DNA of 64,000 nucleotides, from contig JANXRY010000024.1 of assembly GCA_025356635.1 (NCBI GenBank), forward strand, positions 1 through 64,000, given 5' to 3'. The DNA is from Gammaproteobacteria bacterium (lineage in GTDB: Bacteria > Pseudomonadota > Gammaproteobacteria > Xanthomonadales > Xanthomonadaceae). Made by a program: the position numbers and the translations under genes. The stretch's first letter is position 1; each line of letters starts with the position of its first letter. The notes beneath the pieces are model-generated. The model did not search any database. It was not told where the DNA came from and was given only the letters and a program-made list of their open reading frames with translations. Below, piece by piece: positions 1-64,000 of this stretch.

Positions 1-2
1 CG

Positions 3-1163
3 GAAGGACTCGGCCCGTGGACGCCGGTGATCAAGGGCGACAAGCTGTACGGGCGCGGCGGCGCCGACGATGGCTACGCCCTGTTCGGCTCGCTCGCGGC
101 GATCCAGGCCCTGCGCGACCAAGGCCATCCACACCAGCGCTGCGTGATTCTGATCGAAGCCTGCGAGGAATCTGGCAGCTATGACCTGCCCTTCTATGTG
201 GATCACCTGGCCGAACGCATCGGCACGCCTTCGCTGGTGGTTTGCCTCGACTCGGGTTGCGCCAATTACGACCAGCTCTGGTGCACGACGTCATTGCGCG
301 GGCTCGCCGGCGGCAACCTGCGCGTGAGCGTGCTTAGCGAAGGCGTGCATTCGGGCGATGCCTCCGGCATGGTGCCATCCAGCTTCCGGATCCTGCGGCA
401 ACTGCTGTCCCGGCTGGAAGACGCGGCGACTGGCGATATCCTTCCGCACGAACTGCAAGCAGCCATTCCCGACGATCGCCGCGCCCAGGCACAACGTGCG
501 GCCGAAGTCCTGGGCACGGCGGTCTACAACAAATTCCCCTGGCTCCCGGGCATGACGCCGATGGTTTCGGATCTCACCGAACTGGTGCTCAACCGCACTT
601 GGCGGCCGATGCTCTCGATCACCGGTGGCGAAGGCTTGCCGTCGCTGGGCAATGCCGGCAACGTACTGCGTCCATATTCGGCGGTGAAACTCAGCCTGCG
701 CTTGCCGCCAACGGTCAACCCGAAAATGGCGAGCGAGCTATTGCAACGCATGCTCACCGAAAACCCGCCGAACGGCGCAAAAGTGGAATTCGAAGTCGAA
801 AAATCTTCCATCGGCTGGAATGCTCCGGCGCTGGCGCCCTGGCTTGAACAGGCGATTGATCACGCCAGTCAGGATTGCTTCGGTGCGCCGGCCATGTATA
901 TGGGCGAAGGCGGCACGATTCCGTTCATGGGCATGCTCGGGGAAAAATTTCCGGGCGCGCAATTCATGATCACCGGCGTGCTCGGCCCACACTCGAATGC
1001 GCACGGCCCGAACGAATTCCTGCATATCCCCACCGGCAAGAAGGTCACCGCCGCAGTGGCTCGCGTGCTCGCCGAACATTGCCATGCCAGCGAAGCGGGT
1101 CTGACCCGTGGCGTCGGCGTACAGGCCGGCGAATCCTCGTTCGGCGACCACGGCTGCTGCTGA
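3..1163 (+). CDS. M20-family metallopeptidase, 5'-truncated by the window edge
   Basis: The frame is open from base 3 (EGLGPWTPVIKGDKLYGRGGADDGYA). The GRGGADDG motif, ITGVLGPHSNAHGPNEFLHIPTGKK C-terminus and catalytic-domain layout fit M20 peptidases. Confidence 0.88.
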   Translation, partial: EGLGPWTPVIKGDKLYGRGGADDGYALFGSLAAIQALRDQGHPHQRCVILIEACEESGSYDLPFYVDHLAERIGTPSLVVCLDSGCANYDQLWCTTSLRGLAGGNLRVSVLSEGVHSGDASGMVPSSFRILRQLLSRLEDAATGDILPHELQAAIPDDRRAQAQRAAEVLGTAVYNKFPWLPGMTPMVSDLTELVLNRTWRPMLSITGGEGLPSLGNAGNVLRPYSAVKLSLRLPPTVNPKMASELLQRMLTENPPNGAKVEFEVEKSSIGWNAPALAPWLEQAIDHASQDCFGAPAMYMGEGGTIPFMGMLGEKFPGAQFMITGVLGPHSNAHGPNEFLHIPTGKKVTAAVARVLAEHCHASEAGLTRGVGVQAGESSFGDHGCC

Positions 1164-1182
1164 TGCCGTGCTGGTGCGCGGT

Positions 1183-2193
1183 TCAGATGCCGTGGTATTC
1201 GCGGTACCAGCGCACGAAACTGGCGACGCCTTCTTCCACCGACACTGTCGGTTTGTAGCCGACGCCGGCGACGAGGTCGGACACATCGGCTTCGGTATCG
1301 GGCACGTCACCGGCTTGTAGCGGCAACATCTCCATCATGGCCTTGCGGCCCAGGCAGGATTCCAGCACTTCGATATAGCGCAGCAGTTCCACCGGCTGTT
1401 CGTTGCCGATGTTGTAGAGCCGGTAGGGCGCATTGCTGGTCGCCGGGTCGGGGGCGTTACCGTCCCAATCCTGATTCGCCGACGGCACCTGGTCGAGCGT
1501 GCGGATCACGCCTTCGACAATGTCGTCGATGTAGGTGAAGCTGCGCTTGTGCCGGCCATGGTTGAAGACCTTGATCGGTTCACCCGCGAGAATGGCTTTG
1601 GTGAACAGGAACAGGGCCATGTCCGGCCGGCCCCATGGGCCGTAGACCGTGAAAAAACGCAGGCCGGTACTGGCAATGCCGTAAAGATGCGCATAGCTGT
1701 GCGCCATCATCTCGTTGGCTTTCTTGCTCGCCGCGTACAGCGTGAGTGGATGTTCGGTGCCCTGGTGTTCGGAGAACGGCATCCGGGTGTTGGCGCCGTA
1801 AACCGAACTGGTGGACGCGAATACCAGGTGCTCGACGCCATGCGATCGGCAACCTTCAAGGATATGCAGGAAGCCCGTAACATTGCTGCTCACGTAAACA
1901 TGCGGATTCTCGGCGGCATAACGAACCCCAGCCTGTGCCGCAAGGTTGATCACCCGTTGCGGCTTGTGCGTGGCGAACATCGCTTCCACCGCTGCGCGAT
2001 CGGCGAGATCGGCGGTGATGTGCGTGTAATTCGGGTGCGCCATGAAGCGCGCGAGTCGCGCCTGCTTCAGGTTGACATCGTAGTAGTCGCTGAGATTGTC
2101 CAGGCCGATCACCTCGTCGCCGCGATCGAGCAGGCGCATGGCCACATGCGAACCGATGAAGCCGGCGGTGCCGGTGACCAGGACCCTCATCAC
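1183..2193 (-). CDS. NAD-dependent epimerase, UDP-glucuronate 4-epimerase-like
   Basis: Rossmann motif [26 protein letters not shown] active site and [15 protein letters not shown] typical of UDP-GlcA 4-epimerases. Overlaps the upstream tviB-like ORF by 4 nt. Confidence 0.88.
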
Positions 2194-3467
2194 AACCTCC
2201 CGTCGCTGGCGTCTTTCGGCAGCGCGGACTTGACGTCGTAGACCACGGCGTCCTTCTTGCCCAGCGCGCGAATGCCAGCAGCGCCCAGGGCAACGAACTG
2301 CCTATGCCCCACGGCGAGGACGACGGCATCGTAGGCGCCGGCCTCGGGCTCGGCGATCGGCGTCAACCCGTATTCATGATGCGCGTCTGCGGCATCCACC
2401 CAGGGGTCGTGCACATCGACGCGCACGCTGCATTCGACCAACTCGCGGACGATGTCCACGACGCGGGTATTGCGCAGGTCCGGGCAATTTTCCTTGAAGG
2501 CCAAGCCCAGCACCAGCGCACGCGCGTTGGCCGGATTGATGCCCTTGCGCAGCATCAGGCGCACGACCTGGCTGGCGACATAGGCGCCCATGCCATCGTT
2601 GATGCGCCGGCCCGCGAGGATCACTTCGGGGTGATAACCCAGTTCCTGAGCCTTGTGCGTGAGGTAGTAAGGATCGACGCTGATGCAGTGACCGCCGACC
2701 AGGCCCGGCCGAAACGGCAGGAAATTCCACTTGGTGCCGGCCGCTTCCAGCACTTCCAGCGTATCGATGCCCATGCGGTTGAAGATCAACGCCAGCTCGT
2801 TGACCAGGGCGATGTTGAGGTCGCGCTGGGTATTCTCGATCACCTTCGCCGCTTCGGCCACGCGCATGCTGCTGGCCTTGTGCGTGCCGGCGGTGACGAT
2901 GTTCGCGTACAGCGCATCGACGAAATCGGCGGTGTCCGGCGTCGAACCGGAGGTCACCTTGCGAATGCTTGGAAGTCGGTGCTGCTTGTCGCCGGGATTG
3001 ATCCGCTCCGGGCTGTAGCCGCAAGTGAAATCTTCGTTGAAGCGCAGGCCTGAACCGTGCTCCAGGATCGGCACGCAGATTTCCTCGGTGCAGCCGGGAT
3101 AAACGGTGGATTCGTACACTACCACGTCGCCGCGCTTGAGCACGGCAGCGATCGTTGCGCTCGCTTGCTGCAATGGCGTGAGGTCGGGGCGCTTGGCGGC
3201 ATCGATCGGCGTGGGCACGGTGACGATGAAAACATTGCAGCCGCGAAGATCATCGCGCCGGTCGCTGAAAGCCAGTTGCGCAACCGCCTTGAGTTCTTCG
3301 CCATCGACTTCCAGCGTGCTGTCGCGGCCCGCGCGCAACTCGGCAATCCGATCCGGGCGGATGTCGAAACCGATCGTCGGAAACTTCCTGCCGAATTCGA
3401 CTGCCAGCGGCAGCCCGACATAGCCGAGGCCGATGATTGCTATCCTGGCGCTGCTCACAGAGTCCAT
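2190..3467 (-). CDS. tviB: Nucleotide-sugar dehydrogenase, TviB/WbpO-like (UDP-HexNAc dehydrogenase)
   Basis: [38 protein letters not shown] and [15 protein letters not shown] catalytic motif. Confidence 0.87.
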
Positions 3468-3500
3468 CGGAAGTTTCCTGTCACGACCGCGACCCGGTCT

Positions 3501-5390
3501 TCATGATTCCAGTGTCAACGCCCGCTCGGCTACCATTTCGGCAAGCCGAGTGGAGGCAAGGGCCGTAGTGTCGAGCACGAGTTCAGCGGCTTCTGGCCGT
3601 TCATAGGGCGAATCGATACCGGTGAAGTTCGGGATGCGTCCGGCACGCGCCTTGGCGTACAAACCCTTGACGTCGCGTTGTTCGCAAATTTCCATCGGCG
3701 TATCGACGAACACCTCGATGAATTCGCCCGGCGCAAAAAGGTCGCGCGCCATGCGCCGTTCGCTCCGGAACGGCGAAATGAACGAGACCAGCACGATCAG
3801 GCCGGCGTCGACCATGAGTTTCGCGACTTCGGCAACGCGGCGGATATTTTCAACGCGATCCTCATCGCTGAAACCGAGATCGTTATTCAAGCCATGGCGG
3901 ACGTTGTCGCCGTCGAGCAGATAAGTGTGGTGGCCGCTGGCGAGCAGACGCTTTTCGACCAGATTGGCGATCGTCGACTTGCCCGAACCGGACAGGCCGG
4001 TGAACCATAGGCAGCGCGGTACCTGGCCCTTGATCCGGGCGCGCGCGTTGCGATCAACATCGAGCGCCTGCCAATGCACGTTGGCAGCGCGGCGCAGGGA
4101 GAAATCGAGCATGCCGGCCGCGACGGTGGCGTTGCTCTGCCGGTCAATCAGGATGAAGCCGCCCAGGCTACGGTTCTCGGCATAGGACTCGAACGGGACC
4201 AGTTGGTCAAAGTGCAGGTTGCAATGACCGATTTCGTTGAGCTCCAGGCGCTTGGCGGCCAGGTGTTCCTGCGTGTTGATATCGACCTTGTGCTTGATCT
4301 CGGTTACCGTGGCGTTGACTGTGCGAGTGCCGACCTTGAGCCAGTAGGGCCGCCCCGGCAACAGCGGCAGATCGTTCATCCAGATCATGTGCGCAGCGAA
4401 CTGGTCGGACACCTCGGGTGGCCGCGAAGCAGTAGCAATGACATCGCCGCGACTGATGTCGATCTCGTCGCTCAACGACATCAGGACCGACTGGCCTTCG
4501 CCGGCACGCGTGATAGATTTTTCACCGAGCCACAAACCGCTCACGCGCGAATGTCGACCGGAACTGGCGCTGACAATTTCATCGCCTACGGAAACACTAC
4601 CAGTGGCGACCTGGCCGGCAAAGCCACGGAAATCCTGGTCCGGTCGGCACACCCATTGCACCGGCAGGCGGAATGCCGCGCTTGCATCGGCCGCGTCGAG
4701 CTCGACGCGATCCAGATGTTCGAGCAAGGTCGGGCCGGTGTACCAATAGGTTTTTTCGGAACGGGTAATGACGTTGTCGCCGGCCAACCCCGACATCGGG
4801 ATGCAGGTGACATGCGGAATGCCGAGTTGCGCCGCCAATTCGCGGTAAGCCTCTGCAATCGGCTCGAACACTTCCTGCGAATAGCTGACCAGGTCCATCT
4901 TGTTCACCGCCAGCACCACGTGGCGGATGCCGAGCAGCGCGGCGATATAGGTGTGCCGGCGCGTCTGTGTCAACAGGCCCTTGCGCGCATCGACCAGCAC
5001 CACCGCGAGGTCGGCCGTTGAGGCACCCGTCGCCATGTTGCGGGTGTACTGCTCGTGGCCGGGGCAGTCGGCGACGATGTAGCTGCGTCGGTCGGTGCTG
5101 AAATAACGGTAGGCGACGTCGATGGTGATGCCCTGTTCGCGCTCGGCCTCCAGGCCATCGAGCAGCAAGGCGTAATCCATCGCTTCGCCCTGGGTGCCGT
5201 GGCGCTTGCTGTCGCGCTCGAGCGCCGAGAGCTGGTCGTCGAAGAGGTTCTTGCTCTCGAACAGCAGGCGGCCGATCAAGGTGCTCTTGCCGTCGTCAAC
5301 GCTGCCGCAGGTGATGAAGCGCAGGCGCGGCTTGGCTTCATGCTGGCGCAGGTAGGCGGCGATATCCATGGCGGTTCCGGTGGTGGCCAT
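3501..5390 (-). CDS. cysNC: Bifunctional sulfate adenylyltransferase subunit 1 / adenylylsulfate kinase (CysN-CysC fusion)
   Basis: N-terminal GTPase [15 protein letters not shown] and C-terminal APS kinase [18 protein letters not shown] / [17 protein letters not shown] in one ORF. Confidence 0.95.
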
Positions 5391-6298
5391 CAGAAATAGC
5401 CCTCTTGCTTCTTCTTCTCCATTGACGCGGTCGGATCGTGGTCGATCATCCGACCCTGGCGTTCGGAAGTACGGGCTACGAGCATCTCGCCAATGATGGC
5501 TTCGAGCGTGTCGGCATCGGATTCGAAGCCGCCGGTCAGTGGATAGCAGCCGAGCGTGCGGAAACGAACCCGTTTCATCATTGGCGTTTCACCGTCGTTG
5601 AGCGGCATACGCTCATCGTCCACCATAAGCAGGCCGCCGTCACGTTCGACCACCGGCCGCTCCTTGGCGAAATACAGCGGTACCACCGGGATGGCCTCGC
5701 GGAAGATGTACAGCCAGACGTCGAGCTCGGTCCAGTTCGACATCGGGAATACGCGCACGCTCTCGCCGGACTGGATGCGCGTGTTGTACAGGCTCCACAA
5801 CTCCGGCCGCTGGTTTTTCGGATCCCAGCGGTGCTGGGCGCTGCGGAACGAGAACATCCGCTCCTTGGCCCGCGATTTTTCCTCATCCCGGCGGGCGCCG
5901 CCAATCGCCGCATCATAGCGGCCGGCATCGAGCGCTTGCTTCAAGCCCTGCGTCTTCATGATGTCGGTGTGCACGGTGGCGCCGTGGCTGAACGGGCCGA
6001 TGCCCTGGCGCAAGCCGTCTTGATTGATGTGCACGCGCAGGTCGACGTTGTAGCGCGTGGTGATCTGGTCGCGGAAAGCGATCATCTCGCGAAACTTCCA
6101 GGTCGTGTCCACGTGCAGCAAGGGAATGGGTGGACGCGCCGGATGGAAGGCTTTCATAAGCAGGTGCAGCAATACCGAACTGTCCTTGCCGATCGAATAG
6201 AGCATCACCGGGTTGCGGAACTCGGCCGCGACCTCGCGCAGGATATGAATGCTCTCGGCCTCAAGGCGGTCGAGGTGGGACAGGGTTTCGTGGTTCAC
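5390..6298 (-). CDS. cysD: Sulfate adenylyltransferase subunit 2
   Basis: [19 protein letters not shown]-loop; [27 protein letters not shown]-terminus [11 protein letters not shown]. Stop and cysNC start share one base. Confidence 0.96.
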
Positions 6299-6395
6299 GT
6301 GTCTGGCTACCGGTTCGGGCCCGCCGCCGGGCGGCGAGCTGCAAGCGAACTGTCTATGTTAATGGAAGTTACTGGAAAAACCCGGCCGTACTGGC

Positions 6396-7817
6396 TCAGG
6401 AAGTCCGCCCGTAGGCGTCCTCGAAGCGGACGATGTCGTCCTCACCCAGGTAGGCGCCCGATTGCACTTCGATGATCTCCAGCGATTCACTGCCGGGGTT
6501 GTGCAACCGGTGCTTGCAGCCGATCGGGATATACGTGCTCTGGTTTTCGACCAGATCGAACACTTCCTCGTCGCGGGTGACCCGAGCGATACCGCGCACC
6601 ACGATCCAGTGTTCGGCGCGCTTGTGGTGCAGTTGCAGGGACAGGGTCGCGCCGGGCTTGACCATGATGCGTTTGACCTGGAAGCGCTCGCCGCGGTCGA
6701 CACCATCGTAGCTGCCCCAGGGACGATGTACTTTCCGGTGCAAGTTGGCCTGTGGGCGACTGTCGCGCTTGAGCCGGGAAACGATCGCCTTGACCTCTTG
6801 CACGCGATCCTTGTGCGCCACCAGCACAGCATCATCGGTATCGACCACGACGATGTCGTCCAGCCCGAGCAACGCGACCAGCCGGCCTTCGGCCATCACC
6901 AGCGTGTTGCGACAATCTTCGGCGATCACATCGCCACGATGGGCGTTGCCGGCAGCGTCCTGCTCAACCATGGCCCAGAGCGCCGACCAAGAGCCGACAT
7001 CGCTCCAGCCGACATCGATGGGCAGCACTTTCGCCGACGCGGTTTTTTCCATCACCGCGTAGTCGATCGAGTCGGACGGGCAGGCAGCGAAGGCCTCCTT
7101 GTCCAGGCGCAGGAAATCGACGTCGCGACGCGCCTTGGCCAATGCGACGCGGGCATGTTCGAGAATGTCCGGCCGCGAGCGGCCCAGTTCTTCGAGATAA
7201 CGCGAGGCCCGGAACGCGAACATGCCGCTGTTCCAGAAATATTCGCCACTGGCCACGTAGGCTTCGGCGGTGGCAAGATCGGGCTTCTCGACGAAGCGCT
7301 CAACCGCGCGCAGGCCAGCGCCGGGCACCGCCTTGATGTAGCCGTAGCCGGTCTCGGGCGCCGCCGGTACGATTCCGAAGGTCACCAGTGCACCGCTTTC
7401 AGCCGCTGGCAACGCGGCCAGCACCGCCGAACGGAAGCCCGCTTCGTCGGCGATCAGGTGATCGGAGGGGAGCACCAATAACACCGGATCGGAACCAGCG
7501 CTCATCGCCTGCAAGGCCGCGACCGCGATGGCCGGCGCAGTATTGCGGCCGACCGGCTCCAGGATCATTGCGGAAGGCGTTGCTCCGACTTGCTTGAGTT
7601 GTTCGGCGACCATGAAGCGATGCTCTTCGTTGGCAACCACCAGGGGCGACGCACAGGGCAGGCCATCGAGGCGTTGCCAGGTTCGTTGGAGCAAGGACAA
7701 CTCACCCAGCAGGGGCAGAAATTGCTTGGGGTAGGCCTCACGCGACAGTGGCCAGAGCCGGGTGCCGGAACCGCCGGAAAGCAGGACGGGAACGAAGGGA
7801 GTCATGAGCCGATTCAA
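6396..7817 (-). CDS. manC: Mannose-1-phosphate guanylyltransferase / mannose-6-phosphate isomerase
   Basis: VLLSGGSGTRLWPLSREAYPKQFLPL and C-terminal cupin HRPWGSYDGVDRGERFQVKRI. Confidence 0.95.
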   Translation of the reverse strand: MNRLMTPFVPVLLSGGSGTRLWPLSREAYPKQFLPLLGELSLLQRTWQRLDGLPCASPLVVANEEHRFMVAEQLKQVGATPSAMILEPVGRNTAPAIAVAALQAMSAGSDPVLLVLPSDHLIADEAGFRSAVLAALPAAESGALVTFGIVPAAPETGYGYIKAVPGAGLRAVERFVEKPDLATAEAYVASGEYFWNSGMFAFRASRYLEELGRSRPDILEHARVALAKARRDVDFLRLDKEAFAACPSDSIDYAVMEKTASAKVLPIDVGWSDVGSWSALWAMVEQDAAGNAHRGDVIAEDCRNTLVMAEGRLVALLGLDDIVVVDTDDAVLVAHKDRVQEVKAIVSRLKRDSRPQANLHRKVHRPWGSYDGVDRGERFQVKRIMVKPGATLSLQLHHKRAEHWIVVRGIARVTRDEEVFDLVENQSTYIPIGCKHRLHNPGSESLEIIEVQSGAYLGEDDIVRFEDAYGRTS

Positions 7818-7878
7818 GGAAGGGGTACGTTATGATGCCACGGCGTCTTTCCCTGAATAGCCACTGATTAGCCTGCCC

Positions 7879-8880
7879 ATGCAATTTCTGCCCCGCGAGG
7901 CGCAACGACTGGCCTGGACCCGCGCCGCCCTGGACGACCCGAACGCCCGGCTGAGCAGTGCTTCCGCCGACGCCAGCTTCCGCAGCTACTGGCGCTGCCA
8001 ATCCAACAGCCGCAGCCTGATCGTGATGGACGCGCCGCCGGACCGGGAAGACATCCGGCCCTGGATCGGCGTCGCCCGGCGCCTGGTCGAGGCCGGCCTG
8101 CATGCGCCGCTGGTGCTGGCCAGCGATGCCGAGTTGGGATTCGTACTGATGTCTGACCTCGGCGTGCGCACTTATTTGCCCGAACTCGACCACGAGCACG
8201 TTGATGCGCTCTACGGCGACGCGCTCGATGCCCTCTTCCGGATACAGGAAACAGCGGATTGCAGCGGCCTGCCCCATTACGACGAGAACCGGCTGATCGC
8301 CGAAATGGAACTGATGCCGGAATGGTTCCTGCAACGGCACCTGGGCCATACGCCCGAGTGCGAAGAATGGGACGTGATCGAAGTCGCGTTCCGCGCACTA
8401 GTCGATAGCGCCGAAATCCAGCCGCAGGTATTCGTGCATCGCGACTTTCATTCGCGCAACCTGATGGTTACATCGGCGAACAATCCCGGCATCATCGATT
8501 TCCAGGACGCAGTGCGCGGGCCGATCACGTACGACCTGGTGTCCTTGTTGCGCGACTGCTATATCGAATGGCCGGAAGCTCGCATGTATGCCTGGGTCGA
8601 TGGCTATCACGCACGCCTGGTCGCTGCTGGTCTTACCGATGTCGATGCCGGAACTTTCCGCCGCAGCTTCGACCTGATGGGCCTGCAACGGCACCTCAAG
8701 GTGCTCGGAATTTTCTGCCGGCTCTGGTATCGCGATGGCAAGGCCGGATATTTGAACGACTTGCCGCTGGTGTGGAAATACACGCGCGAGGTCGGCAAGC
8801 GCTACCCGGAAACCGCGCCGTTGATAGCGTTGATCGAACGCGCGATCGGCGATCGCGACATCACGTTGCCGCTCGCGTGA
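7879..8880 (+). CDS. amgK: Aminoglycoside phosphotransferase-fold sugar kinase, AmgK-like (MurNAc/GlcNAc anomeric kinase)
   Basis: VFVHRDFHSRNLMV and GIIDFQDAVRGPITYDLVSLLRDCY motifs; directly coupled to a murU-like gene. Confidence 0.88.
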   Translation: MQFLPREAQRLAWTRAALDDPNARLSSASADASFRSYWRCQSNSRSLIVMDAPPDREDIRPWIGVARRLVEAGLHAPLVLASDAELGFVLMSDLGVRTYLPELDHEHVDALYGDALDALFRIQETADCSGLPHYDENRLIAEMELMPEWFLQRHLGHTPECEEWDVIEVAFRALVDSAEIQPQVFVHRDFHSRNLMVTSANNPGIIDFQDAVRGPITYDLVSLLRDCYIEWPEARMYAWVDGYHARLVAAGLTDVDAGTFRRSFDLMGLQRHLKVLGIFCRLWYRDGKAGYLNDLPLVWKYTREVGKRYPETAPLIALIERAIGDRDITLPLA

Positions 8881-9602
8881 AGGCCCTGATCTTCGCCGCC
8901 GGCAAGGGCGAGCGCATGCGCCCGCTCACCGAACGCACGCCCAAGCCGCTGCTGCCCGTCGGCGGCAAGCCACTAATTGTCTGGCATCTGGAAAAACTCT
9001 CGGCGATGGGTATCACCGACGTCGTGATCAATATCGCCTGGCTCGCCGAATGTTTCGAGCCTGCGCTGGGTGACGGCTCCCGTTGGGGTCTGCGCCTGCA
9101 CTACTCGCATGAAGGCACCGAGCCGCTGGAAACCGGCGGCGGCATGTTGCATGCGTTGGGCTTGCTCGGCGATGCGCCCTTTCTGGTGGTCAATGGCGAC
9201 ATCTGGACCGACTACGACTTCCATCGGCTGCCGCGCGAGCCATCGGGGCTTGCGCACCTGCTCATGGTCAACAACCCGCCGCAACATCCGCGCGGCGATT
9301 TCGCGCTCGACGACAATGGCCTCCTGCAAGCAGATGGCGCCGCCAAACTCACGTACGCCGGCATCGGCGTCTACCGCACGAACATTCTCGACCATTGGCG
9401 CACCATCATCGGCGATGCGCCGGGCACCGAGAAATTCCCTCCGCGCTTCAAGATCGTGCCGCTGCTGTGGGCGGCGATGGCGAACGGCCACGTCACCGGC
9501 GAATATCATGCCGGCGCCTGGGCCGATGTCGGCACGCCGGAGCGGCTCAGCGAACTGGACCGTCGCCTGTCGGCAGCAGCTGGCGCAGGAACGGCACCGT
9601 GA
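8877..9602 (+). CDS. murU: N-acetylmuramate alpha-1-phosphate uridylyltransferase (MurU-like)
   Basis: GTG start overlapping the amgK stop (GTGA). LIFAAGKGERMRPLTERTPKPLLPVGGKPLIVWHLEKL. Confidence 0.88.
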   Translation: MKALIFAAGKGERMRPLTERTPKPLLPVGGKPLIVWHLEKLSAMGITDVVINIAWLAECFEPALGDGSRWGLRLHYSHEGTEPLETGGGMLHALGLLGDAPFLVVNGDIWTDYDFHRLPREPSGLAHLLMVNNPPQHPRGDFALDDNGLLQADGAAKLTYAGIGVYRTNILDHWRTIIGDAPGTEKFPPRFKIVPLLWAAMANGHVTGEYHAGAWADVGTPERLSELDRRLSAAAGAGTAP

Positions 9603-10245
9603 TCCTTCGCTGCGCCGCGAGGCTTTCGCGATCCAGGCGATCGAGTAGCGCGGTGAGCGTGCCGAGGTCGCGGCCGACGCGGCGGAAAAAATAATCGAGC
9701 ACGACGTCGTCGAGCTCCAGGCCGCGGCGCGCGGCGCGGCTCGTCAGCACTTCACGCCTTCCGGTTTCGTCGAGCGGCGCCACCGCCAGGCGCGTGCACT
9801 GTTCCAATCGCGACACCAGGTCGGGAACCACGAACGGCAGTGCAGTCGGCATCGCCGAGGCGGAATAAATCACGCGGGCACCGGCGGCGCGAGCGCGATT
9901 GTGGAAATGGAACAGCGCGACTTCGTCGTCGCGCTGGCCGGCGATCACGTCGATGCCGTCCAGGCAGACGAGCCCGGACGATTCGGCACCGACCAAGGCC
10001 TGTTCGATACATCCGGCGATGCTCGCGAGCGGAAAGTACGCGGCGCGTTGACCGCTGGCTTCCGCGCAGGCAGCCAGCAGCAAATGCGTCTTGCCGCTGC
10101 CTGCCGGACCGGCGAGATAGAGCCAGTCTTGTCGATCATCGCGTGCAACCGCTGCGACCAGGTCGCGCACGCCTTCAGCACCGATGAAATCCTGGAAACG
10201 CTGATCGGCCGGAAAGCGCAGCGCCAGCGGCAGCTGCGGGCTCAC
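9547..10245 (-). CDS. hda: DnaA regulatory inactivator Hda
   Basis: LPLALRFPADQRFQDFIG, LYLAGPAGSGKTHLLLAACAEA. GTG start at 10245 overlaps the perM stop by 4 nt; the longer 386-aa ORF is not needed. Confidence 0.88.
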   Translation of the reverse strand: MSPQLPLALRFPADQRFQDFIGAEGVRDLVAAVARDDRQDWLYLAGPAGSGKTHLLLAACAEASGQRAAYFPLASIAGCIEQALVGAESSGLVCLDGIDVIAGQRDDEVALFHFHNRARAAGARVIYSASAMPTALPFVVPDLVSRLEQCTRLAVAPLDETGRREVLTSRAARRGLELDDVVLDYFFRRVGRDLGTLTALLDRLDRESLAAQRRITVPFLRQLLPTGDGPVR

Positions 10246-11375
10246 GCCTCGGGCCGGCCGTGGTCGTGGCTGAAATCCTCCGGTAGCGCTTCCGAAAGCG
10301 CGCTCTCCGCCACCGGTTCCGGCAGCAGCGCCCCATACAGTGTGCTGCGGGTGTAATGCTCGTGCGCGTAACGCAGGCCAACCATGGCAACCGCGGCCAC
10401 CGGCAAGGCCAGCAGCACGCCCAGGAATCCGAACAATTGCCCGCCCGCCATGATCGAGAAGATGACCGCGACCGGATGCATGCCGATCCGGTCGCCGACC
10501 AACCACGGCGTCAGCCACCAGCTTTCGATCAAGTGGCCAACCGTGAACACCAGCAGCACCAGCATCAAGTGCAGGCTGTCGCCGTGTTGCACCAGGGTCG
10601 CGATCACGCCGAAGCCGACGCCAATAAATGCGCCAAGATATGGCACGAAGCTGACCAGGCCGGCGATGAAGCCGATCAAGAAGCCGAGGTCGAGCCCGAC
10701 CAGCCACAGGCCGAGTGCGTAAAGCGCACCTTGCGCAATCATCACGCTCAACTGGCCGCGTACGAAGCCGGCCAACACCTGGTTGGTCTGGATCGCCAAG
10801 CGCGTGACTTCCGGCAACCAGGGTCGTGGCACCAGTTCGCGGACCCGCTCGACGAAGATGTCCCAGTCACGCAGGAAGTAGAAGCTCAGCACCGGGACCA
10901 GGGCGATGCTCACCAACATCTCGAACACCACCAGGCCGGAACCGAGCACGCCGGCTGCCAGCCCGCCTGCTTGCGCCCAGTGGCTCTGCAGCAGGGCGAC
11001 CAGTTGGTCCGGGTCAACGTAGGGCGAGAGATCAAAGTGGAATCGTTGCTTCACCCAGGGTGCGGCATCTTCGGTGATCCACGCCGACAAATGCGGTAGC
11101 CATTCGAACAGGTGTTGCAGTTGCGCCCATAACAAGGGCAGCAGGAACAGCAACGCGATCGACAGAAGCAGGATGATCGTTGCGAACACCAGCACCACCG
11201 CAGTACCTCGGGCACGACCCGCACGCTCGAGCCGATCCACCAACGGATCGCCCAGCCAGCCGAGGCCTGCGGCGACCACGAACGGCGTCAGAATCGGCGC
11301 CAGCAGCCAGATCAGTGCGCCGACTACGACGACGACGGCCAGCCACTGCCAGCGCTCGATTCCGGCGCGATTCAT
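10242..11375 (-). CDS. AI-2E family transporter (PerM-like)
   Basis: Multiple TM segments; SFVPYLGAFIGVGFGVI and ESWWLTPWLVGDRIGMHPVAVIFSIMAGGQLFGFLGVLLALPVAA. Confidence 0.92.
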   Translation of the reverse strand: MNRAGIERWQWLAVVVVVGALIWLLAPILTPFVVAAGLGWLGDPLVDRLERAGRARGTAVVLVFATIILLLSIALLFLLPLLWAQLQHLFEWLPHLSAWITEDAAPWVKQRFHFDLSPYVDPDQLVALLQSHWAQAGGLAAGVLGSGLVVFEMLVSIALVPVLSFYFLRDWDIFVERVRELVPRPWLPEVTRLAIQTNQVLAGFVRGQLSVMIAQGALYALGLWLVGLDLGFLIGFIAGLVSFVPYLGAFIGVGFGVIATLVQHGDSLHLMLVLLVFTVGHLIESWWLTPWLVGDRIGMHPVAVIFSIMAGGQLFGFLGVLLALPVAAVAMVGLRYAHEHYTRSTLYGALLPEPVAESALSEALPEDFSHDHGRPEA

Positions 11376-12472
11376 TGCAGCACGAACCGCGCCGCATCAT
11401 CTGGCGCCGAAGTGTCTGTCGAATGCAAGACGCCACCCGTATCGACCAAGGCACGGAAGCCCTTCAGTCCGACTCCGAGGTCGAGCGCCAGCCGCAGGTG
11501 TTCCGGCGTGACTTCAACAACATCGACCTTGCGCACGATTGCCAGGTTTTCCAGATAAGCCATCAATTTCAGGAAGCCGGCCTGATCGGATACGCCGTCG
11601 ACTTCGACCGCCAGGACGCCGGCCGGGCCGGCATCAATGGCCACCGCTTCGCGTCTGGCGAAGGCATCGGCCGACTGATCAGCTCCCGAGGCGATCACCC
11701 GGCGCGGATCGGCATCGGTCACCGGCCAGCGGGCCAGCTCCACTCCGGCACGACTGAGCACCCACCATGCCGACCAACCGCTGACCGAACGGTAGATCTT
11801 GCCGAGCAGTTGGGTATCGTTGCCGTAACGCGCCGTCAGGGGCTGGATGGCCGCACTGTCGAGGTTCCAGATACTGTTGGTCGCAGCTTGTTCCATTGCC
11901 GTCCCCGCCGGCAGCAAGAAACGCAGACCGCGTTCCAGCCCACGCGTGGCCAGGGGCTTGACCACGTTGAGTTGCTGCCCGGTCACCAGGCGCGGACCGC
12001 GGCCGTCATCGATGACCAGCCATAGAATCGGCTTGGGCCGCTCGCCTGACCAATATTTCAGCCCGGCAGCGGCGATCAACGCATCGGTGCCGGTCATGTC
12101 GAAGCTGACAACCAACGTCGTCTTGAAGACCGGGATGCCATTCACGGTATCGCTATCCTGCCGATACTGGCTCTCGGTCACCAAGTCCTCGGCATGGGCG
12201 GCCGCCTTGCGCACGACCGGATTGCCGATCGCCTGGGAGTTGCCGGTCAAGCGCACCAGCACCTGCCCGAGCGCCGCTGCCAGAGCCGCCTGGCGATCAC
12301 CCGACGATTGCGACAACACCGGGACCTGGGAACTGTAGAACGCTGGCTCCTGGGCGATCTTCGGGTTGCCGGCGGTGTCCGCCGCTTCATTCGCCGGGGC
12401 GGCAACCTGCGCGAAGCCAGGCACCGCGGCGAGCCAGAGCGTAACGAACAACAGGCGGAAAAGTAGGCGCAT
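11372..12472 (-). CDS. DUF2066 domain-containing secreted protein
   Basis: Signal peptide MRLLFRLLFVTLWLAAVPGFAQ; the perM/hda neighbourhood is typical for DUF2066 proteins. Confidence 0.75.
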   Translation of the reverse strand: MRLLFRLLFVTLWLAAVPGFAQVAAPANEAADTAGNPKIAQEPAFYSSQVPVLSQSSGDRQAALAAALGQVLVRLTGNSQAIGNPVVRKAAAHAEDLVTESQYRQDSDTVNGIPVFKTTLVVSFDMTGTDALIAAAGLKYWSGERPKPILWLVIDDGRGPRLVTGQQLNVVKPLATRGLERGLRFLLPAGTAMEQAATNSIWNLDSAAIQPLTARYGNDTQLLGKIYRSVSGWSAWWVLSRAGVELARWPVTDADPRRVIASGADQSADAFARREAVAIDAGPAGVLAVEVDGVSDQAGFLKLMAYLENLAIVRKVDVVEVTPEHLRLALDLGVGLKGFRALVDTGGVLHSTDTSAPDDAARFVLQ

Positions 12473-12611
12473 GGCGAGGATTTGGTCGGCAGAGTGCATG
12501 CGCATGGTGCCGCAAGCGGGCCGGGCGCGTCCAACCGCCAAGGCAACTGGAACGGATCGGCTGCTAAAATGGCCGCTGCTAAGATAACCATTGCCCTGCG
12601 CCGGACCGACC

Positions 12612-13649
12612 GTGACCTCCCCCACTCCCCTGACCTACCGCGACGCCGGCGTTGATATCGACGCTGGCAATGAAGTCGTCGAACGCATCAAACCGGCGAT
12701 CCTGCGCACGCTTCGCCCCGAAGTGCTGGGCGGCGGGATTGGTGGCTTCGGCGGCCTGTTCGACCTTTCCGGCAAGTACCGCGAACCGGTGTTGGTTTCA
12801 GGCACCGACGGCGTCGGCACCAAACTCATCCTCGCCAAGCAACTGAACCGCCACGACAGCATCGGCATCGATCTGGTCGCGATGTGCGTGAACGATGTGC
12901 TGGTGCAAGGCGCCGAGCCGCTGTTCTTCCTCGATTACTTCGCCACCGGCAAGCTCGACGTGGATACCACCGTGAACGTGGTCGGCGGCATCGCCCGTGG
13001 TTGCGAAATTGCCGGCTGCGCGTTGATCGGCGGCGAGACGGCGGAAATGCCCGACATGTATCCGCCGGGCGAATACGATCTGGCCGGCTTCACCGTCGGC
13101 GCGGTGGAAAAAGCCCGATTGATTGACGGCAGCCGCGTTCGCGCTGGCGACGTGTTGATCGGTATTGCTTCGTCCGGCCCACACTCCAACGGCTATTCGC
13201 TGATCCGCAAGATTCTCGCCCGCGCCGGCAACCCGTTGCACCTGGAAATCGGCGGCGTCATGCTCACCGATGCACTGATGGAACCTACCCGCATCTACGT
13301 CAAACCGGTTCTGGAGTTGCTCTCGAAGCATGATATCCACGCCATGGCGCACGTCACCGGCGGCGCGCTGGTGGAAAAAATCATCCGTGTCGTGCCGAAA
13401 CCACTGGGTCTGGAGATCGACACATCAGCCTGGCCGTTGCCGCCGGTATTCGACTGGCTGCAACGCGAAGGCAACGTGCCGCGTGAAGACATGTGGCGCA
13501 CTTTCAACTGCGGCATCGGCTTCGTACTCATGGTGCCGCCCGGCGATGTGGCTACGATTGGCGCCGATCTCGATCGGCTCGACCTGGCGCATTGGCAAAT
13601 CGGCCAGGTTGCACCAGCCGGCAGCGGCGAGCGCTTGCGGATCAGTTGA
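12612..13649 (+). CDS. purM: Phosphoribosylformylglycinamidine cyclo-ligase
   Basis: [79 protein letters not shown] start inferred by similarity; ATG at 12591 is an alternative. Confidence 0.95.
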
Positions 13650-14268
13650 TGTTCCGGATCGCGGTACTCGCCTCCGGTCGCGGCAGCAACCTGCACGTGC
13701 TGATCGAAGCCAGCCGAAACAGCGAGCTCTCGGCGCAAATAGTCGGCGTGTTTTCCGACAAGCCCGGCTGCGGCGCCGTCGCCCTTGCCCGTGCCGCCGG
13801 CATCGCGACGGTGGCGCTGTTGCCGCGCAACTTCCCTTCGCGCGTAGCCTACGATGAAGCGTTATTCAGCGAAATCGCCGCCGTTCAGCCGGACCTCATC
13901 GTCTGTGCCGGATATATGCGCATCCTTTCCGAAAACGTCGTTCGTCGTTTCCAGGACCGCATGATCAACCTGCATCCCTCACTCTTGCCGAAACACCCTG
14001 GACTCGACACCCATTCGCGAGTCCTTGCCGCCGGCGAAAGCGAGCACGGCGCCAGCGTGCATCGGGTGATCCCAGCGCTCGACGCCGGCCCGGTATTGGC
14101 ACAGGCACACGTGCCGGTACTGGCTGGCGATACCCCCGAGTCTTTGGCAAAACGCGTACAGGCCCGCGAGCATCCATTGCTGCTGCGTTGCGTGCAGGCA
14201 CTCGCCGCAGGCCAGACGTTCGCATCACCGATGCGCCTGAACGACACCGACCAATTGGAGCCAGCCGC

Positions 14269-14272
<4 letters not shown>
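13649..14272 (+). CDS. purN: Phosphoribosylglycinamide formyltransferase
   Basis: RIAVLASGRGSNLHVLIEA, GYMRILSENVVRRFQDRMINLHPSLLPKHPGLDTHSRVL. Overlaps the purM stop (TGATG). Confidence 0.95.
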
Positions 14273-16468
<2,196 letters not shown>

Positions 16469-16514
16469 GGCGCAAGCCTTACAATAGTCGCGACATCATA
16501 CCGCCTGGCTCCGC

Positions 16515-17516
16515 ATGACCGCCGCTCCCGCTCCCACGCACGACGACTCCGACGCCCTCATCCAGAGCGGCCGGCGCGTGATTGGCATCGAGGTACAGGC
16601 CTTGCAGGCGCTGCAATTGCGGGTCGGCGCGGACTTCGCGCAGGCGTGCCGGGAACTGCTGGCCTGCCGCGGCCGGGTAATCTGCACCGGCATGGGCAAG
16701 TCCGGGCATATCGCCACCAAGATCGCCGCGACCCTCGCTTCCACCGGCACTGCGGCGTTCTTCCTGCATCCGGGCGAAGCCAGCCATGGTGACCTCGGCA
16801 TGGTGAAGGACATGGATGTGGTGTTGGCCTTGTCGAATTCAGGCGAGACCGAGGAAATCCTGACCATTGTCCCGGCGCTCAAGCGCCAGGGCAACCGGAT
16901 CATCGCCATGACCGGCCGCCCCGACTCGCGACTCGCCCATCTGGCCGACGTCCACCTGGATGCGAGTGTGCCCGAGGAAGCCTGCCCGCTTGGGCTGGCG
17001 CCGACCTCGAGCACGACCGCGGCACTGGTGCTGGGCGATGCCCTGGCCGTGGCCCTGCTGGAAGCACGCGGCTTCACCGCCGAGGATTTCGCCCGCTCGC
17101 ATCCGGCCGGGAGCCTAGGCCGCCGATTGTTGCTGCGGATCAGCGACGTGATGCACAGCGGCGACGGCGTACCGCGCGTCGCGGCCGATGCCACGGTCGG
17201 CCAGGCCCTGGTCGAAATGAGCCGCAAGCGGCTGGGCATGACCGCTGTCGTGGATGCCCAGGAGCGCTTGCTCGGCGTGTTCACCGATGGCGACCTGCGC
17301 CGTGCGCTGGACGATGCCCGGGTTGACCTGCGCATCTTGCCGGTCAGCGCCCTCATGGGCCACGCGCCCAAGACCATCGGCCCGGACCAGTTGGCGGCGG
17401 AAGCAGCGCACCTGATGGAAGAACACAAGATCAATTCTCTGGTTGTGGTTGATGGCGAGCAACGCGTGGTCGGCGCCCTGAACATCCATGATCTGCTGCA
17501 GGCGCGGGTCGTTTGA
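16515..17516 (+). CDS. kdsD: Arabinose-5-phosphate isomerase
   Basis: SIS domain (VICTGMGKSGHIATKIAATLASTGTAAFFLHPGEASHGDLGMV) plus tandem CBS domains. Confidence 0.95.
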   Translation: MTAAPAPTHDDSDALIQSGRRVIGIEVQALQALQLRVGADFAQACRELLACRGRVICTGMGKSGHIATKIAATLASTGTAAFFLHPGEASHGDLGMVKDMDVVLALSNSGETEEILTIVPALKRQGNRIIAMTGRPDSRLAHLADVHLDASVPEEACPLGLAPTSSTTAALVLGDALAVALLEARGFTAEDFARSHPAGSLGRRLLLRISDVMHSGDGVPRVAADATVGQALVEMSRKRLGMTAVVDAQERLLGVFTDGDLRRALDDARVDLRILPVSALMGHAPKTIGPDQLAAEAAHLMEEHKINSLVVVDGEQRVVGALNIHDLLQARVV

Positions 17517-18058
17517 TGGCCTTGCTATCGCCCGCCGTTTTAAATGCGCATGCGGCGGCGGTGCGCCTTGCGGTATTCGATGTGGATGGCAGCCTGACCG
17601 ACGGCCGCCTCTGGTTCGACGCTGACGGCCAGGAGAGCAAGGCATTCCATGTGCAGGACGGCCTCGGCCTGCGTCTGCTTGAAGATCAGGGCATTCCCGT
17701 GGCGTTGATCACCGCGCGTGAGAGCGCCGCCGTGCGCGCCCGGGCCAGCGACTTGCGCCTGGCCCATGTCTTCACCGGCGTGTCCGACAAGCATCAGTGC
17801 CTGGAAGCCCTCTGTGCGCAACTCGAAATCCCGATGGCAGCGGTCGCCTACCTTGGCGACGACCTGCCCGACCTGGCGGTCTTTCCGCGGGTCGGGCTCG
17901 CCGCAACCCCAGCCGATGGCCACCCCTGGGTCCGCGAACGTGCGCACTGGGTGAGCGCCCGCCAGGGCGGGGCAGGAGCAGCCCGGGAATTGTGCGACCT
18001 GATTCTTACCGCCCGTGGCCAAAAGGGCGCCGTGCTGTCCCGGTATTTGCCACGATGA
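17516..18058 (+). CDS. kdsC: 3-deoxy-D-manno-octulosonate 8-phosphate phosphatase
   Basis: HAD motif LAVFDVDGSLTDGRLWFDADGQESKAFHVQDGLGLRLL; adjacent to kdsD and lptC. Confidence 0.94.
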   Translation: MALLSPAVLNAHAAAVRLAVFDVDGSLTDGRLWFDADGQESKAFHVQDGLGLRLLEDQGIPVALITARESAAVRARASDLRLAHVFTGVSDKHQCLEALCAQLEIPMAAVAYLGDDLPDLAVFPRVGLAATPADGHPWVRERAHWVSARQGGAGAARELCDLILTARGQKGAVLSRYLPR

Positions 18059-18615
18059 AGCGTCGTTATGTCGCCCTGGGGCTGCTGGCGCTGGCCAGCA
18101 GTGCCGGCCTGGCCCTATGGCAGCTGCAGCCACCGGCGCGTCCGCGCCCGCACGAACCAATCCGTTCGGACTACATCCTGGGCAACTTCGAACTCACCTC
18201 GCTCGACAGCGCCGGCAAGGAGTCATTCTCGGTGCGTTCCCCGCATCTGGAGCGCGACCTGCATGGCAAGAGCCTGACCCTGCAGTCGCCGGAATTCTCC
18301 TTCCCGGACAAGGACGGCGGTCGCTGGCTGGCGACTTCGCGATCAGCCTGGATCGCCGAAAAGGGCGTGGAAGTCCGGTTGCTTGACCAGGTCGAACTGA
18401 TTGGCCCGCCGACGCCTACCGGCGACCGCACCCGCTTCAACACCCAGCGCCTGCAGATTTTCCCAAAGGCCGACCAGGCGCGTAGCGACGATCCCGTGAC
18501 CGTCACCCGGGCCGACTCTATACTCAGCGGCACTGGCTTGCGTGCCGACATGCACAGCCACCACATCCAATTGCTTGCCGATGTCAAAGGACGTTATGCG
18601 CCCCACCGCCAGTAA
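18055..18615 (+). CDS. lptC: LPS export ABC transporter periplasmic protein LptC
   Basis: N-terminal TM anchor MKRRYVALGLLALASSAGLALW; kdsC-lptC-lptA-lptB order; ATGA overlap with kdsC. Confidence 0.88.
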   Translation: MKRRYVALGLLALASSAGLALWQLQPPARPRPHEPIRSDYILGNFELTSLDSAGKESFSVRSPHLERDLHGKSLTLQSPEFSFPDKDGGRWLATSRSAWIAEKGVEVRLLDQVELIGPPTPTGDRTRFNTQRLQIFPKADQARSDDPVTVTRADSILSGTGLRADMHSHHIQLLADVKGRYAPHRQ

Positions 18616-19114
18616 CCCGCTGTTCTTGCCCAGCCTCGCCCTCGCTGCGTTGTTGCCGCTGGCGACCGCAGCCAAGACCAGTGACCGCAATGCCGCCATG
18701 GACGTGGCCGCCGACCGGACCGATGCGACCCTTGGCGATGACAGCGATTCGGTGCTGGCCGGAAACGTGGTCATCACCCAGGGAACGCTCCAGGTGCATG
18801 CCGACAAGGCGGTGATCCACCGCAAGGGCGGCGACATCACCCAGGTCGAACTGACCGGCGCCCCGGCCACGCTCAAGCAAGTCGCCGACAATGGCGACCC
18901 GATGAATGCGCGCGCCAGTGTGATCGTCTACACGCTCAACTCAGACCTGATCGTGCTCACCGGCGGCGTTGTGGTGGAGCAAACACGCGGCACCTTGCGC
19001 GGCGAGACCATCAAGTACGACCTCAAGACCGGGCACCTGGATGGTGGCGGCGACGGCAATCGCGTGCAGATGCGCATCCTGCCCAAGAACATGGCGGCCG
19101 GCGGCACTCCCTGA
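18596..19114 (+). CDS. lptA: LPS transport periplasmic protein LptA
   Basis: Signal peptide; [24 protein letters not shown] OstA-type motif. ATG at 18581 is an alternative start. Confidence 0.9.
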
Positions 19115-19833
19115 TGCTGTCTGCCCGCGGATTGCGCAAGCGCTATCAATCGCGCGAGGTCGTGCACGACTTCGGGCTGGACCTGAGTGCCGGCGAAGTT
19201 GTCGGTCTGCTCGGCCCGAACGGTGCCGGCAAGACCACCTGCTTCTACATGATCGTCGGCCTGGTGCCGGCCGATGCCGGCAGCATCACTCTCGACGGCA
19301 AGGACATCACCTCGCTGCCGATGCATGAGCGGGCCCGCCGCGGCGTTGGCTACCTGCCGCAGGAAGCCTCGGTATTCCGCAAACTCAGCGTGGCCGACAA
19401 CCTGATGGCGGTACTCGAGCTGCGCAGCGATCTCGACGCCAGCTCGCGCAAGCGGGAACTGGCGTCATTACTCGAGGAGTTGCAGGTCGCCCACGTAGCC
19501 ACCCAACTCGGCGCCAGCCTTTCGGGCGGTGAACGACGCCGGGTCGAGATCGCCCGCTCGCTCGCCGCCAATCCACGCCTGATCCTGCTCGACGAACCCT
19601 TCGCCGGTGTGGATCCGATTTCGGTAGGCGAGATCCAGAAAATCGTCCGGCACCTGCGCCAGCGTGGCATCGGCGTATTGATTACCGACCATAACGTGCG
19701 CGAGACCTTGGGCATCTGCGACCGGGCGTATATCCTCAACGAAGGAAGCGTCCTCGCCCAAGGCTCCCCCGATGCCGTGCTCGCCAATCCGGATGTCCGT
19801 CGCGTCTACCTCGGCGAATCGTTCCGCCTGTAG
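19114..19833 (+). CDS. lptB: LPS export ABC transporter ATP-binding protein LptB
   Basis: [60 protein letters not shown]. Confidence 0.97.
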
Positions 19834-19869
19834 GGCCGCGCAAGGCAGGCGCTTGGCTTCGTCCTGTCC

Positions 19870-21273
19870 ATGATGAAACCGACCCTGCAAGTCAGACTCG
19901 GGCAGCAGTTGACGCTGACGCCGCAGTTGCGCATGGCGATCCGCCTGTTGCAGCTGTCAGCGATCGAACTGGACCTGGAAATCAACCTGGCTGTGGACGG
20001 CAACCCGCTGCTGGAACGCGAGGAAGACGCCCAAGGCGACGCGCCGGACGCCACTGCGCCGGAATCTGCCGATGGAGCACCTGATTCCGATCCATCCGAG
20101 GAACTGCCGGAACTCCGTTGGGACGAGGCGGATTTCGCTGCTTCCCGTGGCAACGGCTTCGAAGGCGAGGATCACGACGAAGGTACCGCCGCCCCGCTGG
20201 AATTGGGCGAACACCTGGGCTGGCAGCTGCGCCTGAGCCATCTCGGCCCGCGCGATCGCCGCATCGGTGAAGCTCTGATCGAGTCGATCGACGACGACGG
20301 TTACCTGAGCTGCCCGTTCGAGGATATCCAGGCCGCCCTGATGCCGGATATCCAGGCCAGCCATGGCGAAATCGAGACCGTCCTGCATCTGGTCCAGCAT
20401 TTCGATCCAGTCGGCGTCGGCGCGCGCTCGTTGTCCGAGTGCCTGGGCATCCAGATGGGCATGCTCGACGCGGCGACGCCCGGCCTGGAGCTGGCGCGGG
20501 AACTGGCCAGTCACCATCTGGATGCGTTGGCCAAGATGGGCCCGGACCGGTTGGCCCACCAGCTGCGGCGATCCCCGATCGACATGGCCAATGCAGTCGC
20601 CCTGCTGCGCTCGCTCGATCCCAAGCCCGGCGCACGGATAGGTTCGAGCACGGCCGAGTACATCGTCCCCGACGCCATCGCCTACCGGCGCGGCGGCGTC
20701 TGGAAAGCGGCCAGCGCCGGCAGCCCGCCGCAGCTGCGCATCAACCGCCAGTACGAACGAATGATCGGTACCGCCAGCCGTAGCGACGACAATTACTTGC
20801 GCTCGCAGTTGCAGGAAGCGCGGTGGCTGATCAAGAGCCTGGAAACCCGTGCCGACACCTTGCTCCGGGTCGCCAAGGCGATTGTCCGACAGCAAAGCGG
20901 CTTCCTGGAACATGGGGAGCACGCGATGCGACCCCTGACCCTGCGTGAAGTCGCCGAAGAACTGGGCCTGCACGAGTCAACCATTTCCCGGGCCACGACC
21001 CGGAAATTCCTGCGCACCCCGCGCGGCACCTTCGAATTCAAGTATTTCTTCAGTTCCGGCATCACCACCGACGATGGCGGCGGCGCCTCGGCCACGGCCA
21101 TCCAGGCGATGCTGCGCCGCTTGGTCGGAGCCGAGAACCCGCGCACACCTTTATCCGACGCGAAACTGGCAGACTTGCTTAAGGCCGAGGGCATCCCCGT
21201 GGCCCGGCGAACTGTGGCAAAGTACCGAGAGGCGATGAATATTCCGTCTTCCCACGAACGGCAACGACTCTGA
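19870..21273 (+). CDS. rpoN: RNA polymerase factor sigma-54
   Basis: MKPTLQVRLGQQLTLTPQLRMAIRLLQLS, RpoN box ARRTVAKYREAMNIPSSHERQR. Confidence 0.97.
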   Translation: MMKPTLQVRLGQQLTLTPQLRMAIRLLQLSAIELDLEINLAVDGNPLLEREEDAQGDAPDATAPESADGAPDSDPSEELPELRWDEADFAASRGNGFEGEDHDEGTAAPLELGEHLGWQLRLSHLGPRDRRIGEALIESIDDDGYLSCPFEDIQAALMPDIQASHGEIETVLHLVQHFDPVGVGARSLSECLGIQMGMLDAATPGLELARELASHHLDALAKMGPDRLAHQLRRSPIDMANAVALLRSLDPKPGARIGSSTAEYIVPDAIAYRRGGVWKAASAGSPPQLRINRQYERMIGTASRSDDNYLRSQLQEARWLIKSLETRADTLLRVAKAIVRQQSGFLEHGEHAMRPLTLREVAEELGLHESTISRATTRKFLRTPRGTFEFKYFFSSGITTDDGGGASATAIQAMLRRLVGAENPRTPLSDAKLADLLKAEGIPVARRTVAKYREAMNIPSSHERQRL

Positions 21274-21408
21274 CCGGAGGCCCCGAAGCGCACCGGACGA
21301 GCCTGTTGAGGCCATGCCGGGCCAAAAAAACAAGACACTCCTAAATCCCCGCGCTGCACAGGCAGCGCAGCCGCATTCCGTAATGGCAACAAAGACAGGA
21401 GGCAACAC

Positions 21409-21735
21409 ATGCGAATCGACATCAGCGGCCACCAGATGGACATCACCCCGGCACTGCGCGACTACGCGCAAGACAAACTGGGCCGACTGGCCAAGCATTT
21501 CGAACAGCATCTGGACACGCGCATGATCCTCTCGGTCGACAAGCTCGACCACAAGGCCGAAGCCACCCTCCACACACCCGGCAAGACCCTCTACGCCGAC
21601 GCGATGGCGCCCGACATGTACGCCGCCATCGACCTGCTCAGCGACAAGCTTGACCGGTTGGTGATCAAGCAAAAAGAAAAGAGCAAGGACCACCACCGCG
21701 GCGAATCCGCCGCACGCAGCGACAGCTTCGGCTGA
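21409..21735 (+). CDS. hpf: Ribosome hibernation promoting factor (short HPF / sigma-54 modulation protein)
   Basis: [31 protein letters not shown]; directly after rpoN. Confidence 0.93.
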
Positions 21736-21757
21736 GGCGCTGCTGGGAAGGCCCTAC

Positions 21758-22711
21758 ATGCGCACCCGGATCAGCGCCCGCGAGTTGTTCGAACAGCTGC
21801 ACGAACGGCTCTCCCTGCGCTGGCTGGCGGGCCAAGAAGGTGGCCACCGAACGCTCGAACGCAGTGAGCAGCAAACCCGCCGGCCGTCACTGGCCGGCTA
21901 TTTGAACGTGATCCACCCCAACAAGGTGCAGATCATCGGCAACGCTGAACTGGCCTGGCTTGATGGGCTTGATGCCCGGCTGCGCTGGGAGACGCTCGAG
22001 AAGATCATGGGCTTCGCGCCGATGGCGCTGGTGATCACCCAGGATCAGTTGTGTCCAACCGACCTGCGCAATGCCGCCAATGAATCCGGCACGCCGTTGT
22101 GGGTCTCGTCGCAGCGCGGCCACGAACTGCTCAGCCTGTTGCAGTATCAGATGGCGCGTGCGCTGGCACCGCGGGCCAGCCTGCACGGTGTGTTCATGGA
22201 GATCTATTCGATCGGCGTGCTGCTCACTGGGGAATCCGGGGCCGGCAAGAGCGAACTTGCGCTGGAACTGATTTCGCGCGGCCATCGACTGGTCGCCGAT
22301 GACGCGCCGGAGTTCACCCAGATCGCACCGGACGTGCTCGACGGCACCTGCCCGGAAATGCTCCAGGACATGCTTGAAGTGCGCGGCCTGGGCGTGATGA
22401 ATATCCGGCAGATGTTCGGCGATACCGCCGTCAAGCGAAACAAGTACCTGCGCCTTATCGTGCAGCTAGTGAAGGCCGGTGAGGCTGGCACCGAAGCGAT
22501 GGCGCGCCTGACCGGGGAGACGTCGGCACCGCACCGCGTGCTCGATCTCGAAGTTCCGGTCTTCCAGTTGCCGGTGGCTGCCGGCCGCAACCTTGCGGTG
22601 CTGACTGAAGCCGCGGTCCGACTGCACATCCTGCGCGCCAATGGCGCTGACCCGGCTGCCGCCTTTCTCGCTCGCCATGCCACCCTGCTCAGCCGCAGCC
22701 ACGAGTCCTGA
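21758..22711 (+). CDS. hprK: HPr kinase/phosphorylase
   Basis: P-loop [26 protein letters not shown] and HPrK signature [16 protein letters not shown]. Confidence 0.95.
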
Positions 22712-22716
22712 CGGTC

Positions 22717-23592
22717 ATGACCACACCTGCCCGCCCTCGCCTCACCGTCGTCAGCGGCCTGTCCGGCTCGGGCAAGTCGGTAGCGCTGCGCACGCTCGAG
22801 GACTTCGACTACTACTGCGTCGACAATCTGCCGGTGGAACTGCTCACCAACTTCGTGCAGAGCATGACCCGCGACGGGTTCAAGCGCGACCGCCTCGCGG
22901 TCGGTATCGACGTGCGCAACGTCACCGCCGACCTGTCGCGCGTCGGTGAATGGCTGGCCGGCGTCGGCGCGCTCGGTTACGACCATCGCCTGGTGTTTTT
23001 CGAGACCCGCGACGTGGTGCTGGTCAAGCGCTATTCGGACACCCGGCGCCGGCACCCGCTCAGCCACCAGGGCCTGTCCCTGTCCGACGCCATCGCCATG
23101 GAACGCGGGCGCCTGCAGCCGCTGCGGGCGCTGGCCGACGTGGTGATCGACACCTCGACGTTCAATGTGCACCAGTTGCGCAAGGCGGTGATGGCCGAAC
23201 TGGAAGCGAACGCGTCGCCGCGCGTCTCGCTGTTGTTCGAATCCTTCGCCTACAAGGATGGTGTGCCGGGCGACGCCGACTTCGTGTTCGACGTCCGCTG
23301 CCTGCCCAATCCGCACTGGGACCTGCAATTGCGCCCCTTGTCAGGTCGCGATGCGCCGGTGCGCGAATTCCTCGACGCTCAGTCGATGGTCAACGAATAC
23401 GCCACGCAGGTAGCCACTTTCCTGGATGACTGGCTGCCACGCTTCGAGTCCGAGACGCGCAGCTACGTGACCGTGGCGTTTGGCTGCACCGGCGGCCGGC
23501 ATCGTTCGGTTTACCTCGCCGAGCGCCTGGCCCGGCATTGCCGAGAAGGCGGTCGTGAGGACGTCCAGACCTATCATCGCGAACTGGAGTAA
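22717..23592 (+). CDS. rapZ: RNase adapter protein RapZ
   Basis: [30 protein letters not shown]-terminal [20 protein letters not shown]. Confidence 0.96.
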
Positions 23593-23656
23593 CCGGGCTA
23601 GCCCTAAGCCTGCGGGCTGTGTTCCACTAAGGGCGAACCCGTCCCGGCGACCGACG

Positions 23657-23914
23657 ATGATCGAACGCGAGCTCGAGATCACCCATCCCCTCGGCCTGCA
23701 TGCGCAAGCCTCGGCGAAAGTCGTGCAAGTGCTGACCGCGTTCCGCAGCCAGGCTTTCCTGCTGGCGAAGGGTCGCGAGGTCAACGCCAAGTCGATCATG
23801 GGTGTGATGCTGCTCGCCGCCGGCCCGGGCACCCGCATCACCGCACGGATTGAGGGCGAGGATGAGGGCGAGGCGATGGCGGCATTGATGGCGCTGTTCG
23901 CCAGCGGGTTCTGA
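23657..23914 (+). CDS. HPr family phosphocarrier protein with Arg17 to Gln substitution
   Basis: MIERELEITHPLGLHAQASAKVV...GREVNAKSIMGVMLLAAGPGT; His15 and Ser46 context present. Confidence 0.92.
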   Translation: MIERELEITHPLGLHAQASAKVVQVLTAFRSQAFLLAKGREVNAKSIMGVMLLAAGPGTRITARIEGEDEGEAMAALMALFASGF

Positions 23915-23920
23915 AATCGC

Positions 23921-24030
23921 TCTCCCTTCTCCCGCTGGGGGGAGAAGGTGCCCGAAGGGCGGATTAGGGTGACGGGACGCCTTCCTCGATCCACCCTCAC
24001 CCCGGCCCTCTCCCGCCAGCGGGAGAGGGA
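23921..24030. repeat. REP-like intergenic element with two perfect hairpins
   Basis: ccttctccc-gctggg-gggagaagg (23925-23948, 9-bp stem) and ccctctcccgc-ca-gcgggagaggg (24006-24029, 11-bp stem), separated by gcccgaagggcggattaggg...ccaccctcaccccgg. Confidence 0.85.
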
Positions 24031-24093
24031 TCTCTCTTGACTGGGAATATCCACTCATCACGCCGATAATGGCGACCCACCCGGAGCCGCCCG

Positions 24094-25455
24094 ATGGCCG
24101 AAGCCGTTCGCCACGACAAGACCGCGCGCCAGCTCCGATTGCTCTCGGACGCGCTCGACACTGGCCGCCTCGGCCCGGTGCGTCGCCTGGTGAACACGCT
24201 GTCACCGGCCGAGATCGGCAACCTGCTCGAATCGCTGCCGCCGGGCAAACGCGCGATCGTCTGGGGTCTGGTCGATCCCGAGGACGACGGCGAGGTGCTG
24301 GTGCACGTCGGCGAAGACGTGCGCGAATCGCTGCTGGCCGAGATGGACCCGGACGAAATCATCGCCGCCGCCGAAACCCTGGATATCGACGACCTCGCCG
24401 ACCTCGCCGAAGACTTGCCCGATACCGTCGTCGACGAAGTGCTCAAGTCGATGGACCGCGAGAACCGCGAGCGCCTCGAACAGGCCCTGGCCTATCCGGA
24501 GGACAGCGCCGGCCGCTTGATGAACCCGGACGTGATCACCGTGCGCGCCGATGTCACCGTCGACGTGGTGTTGCGTTACCTGCGTTTGCGCGGCGAGATG
24601 CCCGAGCACACCGATTACTTGTTCGTGGTCAGCCGTCGGCACCAGTACCTCGGCCGCCTCGCCACCAATGCCCTGCTTATCCACGAAGCATCGACGCCAA
24701 TCAACGAGCTGATCGACGATCAGCAACCGGCGATTGAAGTCGACATGCCGGCCAGCGAAGTCGCCTCGCAGTTCTCCGACCACGACTGGATTTCGGCACC
24801 AGTGGTGGACGACAACAACATCCTGCTCGGCCGCATCACCATCGACGACGTCGTCGACATCATTCGCGAACAAGCCGAACACCAGGCACTGTCGGCAGCC
24901 GGTGTCGACGAAGACGAAGACCTGTTCAGCCCGGTGCCGCGTGCGTTCCGTCGGCGCGTGCTCTGGCTCGGCATCAATCTCGGCACTGCGTTCCTGGCAT
25001 CGAGCGTGGTTGGCCAGTTCCAGGGCACGATCAACCACATCGTCGCGCTCGCCGTGCTGATGCCGATCGTCGCTGGCATGGGCGGCAATGCCGGCACGCA
25101 AGTGCTGGCACTGATGGTGCGTGGCCTCGCGCTCGGCCAGGTCGGCGCCGCCAACGTCTATCCGCTGCTGTGGAAAGAATTGCGGGTGGCGCTGATGAAT
25201 GGCCTGCTGCTGGGCAGCATCGTCGCCCTCGCGACTTTCCTGTGGTTCCGCGACCCCGGGCTCTCGCTGGTGATCGGCGCCGCGATGACCATCAACCTGC
25301 TTTCCGCCGCCAGCGCCGGCGTGCTGGTGCCGATGGCGCTCAAGCGCATGCATCTCGACCCGGCGCTCGCCGGTAGCGTGATCCTCACCACCGTCACCGA
25401 CGTGATGGGGTTCCTGAGTTTCCTCGGCTTGGCGACACTCGTACTTCTTCGCTGA
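24094..25455 (+). CDS. mgtE: Magnesium transporter MgtE
   Basis: MgtE N-domain, paired CBS domains, and C-terminal TM domain (MPIVAGMGGNAGTQVLALMVRGLALGQV). Confidence 0.96.
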   Translation: MAEAVRHDKTARQLRLLSDALDTGRLGPVRRLVNTLSPAEIGNLLESLPPGKRAIVWGLVDPEDDGEVLVHVGEDVRESLLAEMDPDEIIAAAETLDIDDLADLAEDLPDTVVDEVLKSMDRENRERLEQALAYPEDSAGRLMNPDVITVRADVTVDVVLRYLRLRGEMPEHTDYLFVVSRRHQYLGRLATNALLIHEASTPINELIDDQQPAIEVDMPASEVASQFSDHDWISAPVVDDNNILLGRITIDDVVDIIREQAEHQALSAAGVDEDEDLFSPVPRAFRRRVLWLGINLGTAFLASSVVGQFQGTINHIVALAVLMPIVAGMGGNAGTQVLALMVRGLALGQVGAANVYPLLWKELRVALMNGLLLGSIVALATFLWFRDPGLSLVIGAAMTINLLSAASAGVLVPMALKRMHLDPALAGSVILTTVTDVMGFLSFLGLATLVLLR

Positions 25456-25458
25456 CGC

Positions 25459-25896
25459 TCAGGCCGGCATGCCGCCAGAACGATGGTCCCAGAGCCGGTC
25501 GATCGCCCAGGCGATTCCCAACCCGACGGCCGCTGCCGCAAGCAACGGCCAGGACACCGCTGGCAAATTTATCGGCGGCAGGCGCACTGGCAACGACGTG
25601 AGCAAGGGCCAGAAGCGCGGCAGAAAATAACCCCCGCCACCCAGCGCCATGCCCAGCAAGAGCAAGGTCACCATGCCATCCTCGAAGCTGGCTTGGTCGG
25701 AAGTGGGCGAAATCCGCGTCGACACACGCCGCGCGAAATCCTCGGGCAATCCCGGCATCGCGGCCTGGCGCACCGCGCGGATAACCAGACGGTAGGCATC
25801 CAGTTCGGCATCGCCAACGGGCAGGTCATTGCGCTCGGCCTGTTCAGCAGCCGCCTGCAGGCGGGCGTCGCGATCGGTCGCATCGATTTTGTTCAT
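25459..25896 (-). CDS. Membrane protein, putative anti-sigma factor partner of the adjacent ECF sigma
   Basis: Start overlaps the sigma-factor stop by 4 nt. Soluble N-terminus followed by two hydrophobic segments (MVTLLLLGMALGGGGYFL; WPLLAAAAVGLGIAWAI). Function inferred from position. Confidence 0.6.
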   Translation of the reverse strand: MNKIDATDRDARLQAAAEQAERNDLPVGDAELDAYRLVIRAVRQAAMPGLPEDFARRVSTRISPTSDQASFEDGMVTLLLLGMALGGGGYFLPRFWPLLTSLPVRLPPINLPAVSWPLLAAAAVGLGIAWAIDRLWDHRSGGMPA

Positions 25897-26459
25897 GCCA
25901 ATACTCCCAATCGTGTTTCGAGTTGCTTCCGAAGCCGGTGGCGCGCTCGAAACAAATAATTCTTCACTGTGCCTTCGGGCAAACCAGTACTCGTGGCGAT
26001 GTCGCCGATGCCGAGTTCGTCCAGATGATAAAGCGTGACCAAAGTACGTTGCAGCGCTGGCAGGCGTTCAATTTCCGCCGCCATGTGCCGCATCAGCTCC
26101 TGATCGGCGCAGGCCTCGGCCAGGTCAAAGCCATCGCTGGCGCGCAGATATTCCGAGTTTTCGCCTTCGTCCTCGTCGGCGCTGACCCATGCGATTTTCT
26201 TCTTCTGCAGGTGCCGGGTCGCCACGTTGAAGGCAACGCGACCGATCCAGGTCGCCAAGCTGCTTTCAAAACGGAATTGCCGCAGTCGGTCATGGACGCG
26301 CAGGAACACGTCCTGGCAGAGCTCGCGTGCGTCTTCGGGCTGCGCCACCATTCGATAGACCATATGCCAGACCAGAGCCTGGTGCCGCTGGACCAGGCGC
26401 TCGAAGGCGCCGGGTTCCCCGGCCAACACGGCTGACACGACGGCTTGGTCCTCGCTCAT
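25893..26459 (-). CDS. ECF RNA polymerase sigma factor
   Basis: Region 2 (YRMVAQPEDARELCQDVFLRVHDRLRQFR) and region 4 (LPALQRTLVTLYHLDELGIGDIATSTGLPEGTVKNYLFRARHRLRKQL). Confidence 0.95.
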   Translation of the reverse strand: MSEDQAVVSAVLAGEPGAFERLVQRHQALVWHMVYRMVAQPEDARELCQDVFLRVHDRLRQFRFESSLATWIGRVAFNVATRHLQKKKIAWVSADEDEGENSEYLRASDGFDLAEACADQELMRHMAAEIERLPALQRTLVTLYHLDELGIGDIATSTGLPEGTVKNYLFRARHRLRKQLETRLGVLA

Positions 26460-26597
26460 GCCCCGACAGATACCTTTTATCGGCTTCCGGTTGCAGACTA
26501 CTCCAAACTTTTTTCACCGACGGGTGCAACCGGGGCCGCCCGGGCCGTATCCATCGCTGCGAAGGGCAATCGAGCCCGGACTGCCAAGGAGAATGAA

Positions 26598-26930
26598 ATG
26601 AGTTTCAATTTCGGAGACCTGATTCCGATGGTGCTGTTCATCTGCATCGTGCTGGCCATCAAGGTCATCGTCGATGCCCGGGTGCGCCGGCGCATCGCTG
26701 AAGCCAATCCGTCGGAGGAGCTGGTCAAGACCATGCTGCTGGCCGACGAACAAAGCCGACGCTTGTCGGCGCTGAAGTGGGGCCTGGTGCTGACTGTGGT
26801 CGGCGTCGCCTTCGGGCTGATCAGCGCCCTGCGCCTGGAGGCCGACAACCCGGGCTCGTACGGACTGCTGATCGGCGCCGCCGGCGTCGGCATGCTGGCC
26901 TACCACGCCCTGGCCAACCGCAAGGCCTGA
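26598..26930 (+). CDS. Small inner-membrane protein, DUF6249-like
   Basis: Three hydrophobic segments; SD-like aaggaga upstream of ATG; divergent from the ECF sigma gene. Confidence 0.65.
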   Translation: MSFNFGDLIPMVLFICIVLAIKVIVDARVRRRIAEANPSEELVKTMLLADEQSRRLSALKWGLVLTVVGVAFGLISALRLEADNPGSYGLLIGAAGVGMLAYHALANRKA

Positions 26931-26945
26931 GCTTCGCCGGAAACA

Positions 26946-26974
26946 AAAGCCCGCGGCTAGCCGCCGCGGGCTTT
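26946..26974. terminator. Hairpin terminator between convergent genes, overlapping the tsaB stop codon
   Basis: aaagcccgcggc-tagcc-gccgcgggcttt: 12-bp perfect stem, 5-nt loop. The minus-strand exit reads CTTTTGTTT. Confidence 0.8.
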
Positions 26975-27649
26975 GTGCTGTTCTTCCAGCGTCAGCGCGA
27001 CCTTATCGCGCAGGTAGGCGGGTTCTAGTTTGTCTGCGGCTATCGCTTCGCCGCGTACGAACGCGAGCGCCGCGAGCCGGGCGACATCGGCGGCGCGCGG
27101 CAATGCCGCCGGATCGCAGGACTGCAATGCTTCGCCTAGCGTGTCGCGCAACCGGCCGCTGGCGGCGGCGAAGCCAGTGCCTAGGCCCGACCAGTCGCCG
27201 GCAATGCCGAGTTGCGGCGCCTCGGCAGTGGCGATCCATTCTTTGCACAATTCGCGCACGCCATCGACTTCACGACGGAACGCGCCGAAATAGATTTCGC
27301 CCATACGCGCATCAATGGCGGCGAGCACATCCGATCCAGGCACGGCCTGCATCGCGATAGCTGCGAGCGTCGAGACCGGGACAACAGGAATATCCAGCGC
27401 CAGCGCCATGCCTTGCGCAAGCGCCACGGCCAGGCGCACGCCGGTGAAGGCTCCCGGCCCGCGACCGACTGCGATGGCATCGAGTTGCGACTTGACCAAG
27501 CCCGCCTGCGCAAGCAATTCATCGGCCCACGGCAATACCAGCTCGGTATGCCGGCGCGGCGCAATTTCGTAGCGCTCGCGAACCTCGCCGTCGATCCACA
27601 ACGCGACCGAGCAGGCCTCGGTGCTGGTGTCGATGGCCAGAATCTTCAT
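26957..27649 (-). CDS. tsaB: tRNA threonylcarbamoyladenosine biosynthesis protein TsaB
   Basis: MKILAIDTSTEACSVALW, AIAVGRGPGAFTGVRLAVALAQGMALALDIPVVPVSTL. Confidence 0.95.
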   Translation of the reverse strand: MKILAIDTSTEACSVALWIDGEVRERYEIAPRRHTELVLPWADELLAQAGLVKSQLDAIAVGRGPGAFTGVRLAVALAQGMALALDIPVVPVSTLAAIAMQAVPGSDVLAAIDARMGEIYFGAFRREVDGVRELCKEWIATAEAPQLGIAGDWSGLGTGFAAASGRLRDTLGEALQSCDPAALPRAADVARLAALAFVRGEAIAADKLEPAYLRDKVALTLEEQHKARGG

Positions 27650-29571
27650 GGCGTAGGCGCCTCCGCGAAGAAGTCTTGCACGTCGACGATGTCGCGCGTG
27701 CGCGGCATCGGCGGCAGGCTGTCAAGAAACAAGCGGCCATAGCTCTTGCCGAGCAGGCGCGGATCGCACAACACCAACACGCCGCGATCCTCGAAGGTCC
27801 GGATCAAGCGACCGGCGCCTTGCTTGAGCGCGAGAACGGCTTGCGGCAATTGCTCATCGCGGAACGGATTGCCACCGGCGCGGCGCACTGCGTCGAGCCG
27901 TGCTTCGAGCACGGGATCGTCGGGCGCGGCAAACGGCAGGCGATCGATCACCACCACCGAGAGCGCATCGCCGGCCACGTCAACGCCTTCCCAGAAACTG
28001 GCGGCGCCAAGCAGAACACCATTGCCGGAGTTGCGGAACTGTTCCAGCAATACGTTGCGTGGCGCCGTGCCTTGCACGAACAATGGCCATGCATCGTTCT
28101 TCAAGGCTTCGGCGGCTTCGCGCAAGGCGCGATGCGATGTGAACAGCAAAAAAGCACGGCCCTGCGAGGCTTCGAGAACCGGCCGCACCGCTTCGATCAG
28201 CGCAGTGCCAAAACCCTGCGTGTTCGGCTCCGGCAAGCCGGGCGGCAGGAAGCACAGCGCCTGGCGTTGCCAATCGAACGGACTGGGCTGCAACAGCGTG
28301 CGTGGATCTTCCAACCCAAGCCGGCTCGCGATGTGGTTGAAGTCACCTGCCACCGCCATCGTCGCCGAAGTGAATATCCAGGCCGCGCGCGATTGCACGC
28401 GGTAGTCGCGCAAGGGGCCGGAGACATCGAGCGGCGTACGCTGAAGCGTGAAGCCGCGCTGCGTCAATTCGTACCAGCGCACCTCGTCGTCATCGCGCGC
28501 TTCCCGCCAACCGCGCAACTTCGCCAGCAACGCCTGCGCGCGTTCGTTGCAGGCAGCAAACCCGGGCGAGGCTTCGGCCAGCGCCAGCAATACGCGTTGC
28601 AGGTGGTCAAGTGCACTATCGAGCGCAGTCAACGCTGTTTCTGCTGCGGGATGCGCCAGTACACGCACCGCACTGCCGCGCGTGGCGAAACCTTCCATCG
28701 CCAAGCGCAACTCTTTCACGGCGTGTTCAAGTTCGCGCATCGGTTGTTGCACGGCGGCCAAGGCCGACGGTGTACTGGCGCATTCTTTCAACGAATCGCG
28801 GGCGAGATCGAGTAGTTGCCTTGAACCGACGGCGTCGCCGAAGAATTGCGCCGCCAGTTCCGGTAGCTGGTGCGCTTCGTCGAGCACGAAGGTCGAGGCG
28901 CCGGGGAGAATTTCACCGAAGCCGTCTTTCTTGATCGCAAGATCGGCGAGCAGCAAGTGATGGTTGACGACGACGATATCGGCGGCCTGCGCTTCGCCGC
29001 GCGCCTTGGCGACGAAGCACTCGGACCAGAACGGACATTCGCCACCGAGGCAATTGTCGGCGGTCGAAGTGACCTGCGGCCAGAGCGGGCTGTCTTCCGG
29101 AATGTCGGGCAACTCCGACAAGTCGCCGCGTTTCGTGCGGCCGCTCCAGGCGACCACGCGCTGGAATTGCGCGGCCACTTCGCGGCTGGCGAAGCGTTCG
29201 CCCTTGGCCTGTTCCATCCGGTAATGGCAAAGATAGTTCGAGCGGCCCTTGAGCAACGCCGTTTTCGGGCTAGCACCGAGCGCAGCGCGCACTCGCGGCA
29301 GGTCGCGATGAAAGAGCTGGTCCTGCAGGGCGCGGGTGCCGGTGGAAATGATCACCCGCTCGCCGGAAAGCAATGCCGGAACCAGATAAGCGTATGTTTT
29401 GCCGGTGCCGGTGCCGGCCTCGGCAATCAATTCATCACGATCGGCCATGGCTTGCGCAACCGCTTCGGCCAGGCGTTGCTGCGCCGAGCGTACGCGATAG
29501 CCTTCAAGGCGATCCGCGAGCGGGCCGTCATCCGCCAGTGCGGCGCGGGTACGTGGGACGAGATCGGACAC
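27646..29571 (-). CDS. ATP-dependent DNA helicase, YoaA/DinG family
   Basis: RSAQQRLAEAVAQAM, EAGTGTGKTYAYLVPALLSGERVIISTGT, VVNHHLLLAD, DEAH box, FeS-type cysteines (CHYRM, CLGGECPFWSEC). Confidence 0.93.
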   Translation of the reverse strand: MSDLVPRTRAALADDGPLADRLEGYRVRSAQQRLAEAVAQAMADRDELIAEAGTGTGKTYAYLVPALLSGERVIISTGTRALQDQLFHRDLPRVRAALGASPKTALLKGRSNYLCHYRMEQAKGERFASREVAAQFQRVVAWSGRTKRGDLSELPDIPEDSPLWPQVTSTADNCLGGECPFWSECFVAKARGEAQAADIVVVNHHLLLADLAIKKDGFGEILPGASTFVLDEAHQLPELAAQFFGDAVGSRQLLDLARDSLKECASTPSALAAVQQPMRELEHAVKELRLAMEGFATRGSAVRVLAHPAAETALTALDSALDHLQRVLLALAEASPGFAACNERAQALLAKLRGWREARDDDEVRWYELTQRGFTLQRTPLDVSGPLRDYRVQSRAAWIFTSATMAVAGDFNHIASRLGLEDPRTLLQPSPFDWQRQALCFLPPGLPEPNTQGFGTALIEAVRPVLEASQGRAFLLFTSHRALREAAEALKNDAWPLFVQGTAPRNVLLEQFRNSGNGVLLGAASFWEGVDVAGDALSVVVIDRLPFAAPDDPVLEARLDAVRRAGGNPFRDEQLPQAVLALKQGAGRLIRTFEDRGVLVLCDPRLLGKSYGRLFLDSLPPMPRTRDIVDVQDFFAEAPTP

Positions 29572-29574
29572 GCG

Positions 29575-30090
29575 CTACATGCGAACCGGCGGCGCCACCG
29601 TGCAAGCGGCGACGCGTTGCTGTGCTTGCGCCGAACCGACGCCGTCGCCGCGCGCCTGGCGCGCGAATTGCAGCGTCATCCAATTGCGCCGGCACAAGCC
29701 GCCGAGCTTCGGCCCGGTGTCGAAGGAGTGCGTCGCCAGCGCTTCGGCCTCGGTCCAGCGCCGCTGCACCAAGGCGAGTTCAGCCTGCCATTGCAACAAG
29801 TCGGGATCGCCCGGCTGCATGCGTAACGCTAGTGTCAGTGCACGTTCGGCAGAGGGATAATCGCCGCGTTGTTCTGCCTGCGTCGCCTGCGTGCGCAAGT
29901 CTTCCACTTGCGAATCGCGCAACGGTTGTACGTCGAGTTCATTGCCGATCGAACCCGAGGCACGAATCTGCGCGAGCATGTCCGTTGTTGCCATGGCCCG
30001 TGTCGTTTCGACCGGACGGCTGACTGGCGGAGCACCGCACGCAACCACAAGGGAAGTCAGCGCCAACAATGCGCAGATCTGGCGAGTCAT
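29575..30090 (-). CDS. TPR-type lipoprotein of unknown function
   Basis: Lipobox LTSLVVACG; TPR-like RGDYPSAERALTLALRMQPGDPDLLQWQAELAL; coupled to mrcB (4-nt overlap). Confidence 0.75.
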   Translation of the reverse strand: MTRQICALLALTSLVVACGAPPVSRPVETTRAMATTDMLAQIRASGSIGNELDVQPLRDSQVEDLRTQATQAEQRGDYPSAERALTLALRMQPGDPDLLQWQAELALVQRRWTEAEALATHSFDTGPKLGGLCRRNWMTLQFARQARGDGVGSAQAQQRVAACTVAPPVRM

Positions 30091-32453
30091 GGTGTCGGCA
30101 CCGGCGCGGGTGCGGGTGTCGCAGCATCAGGCGGCTTGTCGCCACCGAGATGGAACCAGTCTAGCCAGGAACTTTCCTGGCAGGTCTTGTGCTCGGTCGG
30201 CAGGAAGCCGGACACGAACGCGGCACGACGCGCACCCGGGCAATTTTCCTCGGTCGTGGCAAAATCGGTCGCGTCCAGCCAGGCCCAATCAAGGCCTTCT
30301 GAAGAAACGTTCAAATTGCGCGTCGGCAGTTTCTTGAACAGCGCCGACCACACCCGCATGGCGCCGGTGGCGCCATACAAACCGGTCGGTTTGTTTTCGT
30401 CGTTGCCAACCCAGACCACCGCGAGGTGGCTACCCGTGTACCCGGCATACCAGCTGTCGCGACTGTCATTGCTGGTGCCGGTCTTGCCAGCCGACTGCAA
30501 GGGCCCGAGACCATCGGCGATCAGTTGGCGGGCGGTACCGCTGGTCACCGTCGCCTGCAAGGCAATCGTCACCAGACGCGCGGCAACGGCATCGCCGGCC
30601 TGCGCGGGTTCGGCATGGGTGTCGTAGCGGTTGATCGACTTGCCCTGCGGATCGAGCACGCCGCGCACTGCGCGCAACGGCTGGATGCGCCCGCCCGAGG
30701 CGAGGAACTGGTACATCTGCGCCATCGAGAACACCGACAGGTCCACCGAGCCCAGGATCAGGGACGGATTGGCCGGCGCGCGCAAACCGGCCAGCACTTT
30801 CATCAATTCAGACAAACGATCGGGCCCGACATCCATGCCGACGCGGACCGTCGCCTGGTTGAAGGAACGCGCCAACGCGTCGGTGACGGTAACCGTGCCG
30901 TGCGATTGCCCATCGGAATTCTGCGGTCGCCAGGACTTGCCACTGGACAAGGTCACTTCCACCGGACTGTCATCCACCCAGGTCGCCAGCGAATAGCGCC
31001 CGGGTTGCGCCAGCGCCAGCAAGTAGACGAATGGCTTGAGCAGGGAACCGACCGGGCGCTGCGATTCAAGCGCCCGGTTGAACCCAGGCTCGCTGATGCG
31101 CGCATTGCCGACCATGGCGAGCACATCGCCACTGCCGGCATCCGTCACCATCACGCCAGCCTGCAATTCTGGTCCTTGCTTGCGCTGCACTTGCGGCAAA
31201 GTCTGGGTGATGGCGTTCTCGGCGAGAATTTGCGCGGCAGGAGCCATCGTCGTCAGGACACTCAAGCCGGCACCGCGCAGGGTGTCTTCCGGATAATCGC
31301 GCGCCAACTGGCGGCGCACCAGATCGAGGAAGGCTGGCGCGCGATTGCGGGCTACGCCCGGGTGTTCGCTCACGCCCAGCGGTGTGGCCTTGGCACGGGC
31401 CGCTTCGGCCGGAGTGATCAAACCCACCGCCACGAATTCGTTGAGGACGATCGCGCGACGCCTGAGCGCACGCTCCGGAAATCTACGCGGATCCCAATAG
31501 CCCGGACCCTGGATGATGCCGATCAACAAGGCGATGTCCTCGGTGCGCAGCGCCGAGAGGTCGCGACCGAACCAGAAATCAGCACCGGCGGCGACACCGT
31601 GCACCGACTGCTTGCCCTGCTGTCCGAGGTAGACCTGATTGAGGTAGGCCTCGAGGATGCTGCGTTTGTCGAAGCGCGCTTCGATGATCAGCGCATACAG
31701 CGCCTCGCGCACCTTGCGCGTCACCGTCTTGGTGTTGCTCAGGAACAGGCTGCGCACCATCTGCTGGGTGAGTGTGCTGGCGCCCTGCTCGAACTCGCCC
31801 TCGCGCAGGTTCACCCAGATCGCGCGCAATACGCCCCAGGGGTCGATGCCGTGGTGGTTCTTGAAATTGCGATCCTCAACCGCCTGCAGGCCGGAGATCA
31901 TCAGCGGCGGCACTTCCTCGATCCGGACCAGGCGACGCTCTTCCTCGCTGTTGCCGTAGAGCGTGGCGATCCGTGCCGGGTCGATGCGCGCGCTGTCGAG
32001 CCGGTGCCTGCCGGCGACATCCCGGACCTGGGCCACCTGCCCGGCGGAGAGCACCACCTCCAATTGTTTGGCCGGTACCGGACCATCCTCATCCATGAAG
32101 GCGCGAGTACCGATCTGGAAACGTTGGCCGTCCCGGACATAGGTGCCGGGCAGGCGACCTTCGCCATCGGTGTGGTAGGCCGCTGCCGACAGTTCCAGCT
32201 CCAGGGCATCGCCGTCCAGGCGCAGGCCCTGATGTAACGCCAGGGGCCGGGCGTAGACCCGGGTCGGCACCTGCCACTGCAGCTGCGCAAACTCGCGTCG
32301 CACCTCGCGGTCCAGGTGCCAGACGTAGGGGCCGCCGATGCCGACCAGCAAACCCAGCGCCAACAGCGAAACCCGCCAGAACCAACGCCAGGCAAGGCGC
32401 CGATACGGGTGCGGGGGAAGGTCGTCGATATCGGCGTCAGTAGGTGTGGTCAA
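30087..32453 (-). CDS. mrcB: Penicillin-binding protein 1B, bifunctional transglycosylase/transpeptidase
   Basis: GT51 motif VEDRNFKNHHGIDPWGVLRAIWVNLREGEFEQGASTLTQQMVRSLFLSN; transpeptidase motifs RPVGSLLKPFVYLLAL and SAGKTGTSNDSRDSWYAGYT. Confidence 0.96.
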   Translation of the reverse strand: MTTPTDADIDDLPPHPYRRLAWRWFWRVSLLALGLLVGIGGPYVWHLDREVRREFAQLQWQVPTRVYARPLALHQGLRLDGDALELELSAAAYHTDGEGRLPGTYVRDGQRFQIGTRAFMDEDGPVPAKQLEVVLSAGQVAQVRDVAGRHRLDSARIDPARIATLYGNSEEERRLVRIEEVPPLMISGLQAVEDRNFKNHHGIDPWGVLRAIWVNLREGEFEQGASTLTQQMVRSLFLSNTKTVTRKVREALYALIIEARFDKRSILEAYLNQVYLGQQGKQSVHGVAAGADFWFGRDLSALRTEDIALLIGIIQGPGYWDPRRFPERALRRRAIVLNEFVAVGLITPAEAARAKATPLGVSEHPGVARNRAPAFLDLVRRQLARDYPEDTLRGAGLSVLTTMAPAAQILAENAITQTLPQVQRKQGPELQAGVMVTDAGSGDVLAMVGNARISEPGFNRALESQRPVGSLLKPFVYLLALAQPGRYSLATWVDDSPVEVTLSSGKSWRPQNSDGQSHGTVTVTDALARSFNQATVRVGMDVGPDRLSELMKVLAGLRAPANPSLILGSVDLSVFSMAQMYQFLASGGRIQPLRAVRGVLDPQGKSINRYDTHAEPAQAGDAVAARLVTIALQATVTSGTARQLIADGLGPLQSAGKTGTSNDSRDSWYAGYTGSHLAVVWVGNDENKPTGLYGATGAMRVWSALFKKLPTRNLNVSSEGLDWAWLDATDFATTEENCPGARRAAFVSGFLPTEHKTCQESSWLDWFHLGGDKPPDAATPAPAPVPTP

Positions 32454-32517
32454 GGCGGGGATCTGCGGGCTTTCCCGGAGTTTATCAGGCGCGGGCGTGA
32501 TCTAATTATTGCAACCG

Positions 32518-34623
32518 ATGCGCCAAGCCCTCGCCCATATCGCTTACCGTTGTTCATGGCTGGCCTCGTTGCTACGGCGGGCTTGGGCGAGTCTGCGCCA
32601 GAGAGGTGTTGCCGCCAGTTGGCGGGCCGCACGCCTGCGCTGGCGGCTTACCCCGATCGCCACGACACACCTGATCATTGCCGTCGACGATCCGATTCCA
32701 GCGCAACTGCGCTTTCCCGAGGAAGCCTGGCCGCATGCCAGCATCGTCGTGCCTGTCCATGACCAGCTGGCCTATACCCTGCGCTGTCTGCAGGCATTGA
32801 TGCAGTCGGGGAACGCTTCCCGATTCGAAGTCATCCTCGTGGACGACGCCTCCAGCGATGACACCGCCCGGGTCCTGCCAGGCATCGCGGGTCTACGTTA
32901 CCTGCGCCTGGCGGAAAACCTGGGCTTCGTTGGCGCCTGTAATGCCGGCGCCAAACTCGCGCGCAGCCCCTATCTGGTATTCCTCAACAACGACACGCTG
33001 GTCCAGCCCAGTTGGCTGGATGCCCTGCTCTCTACTTTCGCAAACTATCCGGATACCGGCCTGGCCGGCAGCAAGCTGGTCTACCCGGACGGCCGTCTGC
33101 AAGAGGCTGGCGGCGTGGTGTTCTCCGATGGCAGCGCCTGCAATTACGGTCGCTTCAACGACCCCAAGCACCCGCGCTTCAACTTCGTGCGCGAGGCCGA
33201 CTACTGCTCGGGCGCGGCGATCGCCTTGCCGCGCGAGATATTTGAAGACCTCGATGGCTTCGACATCCGCTACGCGCCCGCTTACTACGAAGACACCGAC
33301 CTGGCCATGCGCGTGCGCGAGCTCGGTTACCTGGTGCGCTACCAGCCAGCCTCGGTGGTAGTGCATTGCGAAGGCATCAGCGCCGGCACCGATCCGGAGC
33401 GCGGCATGAAAGCATTCCAGAAACCAAACCGGGAGAAATTCCTCGATCGCTGGCGCGACGACCTGGCCAGCGGCCACGCACCAGCCCTGCTTGCAGCCGA
33501 TCCGGAAGCGGCGATCCGGGCGCGGGCGCGCGCGCGATTGCTGGTGATCGATGCCACCACACCGATGCCCGACCGCGATTCCGGTTCGCTGCGCTTGTTC
33601 CGGCTACTGCGCTTGCTCCGCGAAGAAGGCTGCCAGCTTTCGTTTTTCAACCATCTCCTGCGCGACGACGGCGACTACAGCCGTGCGCTCGAGCAACTGG
33701 GCGTCGAAGTGTGGTCGCAACCGTGGATTTCCGGCGTGCCCTCCTGGCTGCGCGAGCACGGACGTCGCTTCGACGCGATTGTCGTTTCGCGCCACTATGT
33801 GCTTGGGCCCTTGTTGCCCCTGCTGCGCCAATACGCGCCTCAGGCGCGGATCGTGTTCGACACCGTCGACCTGCATTTCCTGCGCGAACAGCGCCAGGCG
33901 GCGCAAGCCGGACGGGTGGCATCCGGGCGTACGCGAGCCTCCGAGCTGGAGTTGATCGCGCGCGCAGACGCGACCTGGGTGGTGAGCCCGGAGGAGCAGT
34001 ATCAGTTGCGCAAGCTGGTGCCCAGGGCAGCGATTTCGGTCGTCTCCAACATCCACGATCCGGTCATGGATACGCCCGGCATCGAATTGCGCCGCGACCT
34101 GGTGTTCGTTGGCGGCTACCAGCATGCGCCCAATGTTGATGCCGCTCGCTGGCTGTTACAGGACATCCTGCCGCGGCTGCGCGACAGCCATCCGCACTTG
34201 CGCCTGCATCTGGTCGGCGCGGATCCGCCGGCGGATATCATGGCACTGGCCGATGGCCAGAACGCCATTGTCCGCGGCCATGTCCCCGATCTGGATTCAC
34301 TGCTCGACCGCAGTCGCATTGCCCTCGCGCCGCTGCGCTACGGTGCTGGCGTCAAGGGCAAGATCAACCATTCGCTCGCCCGCGGCCTGCCAATGGTCGC
34401 CACAACCAATGCCGTGGAAGGCATGCGCCTGGAACATGGCGAAAGCGTTTTGGTCGCTGACGATGCTGCTGCGTTCGCCGATGCGATCCGCCATCTGCAC
34501 GACAATCCCGCGCTCTGGCAGCGACTTCGCCAGGGTGGCCTGGAGAACACCCGCCGCTATTTTTCCGAAGACTCGGCACGCACGGAACTGCGTGCTTTCC
34601 TCGAGCAACTGCGACCACGCTGA
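32518..34623 (+). CDS. Two-domain glycosyltransferase (GT2 N-terminal, GT4-like C-terminal)
   Basis: ASIVVPVHDQLAYTLRCLQALMQSGNASRFEVILVDDASSDDT, LVFLNNDTLVQPSWLDAL; C-terminal PLRYGAGVKGKINHSLARGLPMVATTNAVEGM. TTG at 32509 is an alternative start. Confidence 0.9.
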   Translation: MRQALAHIAYRCSWLASLLRRAWASLRQRGVAASWRAARLRWRLTPIATTHLIIAVDDPIPAQLRFPEEAWPHASIVVPVHDQLAYTLRCLQALMQSGNASRFEVILVDDASSDDTARVLPGIAGLRYLRLAENLGFVGACNAGAKLARSPYLVFLNNDTLVQPSWLDALLSTFANYPDTGLAGSKLVYPDGRLQEAGGVVFSDGSACNYGRFNDPKHPRFNFVREADYCSGAAIALPREIFEDLDGFDIRYAPAYYEDTDLAMRVRELGYLVRYQPASVVVHCEGISAGTDPERGMKAFQKPNREKFLDRWRDDLASGHAPALLAADPEAAIRARARARLLVIDATTPMPDRDSGSLRLFRLLRLLREEGCQLSFFNHLLRDDGDYSRALEQLGVEVWSQPWISGVPSWLREHGRRFDAIVVSRHYVLGPLLPLLRQYAPQARIVFDTVDLHFLREQRQAAQAGRVASGRTRASELELIARADATWVVSPEEQYQLRKLVPRAAISVVSNIHDPVMDTPGIELRRDLVFVGGYQHAPNVDAARWLLQDILPRLRDSHPHLRLHLVGADPPADIMALADGQNAIVRGHVPDLDSLLDRSRIALAPLRYGAGVKGKINHSLARGLPMVATTNAVEGMRLEHGESVLVADDAAAFADAIRHLHDNPALWQRLRQGGLENTRRYFSEDSARTELRAFLEQLRPR

Positions 34624-34627
34624 ATTC

Positions 34628-36796
34628 TCAGCCCAGCCGACGCGCATCCTGCACGCCGGGCACGGCATTGAGCCGACCGAGCAATTCGCTGAGCTGCTGG
34701 AAATCATTCACGTTCAGCGCCAGGCGGATCTCGGCCAAGCCACGCGCCGGATCCACCTGCGAATTCATGCCCAGGATATTGATCTCGGCCTGGGCAATCA
34801 GGTTGGTAAGATCCTTGAGCAGCCACTTGCGGTCATAGGCGCGCACCAAGACGTTGACCTCATAGCGCGAACCGACTGCTCCACCCCAATTTACCGGCAA
34901 CGCCCGTTCCGGCTGCGCCGCAAGCAGGCGCTGGACGCTGGTGCAGCCCTGACGATGCACGCTGACCCCGCGTGCACGAGTGAGGTATCCGACAATGGCA
35001 TCCCCGGGCACCGGTTGGCAGCATCGGGCAAGTTGCACCAGCAAATTGCCCACGCCTTCGACCGTGAAACGGCTGTTGTCCGCACTTTTGCGCTTGCGCA
35101 GCGCGGGCTTCGGCGGCGTCGCGACCGCATTCTGGGACTGACTGTGCTCGTGCAGGGCACGGCTGACCTGGCTTGGGCCGATGTCACCCAGGGCCAGCGC
35201 GACTTGCAAGTCTTCGACCGAATCAAGCCGGAACTTTCCCAGCAAAGGCCCCAGGTCTGCCTGCAACATCGCCACCCGACGCAGTTCTTTTTCCAGCAAT
35301 TCCCGACCGGCCTGCAGATTGCGCGCGCGATCGAGTTTGTGGAACCAGGCACGAACCTTGTCGCGGGCGCGACTGGTGACAAGGAATCCGTTCGCCGCCA
35401 GCAGCCAATCGCGTCGTGGTTCACCGGTTTTACCAGTGATGATCTCGACGCGGTCGCCACTGCTCGGTCGCGAATCCAGTGGCACGATCCGGCCATTGAC
35501 CTTGGCGCCGCGGCAACGATGGCCCACTTCCGTGTGCACGGCGTAAGCGAAATCGAGCACGGTCGCGCCCTTGGGCAAGTCCACCACTTCGCCACGCGGT
35601 GTGAGTAGATAGACGCGATCCTCGATCAGTTCGGTATTGAAGCCGGCGAGTAGACCGTTTTCATCATCGCCCTCGCGGCTTTCAAGCAACTGGCGCATCC
35701 AGGCGACTTTCCGCTCGAAGCCAGCCTCGCCCTTGCTTCCCGGTCCACCCGGGCCTTCCTTGTAGCGCCAGTGCGCGGCGACACCGAGTTCCGCCTGTTC
35801 ATGCATCTCGCGAGTGCGGATCTGCACCTCAAGCGTACGACCTTCCGGACCGACCACGGCGGTGTGCAGGGACCGGTAATCATTGCCCTTCGGTTGCGCG
35901 ATGTAGTCGTCGAATTCGGACGACAGCGGCGGCCACAACTGATGCACCAGCCCGAGCGCGGCGTAGCAATCGCTGATGTCGTCGACCAGCACGCGCACGG
36001 CGCGGATATCGTAGAGCTCGCTGAACGGCACATCCTTGCGCTGCATTTTCTTCCAGATGCTGAAGATGTGCTTGGGCCGGCCGGCAACATCGGCAGTGAT
36101 CCCGCCCTCGGCCAAGGCCTCGCGGATTTTCTGCTTGGCCTCTTCGATGAATCGTTCGCGCCCGGCGCGCTTCTCGTCGAGCAGGCGGGCAATGCGCTGG
36201 TAGGTCTCCGGTTGCAGGTAACGGAAGGCGAGATCTTCCAGTTCCCACTTGAGCTGCCAGATGCCGAGTCGGTTCGCCAGCGGCGCGTGGATGTCGGCCG
36301 TGAGTTCGGCCAAGGCCAGTTGCTCTTCGCGGCTTGCCTTGCCGGCGGCGCGCAGGCGCGCCAGTTGCTCCGACAACAGGATAAGTACGACGCGCAGGTC
36401 GCGGATGATTGCCAGCAACAGACGGCGCAAGCCTTCGGCATTGCCACGGCTCTCGCGCTGGGCATGGAGGCTCCAGACCTGCTCCGCCGCCAGCAAGCCA
36501 CTGAGCAGGTTCGGGACGCCCGGCAAGCGTTCAAGCAACGCCGGCGCCAGGCCGGCGCCCAGGGCTGGGCACAGGTGCAACAGGCACGCCACCTGCACTT
36601 CAGGATCAACCCGTAGCTCTCTCAAGGTTTCGAGAGCGGCGATCGCCAGCCTCGGCTCATCGGCTGGAGCCAGGCTCGCGGCCGCTCTTGCCAGCGCATC
36701 CCGCGTTCCTGGTGGCCATGTTGCAGCGCCGATCGGCTCGGAAGCGAGCCAATCGGCCAGGCGTGGCGGCTGCTTCGATGGTATTGGTGGGCGCAT
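34628..36796 (-). CDS. relA: GTP pyrophosphokinase RelA-type (degenerate HD, EXDD synthetase motif, TGS and ACT domains)
   Basis: YDIRAVRVLVDDISDCYAALGLVHQLWPPLSSEFDDYIAQPKGNDYRSLHTAVVGPEGRTLEVQIRTREMHEQAELGVAAHWRYKE; TGS VYLLTPRGEVVDLPKGATVLDFAYAVHTEVG. Confidence 0.95.
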   Translation of the reverse strand: MRPPIPSKQPPRLADWLASEPIGAATWPPGTRDALARAAASLAPADEPRLAIAALETLRELRVDPEVQVACLLHLCPALGAGLAPALLERLPGVPNLLSGLLAAEQVWSLHAQRESRGNAEGLRRLLLAIIRDLRVVLILLSEQLARLRAAGKASREEQLALAELTADIHAPLANRLGIWQLKWELEDLAFRYLQPETYQRIARLLDEKRAGRERFIEEAKQKIREALAEGGITADVAGRPKHIFSIWKKMQRKDVPFSELYDIRAVRVLVDDISDCYAALGLVHQLWPPLSSEFDDYIAQPKGNDYRSLHTAVVGPEGRTLEVQIRTREMHEQAELGVAAHWRYKEGPGGPGSKGEAGFERKVAWMRQLLESREGDDENGLLAGFNTELIEDRVYLLTPRGEVVDLPKGATVLDFAYAVHTEVGHRCRGAKVNGRIVPLDSRPSSGDRVEIITGKTGEPRRDWLLAANGFLVTSRARDKVRAWFHKLDRARNLQAGRELLEKELRRVAMLQADLGPLLGKFRLDSVEDLQVALALGDIGPSQVSRALHEHSQSQNAVATPPKPALRKRKSADNSRFTVEGVGNLLVQLARCCQPVPGDAIVGYLTRARGVSVHRQGCTSVQRLLAAQPERALPVNWGGAVGSRYEVNVLVRAYDRKWLLKDLTNLIAQAEINILGMNSQVDPARGLAEIRLALNVNDFQQLSELLGRLNAVPGVQDARRLG

Positions 36797-36863
36797 GCGG
36801 CCGGGGACAAAACGACGGGACTGCCCCTACACTAACGTCTCGGCCTCTTCGGGAACAGTTGCC

Positions 36864-37340
36864 ATGCGCACCAGATTGCTCGCAGTGTTGTTCGGTCTCG
36901 TCATCGCCTGTGGCCTGAGCGTTGCCGGCGAACCCAAGGGCCTGCAGGAAAAAATGACACCACAGGAATTCCATGCGGCGGGCCTGGACAAACTCAGCCC
37001 GGATGAGCTGGCGGCACTGAATGCCTGGCTGGAGTCGGACCACAAGACCACTGCCGCCGCTGCCGCTGCCTCGACCTACCGCAGGACCAGCCAGGGATTC
37101 CTGGAATCCAGCAGCCCAACCACCGTCGAGAGCCGCCTGCAGGGCGAGTTCCACGGCTGGAGCGGGCGTACGGTGTTCATTCTGGAGAATGGCCAGATCT
37201 GGATCCAGGTCGAGGACGCTGAATTCAGGAGCCCCAAACTCATGCAACCCATGATCACGATCAGCCCGGGGCTACTCGGCGGCTGGAAGCTGCGCGTGGA
37301 AGGCTCGACCCGATTCGCCATGGTCAAGCGCGTCCAGTGA
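36864..37340 (+). CDS. Secreted hypothetical protein
   Basis: Signal peptide MRTRLLAVLFGLVIACGLSVAGE; LDKLSPDELAALNAWLE motif; ends 17 nt inside the convergent hrpA 3' end. Confidence 0.72.
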   Translation: MRTRLLAVLFGLVIACGLSVAGEPKGLQEKMTPQEFHAAGLDKLSPDELAALNAWLESDHKTTAAAAAASTYRRTSQGFLESSSPTTVESRLQGEFHGWSGRTVFILENGQIWIQVEDAEFRSPKLMQPMITISPGLLGGWKLRVEGSTRFAMVKRVQ

Positions 37341-40300
37341 AAGCGGCAAGTTGCCGTGCCAGTCGCTTGTGCGAAACCGGCCGGCGCGTACCCAATTCCT
37401 GTGCGAAAGTCTGGACACGCAGTTCTTCCAGATCCTGCCGGAACGCGCGCCATTCCGGGCGCTGCCCGTGACCGGCCGCATGCGCCTCGGCCAGAGCCTG
37501 GACATAGGGCTGCAGCTCCAGCAACCGGGCTTGGTCCTTGATCGGGTCGGCCAATGCGCGCTCTACCCGCAGCTTGAGCGCCTTGAGGTAACGCGGCATT
37601 TCCGCCAGCAGGCTGGCCGGTGTCTCGCGCAGGAAGCCTGAATGCACCAGGCTTCGAAGATGCGCGGAGATATCGTCAAGGTTGCCGCTCGCCCAACCCA
37701 TCAAGGGCGATTCCAGTTTTGGTTTTATCTCGGCATACAGCGCGAGGATTTCCTCGGCCAATTGCAATCGCTGCATGGCTTGCCCGAACAGTTCGCGCGC
37801 AATCCTCGTCATCTGCGCAGTGAACGCTGCTTTATCGCGCAGCGCGGCAAGACCTTCACCCAGCGCCGCTGCCAGCGCGGCATCAATGATATCCGCACGT
37901 AGCCGTTCCGAAGATTCGATCGCCGCATACAGCAAACCCAGCTTCGGCGAGACGGGCAACTGCTTGCGCGACTGCTTGACCTTATCGGCCAACGAAAATT
38001 GTGCCAGCCGACGCACCCCGCGTTCGTGCTGGCCACGCGCCTCGGCAGAATCGGCGAACACGCGCAAGGAAACGCTCTCGTCCTCGTCCACCAGCGCTGG
38101 ATAGGCGGGAACCCCCGCCGCGCCGGCAATTTGCTCCGGGATAGTCAGCTCGGGAAATTCGCGCATGCCTTCGCGTGCCAGGCGCTCGCCAGCGCGATCA
38201 GCGAAGGCACGCTCGGCCGCGTCGCCGAAGCGGCGCCTGAGTTCGTCGAGATCGCGCGATACCGCCAGCACCCGGCCATCGCGTTCACCCAGGCGCAGGT
38301 TCATGCACAGGTGCGGATCAAGCGCGGCTTCGTCAAAGTCCAGCGCCGTCACCGGCGCGCCGGTGGTCCGGCTGAGAAAACGCGCCAGCGTTCCCGTTAG
38401 CGAATCGGCCTCGGGCTGCGAATGTGCCTGGAAAAACGCGCGTGCGAAATCCGGCGCCGGCACATAGTTGCGACGCAGGGGCTTCGGTAACGAACGAATC
38501 ATTGCGGCCGATTTTTCTTCGATCACTCCCGGGACCAGCCAGGTCAAGCGCGCCGGGTCCAATGCTTTTAGCAAGTGCAAGGGCACGTCTAGGGTCACGC
38601 CATCGTCCTCGGCCCCTGGCTCGAAGCGATAATGCAATGCCAACCGGATATCGCCGAGCGGGAAATATTTCGGAAAACGATCGGCTTCGCTGCCCTCGCC
38701 CGGCAGCAGGTCGGTGAGCGACCACTCCAGCGCTTTCTTCTTGGCAGGCGCGAGTTTCCCGACCCAGCTATCGAGCCCTTGCACGGTTGTAATATCGGGC
38801 GGCAAGCGATCGAGATACCAACGCGCTTGCCAGTCTTCGTCAGCGATCAAACCGACACGACGCAATTTCGCTTCTTCTTCCTGAGCTTGCGCCAGCATTG
38901 CCAGATTACGCGCAACGAAACCGGCTCGCGTGTTGATCTCGCCGGGCAGCAACGCCTGGCGCACGAAGATCTCGCGCGCTTCCGCCGGGTACAGGCCACC
39001 GTAGTGAACCGGTTTTTTCGGCGCCAGCACCAGGCCGAACAGGCTGATCTGTTCGAAGCCCACCACCCGGCCCTGGGCGCGCGACCAGTGCGGATCGAAA
39101 TGTTTGCGCGCAAGCAGATGCGCGAGTTCAGCGACCACCCAGTCGGGCTCTATTTTTGCGCCAATCAGGCCCCAGATTTTCTGGGTGTCGAGCAGGGTCG
39201 CGACTAGCAACCAGGCCGGTGGTTGCTTGGCCAGGGTCGAGCCCGGGAAAATCTGGAACTTGCGCTGGCGTGGCGCGTCGTAGAGGCCCTTCTCCGACTT
39301 GTGGCCGATCTGGGTTGGCAAGCCGGCGATCAGGGCGCGATGCAAGCCGATGTACCGCGACGAAGAAGGGAGGAGCATATTGCCTTCGGAAAACTGGTTA
39401 TCGCGCGAGTTTTCCGAAGGCAATACCTCCTCCCCGGAAGCACCTTGGTCCCAACCAAAATCTTCGCAACTGAGCAACACCTGTCGGTGCAGCTCGCGCC
39501 ATTCGCGCATGCGCAAAAAGCCGAGGAAGCGCTTTTCGCACCAGCCGCGCAGCTTCGATTGCGTTAGCTCTTCATGTGCGCTCTTGTACGCGCCCCACAG
39601 CTTGAGAACACCAAGGAATTCCGAATTCGCATCGGCGAACTGCGCGTGAGCATTGTCGGCGGCTTCGCGGGCATCGGCCGGACGTTCGCGCGGATCCTGG
39701 ATGCCCAGGAAGGCCGCAAGCACGGTCATTTCACGCAGCACGCCATGATGTTGCGCGGCGATCAGCATGCGACCGAGCTTCACATCCACCGGCAGTCGCG
39801 CCATCTGCTTGCCGATGGCAGTCAAACGACGATCCTTGTCGATCGCGCCAAGCTCGGACAGCGTCTGCCAGCCATCGGCGATCGCGCGTGGGTCCGGCGC
39901 GTCGATGAACGGGAAGTCCTCCACCCGGCCCAGTCCGAGATCGAGCATGCGCAGGATCACCCCGGCCAGCGAGGCGCGCAGGATTTCCGGATCGGTGTAG
40001 CGCGGCCGCGACTGAAAATCTGCCTCCGAGTACAGGCGGTAGCAGATGCCGGCGGCGATGCGACCGCAACGGCCTTTGCGCTGGTCTGCGCTGGCCTGCG
40101 AAATCGGCTCGATATGCAGCCGATCGAGTTTCTGCCGTGGCGAATAGCGCTTGACCCGCGCCGCGCCTGGATCGATCACGTAGCGAATACGCGGCACCGT
40201 CAGCGAAGTTTCGGCAACATTGGTGGTCAGCACGATGCGTCGCTGCGGGCCAGGCTGGAACACGCGATCCTGTTCCTTGGTCGACAGACGTGCGTACAAG

Positions 40301-41133
40301 GCGAGCAGTTCAGTGCTGCGATATTTTTTCCGCGCCAGCGCCAGGTGGGCGTCGCGAATTTCACGCTCGCCGGGCAGGAACACGAGGATGTCGCCGAGCG
40401 GATCGCTGCGGGTTATTTCATCGACCGCCGCAAGGATCGCCTCGGTCATGGTCTGATCGGCGGCGTCTTCACCCTCGGATTCCGATGCGCGATAACGAAC
40501 CTCTACCGGATAACTTCTGCCTTCCACACTCACCACCGGCGCATCGCCGAAGTGCTTGGCGAAGCGAGCCGTATCGATCGTCGCCGAGGTGATGATCAAC
40601 TTGAGGTCGTGGCGCTTGGCCACGAGTTGGCGCAGATAACCGAGCAGGAAATCGATGTTCAGGCTGCGCTCGTGGGCCTCGTCGACGATGATCGTGTCGT
40701 ACTTCGACAGCCAGCGGTCGCTTTGGATCTCCGCTAGCAAGATGCCGTCGGTCATGAACTTGATGTAGGTGTCGGCGCCGACGTTCTCGGTGAACCGCAC
40801 CTGGAATCCGACCGCGCCACCAAGCGGCGTCTTCAGTTCCTCGGCCACGCGCCGCGCCACCGCGCGCGCGGCGATCCGCCGCGGCTGCGTACAACCGATC
40901 AGGCCGGAGATTCCGCGCCCCGCCACCAGGCAAAGCTGCGGCAATTGCGTCGTCTTGCCCGATCCGGTTTCGCCAGCGAGTACCACGACCTGGTGCTTGC
41001 GAATCAGTTCGACGATGGTCTCGGCCTCGCGGCTGACCGGCAGGTCGTTGTCGAACGCCGGCGTCGGCTTGAGCGCTTCGCGGCGCTCAAGCTCGGCCGG
41101 GGACATGCGGGAACGGGTCGGGGCGCGGCTCAT
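37324..41133 (-). CDS. hrpA: ATP-dependent RNA helicase HrpA
   Basis: VVLAGETGSGKTTQLPQLCL, DEAH (IIVDEAHERSLNIDFLLGYL), SATIDTARFAKHFG, full-length 1269-aa ORF. Confidence 0.96.
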   Translation of the reverse strand: MSRAPTRSRMSPAELERREALKPTPAFDNDLPVSREAETIVELIRKHQVVVLAGETGSGKTTQLPQLCLVAGRGISGLIGCTQPRRIAARAVARRVAEELKTPLGGAVGFQVRFTENVGADTYIKFMTDGILLAEIQSDRWLSKYDTIIVDEAHERSLNIDFLLGYLRQLVAKRHDLKLIITSATIDTARFAKHFGDAPVVSVEGRSYPVEVRYRASESEGEDAADQTMTEAILAAVDEITRSDPLGDILVFLPGEREIRDAHLALARKKYRSTELLALYARLSTKEQDRVFQPGPQRRIVLTTNVAETSLTVPRIRYVIDPGAARVKRYSPRQKLDRLHIEPISQASADQRKGRCGRIAAGICYRLYSEADFQSRPRYTDPEILRASLAGVILRMLDLGLGRVEDFPFIDAPDPRAIADGWQTLSELGAIDKDRRLTAIGKQMARLPVDVKLGRMLIAAQHHGVLREMTVLAAFLGIQDPRERPADAREAADNAHAQFADANSEFLGVLKLWGAYKSAHEELTQSKLRGWCEKRFLGFLRMREWRELHRQVLLSCEDFGWDQGASGEEVLPSENSRDNQFSEGNMLLPSSSRYIGLHRALIAGLPTQIGHKSEKGLYDAPRQRKFQIFPGSTLAKQPPAWLLVATLLDTQKIWGLIGAKIEPDWVVAELAHLLARKHFDPHWSRAQGRVVGFEQISLFGLVLAPKKPVHYGGLYPAEAREIFVRQALLPGEINTRAGFVARNLAMLAQAQEEEAKLRRVGLIADEDWQARWYLDRLPPDITTVQGLDSWVGKLAPAKKKALEWSLTDLLPGEGSEADRFPKYFPLGDIRLALHYRFEPGAEDDGVTLDVPLHLLKALDPARLTWLVPGVIEEKSAAMIRSLPKPLRRNYVPAPDFARAFFQAHSQPEADSLTGTLARFLSRTTGAPVTALDFDEAALDPHLCMNLRLGERDGRVLAVSRDLDELRRRFGDAAERAFADRAGERLAREGMREFPELTIPEQIAGAAGVPAYPALVDEDESVSLRVFADSAEARGQHERGVRRLAQFSLADKVKQSRKQLPVSPKLGLLYAAIESSERLRADIIDAALAAALGEGLAALRDKAAFTAQMTRIARELFGQAMQRLQLAEEILALYAEIKPKLESPLMGWASGNLDDISAHLRSLVHSGFLRETPASLLAEMPRYLKALKLRVERALADPIKDQARLLELQPYVQALAEAHAAGHGQRPEWRAFRQDLEELRVQTFAQELGTRRPVSHKRLARQLAAFTGRA
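39368..39434. repeat. Long inverted repeat inside the hrpA coding sequence
   Basis: gggaggag-ca-tattgccttcggaaaact-ggttatcgcgcg-agttttccgaaggcaata-c-ctcctccc: 18-bp perfect inner stem (39378-39395 with 39408-39425), 8-bp outer stem (39368-39375 with 39427-39434), 12-nt loop. Confidence 0.95.
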
Positions 41134-41163
41134 GGGCGATAGCCGTCACGATTGATTGGGGAA

Positions 41164-41239
41164 TGGTGGGCCGTGATGGATTCGAACCATCGACCAAAAG
41201 ATTAAAAGTCTTCTGCTCTACCGACTGAGCTAACGGCCC
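41164..41239 (-). tRNA. tRNA-Lys (anticodon UUU), CCA encoded
   Basis: Reverse complement GGGCCGTTAGCTCAGTCGGTAGAGCAGAAGACTTTTAATCTTTTGGTCGATGGTTCGAATCCATCACGGCCCACCA folds as a cloverleaf. Confidence 0.97.
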
Positions 41240-41258
41240 CACGCGGGGCGTCATTCTA

Positions 41259-41933
41259 TCAAGAGTGGGGGCGGTAGCGCGTGGGATCGGCTACACCGGC
41301 GGCGGCGAAGCCCTCGGCGCGCAGTCGGCAGGCGTCGCACAGACCGCAGGCCTGGCCTTCGGCATCAGCCTGGTAGCAGGACACCGTGCGTGAAAAGTCC
41401 ACGCCCAGGCGCATCCCCTCGCGGACGATCTCGGCCTTCGACATCCGGATCAGTGGCGCATGCACGCGCAGGCCGTGGCCCTCGACGCCGGCCTTGGTCG
41501 CCAGCTTGGCCAGTCGTTCGAAGGCCTCGATGAATTCCGGCCGGCAGTCCGGATAGCCGGAATAATCGACGGCATTCACGCCACAGAAGATGTCGTCGGC
41601 ACCCAGGACTTCGGCCCAACCCAGCGCCACTGACAGCATGATCGTATTGCGCGCCGGCACATAGGTGACCGGGATGCCCGGCCCCGGCGCTTCCGGGACA
41701 GCGATGTCGGCGGTGAGCGCCGAGCCGCCAATGCTGCGCAAGTCCACGACCACGGTCTTGTGCGCGATCGCGCCCAGTGCCTGCGCCAATTCGGCGGCGG
41801 CGACCAGTTCGGCCGAATGGCGCTGGCCGTAGCTCACACTCAGTGCGTAACAGGCAAAACCACGTTCTTTGGCGAGGGCGAGCACCACGGCGGAGTCCAT
41901 GCCCCCGGAGACCAGGATGACGGCAGGTTTCAT
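41259..41933 (-). CDS. queC: 7-cyano-7-deazaguanine synthase
   Basis: [22 protein letters not shown]-terminal [24 protein letters not shown] zinc site. Confidence 0.96.
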
Positions 41934-42595
41934 CGACCTTGGGCCTCGCCCCAGAGCTGTTTGTGCAACTGTAGTTGAAAGCGCACTGGCAGCTTGTCGG
42001 CAATGATCCATTCGGCCAGATCGCGCGGCGCCAACTCGGTGTAGCTGGGCGAAAACAGAACTTCGCAACGCGCCGTGAGCCGGTGTTCCGCGAGCATTTC
42101 TTTGGCCCAGTCGTAGTCTTCGCGCGAACAAAGGACGAACTTCACCTGGTCGCGATCGGTAAGCAGAGGGATATTTTCGAGCAGGTTGCGCTGTTGCTCG
42201 TTCGAGCCCGGCGTCTTGAGATCAACCACGCGCACGACACGCGAATCGACCTCGGAAATATCGATCGCGCCGGAAGTCTCCAGCGAGACCTCGTAGCCGG
42301 CATCGCACAGTTTTTGCAGCAACAGCAGGCAACGTTTCTGCGCCAACGGCTCGCCGCCGGTCACGCAAACATGGTGTACGCCGTGGCTGGCGACCTCGGC
42401 GAGGATGGCGTCGATCTCGTGCCATTCACCGCCGTGGAAAGCATAAGCGGTATCGCAATACTGGCAACGCAGCGGACAGCCGGTGAGACGCACGAACACC
42501 GTCGGCCAGCCAACACTGCGCGATTCACCTTGCAGCGACAGGAAGATCTCGGTCAGGCGCAGGCGCTCGGCCACGGCGACGGAAGCGGATTCCAC
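41930..42595 (-). CDS. queE: 7-carboxy-7-deazaguanine synthase
   Basis: [39 protein letters not shown] radical-SAM CxxxxxxCxxC-type motif. Confidence 0.95.
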
Positions 42596-42602
42596 GCTGG
42601 AC

Positions 42603-43403
42603 TCAGTGCGAATCGAGGTTGAGCGTACGCAACCGGCTCTGGGCCAGGCGCGCGGCGTCGGTATCCGGGAACTGGTCGATGACTTGGCTCAGGGTGTTCC
42701 TGCCGGCCTCGGCCTGGTTCATCTCGATCTGGCAGTAGCCTTTCTTGAGCAGCGCATCGGGCGCCTTGCCAGAATCCGGGAACTTGCCGAGCAATGCCTC
42801 GAAGGCTCTCTGCGCAACAGGGTAGTTCTGGGTGACGTAATAACTCTCGCCCAACCAGTACCATGCATTCGGGGCCAGGGTGGCATTCGGATATGCCTTC
42901 AGGAAGGCCTGGAAACCACGCGCCGAAGCCACGTAATCGCCGCGCTTGAGGGCATCGAACGCCAGCCCATAGCTTGACTGCTCGTCGGCTGCGGGCGCAG
43001 CTATCGCCGGCGCCACTGGGGAGGCAGCAACGATCGTCGTGGGTGCTGCCGTCGAAGGTGCGACCGACGTTGGCGCCGCGTTTGCAGGCGCGCCGCTGCC
43101 CTCCAGTTTCTGCAGACGTGTATCAAGGTCGACGTATTGCTCGCGGGTTCGCTGCTTGATCTGTTCGTTGTCGTTCTGCAGTTGCTCAACCTGGTTGCGC
43201 AGCGCCTGCACTTCCGACTGCAGCTGGGTCAGCCGGTTGAGCAACTCGACGTTGGCCTGGCCCGAGGTGGCGGTCCGGTTGGCGGACTCCTGCTCCAACT
43301 GGGCAACGCGCTCAGCAAGGCTCAGTTTTTGCGCGAATGCCGGCGGGGCCACCAAAAAGGCGACCGCCACGAGCACGGGTGAAAAACGCGCCATCGCCTT
43401 CAT
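42603..43403 (-). CDS. cpoB: Tol-Pal system protein YbgF/CpoB
   Basis: Signal peptide, coiled coil, TPR region YGLAFDALKRGDYVASARGFQAFLKAYPNATLAPNAWYWLGESYYV. Confidence 0.94.
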   Translation of the reverse strand: MKAMARFSPVLVAVAFLVAPPAFAQKLSLAERVAQLEQESANRTATSGQANVELLNRLTQLQSEVQALRNQVEQLQNDNEQIKQRTREQYVDLDTRLQKLEGSGAPANAAPTSVAPSTAAPTTIVAASPVAPAIAAPAADEQSSYGLAFDALKRGDYVASARGFQAFLKAYPNATLAPNAWYWLGESYYVTQNYPVAQRAFEALLGKFPDSGKAPDALLKKGYCQIEMNQAEAGRNTLSQVIDQFPDTDAARLAQSRLRTLNLDSH

Positions 43404-43406
43404 GGT

Positions 43407-43928
43407 TCAGCGCACGCTGTAGACGATCTCAACCCGACGATTCTTCGCCCAGCACTCATCGGTCGAATCGGCGCAGGTCGGACGCTCTTCGCCATAGCTG
43501 ACCACCGTGATCTGGCCAGCCGAACCGCCGCTGCCAACCACCGCTGCGGAAACAGCATTGCCACGGCGCTCACCGAGGCCAAGGTTGTACTCGCGGGTGC
43601 CGCGCTCGTCAGCATTGCCTTCCAGGGTCATGCGCGCATCGGGCCGATCGCGCAGGTACTTGGCATGGCAGGCGATGGCACGCTGGAATTCGGGGCGAAG
43701 GGTGTCGTCATTGAAGTCGAAGTAGACCACCCGGATGCGCAGGCAGCTGTCGGAGTCCAGATCTGCCGGTCGAAATTTCCCGTCGCTGGTCATCGGCGAG
43801 GTCGTGGCGCCGGTCGTTGTTGACGACTGACTATTGTCTGTCGGCGGCGTCTCCTTGACCTTCTTGGTGCAGGCGCCGAGCGCCAGACAAACAGCGGCGG
43901 CGATCAAGAGGCGGTTGGCGTGGTTCAT
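43407..43928 (-). CDS. pal: Peptidoglycan-associated lipoprotein Pal
   Basis: Lipobox LALGACTKK; OmpA-like VYFDFNDDTLRPEF...LEGNADERGTREYNLGLGERRGNAV. Confidence 0.96.
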   Translation of the reverse strand: MNHANRLLIAAAVCLALGACTKKVKETPPTDNSQSSTTTGATTSPMTSDGKFRPADLDSDSCLRIRVVYFDFNDDTLRPEFQRAIACHAKYLRDRPDARMTLEGNADERGTREYNLGLGERRGNAVSAAVVGSGGSAGQITVVSYGEERPTCADSTDECWAKNRRVEIVYSVR

Positions 43929-43989
43929 GGCAATTCCCTGTGTCGGTGAAGTCAGGCGTTAAAGACAGCATAGTGTGGCAGGCGCAGCT

Positions 43990-45303
43990 TCAGCGTTGCC
44001 TGAACGGCGACCAAGCCGGTTCGCGGACATCGCCGTCCGCCACCACCAGCCGTAGCCGGACCCGGCCGTCAGCGGAGACAGCATAAAGCAGACCACGCCG
44101 ACCTTCCTTGGTCGCATACAAGAGCATGCTGGCATTGGGCGCGAAGCTCGGCGACTCGTCCAGATTGCCTGGCGACAGGGTCTGCCAGCGGCCACCAGCG
44201 CCAAAACTGCGGTCGAGCACGGCAATCCGGTAGATGTTGCCGACACCCTGGGCCATGGCAATTTTCTTGCCGTCGAAGGAGACCGTCGCGCGAGCGCTCG
44301 ACTCGCCTTGGAAACTGAGCCGGGTCGGCTCACCGCCTGCCGCTGACACCTGGTAGACCTGCGGCTTGCCGGCACGATCGGAGGTGAAGATCAGGTTCTG
44401 GCCATCGGGCGTCCACGCGGCCTCGGTATCAATTCCGTAGTGATGGGTGATCTGGGTGAGCGCCTTGCTGGCCAGGTCCATCACGTAGATTTCCGGATTG
44501 CCGGACTTGGACAAGGTCATGGCCAATTGCTTGCCATCGGGTGAGAACGCCGGTGCGCCGTTGATGCCACGGAAGCTGGCCACCACTTCGCGCGCACCAG
44601 TGCCGATTTCCTGGATATAGATCGTGGAATTGCCGCGTTCGAAGCTCACGTAGGCCAACTTGCGCCCGTCCGGGCTCCAGGCTGGCGACAACAGTGGCTC
44701 CTTGGAACGGACAATCGTCTGCGGGCTGTAGCCGTCCGAATCGGCGACCATCAATGCATAGTCCGTGCCCGGGCCGATACCGGAGGCAGTGATGTAGGCG
44801 ATATGGGTCCAGAATGCGCCACGCACGCCAAGGATCTTCTCGTAGATCTGGTCAGCGATCTGATGCGCGACATCACGCAACCCTTTGGCACGCCCGGAGA
44901 TTGCCAAGCCGACCAGCCGCTGCTGTTTTGCCACGTCGTAGAGTTCGTATTCGACCCGATAGCCGCCGTCGGCGTCGTCGAGCACGCGGCCAACGACCAC
45001 GAAGTCCTGCTTCAAAAGCCGCCACGTCGGGAACTGGATGTCGCTGCCGCGTACGGGCTTTTCGACCATGCCTTCCACCGCCAACGAGCGAAACTGGCCG
45101 GAACGGTTGAGATCGTTGCGGATCACCGCAGCGATGTCGGTTTCGGGCGCGACCACGCTACCCTGGTAGGGCATCGGCACCACCGCAATCGGCAGCGAAG
45201 ATTCGTTGCCCGACACCAGCCCGATATCGAGGCCCTGGGCGTTGGCCACAGAGGCAGACAAACTCAGCACGAGCAAGAAAAACAGTCGTTTCATGGTTGG
45301 CAT
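43990..45303 (-). CDS. tolB: Tol-Pal system protein TolB
   Basis: Signal peptide and WD/TolB-like repeats (SPAWSPDGRKLAYVSFERGNSTIYIQEIGTG; GAPAFSPDGKQLAMTLSKSGNPEIYVMDL). Confidence 0.96.
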   Translation of the reverse strand: MPTMKRLFFLLVLSLSASVANAQGLDIGLVSGNESSLPIAVVPMPYQGSVVAPETDIAAVIRNDLNRSGQFRSLAVEGMVEKPVRGSDIQFPTWRLLKQDFVVVGRVLDDADGGYRVEYELYDVAKQQRLVGLAISGRAKGLRDVAHQIADQIYEKILGVRGAFWTHIAYITASGIGPGTDYALMVADSDGYSPQTIVRSKEPLLSPAWSPDGRKLAYVSFERGNSTIYIQEIGTGAREVVASFRGINGAPAFSPDGKQLAMTLSKSGNPEIYVMDLASKALTQITHHYGIDTEAAWTPDGQNLIFTSDRAGKPQVYQVSAAGGEPTRLSFQGESSARATVSFDGKKIAMAQGVGNIYRIAVLDRSFGAGGRWQTLSPGNLDESPSFAPNASMLLYATKEGRRGLLYAVSADGRVRLRLVVADGDVREPAWSPFRQR

Positions 45304-46193
45304 TCCTCTTGCGGGTAGCAGAACGTGATGGTCGGCTTTCGATCAAAGACTCGCTCGTAGCCTGAATATGGCATGGGATTGCGGCGCAAGGCGCGATCAA
45401 CCGAATCGCGACCCTGGGCATCGAAGGGGCAATCGAGGAACTCGACGTCAATCACTTCGCCGCCCGGAATCTGGGTGAACCGTACCTTGCAACGCACCCG
45501 TTCCGCGGCGCCGGTCCGGTTCCAGTTGGCATCGGCGGTTGATTGCATGGCCGCCTTGTAGCGCGCCAGCAAGCTGTCGTCATCACCGCGATTACCGGCC
45601 GGTGCGGTCGGCGTCGGGGTCGCAGGTGCGGCTTTCGGTGCTGTGCGCAGTTCTTCAAGTTGCGCCAGTCGTTGCTCTTCCATCTGGGTGAGCCTGGCGG
45701 CTTTCTCGCGCTCGCGCCGGATCGCTTCCAGTTGCTCGCGCAGGCGCTGCTTGTTCTCCGCTTCCTGCTGGCGGGCGAGGTCCTCGGTCAGGTCCACCTG
45801 CGCCTGGCGCGTGCGTTCTTTCTGCTCTTGCAGGGCCGGATCGGGCGTTGGCGGCACAACGCGCGAGGCGGCGGCCTGATCCACGGTGTCGGGACGATCC
45901 TGCGGCGCCTGCGGTTTAGCTTGCAAAGGCGTGTCGCTGGTCTGCGGATTTTGGGATGGTAAAGGCTGCGGCGCTTTCACCGTGGCGGGTGCGGGCGAGG
46001 CCTTGATCGCCTTCTGCGCACGCCGGACATCTGCCGCCGAGACCATCAGCGTCGCCTGGATCGGCTCACCGGCGGCGGACGCATCGCTCACGGGCCAGAT
46101 CCAGCGCGCGCTCAGCCAGGCCAATGCGATCACGCCCGCGTGCAGCAGCAGCGCGAGCAGGAAGGCACGAACCTGGTCGGCACGGGATTCCAT
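45291..46193 (-). CDS. tolA: Cell envelope integrity protein TolA
   Basis: Single N-terminal TM, long Gln/Glu/Arg-rich helical region, C-terminal domain with VRCKVRFTQIPGGEVIDVEFLDCPFDAQGRDSVDRALRR. Confidence 0.92.
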   Translation of the reverse strand: MESRADQVRAFLLALLLHAGVIALAWLSARWIWPVSDASAAGEPIQATLMVSAADVRRAQKAIKASPAPATVKAPQPLPSQNPQTSDTPLQAKPQAPQDRPDTVDQAAASRVVPPTPDPALQEQKERTRQAQVDLTEDLARQQEAENKQRLREQLEAIRREREKAARLTQMEEQRLAQLEELRTAPKAAPATPTPTAPAGNRGDDDSLLARYKAAMQSTADANWNRTGAAERVRCKVRFTQIPGGEVIDVEFLDCPFDAQGRDSVDRALRRNPMPYSGYERVFDRKPTITFCYPQEECQP

Positions 46194-46202
46194 CGTGTTC
46201 GC

Positions 46203-46637
46203 TCAGTGGCTCTCGGCCGGCTTGCTCATCAACCCGACTTTTTCGACGCCGGCCTGCTGCAGCAAGACCATCGCCTGATAGACGGTGTCGTAGCTGGCCT
46301 TGCCGTCGCCGGCAACGAACACCGCAACGTTCGGGTTATTGGCCACGATCGCGCGGACCTTGGCGTCAAGCTCGGCGGCGCTCACCTTCTGCTTGCTGTC
46401 ATCCTGCAAACCCAAGGTGTAGCCGCCCTGCGCGTCAACGCTGACCGTGATCGGTTTCTTGTCGGTTTGTACGGCGCGCGCGTCCGACTTCGGCAGGTCT
46501 ATGTCTACGCCCAGGTTCAAAAGCGGCGCGGTGATCATGAAGATGATCAGCAGCACCAACATCACGTCGATGTAAGGCACGACGTTGATCTCGGATTTTA
46601 GCTTGCGCTTGCGCAGGCGGCGGGCGGTGGAGCTCAT
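46203..46637 (-). CDS. tolR: Tol-Pal system protein TolR
   Basis: KLKSEINVVPYIDVMLVLLIIFMITAPLLNLGVDIDLPKS. Confidence 0.96.
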   Translation of the reverse strand: MSSTARRLRKRKLKSEINVVPYIDVMLVLLIIFMITAPLLNLGVDIDLPKSDARAVQTDKKPITVSVDAQGGYTLGLQDDSKQKVSAAELDAKVRAIVANNPNVAVFVAGDGKASYDTVYQAMVLLQQAGVEKVGLMSKPAESH

Positions 46638-47377
46638 GGCTCGTCGGCGTGCGACTGACGTTGCAGGATGGAAGCAAACTCTTCGGCGAAACTTTCGTAG
46701 CGCACGGCGAGCCGCTCAACCCGCGTCGCAAAACGGTTGTACGCCCAGACCGCCGGAATCGCGGCGAACAGGCCCATGGCGGTAGCGATCAGGGCTTCGG
46801 AAATGCCCGGCGCCACCGAAGCAATAGTCGCCTGCTTGTTGGTGGCCAGGCCATGGAAGGAAATCATGATGCCGAATACCGTGCCGACCAGACCGACATA
46901 GGGGGCGGTGGAACCGACATTGGCCAGCAATTCGAGGTTGGCCTCGAGGCCGTCGAGTTCGCGCGCCAGGGTCGCGCGCATGGCCCGCTGCGCGCCTTCG
47001 AGTTGCGTGCGCGCATCCAGCGTCTTCATCTGCTGGCGCAGGCGGGTGAATTCGCGGAAGCCCGCTTCGAAGATCGCCTCCAGGCCGCCGACCACGCGAT
47101 TGCGTTCGGTGGCGGCACGGTACATCTGGGCGAGGTCGGCACCGGACCAGAAGCGCGACTCGAATTCGTCGGCCTCGCCGTTGGCGCGGGCGAACGCACT
47201 CATCTTGCGGAAGATGACGAACCAACTCATCACCGACGCCGCCAGCAACAGGACCATGACCAGTTGCACCGGCAGGCTGGCGTGCAGCACCAGCTCGAAG
47301 TAGTTCAGACCACTGCTCGCAGCGCTGGCATCGACGGCGGCAGGCGCGGTGGTAAGCATCGTCAGGATCGGATTCAT
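46634..47377 (-). CDS. tolQ: Tol-Pal system protein TolQ
   Basis: Three TM segments; VGSTAPYVGLVGTVFGIMISFHGLATNKQATIASVAPGISEALIATAMGLFAAIPAVWAYNRF. Confidence 0.96.
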   Translation of the reverse strand: MNPILTMLTTAPAAVDASAASSGLNYFELVLHASLPVQLVMVLLLAASVMSWFVIFRKMSAFARANGEADEFESRFWSGADLAQMYRAATERNRVVGGLEAIFEAGFREFTRLRQQMKTLDARTQLEGAQRAMRATLARELDGLEANLELLANVGSTAPYVGLVGTVFGIMISFHGLATNKQATIASVAPGISEALIATAMGLFAAIPAVWAYNRFATRVERLAVRYESFAEEFASILQRQSHADEP

Positions 47378-47802
47378 CAGGTCACTCCATGGCCAGTGTC
47401 GGACGCCAGCCAGTCGGGCAAGGCGCGCGGTCGAAATTGCGAGGCGTTCAGGCAGGCGATGCGAACCTCGGCTCGCAACAGACACTCCCCGCCCCGGAGG
47501 AGTTCCTGTGACACGGTGAAACTGGCTTGGCGACGATCTGCCAACAGCACGGTAGCGAGCAATTCGTCGTCAAGCCTGGCCGGCTTGTGGAAATCCAGCT
47601 GCATCGCCCGCACCACCATGATCAGATCGTGCGAATCGCGCAGCTCGCCCTGCGCCACCCCCTGCCCGCGCAACCATTCGGTGCGCGCACGCTCAAGGAA
47701 GCGCAGATAACTGGCGTGGTAGACCACCCCGCCGGCATCGGTATCTTCCCAGTACACCCTTATCGGGAAGCTGAACACGTCAGCCCTGTAACAGATCGAC
47801 AT
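47377..47802 (-). CDS. ybgC: Tol-Pal system-associated acyl-CoA thioesterase YbgC
   Basis: [34 protein letters not shown] hot-dog fold motif. Confidence 0.95.
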
Positions 47803-48811
47803 CGGCGGCCGGCCGCGGCGGCTTCAGGCCCAGATGCAGGTAGGCCTTGGTCGAGGCCACCCGGCCGCGGGCGCTGCGCACCAGGTAACCCTGCTGGATC
47901 AGGTAGGGCTCGATCACGTCTTCGAGCGTGCCGCGTTCCTCGCTCAGCGCGGCGGCCAGCGATTCGACGCCGACCGGGCCGCCGTCGAAATTGTCGATGA
48001 TGGTGCGCAGCAGGCGCCGGTCGAGCTCGTCGAAACCGGCGGCGTCGACCTGCAACATCGCCATCGCGGCATCGGCAACGGCGCGGGTGATATGGCCCTC
48101 GGCGCGGACCTGGGCGAAATCGCGAGCGCGGCGCAACAGGCGGTTGGCGATCCGCGGCGTGCCGCGCGAACGGCGCGCGATCTCGATCGCGCCGTCCTCG
48201 TCGCAGGCGATCGCCAGGATGTTGGCCGAGCGGCGGATGATCCGGGTCAGTTCCTCCGGCGAATAAAACTCCAGGCGCTGGACGATGCCGAAGCGATCGC
48301 GCAAGGGGCCGGTCAAAAGGCCGGCGCGGGTGGTGGCGCCGATCAGGGTGAAGGGTGGCAGGTCGAGCTTGATCGAACGCGCGGCCGGGCCTTCACCGAT
48401 CATGATGTCGATCTGGAAGTCTTCCATCGCCGGGTACAGCACTTCCTCGACGATCGGCGACAGACGGTGGATCTCGTCGATGAACAGCACGTCGTGCGGC
48501 TGCAGGTTGGTCAGCAAGGCAGCGAGGTCGCCGGCACGTTCGATCACCGGCCCGGAGGTCTGGCGCAAGTTGACGCCGAGCTCGTTGGCGATCACGTGCG
48601 CCAAGGTGGTCTTGCCCAGCCCCGGCGGCCCGAAGATCAGCACGTGGTCGAGCGCCTCGCGCCGGCCCTTCGCGGCATCGATGTAGATCTTCAGCTGTTC
48701 GCGAACCGCGACCTGACCCAAGTATTCGTCGAGCCGCTTCGGGCGGATGCTGGCCTCGACCGCTTCGTCCTCGCGGGTGGCGCCGGGGGTGGTCACGCGG
48801 GCTTCTTCCAT
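47780..48811 (-). CDS. ruvB: Holliday junction branch migration DNA helicase RuvB
   Basis: [60 protein letters not shown]. Confidence 0.97.
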
Positions 48812-48827
48812 GCCGGCATTATGGCCG

Positions 48828-50726
48828 TTAAATGGAGACTTGGGTGCCCAACTCAACCAGGCGGTTGCCGGGGATGCCGAAGAATTCCGTCGCCGGAGTG
48901 GCGTTGCGCGACATGATCAGGAACAGCTTGTCGCGCCACAGTGCCATGCCTTCGTCAGCGCGGGCGGTGATGGTTTCGCGGCTGGCGAAGAAGGTGGTGT
49001 CCATCGGGTCGAACGGCGGCCCGGGAATGGCCCATTTCTTCAGGGCCATCGGCACGTTGGGAGTTTCCATGTAGCCGAAACGCAGGGTCAGTCGCGCGAA
49101 GCCCTGGCCGAGGTCGGTATAGGCGACGCGCTCAAGGTCCTCGGCACGCGGCACGCCGAGCGTCTCGATGCTGAGGAACACGTTGCGCTCGTGCAGCACC
49201 TTGTTGTGCTTGAGGTTGTGCAGCAAAGCCGGCGGCATGTAGTCGTTCGACGGCGTCATGAAGATGGCCGTGCCGGACACGCGTACCGGCGGATCGGTCA
49301 TCACGCTCTGCACGAAGTGCTCAATGCGCAGGCTGTCGCGGTTCACGTGCTGGCGGATCAGGTCGCGGCCATGTCGCCAGGTCCGCATCACCGTGAAAGC
49401 GATGATCCCGAGCGCCACCGGGAACCAGGCACCTTCGAAGAACTTGATCGCATTGGCCGACAGCAACGCGCTGTCCACGGTGAGGAACAGCGTACCGAAA
49501 GCAGCGATGATCCAACCCGACAGCCGCCACTTCTGGCTCGCGAGCGTAATCAGCAAAATGGTGTCGATGAGCATACTGGCAGTCACCGACACGCCGTAGG
49601 CCGAAGCCAAATTGCTGGAACTGCGGAAGGTCACCACCAGCAGCATCACCAGTATCAGCAGGATGCGGTTGATCCAGGGCAGGTAGACCTGGCCGATGGT
49701 GGACGCCGACGTATGGATCAACTGCAGGCGCGGCAGGTAGCCCAGTTGCATCGCCATGCGCGCCAACGAGAACGCACCCGAGATCACCGCCTGCGAGGCG
49801 ATGACCGCGGCCAAGGTGGCCAGCAGGATCATCGGGATCAGCAGCGGCTCCGGCACGAGGCTGAAGAACGGGTTGTGCACCGTGGACGGGTTATGCAGCA
49901 CGAGAGCGCCCTGGCCGAAATAATTGAGCACCAGCGCCGGCATGGCGAAGGTCATCCATGCGATCTTGATCGGTTGCCGCCCGAAATGACCCATGTCCGC
50001 ATAAAGAGCTTCGCCGCCGGTCACCGCCAGCACCACGGCGCCCAAAGCAAGCCAGGCATGCACGCCGTGACGGATGAAGAAGTTCAACCCGTACCAGGGG
50101 TTGAGCGCATACAGCACGTCCGGATGCTTGATGATCTGCGCCAAGCCCAGCAGTGCAAGCATCAGGAACCAAAGCACCATCACCGGACCGAAGATCTTGC
50201 CGACGTGCTCGGTGCCGCGCCTCTGGAAGGTGAACAGCAGCAGCAGCACGACCAATGTCACCGGCACGACGTAGCGGTCGAGTGCCGGCGCAACTTCTTT
50301 CAGGCCTTCTACCGCCGACAGCACCGAGATCGCCGGCGTGATCACGCCATCGCCGAAGAAGAGTGCCGTGCCGAAAATCCCCAGGATGCCAAGGCCATAG
50401 GCTAGCGGCGAGGCAATCGGCAGGCTGCGCTGGACCAGCGCCATCAGCGCCAGGATGCCGCCTTCGCCGCGATTGTCGGCGCGCATGATGATGGTGACGT
50501 ACTTGAGCGTGACCACGATCATCATCGCCCAGAACACCAGCGACAGGATGCCGAGCACATTGGTCGGATCGGGCAACAGGCCGTATTTTGGTCCGAACGC
50601 TTCCTTGATGGTGTACAGCGGGCTGGTGCCGATGTCGCCGAACACCACGCCAATCGCGCCGATCACCAGCGGCAGCGTGCGCGCGTGGCCGTGCGAGTGT
50701 TCGGACATGGGTCGGGAGTCGGCCAT
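48828..50726 (-). CDS. kup: KUP/HAK/KT family potassium transporter
   Basis: [64 protein letters not shown]. Confidence 0.96.
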
Positions 50727-51322
50727 CAGCCAGAGCGTAATACGGATTTGAGCGCTTTGCGGATGATCGCCTCGACATTGTCTTCCGGCGCCGCTTCCTT
50801 GAGCATGCGCGCGACCTCGGCCGGCTTGTAGCCCAACTGCTGCAAAGCGATGCCCGCTTCGGTCACCGGATCGGCAGGAATAGCTTTACTGCCAGCAATA
50901 ATTGCACCGCCGCCGGTGAAATCGGCCGCACGGTCGCGCAGCTCAACCACGATGCGCTCCGCCGTCTTCTTGCCGATGCCGGGAATGCGCGTCAGCGCGG
51001 CGACGTCGCCGACCTGCACCAGGCGGGCGAAATCCTCGACGCTGGCGCCGGACAAAATAGCCAGCGCGATCTTGGCGCCGATCCCCGTCACCTTCTGCAC
51101 GTCGCGGAACAGCCGGCGCTCGCGCTCATGGAAAAATCCGTACAGCGCGACTGCGTCTTCCTTGACCGCATGATGGACGAACAAGGTGACTTCCCGGCCG
51201 ACCTCGGGCAGGTCGTAGAACGTGGACATTGGCGCCTCCAGCTCATAGCCGACACCGCCGACATCGATCATCAGCCAGGGCGGCTGCTTGTGCACCAGGA
51301 TGCCTTTCAGGCGGCCGATCAT
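50726..51322 (-). CDS. ruvA: Holliday junction branch migration protein RuvA
   Basis: [35 protein letters not shown], HhH motifs. Confidence 0.96.
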
Positions 51323-51843
51323 CGCTTGCGGCTCCAAACCTGCTGCGCACTGACGCCGATGCGCGCGGCAGTGGCGCGTACATGCGCGTGGGTGATTGCG
51401 ACCGCCAGGGCATCGGCGGCGTCGGCCTGGATCTTGCCGGTCAGGTTGAGCATCACGCCGATCATATGCTGGACCTGCGCCTTGTCGGCACTGCCCTTGC
51501 CCACCGTGGCCAGCTTGATCTCCTTGGCGGCGTATTCGTGCACTGGCAAGTCACGCATCACCGCCGCGCACATCGCCGCGCCACGGGCCTGGCCGAGCTT
51601 GAGCGCAGAATCGGGATTGCGCGCCATAAACACCTTCTCGATCGCCACTTCGTCGGGCCGGTATTTCTCGATGATTTCGCCCAGTCCGTCGAGCAGCAAC
51701 TTCAGCCGCAACGGGAAGCTTTCGGCATCGAGCAATACCAGCGGAGCATGGAATACATGCGTGGCGCGGCCGCTGGCATCGGCATCGACAATGCCCACGC
51801 CGGTGCGTTGCGAACCCGGGTCAATGCCGAGAATGCGGGTCAC
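51319..51843 (-). CDS. ruvC: Crossover junction endodeoxyribonuclease RuvC
   Basis: [19 protein letters not shown]; catalytic carboxylates; [14 protein letters not shown]. Confidence 0.97.
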
Positions 51844-52571
51844 TGGTAGGCGTCTTGCCCAAGTTCCGCGTTGTGGTAAACGTTCTGGACGTCGTCGAGG
51901 TCTTCGAGCATATCGATCATCTTGACGACTTGTTGCGCGGTGTCGCCAGCTACGGCAACGTCGTTGTCGGCGCGGTAGGTGACCGCCGATTCGGCCGGCG
52001 CGAACCCGGCCGCGATCATCGCCGCTTTCACCGTCTCGAACGATTCCGGCGCAGTCAGAACATCGATGGCGCCGTCTTCGGGATAGACCACGATATCGTC
52101 TGCGCCAGCGTCGATCGCCGCTTCGGTGATCGCGTCCTCATTCGCGCCGACAGCATAACCGAGCACGCCGCGCTTCTTGAACATGAAGCTGACCGAACCG
52201 TCGGTGCCGAGGTTGCCGCCGCACTTGCTGAAGGCATGGCGAACATCGGCGACGGTGCGCACCTTGTTGTCGGTCATGCAATCGACGATCACCGCGATAC
52301 CGCCGGGCGCGTAGCCTTCGTAGCGGATTTCCTCGTAGCTCACGCCCTCGAGTTCGCCAGTGGCTTTCTTCACTGCGCGCTCGATCACATCCTTGGCCAT
52401 GTTCAAACCGAGTGCGCGATCCATCGCCAGGCGCAAACGCGGATTGCTCTTGGCGTCGCTACCACCGGCGCGAGCGGCTACCGAAAGTTCGCGGATGATC
52501 TTGGTGAAAATCTTGCCGCGACGCGCATCCTGCGCGTTCTTTCGGCCTTCGATCTTCATCAGCCTGCCCAT
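51840..52571 (-). CDS. YebC/PmpR family protein
   Basis: [45 protein letters not shown]. Confidence 0.96.
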
Positions 52572-52638
52572 GCCACTTCCCCGTAATTTTCGTCTTCCGG
52601 TTGCCGATTATAGCGGGCGACACCGACTCCGAATCGAC

Positions 52639-53259
52639 TCATGGCTGGAAGTGTCCGGTTTCCAGGAAGTTGCCGGCCAATTCCGCAACCAATGGCGACA
52701 GCACCAGCCCGGAATGGCTGCTGGACACGGTCACATGCCCGGCCATGCCCGGCAGCTGCGTCTCCCAGACCGCCACGGTGCCATCGTTCGGGCCCTGCAA
52801 TGGTCCGAAAAACTTGCCGAGACCCAGCGAATGCACGCCGGCGATCATGCCGACCTGGCGACCGGCCGGCAATTGCGCCAAACCGCCGCGCAGCAGCGGA
52901 CCACTGCGCCCCGCGACCCAGCCAAGATGCTTGTCGGCGAGGCCGCGCGCAGCAGTGCTGCCGGCCAGCGGCGAACCGAGGCAGACGATCCGTCCTGGCG
53001 GCAGGCGCTGGAACTGATTGCAAGCCTGAACAGCGACCAGCCCACCCAAACTGTGGGCAACGATATGCACCGGGCCGTTCCCAAGCGCGTACAAACGCAT
53101 GGCCAATCGCTCCATTGCCACTGCTGGCGAATTCCACAGCGTCGGGTAGCTGAAAAGCATCGGTGCGAAACCACGACGACGCAAACGCCGCGCCAACAGC
53201 CACAGCGCTGGCCGGCGCATAAGCAGCCCATGCAGCAACAATACGGGTTGCGGTGTCAC
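52639..53259 (-). CDS. Alpha/beta hydrolase (esterase/lipase-like)
   Basis: GTG start overlapping the aspS stop. [39 protein letters not shown] nucleophile elbow (GHSLGG-type). Confidence 0.87.
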
Positions 53260-55046
53260 TCGGCCGAGATTGGATCTGATTGTTTTGAATCGGGCTTCGG
53301 CCGCACTTGCACATGCACTTCCGCGAGCTGTTTGTCCGGCACTGGCGACGGCGCGCCAGTCATCAGGCATTGCGCGGTCGTGGTTTTCGGGAACGGGATG
53401 ACGTCGCGGATCGAATCGGTGCCCGCCATCAGCGCAGCGATGCGGTCGATGCCGAAGGCGATGCCGCCATGCGGCGGCGCGCCGTAGCGCAGCGCTTCGA
53501 GCAGGAAGCCGAACTTGGCCTCGGCTTCTTCGGCGTTGATACCGAGCAGAGCGAACACCGCGCTCTGCATCGAGGAACGATGGATGCGGATCGAACCGCC
53601 GCCGATCTCGTTGCCGTTGAGAACCATGTCGTAACCACGCGACACCGCTGTCTTGGCGTTCGCGCGCAAGTCGGCCTCGTCGTCAACGGCCGGCGCGGTG
53701 AACGGATGATGCAGGGCGACGTAGCGTTGCTCCTCCTCATCCCACTCGAACATCGGGAAGTCAGTGACCCAGAGCGGCGCCCAACCGGCCTTGACCAGCC
53801 CGGCATCCTTCGCGACCTTGATGCGCAGTGCGCCCATGAAATCACTGACGGTCTTCCAAGCGCCAGCGCCGAAGAACAGGATGTCGCCGCTTTGCGCGCC
53901 GGTGGCGGCCAGCAAGGCTTGCAGCGTGGCATCGTCGAGGAACTTGGCAATCGGCGAATTGATGCCCTCGCGGCCCTTGCCAAGATCCTCGACCTTCATC
54001 CACGCCAGGCCCTTGGCGCCGTAACGGGTGACGAAGGCGCCGTTGTCATCGATCTGCTTGCGGCTCAACGACGCGCCGCCCGGCACGCGCAAGGCCGCGA
54101 CGCGGCCCTCGGGGTTCGCGGCCCAGTCGGTGAACACCTTGAATTCGCAGTTCTTCACGGTGTCAGCGACGTCGACGAGTTCGAACTCGATGCGTAGATC
54201 GGGCTTGTCCGAACCGTAGCGACGCATCGCCTCGGCATAGGTCAGGCGCGGGAAAGTCGCCGCCAATTCGACATCGATCACTTCCTTGAAGATGGTGCGC
54301 ATCATCTCCTCGGTCGCGTCCTGCACGTCGCGTTCGGAGACCCAGGCGAACTCCATGTCGAGCTGGGTGAATTCCAGCTGGCGATCGGCGCGCAGGGCTT
54401 CGTCGCGGAAACAACGGGCGATCTGGTAGTAGCGGTCGAAGCCAGCCACCATCAGGATCTGCTTGAACAGCTGCGGCGACTGCGGCAGTGCGTAGAACTC
54501 GCCCGGATGCATGCGCGCCGGCACCAGGAAGTCGCGCGCGCCCTCGGGCGTGGCCTTGGTCAGGATCGGCGTCTCGATGTCCTGGAAGCCGCGTGCGTCG
54601 AGCCAGCGGCGCAACGCCTGCACGAGTTTGATGCGGGTGCGCATCTTGCGCTGCATGTCCGGCGTGCGCAGGTCGAGGTAACGGTACTTCAGGCGAATGT
54701 CTTCGCCGGCGTTTTCATGCGCGTGGAACGGCAGCGGGTCGGCCTTGTTGAGGATCTCGATCGCGGTCGGGACGATTTCGACGCGGCCGGTCTTGAGCTT
54801 GTCGTTGACGCTGTGGCGGGCGCGCACCGTGCCGGTGACGCGCAGGCAGTCCTCGTAGCCAACCTGCGCGGCATTGGCGTAGGCCGGGTTGTCCGGCTCG
54901 GCCACGACCTGGACCACGCCCTCGTGGTCGCGCAGATCGATGAAGCAGATGCCGCCGAGGTTACGGGCGACATCAGCCCAGCCGCACAAAGTGACAGTCT
55001 GGCCGATCAGCGCCTCGTCAACGAGGCCGCAAAAATGGGTACGCAT
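53256..55046 (-). CDS. aspS: Aspartate--tRNA ligase
   Basis: [90 protein letters not shown]. Confidence 0.97.
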
Positions 55047-55164
55047 GGAAACTCCGAGGTAATCGAGGCGCAGCGCGCCCCCCGCAGGAAGGCGGGGTGG
55101 CTAGCGTTGGCCGCTGGCTTATTTTAGGCTGGTTCCAACGAGTGGGCCACCCAGGGAGAGCCTC

Positions 55165-56181
55165 ATGTTCCGCATTTCTGTCCTCAGCGCCGCTTTTTTG
55201 TTGTTCCTGGCGGGCCTGTTGGCCTCAGGCAATGCCTGCGCCGAATACGATAATCGTGCCTACGGCCCGCAAGAACTGAGCCAACTGTCTGAAACCGATC
55301 AAGTCCGGGTGATCGAGAACGAATATCGCGAGCAGTCGAACGGCCGTTCCATCCCCGACGATCAGCTGGATTTCTATCTCGACCAAGTTCGATATTCGCA
55401 CTGGACATTCAGCCAGATCCGGAACGATATTGCCCAATCATTGCGCGGTGGCTACAGCGGCAGCGGTGACGACAACGGCAGTAATTACCCTAACGACGGC
55501 TACGACAGCAGCGATGACAACCGGGGTGGCTGGCAACCCCCTCCGGGAAGCAATTGGAATCGGCAAGAGATCATCTGCACCAGCATCAACCGCCAGTACC
55601 GTGAGTGTCGTTCGCCCTTCCGTGGCCCGGCGCGGCTATCGCAACAACTATCTGACGCCCGCTGTATCGAGGGCCGCAACTGGGGTTCGCGCCCGGGCCT
55701 GATCTGGGTGGATGAGGGCTGCCGCGCCCGATTCATTGAAGATCGGCAATCCTGGCCTGACTGGGGTGGCAACTATGGTCAACGACAGATCCTTTGCGAG
55801 AGTCAAAACAGTCGCTACCAGCAATGCAGCACCAACTTTCGCGGTCCGGCACGGCTAAGTCGCCAGGTTTCAAAGAATGCCTGTCTCGAGGGCCGCAGTT
55901 GGGGTCAGGCGCAAGGCATGATCTGGGTATCGCGCGGTTGTCGCGCCTGGTTTGAAGCCGCCGGATCGAACAGCGGCTATCCCGACAATTCCGGGTACAG
56001 CATCAGCTGTTCGAGCACCGATGGCCGTTACCGCACTTGCGCCTGGAGCGATCATTATGGTCGCCCACGGCTGATTGAGCAGATTTCGAGCACACGCTGC
56101 GAGGAAGGCAAAAACTGGGGCTATGGCGACGGCAATGTCTGGGTGAACAACGGTTGCCGTGCGCGCTTTGGGCCACGCTGA
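55165..56181 (+). CDS. Secreted protein with three tandem DUF3011-type Cys repeats
   Basis: Signal peptide; repeats beginning ICTSINRQYRECR, ILCESQNSRYQQCS and ISCSSTDGRYRTCA, each ending in W.x.GCRA.F. Confidence 0.85.
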   Translation: MFRISVLSAAFLLFLAGLLASGNACAEYDNRAYGPQELSQLSETDQVRVIENEYREQSNGRSIPDDQLDFYLDQVRYSHWTFSQIRNDIAQSLRGGYSGSGDDNGSNYPNDGYDSSDDNRGGWQPPPGSNWNRQEIICTSINRQYRECRSPFRGPARLSQQLSDARCIEGRNWGSRPGLIWVDEGCRARFIEDRQSWPDWGGNYGQRQILCESQNSRYQQCSTNFRGPARLSRQVSKNACLEGRSWGQAQGMIWVSRGCRAWFEAAGSNSGYPDNSGYSISCSSTDGRYRTCAWSDHYGRPRLIEQISSTRCEEGKNWGYGDGNVWVNNGCRARFGPR

Positions 56182-56195
56182 CCGGGGCAGCGAGC

Positions 56196-56518
56196 CTATT
56201 CGGAGCTGGCCGCCGGCGTGGTGGCCGGCTTGCTTTCCGGTTTGACCTCTGACTTCACCTCGGCCTTCGCCTCGGACTTGGCATCCGGCTTGACGGCGGC
56301 ATCGCCTTTCTCGGCCAGGTTTCTCTTCTTGTCGCCGTCTTTCTTGAAGTCGGTTTCGTACCAGCCAGCGCCAGCGAGACGAAAACTCGGCGCGGTCAGC
56401 TGGCGGCGCACCTGTTCGGCACCGCAGTCCGGGCAGAGGGTCGGATCAGGATCGGAGAGCCGTTGCAGGCGGTCGAACTGATGGTTACAGCGGGCGCATT
56501 CGAAGGCATAGATGGGCA

Positions 56519-56519
<1 letters not shown>
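56196..56519 (-). CDS. FmdB-family zinc ribbon protein with charged low-complexity tail
   Basis: MPIYAFECARCNHQFDRLQRLSDPDPTLCPDCGAEQVRRQ; tail KSEAKAEVKSEVKPESKPATTPA. Confidence 0.9.
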
Positions 56520-58456
<1,937 letters not shown>

Positions 58457-58487
58457 GGGGCGCGCATTGTACCAGCGCCGGCGCTCC

Positions 58488-61079
58488 TTACTGCTTGCGG
58501 AAGTTCAGCGCGCCGGCTTTGGCGTCCACGGTCACGGTATCACCCTGGCCGAACTCGCCGGACAGGATCTTGTTCGCCAACGGATTCTCCAGCTGCTGCT
58601 GGATCGCCCGCTTGAGCGGCCGGGCGCCGTAGACCGGATCGAAGCCGGCGTCGCCGAGCAGGGCCAGCGCCGCGTCGCTGATTTGCAGCCCGATTTGCCG
58701 CTCCGCCAGTCGCCTGGACAGGTAGGCAGTCTGGATCTTCGCGATCGCGCGGATCTGCTCGTGGCCGAGCGGATGGAACACGACGATGTCGTCGAGCCGG
58801 TTGATGAATTCCGGCCGGAAATGGTTCTGCACCGCCGCCATCACCGCTGCGCGCATCTGCGTGTAGGCCTCGGGCGAGTCGCCGATGCGGTCGGAGATCT
58901 CCTGGATGTTTTGCGAACCCAGGTTGGAAGTCATGACGATCACGGTGTTGCGGAAATCAACGGTGCGGCCCTGGCCATCGGTCAGGCGGCCGTCGTCGAG
59001 CACCTGCAGCAGCACGTTGAATACGTCCGGGTGCGCCTTCTCAACTTCATCGAGCAGGATCACGCTGTACGGGCGCCGACGCACCGCTTCGGTCAGATAA
59101 CCGCCTTCCTCGTAGCCGACATAGCCCGGAGGCGCGCCGATCAGGCGGGCCACGGAGTGCTTCTCCATGAACTCGCTCATGTCGATGCGCACCATCGCAT
59201 CGGTCGAATCGAACAGGAATTCCGCGAGCGCCTTGCACAGTTCGGTCTTGCCCACGCCGGTCGGGCCAAGGAACAGGAAACTGCCGTTCGGCCGATCGGG
59301 ATCGGACAGCCCGGCGCGCGAACGCCGGATCGCGTCGGCGACCGATTTCACCGCCTCGTCTTGGCCGACCACGCGCGTGTGCAGCGCGTCCTCCATCTTC
59401 AGCAGCTTCTCGCGCTCGCCCTCGAGCATCTTGGACACCGGGATGCCGGTCCAGCGCGACACCACCTCGGCGATCTCTTCGGCGGTCACCTTGTCCTGCA
59501 GCAGCTTGAAACCTTGGGTTTCGGCTTCCTGCGCGGCCTTGAGCTGTTTCTCCAACTCGGGAATGCGCCCGTACTGGATCTCGCTCATCTTGGCGAAATC
59601 CTGCTGGCGGTGCGCGGCATCGAGTTCGAGTTTGGCCTGTTCAATCTGCTCCTTGAGCTTCGTTGCACCTTGCAACGTCGCCTTCTCGGCCTTCCATATC
59701 TCTTCGAGGTCGTTGAATTCGCGTTCGAGCTTGCCGATCTCGGTCTCGAGGTCAGCCAGGCGTTGCTTCGACTCCTTGTCCTTCTCTTTCTTGAGCGCCT
59801 CGCGCTGGATCTTGAGCTGGATCAGGCGCCGCTCCATGCGATCCATTTCCTCGGGCTTGGAGTCGATCTCCATGCGGATGCGCGAGGCCGCTTCGTCCAT
59901 CAGGTCGATGGCCTTGTCGGGCAGCTGGCGGTCGGCGATGTAACGGTGCGACAAAGTCGCCGCGGCGACGATCGCCGGATCGGTAATCTCGACGCCGTGA
60001 TGTACGGCGTAGCGTTCCTTCAGGCCGCGCAGGATGGCGATGGTGTCTTCGACGCTGGGTTCGCCGACAAACACTTTCTGGAAGCGACGCTCGAGCGCAG
60101 CGTCCTTTTCGACGTACTTGCGGTATTCGTCCAGCGTGGTCGCGCCAATGCAGTGCAACTCGCCACGCGCCAACGCCGGCTTGAGCATGTTGCCAGCGTC
60201 CATCGAGCCTTCGGCCTTGCCGGCGCCAACCATGGTGTGCAACTCGTCGATGAACAGGATGACGCTGCCCTCCTGCTTGGACAAGTCGCTGAGCACGGCC
60301 TTGAGCCGCTCCTCGAATTCGCCGCGGAACTTGGCGCCGGCGATCAACGAACCCATGTCTAGCGAAAGCACGCGCCGACCGCGCAGGCCTTCGGGCACCT
60401 CGCCGTTGATGATGCGTTGGGCCAGGCCCTCGACGATCGCGGTCTTGCCGACGCCGGGCTCGCCGATCAGCACCGGATTGTTCTTGGTACGCCGTTGCAG
60501 CACCTGGATCGTGCGGCGGATTTCCTCGTCGCGACCGACCACCGGATCGAGCTTGCCGCCCTCGGCGCGCGCGGTCAGGTCGATGCAGTATTTTTCCAGC
60601 GCCTGGCGGTTTTCCTCGGCGTTGGCGTCGTCGACCTTCTCGCCGCCGCGCAGGGCTTCGATGCCCGTCTCTATGGCGGCCTTGTTGGCGCCAGCGGCCT
60701 TCAACGCTTGGCCGGCATCGCCCTTGTCGTCCAGGCAGGCGAGTACGAAGAGTTCGGAGGCAATAAAAGCATCGCCGCGCTGTTGCGCCAATTTGTCGGT
60801 GAGATTGAGCAGTCGGTTGAGGTCGTTGCCAACACTCAGGTTACCTTCCTGACCGGACACCTTCGGCAGCTTGTCGAGTGCTTCGCCCAGCCGCTGACGC
60901 AGCGCGGTGACGTTGACGCCAGTCTGTGCCAGCAACGGGCGCGTGCTGCCGCCCTGCTGATCGATCAAGGCCACAAGCAGGTGTGCAGGTTCGATCAGGT
61001 TGTGGTCGCGGCCCACGGCCAGCGACTGGGCGTCGCTCAGGGCCTGCTGGAAACGCGAGGTCAGTTTGTCCATGCGCAT
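58488..61079 (-). CDS. clpB: ATP-dependent chaperone ClpB
   Basis: [35 protein letters not shown]; two AAA domains ([37 protein letters not shown]); middle domain. Confidence 0.97.
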
Positions 61080-61124
61080 GAGAGCGGTTCTCAAGTAAGT
61101 GGTGACAATGCCGCGATGCTTGAT

Positions 61125-61152
61125 AAATGCGGACTGTCGCTTCGGATTCAAG
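61125..61152 (-). promoter_or_regulatory. Candidate sigma-32 heat-shock promoter for clpB
   Basis: Minus strand: CTTGAA (61152-61147), 14-nt spacer, CCGCATTT (61132-61125), close to CTTGAA-N-CCCCATnT; about 45 nt upstream of the clpB ATG. Confidence 0.65.
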
Positions 61153-61203
61153 TCGAATCTCCGGATTCCGGCGCGAATTCCCGAGGTTGGGTATGCTTCG
61201 GCC

Positions 61204-62772
61204 ATGACCCTGAACTCTTCCGACCGTATCCCCGGCTACCGCCTCCTTCACGAAATTGGCCGCGGTGGCATGGCCACCGTCTATCGGGCTGTGCAGGAAT
61301 CTCTCGGCCGGGAAGTCGCGCTCAAAGTGATGGCGCCGGAGCTGGCGCGCGATCCGGCCTATGCCGAGCGTTTCCTGCGCGAAGGCAAGGTGGTGGCGCG
61401 ATTACGCCATCGCAACATCGTCACCGTCCACGATCTCGGGCTTGCATCTGACGGCGCTCCGTTCATCGCCATGGAATACGTGCCCGGCGGCTCGGTGGCG
61501 GCGCGCATGGACAGTCTCGATACGGCCACGTCGGTGCATTGCATCCGCGAAATCGCTGGCGCGCTGGATCATGCCCATCGCAATCGGGTCATCCACCGCG
61601 ATGTGAAGCCGGAAAATATCTTGTGCCACGAGGACGGCAGTTTCCTGCTCAGTGACTTCGGCGTCGCGCGAGTTTCGGAAGCAACTTCGTCTCTGACGGC
61701 GGAAGGCGCCACGCTGGGAACGCCGCAATACATGAGCCCGGAGCAGTGGCGCGGTGAAGACCTGGACGGTCGTACCGATCTGTATGCGCTCGGCGTGGTG
61801 TTCTACCAACTGCTCACCGGCTCGGCGCCCTATTCCGGCACCGATGGCTGGGCCATTGGCATGCAACACATGGTCGCGGAGATTCCCCGGCTGCCGGTGG
61901 ACAAGGCGGCGTTCCAACCGCTGCTTGATTCCTTGTTGGCCAAGCAGCGCGAACAACGCCCCGCCAATGGTCAGCGCGTAGTCGAGCGCATCGACGAACT
62001 GATGTCTCGGCTCGGGCCATTACCGGCCGAGCCAATGCTGCGCACTCCGGCCGGCGTGACCACTCCGATGCCCGTAGCCGCGATGCCCCGTGTGTCGCCA
62101 CCGGCGCAACCCCTCATGCAGGCACTTGCGGGCCAGGATAACCCGACCCGGGTGAGTCCAGCCCGGGCATCCCGCGCCCCATTGTTCGTTGGAATTGCCG
62201 TCGTCGCCGTGATTGCCCTGCTGGGCGCTGGCTGGGTCGCCTACCGCCTGGTCAGCCGACTCGAAGCCGACACACCAAGCCCCGTCGCCGCGCCATCACC
62301 AGCGACATCAGCTGCCGCAAACAACGGCCCGCATCAGGCCGCGGAAACGCCAGCCGTGGCCACCGAGGCCGATAACGTTGTCCGCGCCCAGCTCGATCGC
62401 CTCGGCATCAAATACGAGATTGATAACGACGGTGACTTCAAGATCGTTCAACCAGCCGGCGAAGGCCGTACCCAGATGAGCTGGGTCCGTTCGCAAGTAT
62501 CCGAGTACAAGAGCCTGCGCATTCGTGAAATCATGAGCATCGGCTACCGCGCAGATGGCAATGAGCTGCCGGCTGACATTGCTCGCCAGCTATTGCGCGA
62601 CACGCACGAAAAGAAGCTGGGCGCCTGGACGCGCCAAGGCGGCATGGCCATCTTCGTCACCAAGATCCCCGCCGACGCCGATGCCGACCAGCTCAAACTC
62701 GCGCTGGATGCCACCCGTGAAACCGCCGACACCATGGAAAAAACCCTGACCGGCGCCAAGGACGAGTTCTAG
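61204..62772 (+). CDS. Transmembrane Ser/Thr protein kinase with C-terminal YbjN-like domain
   Basis: [87 protein letters not shown]-terminal [21 protein letters not shown]. Confidence 0.92.
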
Positions 62773-62782
62773 CCCTTGGGGA

Positions 62783-63469
62783 TTACTCAGTTCGCCAGAT
62801 CAAACTCGCCATGCGGCCGGTATCTTGATCGCGACGATACGAATAGAAGCGCTGCGGATCGGAAATAGTACACAGTCCGCCGCCGAACACCCGTTCGATG
62901 CCGACAGCAGCCAAACGCTGGCGCGCCAGCGCGTACAAATCGACACGCCAATGCTTTGGGTGGGTCGCTACGAAGGCCGCCTCGGCACGAGCATCGTGGG
63001 CAAGAAAAGCCTCGCGCACTTCTTCGCCGATTTCGTAGGCCTCGGGGCCGGCCGCCGGGCCGAGCCATGTCAGGAGACGATCCGGTGGCGATTGCATCGC
63101 GGCCACCGTCGCCTCGAGCACACCCGCCGAGAGCCCGCGCCAACCGGCGTGTGCAGCCGCGATTTCGCTGCCGTCCTCATTGCAAAACAGCACCGGCAGG
63201 CAGTCGGCGGTGAGGATGGCGAGCACGACGCCCTCCGTCGCGGTCACCGCCGCGTCTGCTACGGGCTTGTCGTCGCCGGGCTCGATCGCGACGGCAGTGC
63301 CGTGGACCTGACGCAACCAACGCGGCTCGGAAGGCAAGGACAGCGTTTCGCGCAGTCGTCGACGATGTTCGAGCGCGGCGGCGGGGTTGTCGCCCGTGCG
63401 CAGGGTCGTCAGCGCGCGGATGTTCGCTGGTGCCGGCCAATCGGCGGGAAGAAAATCCGGCACCGCCAC
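62783..63469 (-). CDS. pgeF: Peptidoglycan editing factor / YfiH-family (multicopper polyphenol oxidase-like) protein
   Basis: LRQVHGTAVA, VLAILTADCLPVLFCNEDGSEIAAAHAGWRGLSAGVLEATV, SYRRDQDTGRMASLIWR. Confidence 0.95.
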   Translation of the reverse strand: MAVPDFLPADWPAPANIRALTTLRTGDNPAAALEHRRRLRETLSLPSEPRWLRQVHGTAVAIEPGDDKPVADAAVTATEGVVLAILTADCLPVLFCNEDGSEIAAAHAGWRGLSAGVLEATVAAMQSPPDRLLTWLGPAAGPEAYEIGEEVREAFLAHDARAEAAFVATHPKHWRVDLYALARQRLAAVGIERVFGGGLCTISDPQRFYSYRRDQDTGRMASLIWRTE

Positions 63470-64000
63470 TCAGCCCTTGAACGCCGCCGTGTCATCCCGC
63501 AACACGGCCACCAGCGCCTGAATGTCGGCCGGCACCGGCGACTGGAACGTCATCGGCTGGCCGCTGACGGGATGCACGAATTCCAGCTTTTCGGCGTGCA
63601 GGGCCTGGCGTTTGAATGTGCGCAGCGCTTCAACCAATGCCGGCGTAGCCGCTTTGGGCAGCTTGAACGAGCCGCCGTAGAGCGGATCGCCGACCAATGG
63701 ATGCTTGGCATACGCCATATGGACGCGGATCTGGTGGGTGCGGCCAGTCTCTAGCCGACATTCGACCAGAGTGTGGGCCCGGAAGCGTTCGCGCACCCGG
63801 TAATGGGTAATCGCCTCGCGGCCCTGGCCTTCCTTGACCACCGCCTGGCGGATGCGATCGGTTGCGTGCCGACCGATCGGGGCGTTGACGGTGCCGCCGG
63901 CAATCATCGGCCCGACCACCACCGCGACGTATTGCCGGTGCACTTCCCGGCCGGACAGCTGCTCAACCAGCGAGGCATGGGCCTTGAGCGAGCGCGAAAC
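63470..64000 (-). CDS. rluD: 23S rRNA pseudouridine synthase RluD, C-terminal part (start lies beyond the window)
   Basis: Frame stays open to base 64000 ([30 protein letters not shown]); [28 protein letters not shown]. Confidence 0.93.

Follow-up and report, generated by a model that had tools for sequence, protein, structure and literature searches.

The window analyzed here, a 64-kb stretch of DNA from an Arenimonas bacterium, contains an intact hrpA gene for an ATP-dependent RNA helicase (Table 1). A profile search identified the full-length protein as HrpA (TIGR01967, 1426 bits), the Pfam domains DUF3418, OB_NTP_bind, and HA2 are present, and the sequence aligns end to end with that of E. 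coli HrpA (PDB 9ggr). The host genome (2.5 Mb, 97% complete, 126 contigs) looks like a metagenome bin. Within the gene lies a palindrome that is translated in frame, and the residues it encodes are immediately N-terminal to the OB fold (aa 597-668 by Pfam). There are 24 gap columns in E. coli HrpA opposite this segment, corresponding to ∼24 fewer residues, in good agreement with the roughly 25 extra residues that an initial annotation had given. The comparison with relatives suggested in the same annotation shows that the segment is also absent from close relatives (A. oryziterrae, L075).

Table 1. Coordinates of hrpA and of the palindrome within the window
Feature	Position	Strand	Basis
Intact hrpA gene for a DEAH-box RNA helicase (ATP-dependent) of 1269 aa	37324..41133	-	ORF, TIGR01967, Pfam, E. 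coli alignment
Length-variable linker of HrpA, N-terminal to the OB fold; in Lysobacteraceae, a hotspot of palindromes in frame	39344..39475	-	
In-frame palindrome, whole hairpin, 68 nt, aa 567-589: GEEVLPSENSRDNQFSEGNMLL	39368..39435	-	
Outer stem, one side; orientation unchanged in sister species	39368..39375	.	Fold and alignment
Inner arm of 18 nt, perfect; 3′ side when read in hrpA sense	39378..39395	.	Inverted-repeat search
12-nt loop; reverse-complemented in sister species (G016/L065)	39396..39407	.	Alignment to sister
Inner arm of 18 nt, perfect; 5′ side when read in hrpA sense	39408..39425	.	Inverted-repeat search
Outer stem, other side; orientation unchanged in sister species	39427..39434	.	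Fold and alignment

Geometry and setting of the palindrome

An inverted-repeat search and a fold corroborate the hairpin that was first described from the sequence alone, with its 18-bp perfect stem, 12-nt loop, and outer 8-bp stem in the hrpA frame. The inner arms are 100% complementary across the spacer, and the feet of the element are GGGG and CCC. In the mRNA sense, the 68 nt fold as a single stem with one bulge and one G·U pair (MFE -47.2 kcal/mol, z -8.5), and 0 of 200 shuffles were equally stable. No other inverted repeat in the window is perfect over at least 16 bp (spacer up to 60). By chance, the window would be expected to contain ∼1.6e-4 perfect repeats of 18 bp within the same spacer limit, and hrpA 1e-5.

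The linker that houses the palindrome is variable in length: it spans 44 aa in the window's HrpA, is as short as 20 aa among relatives, and exceeds 90 in others. This variation, taken with the Pfam domain borders and the E. coli alignment, suggests that the palindrome sits in an exposed linker. An AlphaFold model of aa 31-731, built with 8 sequences, was of too low a quality for use (mean pLDDT 45); it drew the linker as coil, as it did much else.

Loop inversion and paired arm changes between sister species

The second carrier of the palindrome is the MAG GL140_5_metabat_427. In the tree, this MAG and the window's genome are sisters (support 100), adjoining A. oryziterrae, which is without the palindrome. 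In the hrpA gene of the sister, the same codons are occupied by a palindrome of 68 nt, and the two align without gaps; in the sense direction the sister reads GGGGAGGGCG GACTGCCATCGGGAAACT TGTTATCGCGCG AGTTTCCCGATGGCAGTT CGCTCATCCC and the window GGGGAGGAGG TATTGCCTTCGGAAAACT CGCGCGATAACC AGTTTTCCGAAGGCAATA TGCTCCTCCC. The 12-nt loop matches that of the sister at 11 of 12 positions if it is reverse-complemented and at 2 of 12 if compared directly. All 9 orientation-informative positions in the loop are inverted (0 direct), and those in the outer arms are 8 direct and 3 inverted; the loop is thus inverted without inversion of the outer arms. Because a second insertion facing the other way should have inverted the feet as well, we read this as an in situ flip of the inner part and not as a second insertion. 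The direction and number of flips are not readable from n = 2 carriers. Conservative recombination between 18-bp arms that are 12 nt apart, or the action of a site-specific invertase, is unlikely at such a size. With the loop in either orientation, the reading frame is free of stops.

The arms have changed together. Among the 18 inner pairs, 14 are the same in the two species, three carry double changes that restore Watson-Crick pairing (T-A/C-G, T-A/A-T, and A-T/G-C), one has changed to G·U, and none is broken. The four-fold sites of hrpA are 42% divergent between the two. When positions were simulated to change independently at hrpA's own rates, all 18 pairs were kept in 0.26% of runs, and 18 kept pairs together with at least three double changes occurred in 0.009% of runs (∼9e-5). 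Neither the loop inversion nor the coevolution of the arms had been noticed in the initial annotation. We find it hardly conceivable that the hairpin is an assembly artifact or a product of chance. That the sister sequence comes from a MAG, and that the window's genome appears to be one, would speak for an artifact, but two separate assemblies show a perfect stem at the same codon with differing arm sequences, the arms are shorter than the usual assembly k-mers, the ORF is intact, and chance is opposed by the expectation for hrpA given above.

Two features that are looked for in template switching, a loop that reads as the reverse complement of its counterpart in a close relative and paired multibase changes that leave the arms perfect, are both present. 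We consider it probable that a palindrome settled in the HrpA linker in the common ancestor and has since been subject to template switching from arm to arm. In the ancestor of the window's species and the GL140 MAG, the palindrome would have come to lie in frame in this tolerant linker just ahead of the OB fold, and repeated replication template switches between the arms would have followed. Each switch would copy one arm onto the other, such that the stem stays perfect while its sequence drifts, and at least one interstrand switch would have left the loop reverse-complemented. Arm copying and loop flipping would both be length-neutral, so the reading frame would survive, and the resulting protein would carry a changing 23-residue linker. 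As far as the two sequences can tell, template switching is the likeliest agent of these changes, and by analogy with the other palindromes at the same spot, the first arrival was most likely that of a captured mobile palindrome.

For yeast, arm homogenization and spacer inversion in coding genes have both been reported as results of template switching (PMC8604942), and rRNA hairpins, those of bacteria included, show loop inversion accompanied by compensatory changes that has been ascribed to it as well (PMC8794818). The hrpA hairpin resembles these cases in its perfect arms, paired multibase changes, reverse-complemented loop, and conserved length. It differs from them in that it lies in a bacterial protein gene and is seen between species, not strains; compared to the S. 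cerevisiae cases, which involve 2-5 bp substitutions, the spacer here is 12 nt and the arms are 18 bp with an additional outer stem. Perfect inverted repeats that are actively maintained in coding sequence are also found in the mitochondrial genes of Nematomorpha (PMC6649704), but there both arms encode conserved residues, whereas in hrpA they encode a variable linker. The hrpA hairpin is a natural case, in a bacterial coding sequence, in which arm correction and loop inversion, both hallmarks of template switching, are found in one hairpin between two species.

Several points run counter to the template-switching reading with its captured palindrome, namely, the small number of carriers (n = 2, both apparently metagenome bins), the 3 inverted outer positions, the absence of any copy elsewhere that would reveal a mobile origin, and the fact that selection for an RNA or DNA hairpin would also yield paired changes, though not the flip. 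Selection could act on the mRNA hairpin through ribosome pausing, mRNA stability, or autoregulation by the encoded helicase, and would be in keeping with a very stable hairpin in both species, with the paired stem changes, and with the recurrence of long hairpins across hrpA genes. We nevertheless regard it as improbable: most relatives are without any hairpin, and where hairpins occur, their sequences, sizes, and sites vary. There is also no preference for folding of the sense strand across both species, as the direction is inconsistent (sense -45.0 vs antisense -47.9 kcal/mol for the window's palindrome and -55.8 vs -43.3 kcal/mol for that of the sister). An Rfam search with the hairpin returned nothing above threshold, its only hit being a subthreshold match to rox1 (E 0.039, 23 of 58 bits) that we attribute to chance similarity of hairpin shape; neither the Rfam search nor strand folding gave evidence for a function at the RNA level. 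Selection for a hairpin would explain the paired changes only, whereas template switching accounts for these and for the flip as well. This hairpin helps to distinguish stems that are kept perfect by mutation from those kept perfect by selection. A more elaborate proposal, to which we assign very little weight, is that the hrpA hairpins of Lysobacteraceae are acquired and repaired because they are functional, with a slowing of the ribosome that is relieved by HrpA acting as a self-sensing loop and the flippable loop serving to switch the linker peptide reversibly.

Copy number and origin

The segment had been likened to the palindromic RPEs of Rickettsia or to a REP captured by a gene, and further copies were anticipated, especially in frame in other genes. 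No second copy of the palindrome is found in the window's own genome, and an exact-arm pattern search of genome contigs returned none. Among 80 relatives searched, it is absent from all except G016; a variable-arm pattern matched the window alone in 299 Lysobacteraceae genomes; and a BLAST search of 397 Lysobacteraceae genomes with the sister's version found the palindrome only in the window and the sister, along with two weak matches that are short single stretches. BLAST against plasmids and phages yielded no copy. A match in G033 (L036) proved to be a lone arm-like 24-mer with no palindrome and was dismissed as chance. The carriers among ∼400 Lysobacteraceae genomes are therefore n = 2, at the orthologous hrpA site, and the expectation of further copies did not hold.

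As in Rickettsia RPEs, the palindrome is read in frame, adds a stretch of residues to a functional housekeeping protein, and is absent from orthologues. Unlike RPEs, it is present as one copy and not as many dispersed ones, it is confined to a single gene, whereas the GGGGTCAG family of relatives does occur in frame in several unrelated genes, and its stem is kept perfect; RPEs are described as losing repeat identity over time (PMC6649704). The likeness to intragenic REPs of the GTAG/CGTC superfamilies (PMC3733652), in-frame palindromes of 20-30 aa in DNA and RNA enzymes that include RNA helicases, is similarly partial, in that the hrpA palindrome has neither a GTAG or CGTC foot nor a second copy and is unlike the GTAGGAG REP of its own genome. 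In Xanthomonas recB, an intragenic REP lies at about one site in two species (PMC3733652). Nor is there a cognate RAYT with matching flanking REPs, as the Y1_Tnp gene is flanked by unrelated GTAGGAGCGATGGAAATCGCGAC REPs. The comparison with RPEs and captured REPs is thus fair as an analogy, given the mobile-type palindromes in the same and one other linker of relatives, but does not extend to membership in a repeat family.

We note that the GTAGGAG-type REPs of the window's genome (GTAGGAGCGATGGAAATCGCGAC palindromes) were located at L171:2321-2373 and L176:9350-9413 (contig C45), and one of these REPs adjoins the only Y1 transposase gene of the genome. Palindrome-preserving shuffles revealed no convincing kinship of the hrpA palindrome to this REP, the metalli REP, GGGGTCAG, or GTACCAGG elements (best p 0.038 in ten tests).

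The palindrome might itself be a selfish multicopy in-frame element of the RPE or REP kind, perhaps inserted twice independently in opposite orientations. The occurrence of different mobile-type palindromes in the same linker of other species, the multicopy GGGGTCAG palindromes in frame in hrpA and icmF, and the known intragenic REPs, RNA helicases included (PMC3733652), would be consistent with such an element. We consider it unlikely, as the palindrome is single-copy in its own genome and absent from ∼400 family genomes, plasmids, and phages, it is dissimilar to its own REP and other local families (all p >0.03), and it would be an unlikely coincidence for such an element to have entered the same codon twice with its outer arms facing the same way both times.

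The source could be either a captured element, the origin of which is gone or unsampled, or local birth by template switching. Birth de novo, in which ordinary sequence of the linker gave rise to the palindrome without a mobile element and the later history is unchanged, is a tenable if less favored possibility. It would account for the lack of copies in everything searched, a single template-switch event can create perfect stems (PMC8794818), and the linker peptide of A. oryziterrae is partly similar (ELPTGD / VLPSEN / GLPSGN). Against it, the linker repeatedly receives foreign palindromes, and A. oryziterrae aligns too poorly for a source arm to be recognized. We lean slightly toward capture because the HrpA linker is a palindrome hotspot. 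The weights that we give to these origins overlap with that of the ancestral palindrome reshaped by template switching, the core of which is maintenance and the flip.

HrpA linkers as sites of palindrome entry

Perfect stems of at least 15 bp are found inside the hrpA ORF in 15 of 81 Lysobacteraceae genes, and all of them lie in two interdomain linkers, one before the OB fold (11 genes) and one between the two RecA domains (9 genes), that together make up a few percent of HrpA. For the linker before the OB fold, the tree demands at least eight changes of palindrome state. Most of the linker elements are of the GGGGTCAGGTTCACTTTTC kind and are read in one frame as (R)GQVHFS...KSEPDP; others are GTACCAGGTTCATTTTTCC, GAGGAACGAGGAACGAG, CCCCCTTT...AAAGGGGG, and GGTAGAGCGGCCTTC palindromes. 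A genus-wide, gene-blind scan for the GGGGTCAG arm found 13 places, of which 3 lie in hrpA and 2 are in-frame sites in icmF. Since hrpA makes up ∼0.13% of such a genome, its share of 3 in 13 greatly exceeds what random placement would give. For other genes, ∼366 kb from four genomes were sampled for palindromes. That REPs can lie in frame in enzymes acting on nucleic acids, RNA helicases among them, has been reported before (PMC3733652); hrpA is unnamed in the main text of that paper, and no other report of such palindromes in hrpA was found in the literature searched. HrpA is thus one protein with two linkers that take up in-frame palindromes in lineage after lineage, and it offers a ready system for the study of how palindromes enter and persist in proteins.

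The stems between the RecA domains were located at ∼nt 910-1050 in L068, L073, L080, L091, L112, L128, L065, and L067 and at nt 94-168 in L076; the window's own HrpA has no palindrome in this linker (∼aa 212-230). In Pseudoxanthomonas hrpA (L091/L112), the two linkers contain palindromes of different types, one of which is built from GGGATTC tandem repeats that face an inverted array of themselves. Between L074 and the very close species L071/L072, a GGGGTCAG palindrome with a 22-bp stem appears to replace linker sequence rather than lengthen it. The GGGGTCAGGTTCACTTYTC palindromes of Arenimonas are low-copy and RPE-like in behavior, and the intragenic ones share a frame and the peptide GQVHFS...SEPDP. 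In icmF, which encodes a fused isobutyryl-CoA mutase/GTPase, the in-frame GGGGTCAG palindromes of L149 and L147 (G020 and G018) occupy one shared interdomain site and are translated as RGQVHFS..GKSEPDP.
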